From positions 1 to 10,896 of the forward strand of contig JAICHN010000140.1 of assembly GCA_025924845.1 (NCBI GenBank): DNA of 10,896 bases, given 5' to 3'. Below the pieces are notes generated by a model. The model saw only the letters and a list, made by a program, of their open reading frames with translations, was not told where the DNA came from and made no database searches. Shown here piece by piece: positions 1 through 10,896 of the stretch. Position 1 is the first letter of the stretch, and each line of letters begins with the position of its first letter. The DNA is from Chloroflexota bacterium (lineage in GTDB: Bacteria; Chloroflexota; UBA5177; JANWHV01). A program made the translations under genes and the position numbers.

Positions 1-1059
1 ACGACGACAGCGGCGGCGTTCGCGCTCAAGCGGGCCGCCGCCGAGGCCGCGTCCCTGGTGGATTTCGCCCTGTGGGGCGGCTTGGTGCCCGGCAATCTGG
101 ACGATCTAGAGCCGCTGGCGGCGTTGGGAGCGATCGGCTTCAAGGCATTCATGTCCAATAGTGGGATCGACGACTTCGCGGCGGCCGACGATTACACCCT
201 GTACGAAGGGATGCGCATCGCGGCGCGGCTGGGACGCATCGTTGCCGTGCATGCCGAGAACGACGCGATCACCGGCGGCCTGGCCCGCCGTGCCACGGCC
301 GAGGGACGCTCCGGCGCCCGCGACTATCTAGCCTCCCGTCCGGCCATTGCCGAATGGGAGGCGATTGGCCGGGCGATTGGCCTGGCCGAAGAGACCGGTT
401 GCGCGCTCCACATCGTCCATGTAAGCACCGGCCGCGGCGTAGTGTTGACGGCAGAGGCGCGTACACGCGGCGTGGATGTGAGTTGCGAGACCTGCCCCCA
501 TTACTTGGTACTCACCGAGGAGGATCTGGAGCGTCTGGGTGCCGTCGCCAAGTGCGCTCCGCCGCTTCGCCCGCGCTCTGAGGTCGAGGCGCTATGGGAG
601 CATCTTCGCGCCGGTACCTTGCCGATGGTAGCCTCGGACCATTCGCCGGCCCCTGCATCGATGAAAGAGGGAGACGATTTCTTCCGCATCTGGGGCGGGA
701 TCTCGGGTTGCCAATCCACCCTGCCGCTCTTGCTGGCCGAGGGCCACGCGGCGCGAGGCTTGCCGCTCGATGTGATCGGTCGGCGGACGGCGGGCTATCC
801 GGCGGAGCGCTTCGGCCTGGCGCCCGATCGAGGGGCACTGCGGGTAGGCGCTTACGCCGACCTGGCGCTGGTCGATTGTGCTCACGAATTCACCATCGCG
901 GCAACCGATCTCCTCTACCGCTACCGGCACGGCCCCTACCTAGGCCGTCGAGTTCGGGGACGGCCGACGCGGACGCTGGTGCGCGGGATCACGGTGCAAC
1001 GCGACGGGGTGTATCTGGACCACGCCATAGGGCGATTGGTCGAACCGATTGTGTCCTAA
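1..1059 (+). CDS. allB: Allantoinase (amidohydrolase family), 5' end missing
   Basis: Allantoinase opens the hydantoin ring of allantoin to give allantoate, a step in purine-ring nitrogen salvage; it is a cytoplasmic dinuclear metal enzyme. The frame is open from base 1, so the GTG at 58 is internal and about 100 N-terminal residues, including the HxH metal motif, lie outside the window. Counting from base 1, the sequence has DFALWGGLVPGN, which separates allantoinases from dihydroorotases. It also has GFKAF with the metal-bridging lysine at 48, VHAEND (H84), HIVHVS (H140), CPHYL, and ASDHSP (D213). The spacing of H84, H140 and D213 agrees with the known metal ligands of the E. coli enzyme. 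The C-terminal part looks complete. No other allantoin or urate gene is visible in the window, so the pathway context is unknown. A hydantoinase is the main alternative and is less likely. Confidence 0.9.
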   Translation, partial: TTTAAAFALKRAAAEAASLVDFALWGGLVPGNLDDLEPLAALGAIGFKAFMSNSGIDDFAAADDYTLYEGMRIAARLGRIVAVHAENDAITGGLARRATAEGRSGARDYLASRPAIAEWEAIGRAIGLAEETGCALHIVHVSTGRGVVLTAEARTRGVDVSCETCPHYLVLTEEDLERLGAVAKCAPPLRPRSEVEALWEHLRAGTLPMVASDHSPAPASMKEGDDFFRIWGGISGCQSTLPLLLAEGHAARGLPLDVIGRRTAGYPAERFGLAPDRGALRVGAYADLALVDCAHEFTIAATDLLYRYRHGPYLGRRVRGRPTRTLVRGITVQRDGVYLDHAIGRLVEPIVS

Positions 1060-1078
1060 CGATTGCTTAGGGTATGCT
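1049..1078 (+). promoter_or_regulatory. Weak candidate sigma-70 promoter before the J-domain gene
   Basis: TTGTGT (1049-1054) and TATGCT (1073-1078) are 18 bases apart, just upstream of the J-domain gene. The matches to consensus are only 3/6 and 4/6. The -35 element would overlap the end of the allantoinase gene. This is suggestive only. Confidence 0.2.
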
Positions 1079-1133
1079 GTGCCCTGAATGAACCCTCTGG
1101 TCGAGGCCCCCATACTGAGATCGGCACAGGTGG

Positions 1134-1949
1134 ATGGACGGCGAGATTTCAGATCCTTATGGCGTCCTTGGCCTCTCCCGAACGGCCGATGCGGACGAAC
1201 TGAAGCGGGCGTATCGGAAGCTCAGCCTGGCCTGGCATCCCGATCGCTATGCGTCGGGCACTGATGCCCAGCGGCACGAGGTCGAGCGGCGTTTCAAGCT
1301 GATCAATCAGGCATACGTGGCCATTGGCGACGTGTTGCGTACGCGAAGCGAAGCCCAGGAAGCGGCGGGGCGGATCGTCATCGAGCGGTCCGACAGCAGG
1401 GTGGAGGCCATCCGCTCCGTCGTGGCCAGCGCGGCGTTGCGGGTAGTGCCCAATCTGCCGCGCCGCACCTACATCAGCGTGGTCAGTATGGTCGAGTTCA
1501 TGCTTTTCGACACCCTGGCCGTGGGCGATCGGGCTTTCGAGTTCGGCTTCGAGGCAGCGGTTCGTGAGGCGTTGGATTTTGCCGGCCTAGCGCCGAACTC
1601 GCGGGCAGACTGCATGAAGGTACTCGATACCGCCGTGGACGACCTGACCTGGCGCGGCAAGGGCGCTGACCCCAAGACCTGGCAAACACTACTCCGTCCC
1701 CTGGAAGAGGCTATGTATCCAAATCGCCCCGCCCCTGCCGACCCACCGATGCGTTCGGTTTCCAAGCAGGAGCCGCCCCCCCTACTGCGGCGTGAGCCGC
1801 CATTTCAGGCAGCACAAGTGGCCCTGTTGGTGTTGTTCTTCATCCTGATCCTGCCCTTCTTGCCGCTGGCCGGATTGCCTCGGGTGCTCCTCCTGCTAAT
1901 CGACCTCGGTGGGCTGGGCTACCTGACGTTCGGCCCTCGTGCGGTCTAA
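1134..1949 (+). CDS. J-domain (DnaJ-like) protein with C-terminal membrane anchor
   Basis: This is a 271-residue type III J-protein. Residues 7-67 form a J-domain: DPYGVLGL opening, a basic helix II (ELKRAYRKL), the essential HPD loop at 35-37, and helix III ending in FKLINQAYVAI. HPD stimulates the ATPase of Hsp70 (DnaK). There is no Gly/Phe region and no zinc-finger CxxCxGxG repeat, so it is not DnaJ itself. Residues 85-195 form a mostly helical region I do not recognise. A Pro-rich linker (198-222) leads to two hydrophobic segments (about 226-247 and 249-268), so the J-domain is probably cytoplasmic and tethered to the membrane. The ATG at 1134 is chosen because the J-domain starts six residues later. 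Its ribosome binding site is poor: AGGTGG abuts the start codon. It probably recruits DnaK to a membrane-associated client, which is unknown. Confidence 0.85.
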   Translation: MDGEISDPYGVLGLSRTADADELKRAYRKLSLAWHPDRYASGTDAQRHEVERRFKLINQAYVAIGDVLRTRSEAQEAAGRIVIERSDSRVEAIRSVVASAALRVVPNLPRRTYISVVSMVEFMLFDTLAVGDRAFEFGFEAAVREALDFAGLAPNSRADCMKVLDTAVDDLTWRGKGADPKTWQTLLRPLEEAMYPNRPAPADPPMRSVSKQEPPPLLRREPPFQAAQVALLVLFFILILPFLPLAGLPRVLLLLIDLGGLGYLTFGPRAV

Positions 1950-1959
1950 ATCCGTGCGG

Positions 1960-1977
1960 TATTATAGTTGAGGGAGG
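1960..1977 (+). promoter_or_regulatory. AT-rich -10-like box and ribosome binding site before the Uma2 gene
   Basis: TATTAT (1960-1965, overlapping TATAGT at 1963-1968) is an A/T island in GC-rich surroundings. It lies just before a strong Shine-Dalgarno sequence, AGGGAGG (1971-1977), seven bases upstream of the ATG at 1985. No convincing -35 box is present. The Shine-Dalgarno sequence is solid; the -10 box is tentative, and it would leave a very short leader. Confidence 0.4.
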
Positions 1978-1984
1978 GTGCGCC

Positions 1985-2551
1985 ATGACCGCTGAGTTGC
2001 AGTTCGGGCCGCTCTGGACCGTCGAGCAGTATCTGGAGTTGGAGCGCGATTGCCAGGTCAGGCACGAGTATCATGACGGCTACGTCTATGCCATGGCGGG
2101 CGGCACGCAGGCCCATAGCCAGATTGCGGGAAATATCTATGCCTTACTTCGCATCGCGGTTCGAGGCGGTCCATGTCGAGCCCTCAATCCGGATATCAAA
2201 GTTCGCCAGTCGAAAGAGCACTACGTCTATCCCGATGTCGTGGTGACCTGCGATCCACGCGACCATATGCCCAGCCGTGTATGGGTGGACTACCCGATCC
2301 TGGTGGTGGAGGTGCTCTCAAAGGCCACGGAACGGCATGACCGGGGCGACAAATTCGAGGGCTATAAGCGTATCCCTACCCTTCGCGAGTATATGCTCGT
2401 GGGCTATAAGCGGCGGGGCGTGGAGGTCTGGCGCCGCACCGAGGACGATATCTGGACGGTGATCAGCTATGGCCCGGGGGCCGAAGTGACGCTGGAAAGC
2501 GTGTCCTTAACCCTTACCCTCGATCAAATCTACGAGGACAGCGGCCTCTAA
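1985..2551 (+). CDS. Uma2 family (DUF820) PD-(D/E)xK nuclease-like protein
   Basis: This 188-residue protein has the usual length and layout of the Uma2/DUF820 family, which has a restriction-endonuclease-like fold. The family is greatly expanded in Cyanobacteria and Chloroflexota and its cellular role is not settled. Visible signatures are the N-terminal TVEQYLEL and HEYHDGYVYAMAGG (E29), the H44 helix, and NPDIKV. The catalytic core follows: YPDVVV (D84), LVVEVLSKAT (E109) and DRGDKFEGY (K123, Y127). The acidic residues and the lysine expected for metal-dependent phosphodiester cleavage are therefore all present. The start is fixed by AGGGAGG seven bases upstream. The final stop (TAA, 2549-2551) overlaps the stop of the convergent S51-family gene. 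No partner gene (antitoxin, transposase) sits beside it, so it is probably a stand-alone copy. Nuclease activity is inferred from the fold. Confidence 0.88.
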   Translation: MTAELQFGPLWTVEQYLELERDCQVRHEYHDGYVYAMAGGTQAHSQIAGNIYALLRIAVRGGPCRALNPDIKVRQSKEHYVYPDVVVTCDPRDHMPSRVWVDYPILVVEVLSKATERHDRGDKFEGYKRIPTLREYMLVGYKRRGVEVWRRTEDDIWTVISYGPGAEVTLESVSLTLTLDQIYEDSGL

Positions 2552-3294
2552 GCCGAATCTCCGTCCAGGCTCACCGGTCGGCCCGCCTCGTAGACCGCCT
2601 TCTCGTCCGCGTTGTACACCCAGACCCTGCGTTGGCCCATCACCCGCCAGCCGGCGGCGTCGACACGGACCAGTGCCGTATCTTCTTCGATTCCTAGCAG
2701 TATGGCGCCGGCGGGCACATTTCGCACCAGCCGTTCCGCCGCCTCGTCACCGATGAACGAGGCGATGCGGTCGTAGTGCGGGACCACGATCAGCCGAGGA
2801 AGGACGCCCAGGGCAGGGGTCCAGGCCGGGCGCTCGTCCTCGCGCAGACCGCGAAAGCGGGAGGTTTGCCCGCAGATCGCCATGGCCCCCGCGCTGCAAC
2901 CGGCCAGGGCGGCGCCCTCGGCATGGCGGCGGGCAATGATTGCCCAGGCAGGGGTATCATGCATTGTCTCGATCAGGTGCAGCGGATTGCCGCCGGAGAA
3001 GTAGTAGAAATTTGCCGCTTCCAGGGAGGCAAGCATGCGGGGATCGTGAGCGTCTCGACGATTGAGGATAGGCACCGCCTCGGCTTTGGCGCCCAGCCGG
3101 GTGAAATGTTCCAGTCCCATGCGTGCCCAACGCGCCGGGCTTTCAGGTTCCTCCAACCCGGATGCCGTGGGGAGGACGGCCACGCGGGTCGCCGCCGCTC
3201 CGCCCAGGCAATCGCTCAGCGCCGCGTCCGTCTCATCCATTACAGGAAGGAATTCGCCCGACCCTACCAGGGCGACCGGGCCTGGAATCCGCAT
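2548..3294 (-). CDS. Peptidase S51 / cyanophycinase-like hydrolase
   Basis: This is a class I glutamine-amidotransferase-like fold of the S51 clan (PepE dipeptidase, cyanophycinase). Counting from the ATG at 3294 (248 residues), it has the N-terminal strand VALVGSGEF and FSGGNPLHL (99-107). The nucleophile elbow is GCSAGAM with Ser134, followed by VVPHYDR (His173) and GIEEDTALV (203-205 acidic). These are the elements expected of a Ser-His-acid hydrolase acting on Asp-containing peptides or cyanophycin-like substrates; the true substrate cannot be told. Cyanophycinase is usually longer. A GTG at 3312 would add six residues. I prefer the ATG because AGGTAAAG lies just upstream and the conserved fold begins four residues later. 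It starts 21 bases after the CysRS-glycosyltransferase stop on the same strand, so the two are probably cotranscribed. Confidence 0.85.
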   Translation of the reverse strand: MRIPGPVALVGSGEFLPVMDETDAALSDCLGGAAATRVAVLPTASGLEEPESPARWARMGLEHFTRLGAKAEAVPILNRRDAHDPRMLASLEAANFYYFSGGNPLHLIETMHDTPAWAIIARRHAEGAALAGCSAGAMAICGQTSRFRGLREDERPAWTPALGVLPRLIVVPHYDRIASFIGDEAAERLVRNVPAGAILLGIEEDTALVRVDAAGWRVMGQRRVWVYNADEKAVYEAGRPVSLDGDSA

Positions 3295-3315
3295 TTCTTT
3301 ACCTACCGTCACTGC

Positions 3316-3471
3316 TTATCGTTCCGATTCATGCAGGTGCGCGTGCGTGTGCGAATGATCCGGCCAGTGCCGATGCTCATGCGTGTGCGGCTCACCGGCC
3401 GGCGGAACTTCCGCCGGCTCGTGCGGTCGGACGCCTCCCACGTGGTGCGGATGCTGGTGGCCGAACCAGTG
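3316..3471 (-). other. Histidine-rich C-terminal tail of the CysRS-GT2 fusion
   Basis: Residues 748-798 of the fusion contain 15 histidines, many in alternating HxH pairs (HQHPHH, HTHEHRH, HSHTHAHLH), mixed with Pro, Glu and Asp. Such tails in other proteins (for example HypB, UreE, SlyD) bind Ni or Zn; here metal binding is inferred from composition alone. The tail is not part of either enzymatic domain and ends the protein. Confidence 0.85.
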
Positions 3472-5712
3472 CTGGGTCGGTACATAATTCGCGACCAGCA
3501 GGCTTTGCCCGTGGTGCCAGCGGCGGTAGAAAAGATCAAAGTTGCGCTTGCTTCGCACCCGACGCTCTTCTTCGGTGAGGCTGAACCATTCTCGATGAGG
3601 ATGCTTGATCAGCAGGTCATCCAGGTTGGGCACCCGGCGGACCAGATAGCCCGCCGCCTTAGAAAACAGGCTGAGATGGATGTCGGCCATGCGATAGAAG
3701 CGGAATCGTTCCTCAAAAAATCCCATTTCGGTTAAGAGCGAGCGCCGAAAGGCGATCAGATAGCCCTCGACCGCATCGGCGTCCGGCCCCGCCGTTTCCT
3801 GGAACTCCTTGAGGTCGGTGGTGGTCAGGGCATACGGCCCGACCAGGCCCGTCTTGGGGTCGGCGAGCGCGTGCGTCAGGGGAGTCCAGATATCCCCCGC
3901 CACTTCGATGGAGGTATCGAGCAGTACCACGACTTCGCCGCGCGCGGCGCGCAACCCCGCGTTCCGCCCGGCCCCAAATCCCATGTCGTGGTCCGCGAAG
4001 AAGACCTGGGTCGCGACCGGGCCGCCGTTGGCGGTGGTCACCGGCTCGCGTGCCAGGGAAAGAGCATACGCGGTCGTCGAATCGGTCGAGCCGTTGTCGA
4101 CAACCACCAGTTCGAAAGGTCCGCGCGGAGGGTGACGGAGCACGCTCTCCACGCAGCGCCGCAAGTCGTCCGCGTTGTCGTGCCCAAGGAGGTGGATCGA
4201 AAAGGCGCACGAGGCAGGCTCGGCCAGCCGGTTGGGCGTATCGGCGGAGCGGCTGATCATCTTCACATCCCGGTCGGTCTGGCCGGTTAAATATGGGCCG
4301 GATCGGGTGTCGCGGATGGCGAAACCTTCGGCCTCGACCCTGGCCCGCAGCCGATCGGCCGTCACAAAGAGGCCGCGATCACGGGCGTGGGCTCGATCGG
4401 CCGTGAGCATGTGTACCTGATCCGGCACGTCAAGCCCCGGTTCCACCATGATCTCGTCATGCCCCGTGGGCCGGGCGGCCAACCAATCGGCCAGACCGAA
4501 GCCGAGAATGCGGTCAAAATCGAGCACGAGGGCAAGGCGCCTGGCCGGAGGCATATCGTATCGGTCGCGGCGTACCAGATCCCACACCGCGGCCATGGCG
4601 CGGGGCATATGCAGATCATCTTCGATGGCGGCCGTGAAATCAGCACGGCACTGTCGTTCGCCTTCAGCGGCAGCCTGGTTCGCGGCCGACTCGGCCTCGC
4701 GCAGGGACTTCATGGCATGGCGCAAGCGATTGAGCCCGGTCTGAGCGGCACGCAGCGAAGAGAAGGTGAAATTGATCCTGCTTCGGTAGTGGACCATGCT
4801 GTAGAGGTAGCGAAGGGCGATTGGGTCGAAGCCGCGGCGGATTATATCGTCGAGGGTGTAGGCGTTTCCAGTCGACTTGGCCATTTTCAGCCCGTCGCAG
4901 AGGAGATGTTGTGTGTGGATCCAGGTGCGCGCGAAGGGCTGCCCGGTATGGGCTTCGGTCTGGGCGATCTCATCCTCATGGTGGGGGAAGATATTGTCGA
5001 CGCCGCCGGTATGGAGATCGATGGTTGGCCCCAGGTGGGCGAGTGCCATGGCGCTGCATTCGATATGCCAGCCGGGGAATCCGCGCCCCCAAGGGCTATC
5101 CCAGGCCATCTCGCGGCCCGGCTCGGCCAACTTCCAGAGCGCGAAGTCCTCGGGCCGGCGCTTGTCCGAATCCTGCTCCGTGTCGGCGGCGGGCAGTGAT
5201 CGGGCGAGCTGGTTTCCGGAAAGTGCGCCGTAGGCTGGAAATTGCGTGACATCGAAGAATACGTTGCCGTGAACTTCGTAGGCAATACCCTTGGCCACGA
5301 GGTCGCGGACGATCGCCAGCATGTGCGGCACATGGTCGGTGGCGCGCGGCGCCACGCTCGGGGGGAGAATGTTGATCGCCCGTTCGTCCTGCTGGAAGGC
5401 CGCCGTATAGAAGGCGGCGATCTGGGCGGCGGTGCGCCCCTCTTTGCGTGCCTGGGCGATAATCTTATCTTCCCCCCGGTCAAGCACTTCCTGGCGCATA
5501 TGCCCGACATCGGTGATGTTCTTGACCATGGTGACCCGGAGTCCTTGGTACTCCAGGGCCCGTCGGAGCCAATCCGCCGTCGCGAAGGCGCGCAGATTGC
5601 CGATATGGATATTGCGGTAGACCGTGGGCCCGCAGGTATACATACGGATCTCGCCTGGATAGACGGGGACGATCTCGTTCAGCGATCGGGTCAGCGTGTT
5701 GTACATCCGCAT
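3316..5712 (-). CDS. cysS: Cysteinyl-tRNA synthetase fused to a GT2 glycosyltransferase with a His-rich tail
   Basis: One uninterrupted 798-residue frame. Residues 1-480 are a full CysRS, which charges tRNA-Cys with cysteine: CGPTVY (C27), HIGN signature (36-39), WHIECS (C219), FPHHEDE (H244, E248), KMAKS (276-280), the DALR helical domain (about 355-410) and a normal C-terminal end near GFAIRDT. C27, C219, H244 and E248 match the zinc ligands of the E. coli enzyme in order and spacing. CysRS usually ends here, at about 460-490 residues. A linker of about 20 residues follows, then a GT2 GT-A domain (about 503-735): VVVDNGSTD (D539, D544), GFGAGRNAG, a VVLLDTS metal-site loop and a FYRMADIHLSL acceptor motif. 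Residues 748-798 hold 15 His. The ATG at 5712 has GGAG seven bases upstream. A kinase gene ends 92 bases upstream and the S51 gene follows 21 bases downstream. The sugar donor and acceptor are unknown. Confidence 0.92.
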   Translation of the reverse strand: MRMYNTLTRSLNEIVPVYPGEIRMYTCGPTVYRNIHIGNLRAFATADWLRRALEYQGLRVTMVKNITDVGHMRQEVLDRGEDKIIAQARKEGRTAAQIAAFYTAAFQQDERAINILPPSVAPRATDHVPHMLAIVRDLVAKGIAYEVHGNVFFDVTQFPAYGALSGNQLARSLPAADTEQDSDKRRPEDFALWKLAEPGREMAWDSPWGRGFPGWHIECSAMALAHLGPTIDLHTGGVDNIFPHHEDEIAQTEAHTGQPFARTWIHTQHLLCDGLKMAKSTGNAYTLDDIIRRGFDPIALRYLYSMVHYRSRINFTFSSLRAAQTGLNRLRHAMKSLREAESAANQAAAEGERQCRADFTAAIEDDLHMPRAMAAVWDLVRRDRYDMPPARRLALVLDFDRILGFGLADWLAARPTGHDEIMVEPGLDVPDQVHMLTADRAHARDRGLFVTADRLRARVEAEGFAIRDTRSGPYLTGQTDRDVKMISRSADTPNRLAEPASCAFSIHLLGHDNADDLRRCVESVLRHPPRGPFELVVVDNGSTDSTTAYALSLAREPVTTANGGPVATQVFFADHDMGFGAGRNAGLRAARGEVVVLLDTSIEVAGDIWTPLTHALADPKTGLVGPYALTTTDLKEFQETAGPDADAVEGYLIAFRRSLLTEMGFFEERFRFYRMADIHLSLFSKAAGYLVRRVPNLDDLLIKHPHREWFSLTEEERRVRSKRNFDLFYRRWHHGQSLLVANYVPTQHWFGHQHPHHVGGVRPHEPAEVPPAGEPHTHEHRHWPDHSHTHAHLHESER
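3489..4260 (-). other. GT2 glycosyltransferase module within the fusion, with a possible internal start
   Basis: This is the part of the fusion after the CysRS C-terminus. An in-frame ATG (codon 485, 4258-4260) sits just before the GT2 domain and has GGGA seven bases upstream, so a separate glycosyltransferase polypeptide could be made. The signal is weak. The metal-site loop reads LLDTS, where many relatives have DxD or DAD; a single Asp (599) remains. The xED-type motif reads MADIHL (D677). The domain resembles rhamnosyl/glycosyl transferases of cell-surface polysaccharide synthesis, but no signal peptide or membrane span is visible, so it should be cytoplasmic. Confidence 0.6.
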
Positions 5713-5768
5713 CGGGCCGCTCCAAAGCGTAGGGTTCTCCCCCTCAGTGTAAACGGATTATCATCTCC

Positions 5769-5800
5769 CCAGGATCTACCTGGCCGGCAGGCGAGCCGGC
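5769..5800. other. Nested inverted repeats between the kinase and CysRS-GT2 genes
   Basis: In the 92 bases between the kinase stop and the CysRS start there is CCAGG-ATCTA-CCTGG (5769-5783), CCTG-GCCGG-CAGG (5779-5791) and two GCCGGC copies (5783-5788, 5795-5800). They could form alternative small hairpins in RNA. There is no U-tract for a classical terminator and the space is too short for a T-box, so a role in attenuation or RNA stability is only a possibility. Confidence 0.3.
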
Positions 5801-5804
5801 GCCA

Positions 5805-7172
5805 TTACCGTCCCGCGTGACGCGGCAGGGCGCGCGCCAGGGTGTGCGGCGCCTGCCCCGCCCGCCAGATACTGAGTACCCAGCACAGGAATGCCCCCAT
5901 AAGCGCGCAGGACACCACGATGCCGGTGAAGGCATGGCCTCCGGCCATGGCCACGGCTACGGCGAACCAGAACGGCAGGGCGATACCCCAGCGGGCCAAC
6001 AGGAGATTGCGCGCTCGGCGTACCGCCCCGACCGTGTTCGGTCCCGGCGTGGCACGTCGGCGCTGATGCAGCCCGACGAAGGGACCGATATAGGCGGCGG
6101 TGGGTAGGTACACGGCGAGCAGCATAAGCGCGACGGCGCCGATGCCTCCCGCGGCCGACCCCAGTGAAGCCCGCGCCACGTTCAGGGCCACCAGCGAGAG
6201 CGGCACCGTTATGCCGGGAAGGATTGTGATCCAGAAGTAAAAGGGAGCCTCTACCGCCTGCAACATCTCCGTGGTGGCGGGCAGCACGCCCTGGAGCGCA
6301 GCCCGCATCTCCAGGGCGTCGGCATAGCGCTCGCGAGGGTCGAGCGCCAGCGCCCTGGCGATAACCGCCCCGGTGGAGGGTCGCAGGCCAGGGCGGAGCG
6401 CGCCTGCCGGCGGATGGCGGAAGGGCATTTCCTGGTCCGGATTATAGCCGGTGAGGAGGCGATGGAGGGTAGCACCGAGCGCATAGATATCGCTGCGCGC
6501 ATCGGCAAAGCCCTGATACTGTTCCGGCGCGGCATAGCCGGGCGTGCCGACGGCGGTGCCGGGCAAGCCGGGCGCGGCCCGACGGGCGACCCCGAAATCG
6601 ACCAGCACCAACTCCCCGGTGTCGGCCCGTTCAAGGATATTGGCAGGCTTGAGGTCGCGATAAATAATCGGCTCGGCCTGATGATGGAGAAAGTGCAGGA
6701 CCTCGCAGATCTCGACGCCCCAGCGGAGCACCTGATCCTCGGAGGGCAGCGCGTAGGCGGCCCGCATCTCCAGGCTTGGCCCGGGAACCGCCTCCATGAC
6801 CAGGTAACTGCGATCGTGCTCGGAAAAGCCCGCGTGTAAAACAGGCAGCGAACGATGACGCAGGGTGCTGAGCAGGTGAGCTTCGCGCAGGAACCACCCA
6901 AGCGCCTCTTTCCGTTCAGACGGGGCGAGGGCGCCGAAAATCAATTCCTTCAAGACCATTGCCGTCTCGCCGCGCGCCAGATCCACCACGCGGTAGACGG
7001 TGCTCATCGGCCCGCGATGGATCTGATTCAGGATACGATAACGCCCCGCCACGACACTGCCCGCCGGGCGTGCAAGCTGCATGTGACTGCTGAGCGTGAC
7101 CGCGACCGAGCAGCTCGCCGGGTCGAGATGATGCAAGCCGCAGGCCCCGCACGGGGCCGCTACTACCGACAT
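5805..7172 (-). CDS. PknB-type Ser/Thr protein kinase with C-terminal multi-span membrane domain
   Basis: The N-terminus carries a small Cys cluster (C8, C11, C21, numbered from the ATG at 7172), perhaps a reduced zinc ribbon. The kinase domain spans about 43-296: VLKE lysine (K75), helix C glutamate (E97), YRDLKPANI catalytic loop (D173, N178), DFG (D192), the YAAPEQY motif, and an arginine in DPRERYADA. Catalytic residues are intact, but the glycine loop is degenerate (IHRGPMSTVY) and HRD is YRD, as in other Chloroflexota and cyanobacterial kinases. Four hydrophobic segments follow (about 312-332, 343-365, 393-413, 414-436). The kinase faces the cytoplasm; no extracellular sensor domain is visible. 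The frame extends to 7334, but I chose the ATG at 7172 because GGAGAAGG (7180-7187) lies seven bases upstream; the ATG at 7199 with GAGAGGGA is a close alternative. Substrates are unknown. Confidence 0.88.
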   Translation of the reverse strand: MSVVAAPCGACGLHHLDPASCSVAVTLSSHMQLARPAGSVVAGRYRILNQIHRGPMSTVYRVVDLARGETAMVLKELIFGALAPSERKEALGWFLREAHLLSTLRHRSLPVLHAGFSEHDRSYLVMEAVPGPSLEMRAAYALPSEDQVLRWGVEICEVLHFLHHQAEPIIYRDLKPANILERADTGELVLVDFGVARRAAPGLPGTAVGTPGYAAPEQYQGFADARSDIYALGATLHRLLTGYNPDQEMPFRHPPAGALRPGLRPSTGAVIARALALDPRERYADALEMRAALQGVLPATTEMLQAVEAPFYFWITILPGITVPLSLVALNVARASLGSAAGGIGAVALMLLAVYLPTAAYIGPFVGLHQRRRATPGPNTVGAVRRARNLLLARWGIALPFWFAVAVAMAGGHAFTGIVVSCALMGAFLCWVLSIWRAGQAPHTLARALPRHAGR

Positions 7173-7292
7173 ACCGCCGCCTTCTCCGACAACCCTCATC
7201 TGTTTCCCTCTCATGGTACCGTACGGAAGGCCGTGTGGGACGATAGTTATGGTCGCGATCGTCTCCATGTGCGCGAGTTTCTTACTCCGGAC

Positions 7293-7319
7293 AGCGTAAT
7301 CGGCCCGCCTGGCGGTCAA
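7293..7319 (-). promoter_or_regulatory. Weak candidate promoter for the kinase gene
   Basis: On the minus strand, TTGACC (7314-7319) and TACGCT (7293-7298) are separated by 15 bases, shorter than the usual 16-18. If real, transcription would begin near 7286, which excludes the most upstream in-frame start (7334) and supports a start at 7199 or 7172. Confidence 0.22.
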
Positions 7320-7331
7320 TCGTTCCGCTGA

Positions 7332-7343
7332 CACGCCGGCGTG
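7332..7343. promoter_or_regulatory. Perfect 12-base palindrome, operator-like
   Basis: CACGCCGGCGTG reads the same on both strands and lies between the divergent kinase and methyltransferase starts. Its size fits a dimeric regulator's site. No cognate regulator is known, and short GC palindromes arise by chance in DNA of this composition. Confidence 0.3.
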
Positions 7344-7435
7344 GTGTACCCTTGGAGCGTTGGTGACCGACCCGCTAGCCGCACCCTGTCATGATCGTTC
7401 GGGGTCGCACATAGGCGGCGCCCAGCGGCCCAGAT

Positions 7436-7449
7436 CCGGCCGCGGCCGG
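7436..7449. promoter_or_regulatory. Perfect 14-base GC palindrome with flanking inverted arms
   Basis: CCGGCCGCGGCCGG is a perfect palindrome 56 bases before the methyltransferase start. It is flanked by GGCCC (7427-7431) and GGGCC (7456-7460), giving a larger interrupted inverted repeat. It could be an operator or a leader hairpin. Chance is a real alternative at this GC content. Confidence 0.3.
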
Positions 7450-7505
7450 CAGGTCCGGGCCGAACACGGCGGCAAGCGACGGTTGCATTTCTGGGGGAAA
7501 GCAGC

Positions 7506-8285
7506 ATGTCCAGATCGAGCGAGCACAACGAAACCGTACGCCGCGAATTCACCAGCCAGGCGACGGCATACGCGAGCAATCCGGTCATCTCCGATCGCGA
7601 GCGCATCGACCGATTCTTTCAAGCGGTGCATCCGCCCGGCACGGCATGCGTACTGGATGTAGCTACGGGTCCGGGATACCTCGCCATGTATTTCGCCGAG
7701 CGATGCCGCGAGGTTACGGGGATCGATCTGACCGCCGCGCCGCTTGAGTTGGCGAACCGCATGCGCGATCAGCGCGGCCAGGCAAACCTACGGTTTGAGC
7801 AAGGGGATGTCGCGCATCTCCCCTTTTCCGAGGGCACATTTGATGTCGTGATCTGCCGCTTTGCCCTGCACCACATGTTGGAGCCGCGCGTCGCGCCGGC
7901 TGAGATGGCGCGGGTATGTCGCACGGGCGGCGTGGTGGCGGTCGAGGATCTGGTGGTGAGTGAGCATACGGCGCGTGGGGCGTATCAGAACAGGATAGAG
8001 ACGCTCCGTGATTCGTCTCACGTTCGAGCGCTTCCCTTGAGTGAGCTGCTGATCCTGTTCGCCCGAGAAGGGCTGGAGGTCGAAACGGTCTATACGAGTC
8101 AATTAACTCCAGTCGTGGAACAATGGCTAGCGAATGCGCACACCCCTGCCGAGCGGGCCAATGAGGTGCGTGAACTGGTGGAGGACGACGAGAAAAGTGA
8201 CCTCAGCGGGATGCGCCCCTTCCGCCAGGGGGACCAACTTGCCTTCATCCAGCGTACGGGGGCGGTAATCGGCCGCAAGCTTTGA
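7506..8285 (+). CDS. Class I SAM-dependent methyltransferase (UbiE/MenG-like)
   Basis: This 259-residue cytoplasmic methyltransferase has the Rossmann-like class I fold. Motif I is VLDVATGPGYLA (49-60), the acidic loop is GIDLT (72-76), the motif II region is FEQGDVAHLPF (97-107), and motif IV is FDVVICRFALHHM (112-124). The FALHHM and LPF wording is typical of methyltransferase domain 11 proteins related to UbiE and YcgJ. The C-terminal third (about 160-259) is less conserved and should determine the acceptor, which cannot be read from sequence. The ATG start is supported by GGGGGAAA upstream. The gene is divergent from the kinase and convergent with csaA. Directly after its stop is a strong Shine-Dalgarno sequence leading into only eight codons, which suggests a lost partner gene downstream. 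Confidence 0.88.
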   Translation: MSRSSEHNETVRREFTSQATAYASNPVISDRERIDRFFQAVHPPGTACVLDVATGPGYLAMYFAERCREVTGIDLTAAPLELANRMRDQRGQANLRFEQGDVAHLPFSEGTFDVVICRFALHHMLEPRVAPAEMARVCRTGGVVAVEDLVVSEHTARGAYQNRIETLRDSSHVRALPLSELLILFAREGLEVETVYTSQLTPVVEQWLANAHTPAERANEVRELVEDDEKSDLSGMRPFRQGDQLAFIQRTGAVIGRKL

Positions 8286-8320
8286 AGGAGAACATGCGCA
8301 TTGTAGTTGGCGGTGTGTAG
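8285..8320 (+). pseudogene. Orphan Shine-Dalgarno and start followed by eight codons (probable gene remnant)
   Basis: AAGGAG (8285-8290) begins at the last base of the methyltransferase stop. It is followed three bases later by ATG (8294) and the peptide MRIVVGGV, then TAG (8318-8320). The ribosome binding site is as good as any in the window. The peptide looks like the first beta strand of a nucleotide- or flavin-binding protein, but it stops at the expected glycine-rich loop. It may be the stub of a deleted or interrupted gene, or a very short leader peptide. No continuation is recognisable in the 33 bases before the convergent csaA. Confidence 0.4.
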
Positions 8321-8353
8321 GGTAAACGGTTCGGCGCCGCATCCTGTCGGAGG

Positions 8354-8716
8354 TCAGAATACTCGTCCCCCCAGAGGTATGGCGCGCTCCGGTTCCAGGA
8401 GTACTACATTGCCCTCGGCATCGGGAACGCCGAGCACCAGTACTTCAGAACTGAAATCGGCAATGCGGCGCGGCGGGAAGTTCAGCACGGCAAGCACCAG
8501 GCGGCCGGGCAGATCCTCCAGGCAATACAACTGGGTAAGTTGCGCGCTCGATTGGCGTAGTCCCAGTGGCCCGAAGTCGATCGTGAGTTGGTACGCGGGC
8601 TTGCGCGCGGCGGTGAAGGACTGAGCGGCAGTGATCCGGCCCACTCGTATATCGATCCGCTCGAAGTCGTCGAGCGTCACCTGCTCCCTGAGTTCGGGTA
8701 TGTTGTCTTGCTCCAC
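8354..8716 (-). CDS. csaA: CsaA, tRNA-binding-domain (OB-fold) chaperone
   Basis: CsaA is a small cytoplasmic homodimeric OB-fold protein related to the C-terminal tRNA-binding domain of MetRS. In Bacillus it has been described as a secretion-related chaperone, and it binds tRNA. Counting from the GTG at 8716 (120 residues), it has TLDDFERIDIRVG (14-26), ARKPAYQLTIDFG (37-49), SSAQLT (56-61), the LAVLNFPPR region and the SEVLVLGVPD region. Together these match the family almost end to end. The frame stays open to an ATG at 8794, but the extra 26 residues are unlike the family. The GTG has AAGGAG (8728-8733) eleven bases upstream. A shorter GTG start at 8680 is also possible. It converges with the methyltransferase gene. 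No Sec component is adjacent. Confidence 0.9.
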   Translation of the reverse strand: MEQDNIPELREQVTLDDFERIDIRVGRITAAQSFTAARKPAYQLTIDFGPLGLRQSSAQLTQLYCLEDLPGRLVLAVLNFPPRRIADFSSEVLVLGVPDAEGNVVLLEPERAIPLGGRVF

Positions 8717-8829
8717 GGCGGCTCTGTCTCCTTTCCGGCTGGACGTACAGCGCGTTTCGGTCGCCAATCGGGTTATCCAGGGCGTTGCCTTCATGGTACC
8801 GAGTACGTGCTATGGCCAATACCGGCGGC

Positions 8830-9006
8830 TCAGAAGCAATGAGCGATTTCGAGCGGTGTTGCGACCTTGACCAGCCCGAGGCTTCGCAACAGTTGGAGAT
8901 TGTCTTGCACAGTACGTCTCGGCACCGTGGCCACCAGATTCTCTCGCAATACTACTGCCGATTCCTTTTGGTATGCGGTGACAGGCAGAGACTCTGGTTG
9001 CCGCGT
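8830..9006 (-). pseudogene. Possible winged-helix DNA-binding domain fragment
   Basis: There are 58 sense codons between TAA (9007-9009) and TGA (8830-8832). The translation contains RENLVATVPRRTVQDNL followed directly by QLLRSLGLVKV. The pattern of helix, short turn, then R-T-V-x-x-x-L-x-L-L-x-x-L-G-L-V is the recognition helix and lead-in of many winged helix-turn-helix regulators. There is no ATG; the only plausible starts are a TTG at 8949 or GTG codons further in, none with a clear Shine-Dalgarno sequence. It looks like the C-terminal remnant of a regulator gene or a chance frame. Codon third-position GC is modest compared with the neighbours. Confidence 0.3.
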
Positions 9007-9026
9007 TTACATATTGATGCGCGCCC

Positions 9027-9046
9027 CGGGCCCTCCGTGCGGCCCG
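9027..9046 (-). terminator. GC hairpin directly after plsX
   Basis: The arms CGGGCC (9027-9032) and GGCCCG (9041-9046) pair perfectly around an eight-base loop. They begin one base after the plsX stop codon on the minus strand. No U-tract follows, only an AT-richer stretch near 9005-9018, so it may be a weak or factor-aided terminator or an RNA-stabilising hairpin. Confidence 0.35.
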
Positions 9047-9047
9047 A

Positions 9048-10070
9048 TCACTCTGCCGACCCCCGCGCCTCCGCCAACGACCGCCCGATCGCTCCCACCA
9101 CGTCGGCGCGGGCCAGCCGATCGGCCAGACGCAGGGCCTGCGTGATGGCGCGTGCTTTGGACCGCCCGTGGCAATTGACCAGCACTCCTTGGACGCCCAG
9201 CACTGGTACGCCGCCGTATTCGGCATAGTCAAGTCGACGACCGAGGGCACGGAGCGCGGGCAGGGCCAGCGCCGCGCCAAGTTTGGCGCGCAGGCTGCTC
9301 TGCAGTTGACTGCGCAGCAGGCCGACGATCGTGCTCGCCGTACCCTCCATGGTCTTCAGAATGACGTTCCCCGTAAAGCCGTCGCAGACCACCACGTCCG
9401 CCTTCCCGGCCGTCACGTCGTTGCCCTCGATGTTGCCGATAAAGTTAAGGTCGCTCGCCTTGAGCAATTCGAAGGCAGCCAGGGTAAGTGGGGTGCCTTT
9501 TCCCTCTTCCTCGCCATTGCTCATCAGGCCCACGCGGGGCCGAGCCAGTCCGCGCTCTACCTGCATATACACGGCGCCCATGCGGGCGAACTGCAAGAGC
9601 CACGCCGGCTTGCATTCGGCGTTGGCCCCCATATCAAGCAGGAATGCCTGGCCATCGCGCGTCGGCACCAGTCCACCGAAGGCCGGTCTGTCGATACCTT
9701 CCTGCCGTTTGAGAAAAAAAATGCCTGCCGCCATGATCGCCCCGCTGTTGCCGGCCGACACCGCTGCCGCGGCCTGCCCATCATGGACCATGCGCACGCA
9801 GGCCGGCAACGATGCGTTGGGTTTGGCACGCAAGGCGCGGGCAGGGTGCTCGTGCATGGCAATAATGTCCGGGGCGTGATGGATGGTAATGCCGGCCGGT
9901 ATCGTACCCAGCTCGGACATGACGGCACGGATACGCGGCTCGTCGCCGACCAGGCAAATAGCCGGCCCATGGTCGCGGACGCCCGCTACGGCGCCCTTCA
10001 CGATCTCGTCCGGCGCATGGTCGCCTCCCATGGCATCGAGGGCGATAGGGAGCCGGGCAGGTGCGCTCAC
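9048..10070 (-). CDS. plsX: Phosphate acyltransferase PlsX
   Basis: PlsX converts acyl-ACP plus phosphate to acyl-phosphate, the donor used by PlsY in the first acylation of glycerol-3-phosphate for phospholipid synthesis; it is a peripheral membrane enzyme. The 340 residues match the family over the full length: IALDAMGGDHAP (9-20), SAGNSGA (105-111), LLDMGANAECKP (144-155), GLMSNGEEEGKG (181-192), GNIEGNDV (212-219), VCDGFTGNVILK (228-239), YGGVPVLGVQGV (285-296) and HGRS (301-304). The start is a GTG (10068-10070) that overlaps the pepF stop in the sequence GTGA, so translation is probably coupled to pepF. The usual companions rpmF, fabH and fabD are not next to it. A GC hairpin follows the stop. 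Confidence 0.95.
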   Translation of the reverse strand: MSAPARLPIALDAMGGDHAPDEIVKGAVAGVRDHGPAICLVGDEPRIRAVMSELGTIPAGITIHHAPDIIAMHEHPARALRAKPNASLPACVRMVHDGQAAAAVSAGNSGAIMAAGIFFLKRQEGIDRPAFGGLVPTRDGQAFLLDMGANAECKPAWLLQFARMGAVYMQVERGLARPRVGLMSNGEEEGKGTPLTLAAFELLKASDLNFIGNIEGNDVTAGKADVVVCDGFTGNVILKTMEGTASTIVGLLRSQLQSSLRAKLGAALALPALRALGRRLDYAEYGGVPVLGVQGVLVNCHGRSKARAITQALRLADRLARADVVGAIGRSLAEARGSAE

Positions 10071-10896
10071 AGCGCTTCCAGTTCGTCTACCAAACTTGCA
10101 AAGACGGCTACGGCCCGCTCAAGCGGGTCGGGAATGGTCATGTCGAGGCCGGCGGCCGCCAAGATGTCAATGGAGTGCGCCGACGACCCGGTGCGGAGGA
10201 AGGTGAGGTACCGTGCAATGGCGAGGGCGCCATCGCTCCGGATAGCAGCACTGAAGGCAGCAGCGGCGGCGATACCAGTCGCATACTGGTAAGAGTAGAA
10301 GTTGCGGTAGTGATGAAGAGGACGCATCCAGTTGCCGCCCATCGTGTCAGTGCTGATCTCCACCGTGTCACCGTACATCCGGCGCAGATTTGCCATGGCC
10401 GCTTCCGTGACGCTTTCGTACGTCAACGGCTGCCCTTGCTCGACCATGGTGTGGACATCGAGCTGCAGAGCCGCCATCTGGGCGCCGCCGAAGAAGTTGC
10501 TGGTGAAGGCGCCGAGCACCCTGGCCAGTACGGCACGGCGCAGGGCACGTTCGTTCGTGGTGTCCAGCAGAAAGCGCGCCAACAGCAATTCGTTTGTGGT
10601 AGAGGCAATCTCGGCCAGGAAACTGGTGTAATGCGCGTAGATAAAGGGTTGCGCGGCACTGCTGAATGTGGAGTGGACGGCGTGGCCCAACTCATGGGCG
10701 AGGGTAAAGGTATCACTCAGCTTTCCCTGCCAATTAAGTAAGATCACAGGATGGTAGCCGTAGCAGCCGTACGAGTAAGCGCCATGTCGCTTCCCCGCGT
10801 TGTCCGCCCAGTCGATCCAGCGTTCACGCCGTGCCTGGGCAAGTACCTCGGCGTATTCAGCACCAAGGGGAGCTACCGCCTGGATCACCTGATCGA
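10067..10896 (-). CDS. pepF: Oligoendopeptidase F (M3 family), C-terminal part
   Basis: This is a zinc metallopeptidase that cuts oligopeptides in the cytoplasm. The frame is open to the window edge, so the GTG at 10886-10888 is internal; roughly half of the usual 600-residue protein, the N-terminal half, is missing. Counting from that GTG, AYSYGCYGYHPVILLNW (37-53) precedes the HExxH zinc site FTLAHELGHAVHS (H65, E66, H69). The third ligand glutamate is E93 in SFLAEIASTTNE. The substrate-contacting HYRNFYSYQYATG segment lies further down. All are standard for PepF and separate it from other M3 peptidases such as thimet oligopeptidase. The stop TGA (10067-10069) overlaps the plsX GTG start. 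The catalytic half is intact. Confidence 0.93.
   Translation of the reverse strand, partial: DQVIQAVAPLGAEYAEVLAQARRERWIDWADNAGKRHGAYSYGCYGYHPVILLNWQGKLSDTFTLAHELGHAVHSTFSSAAQPFIYAHYTSFLAEIASTTNELLLARFLLDTTNERALRRAVLARVLGAFTSNFFGGAQMAALQLDVHTMVEQGQPLTYESVTEAAMANLRRMYGDTVEISTDTMGGNWMRPLHHYRNFYSYQYATGIAAAAAFSAAIRSDGALAIARYLTFLRTGSSAHSIDILAAAGLDMTIPDPLERAVAVFASLVDELEAL

Follow-up and report, generated by a model that had tools for sequence, protein, structure and literature searches.

Many Chloroflexota bacteria possess, alongside an ordinary cysteinyl-tRNA synthetase (CysRS), a second one that is fused in frame to a family-2 glycosyltransferase (GT2) domain. The fusion is real and no chance joining of two genes. 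Its architecture, the single branch formed by its CysRS part, the conservation of its residues and the presence of an extra cysS in the genomes of relatives are established by sequence comparison. We tentatively propose, at somewhat short of an even chance, that this protein is a second, lineage-wide Chloroflexota CysRS which carries the GT2 domain on its anticodon-binding tail, and that this domain glycosylates tRNA-Cys near the anticodon arm.

Results

The window (the whole stretch of 10,896 nucleotides that was analysed) contains on its minus strand a frame of 798 codons without internal stop, and internal stops are present on the plus strand over the same positions. This frame encodes a complete CysRS, then a GT2 domain and finally a tail rich in His (Table 1). 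The single stop-free CysRS-GT2 frame of the original prediction is thus borne out, TIGR00435 and PF00535 both matching above their cut-offs, and the junction that it placed near 4200-4280 agrees with the linker. Its list of domains was right for the CysRS and GT2 parts but omitted the conserved His-rich tail as well as the CysS_C stretch at the junction, and the DALR domain that it named calls for a correction: Pfam DALR_2 lies above E 0.01 in the window protein and reaches E 0.01 in 11 of 41 scanned fused proteins.

Table 1. Positions of the fusion gene, its parts and related features (window coordinates; aa, residues of the fusion protein)
Feature	Position	Strand	Basis
CysRS-GT2 fusion gene	3316..5712	-	ORF 5712..3316, 798 aa, ATG start, stop codon 3316-3318
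Class I CysRS catalytic domain PF01406 (aa 15-324)	4741..5670	-	Pfam match; motifs
HIGH-type motif HIGN (aa 36-39)	5596..5607	-	sequence; alignment of 121 fused proteins
KMSKS-type motif KMAKS (aa 276-280)	4873..4887	-	sequence; alignment of 121 fused proteins
CysS_C-like anticodon-binding tail (aa 431-472)	4297..4422	-	PF23493 17.7 bits (cut-off 23); alignments
Linker between CysRS and GT2 (aa 473-503)	4204..4296	-	alignment of fused proteins; codon comparison of related pairs
GT2 domain, GT-A fold (aa 501-745)	3478..4212	-	PF00535 match aa 513-630; structure model; structural matches
D-T-S-I-E (aa 599-603), in place of the usual DxD	3904..3918	-	alignment of 121 fused proteins
His-rich tail (aa 746-798)	3319..3477	-	15 His in window protein; alignment of 121 fused proteins
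S51-family peptidase gene	2548..3312	-	starts 3 nt past the fusion stop; Pfam/NCBIfam matches
Short CysRS-like loci	L028-L035, L068, L069, L071, L075, L077, L079, L095, L101		CysRS tree rows

The CysRS part matches TIGR00435 with 415.2 bits (cut-off 340) over aa 1-473, which correspond to model positions 1-461 of 466, and PF01406 with 323.7 bits; solved CysRS structures can be aligned to the protein up to residue 473. The NCBIfam model with the highest bit score is PRK14536 (434.7), which is under that model's cut-off of 780. The zinc ligands, HIGN and KMAKS described beforehand are all present (C27, HIGN36-39, C219, H244/H245, where either His may be the ligand, E248 and KMAKS276-280), and these residues are invariant in 121 aligned fused proteins except for I37 (117) and S280 (120). 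The CysRS part is predicted from its sequence still to activate cysteine and to bind tRNA-Cys. On the MshC model TIGR03447 the window protein scores 214.1 bits against a cut-off of 485.1, and the MprF transferase domain is absent among its six Pfam matches (E<=0.01).

PF00535 matches the second part with 58.9 bits (cut-off 23.3), and the predicted structure displays a GT-A fold, in keeping with the complete-looking GT2 domain of the original prediction. D544, D599, E603 and D677 are invariant in the fused proteins and D539 is found in 117 of 121. The usual DxD metal motif is absent and D-T-S stands in its place (D599 in 121/121, S601 in 119/121, E603 in 121/121), and the second half of the domain contains conserved Arg, His and Asn. 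The top structural matches of the GT2 model are peptide or polypeptide and polysaccharide transferases. In the tail, 11 His as well as W783 and D785 are invariant among the 121 rows; this region is predicted to bind metal and probably does so.

Searching with the full-length protein yielded 6811 matches, the best 120 of which all combine PF01406 with PF00535, are 790-837 residues long and, where a source names them, mostly go by plain cysteine--tRNA ligase or cysteinyl-tRNA synthetase. Of 19 loci in named genomes, ten are fused and whole and one more (L008) is fused and ends with its contig; two others (L011, L013) end before the GT2 part would start, and L014-L019 are unfused CysRS from other phyla. 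Dictyobacter, Ktedonobacteraceae, Herpetosiphonaceae and Candidatus Chloroheliaceae are represented among the fused loci. A GT2 match at E<=1e-17 is present in 48 of 201 Chloroflexota genomes, a set that includes the centre genome G005, for which the fusion was known beforehand; in 28 of the 201 the match lies in frame directly behind a CysRS match, and in the other 20 it does not (in G164 it lies at a contig end). In more distant Chloroflexota the GT2 part is a separate gene. In seven pairs of related fused genes, with large dS in some of them, dN/dS was 0.04-0.16 for CysRS, 0.04-0.19 for GT2 and 0.00-0.23 for the linker (31-32 codons each); for the tail it was 0.04-0.14 in the four pairs where it was computable. 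No stop codon, frameshift or split into two genes occurs among the fused relatives examined. Because the same joining recurs in many independent contigs and genomes, 28 of them in frame, and because the linker is under constraint, we reject the reading that an error of assembly or annotation has joined two genes, and consider its probability negligible.

The genomes with the fusion were asked for further CysRS genes. All eight genomes of a first check contain three CysRS-like genes: besides the fusion there are a short one and one of full or nearly full length; the separate cysS of G003 was counted as nearly full-length, its match starting at model position 21. A separate full-length cysS is present in 25 of the 28 in-frame genomes (24 plus G005); in G033 there is a fragment, located where a contig ends, and no copy is seen in G022 or G145. 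Both checks together yield a full-length or nearly full-length separate cysS in 32 of 35 fusion genomes, a partial one in one and none in two, so that the question of another cysS, raised together with the original prediction, can be answered with yes for these relatives, and the fusion is therefore a second CysRS there. No good case is left for the fused copy as sole CysRS: G145 is also without ileS, which all four comparators have, and thus looks incomplete, and G022 amounts to 1.1 Mb only.

In a FastTree phylogeny of 111 CysRS (21 of 131 stretches were dropped, 19 as second copies of the same gene and 2 as cut-off pieces) the 38 fused rows, which include one identical pair (L005, L043), form one side of a branch with local support of 98, and 16 short rows form one side of another branch with local support of 99. 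A larger branch of 57 rows (support 99, unresolved inside), in which the fused CysRS lie, also contains the CysRS of several genomes that have the separate proteins described below. The short CysRS-like protein is a third one that recurs in Chloroflexota; it has about 394-425 aa and no anticodon tail, and all 16 rows stand together. Four short proteins that were scanned lack the tail, score above the CysRS cut-off and stay under that of MshC (485) at 332-364 bits (fusion 214); the short proteins could have a CysRS*- or MshC-like role.

At the joint between synthetase and glycosyltransferase lies a stretch resembling the one that in ordinary CysRS reads the anticodon. The PF23493 (CysS_C) match of the window protein is weak and under its cut-off (Table 1), and 31 of 41 scanned fused proteins have this match at E<=0.01; the tail of the window protein can be aligned with the E. 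coli CysRS tail, so that the window protein, unlike MshC, has a tail. The original paper on the G34 contacts of E. coli CysRS is said to be that of Hauenstein from 2004. According to the available part of a further source (PMC12684709), R427 and D436 form hydrogen bonds with G34, W432 stacks on it and R423 takes part in a water network. The positions of R423, R427, W432 and D436 are occupied in the window protein by R440, R444, F449 and D453, the Trp position thus being Phe. In A3, a MAFFT alignment of 41 fused proteins, R444, D453, R456 and D468 of the window protein are invariant and R440 is nearly so.

The same tail and the GT2 domain of the fusion also occur joined to each other in proteins of about 310 residues without synthetase core. 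A search with window residues 499-798 gave 338 matches, the best 120 of which include many cut-off pieces of fusions; a follow-up search with an alignment of more distant matches gave 4480, and the best 120 were used. Among the matches listed this CysS_C-GT2 family, which appears to be newly recognised here, is large, has members of about 300-335 residues and, as far as sources are named, comes from Limnocylindria, Limnocylindrales, Chloroflexota or Actinomycetota. From 34 candidates we aligned 24 with MAFFT (A2), leaving out cut-off or odd pieces (P0216, P0217, P0219, P0221) and near relatives (P0224, P0226, P0227, P0230, L068, L074). At E<=0.01, 20 of the 24 have an N-terminal CysS_C (PF23493), and this GT2 follows in 24 of 24.

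In A2 the residues corresponding to R423, R427, D436 and D451 of E. coli CysRS are present in 24 of 24 each, and the W432 position is always aromatic (W/F/Y in 12/8/4); the candidates left out show the contact motif too, except for P0217, P0219 and P0221, in which no motif was found. In larger sets, in which the motif itself served to place the sequences, R427 and D436 are each kept in 120 of 120 fused proteins, and among the separate ones in 130 and 131 of 131, respectively, this latter set comprising 131 of the 136 proteins P0215-P0350 (the rest were dropped by length or first letter) and consisting mostly of close Limnocylindria-like relatives. Draws of four random columns, 20000 per set and ignoring relatedness, reached equal conservation 99 times for A2, 17 times for the fused proteins, 79 times for the larger separate set and 25 times for ordinary CysRS. 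The contact positions are thus equally conserved in ordinary CysRS and may be kept partly for structure; since ordinary CysRS conserves them too, the telling point is that they stay conserved where no synthetase core is left. Tail and GT2 domain form a conserved physical unit, with or without a full CysRS in front, and the functional unit looks like an anticodon reader plus a glycosyltransferase. The nucleotide-binding Asp of the first strand (D539 in the window protein) is replaced in 17 of the 24 proteins of A2, so that transferase activity may be missing from some of them.

A GT2 tree (SH-aLRT, no bootstrap) does not divide separate from fused forms cleanly: the separate forms of G030, G116 and G124 stand among fused ones with supports of 81-93. 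In G123 and G203 the separate CysS_C-GT2 gene is convergent with a CysRS gene of the fused branch and lies within about 1 kb of it. At three further loci (L074, L076, L078) the gene next after the separate one clusters with the oligoendopeptidase F-like gene of the window; at these loci the D-x-S motif is replaced by D-x-N or E-x-N.

The gene directly downstream of the fusion encodes a cyanophycinase/peptidase E-like S51 peptidase, under both NCBIfam cut-offs, which occupies this place in 8 of 30 fused loci (the window counted among them) and is probably co-transcribed with the fusion gene. A conserved operon was not found: apart from this peptidase, every neighbour family is confined to 5 or fewer of the 30 fused loci, though genes for tRNA modification or a thiol pathway may lie nearby. 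At a distance of 2.6 kb from the fusion gene the window also encodes a CsaA-like protein (8354-8794; TIGR02222 145.7 bits, cut-off 119.65) with a tRNA-binding domain and an N-terminal extension. tRNA genes lie within 2 of 34 loci and are those for Lys and Glu. A strict DNA pattern found no dedicated extra tRNA-Cys in eight genomes; a looser pattern, which can miss others, detected tRNA-Cys(GCA) in 11 of 11 genomes (nine with the fusion, two with the separate form), one per genome except for two in G002. In the latter genome positions 59-2517 of L158 hold 25 tRNA genes within 2.5 kb, including the second tRNA-Cys.

Discussion

Why would a CysRS carry a glycosyltransferase behind its anticodon-binding tail? 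In the mechanism that we propose, the CysRS part would activate cysteine and bind tRNA-Cys, the CysS_C tail would grip the G34-containing anticodon and so bring the GT2 domain, which adjoins it, close to the anticodon arm, and this domain would move a sugar from a nucleotide-sugar onto a nucleoside of tRNA-Cys. That the joint keeps the anticodon-reading residues suggests an undescribed enzyme that puts a sugar on a tRNA. No bacterial GT2 with tRNA as its acceptor is known to us, and several observations speak against such an activity: the usual DxD is D-x-S, the D539 equivalent is replaced in most A2 proteins, the CysS_C match of the window protein is under cut-off with Phe at the W432 position, ordinary CysRS conserves the contact positions to the same degree, the top structural matches act on peptides and polysaccharides, and the neighbouring genes of the 30 fused loci lend no support.

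Those structural matches, together with gene neighbours that vary among loci, would suit a GT2 whose acceptor is an ordinary glycan, lipid or protein and which is merely co-expressed or co-localised by the fusion, the CysS_C part of the separate proteins then being left over from an earlier fusion. One would not expect such a relic to hold R423, R427, D436 and D451 in every CysS_C-GT2 row, however, nor a fusion of this kind to last as one CysRS branch across several Chloroflexota lineages, and we regard mere tethering as unlikely, if by no means far-fetched. Rather unlikely, too, is that the GT2 fold is a pseudoenzyme which senses a nucleotide-sugar or adds a tRNA-binding surface and so regulates charging by the second CysRS. 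The D-x-S motif, the loss of the first-strand Asp in 17 of 24 separate forms and the conserved Arg, His and Asn would agree with this, but the four invariant acidic residues of the fused proteins, together with D539 in all but four of the 121, look like an active site.

Alternatively, the CysRS part might make cysteinyl-AMP and pass the cysteine to an amino sugar built by the GT2 domain. The product would be a conjugate of cysteine and sugar, for instance a protective thiol. Such chemistry is performed by MshC, a paralogue of CysRS (available parts of PMC9437257 and PMC2922099), and Chloroflexota have short tail-less CysRS as well, the four scanned being nearer to MshC. The fused CysRS, on the other hand, reaches 214 of 485 on the MshC model as against 415 of 340 on that for CysRS and, unlike the short paralogues, has retained the anticodon tail. 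An MshC-type function, lowered by this score, fits worse than tRNA glycosylation and appears improbable. Of the two products suggested with the original prediction, a cysteinylated or a tRNA-linked sugar, either may be made; we lean towards sugar on tRNA rather than cysteine on sugar, because the anticodon tail is kept, the MshC score is low and the tail accompanies GT2 even without a synthetase core. Very improbable in our view is a combination of the two activities, in which the fusion would make cysteinyl-tRNA-Cys and GT2 would attach a sugar to this charged molecule, either on its tRNA part or conceivably on the cysteine thiol, with the sugar-bearing tRNA or amino acid entering translation or a tRNA-dependent pathway.

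If GT2 acts on tRNA, the fusion would be a bacterial tRNA glycosyltransferase that reads the anticodon by a borrowed synthetase tail, and the CysS_C-GT2 proteins, being small, open this to a direct test with a single tRNA. Should it not do so, a CysRS-GT2 fusion that has been maintained across Chloroflexota in addition to an ordinary CysRS is still a synthetase paralogue for which we found no description in the open-access literature searched. The word glycosyltransferase is absent from the main text of a paper on class I aaRS-like proteins in peptide synthesis (PMC2922099), tRNA is not mentioned in the available part of PMC11238990, and for CysRS the table of a review of duplicated aaRS, in its available part, names CysRS* and MshC (PMC9437257).

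The fusion is an aaRS paralogue to which a further enzyme domain has been joined. QTGAL and QTMAN are queuosine-tRNA glycosyltransferases, and to our knowledge neither these nor AvpGT are joined to a synthetase or have a CysS_C tail. By description they resemble the fusion in transferring a sugar onto a tRNA nucleoside or a free nucleoside: a sugar on the queuosine-tRNA nucleoside is a known modification (available part of PMC12518689), and AvpGT is a GT2 nucleoside 3'-O-glucosyltransferase which acts on a free nucleoside (PMC11959488). Different from the queuosine GUN anticodons, however, that of tRNA-Cys is GCA. With E. coli CysRS (TIGR00435; PDB 1li5/1u0b) the fusion shares the catalytic motifs and the zinc-ligand residues, together with a stretch that aligns with the anticodon-binding tail; to these it adds GT2 and the His-rich tail, and its relatives hold another full-length CysRS besides. 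MshC (cysteine:GlcN-Ins ligase), like the fusion, is a CysRS paralogue and is linked to sugar chemistry, but it has neither an anticodon-binding tail nor a GT2 domain, and the fusion is under the cut-off of its model. LysX coexists with a housekeeping LysRS. A LysRS fused to MprF, it is likewise a duplicated aaRS joined to another enzyme (available part of PMC9437257), yet MprF transfers lysine to a membrane lipid whereas the partner in the fusion is a GT2 fold. Finally, CysRS* of Desulfobacterales is, like the fusion, a noncanonical second CysRS, but as described in the available part of the same review (PMC9437257) it is without an anticodon-binding domain and charges SelC*, and in that lack it resembles the short Chloroflexota paralogue and not the fusion.
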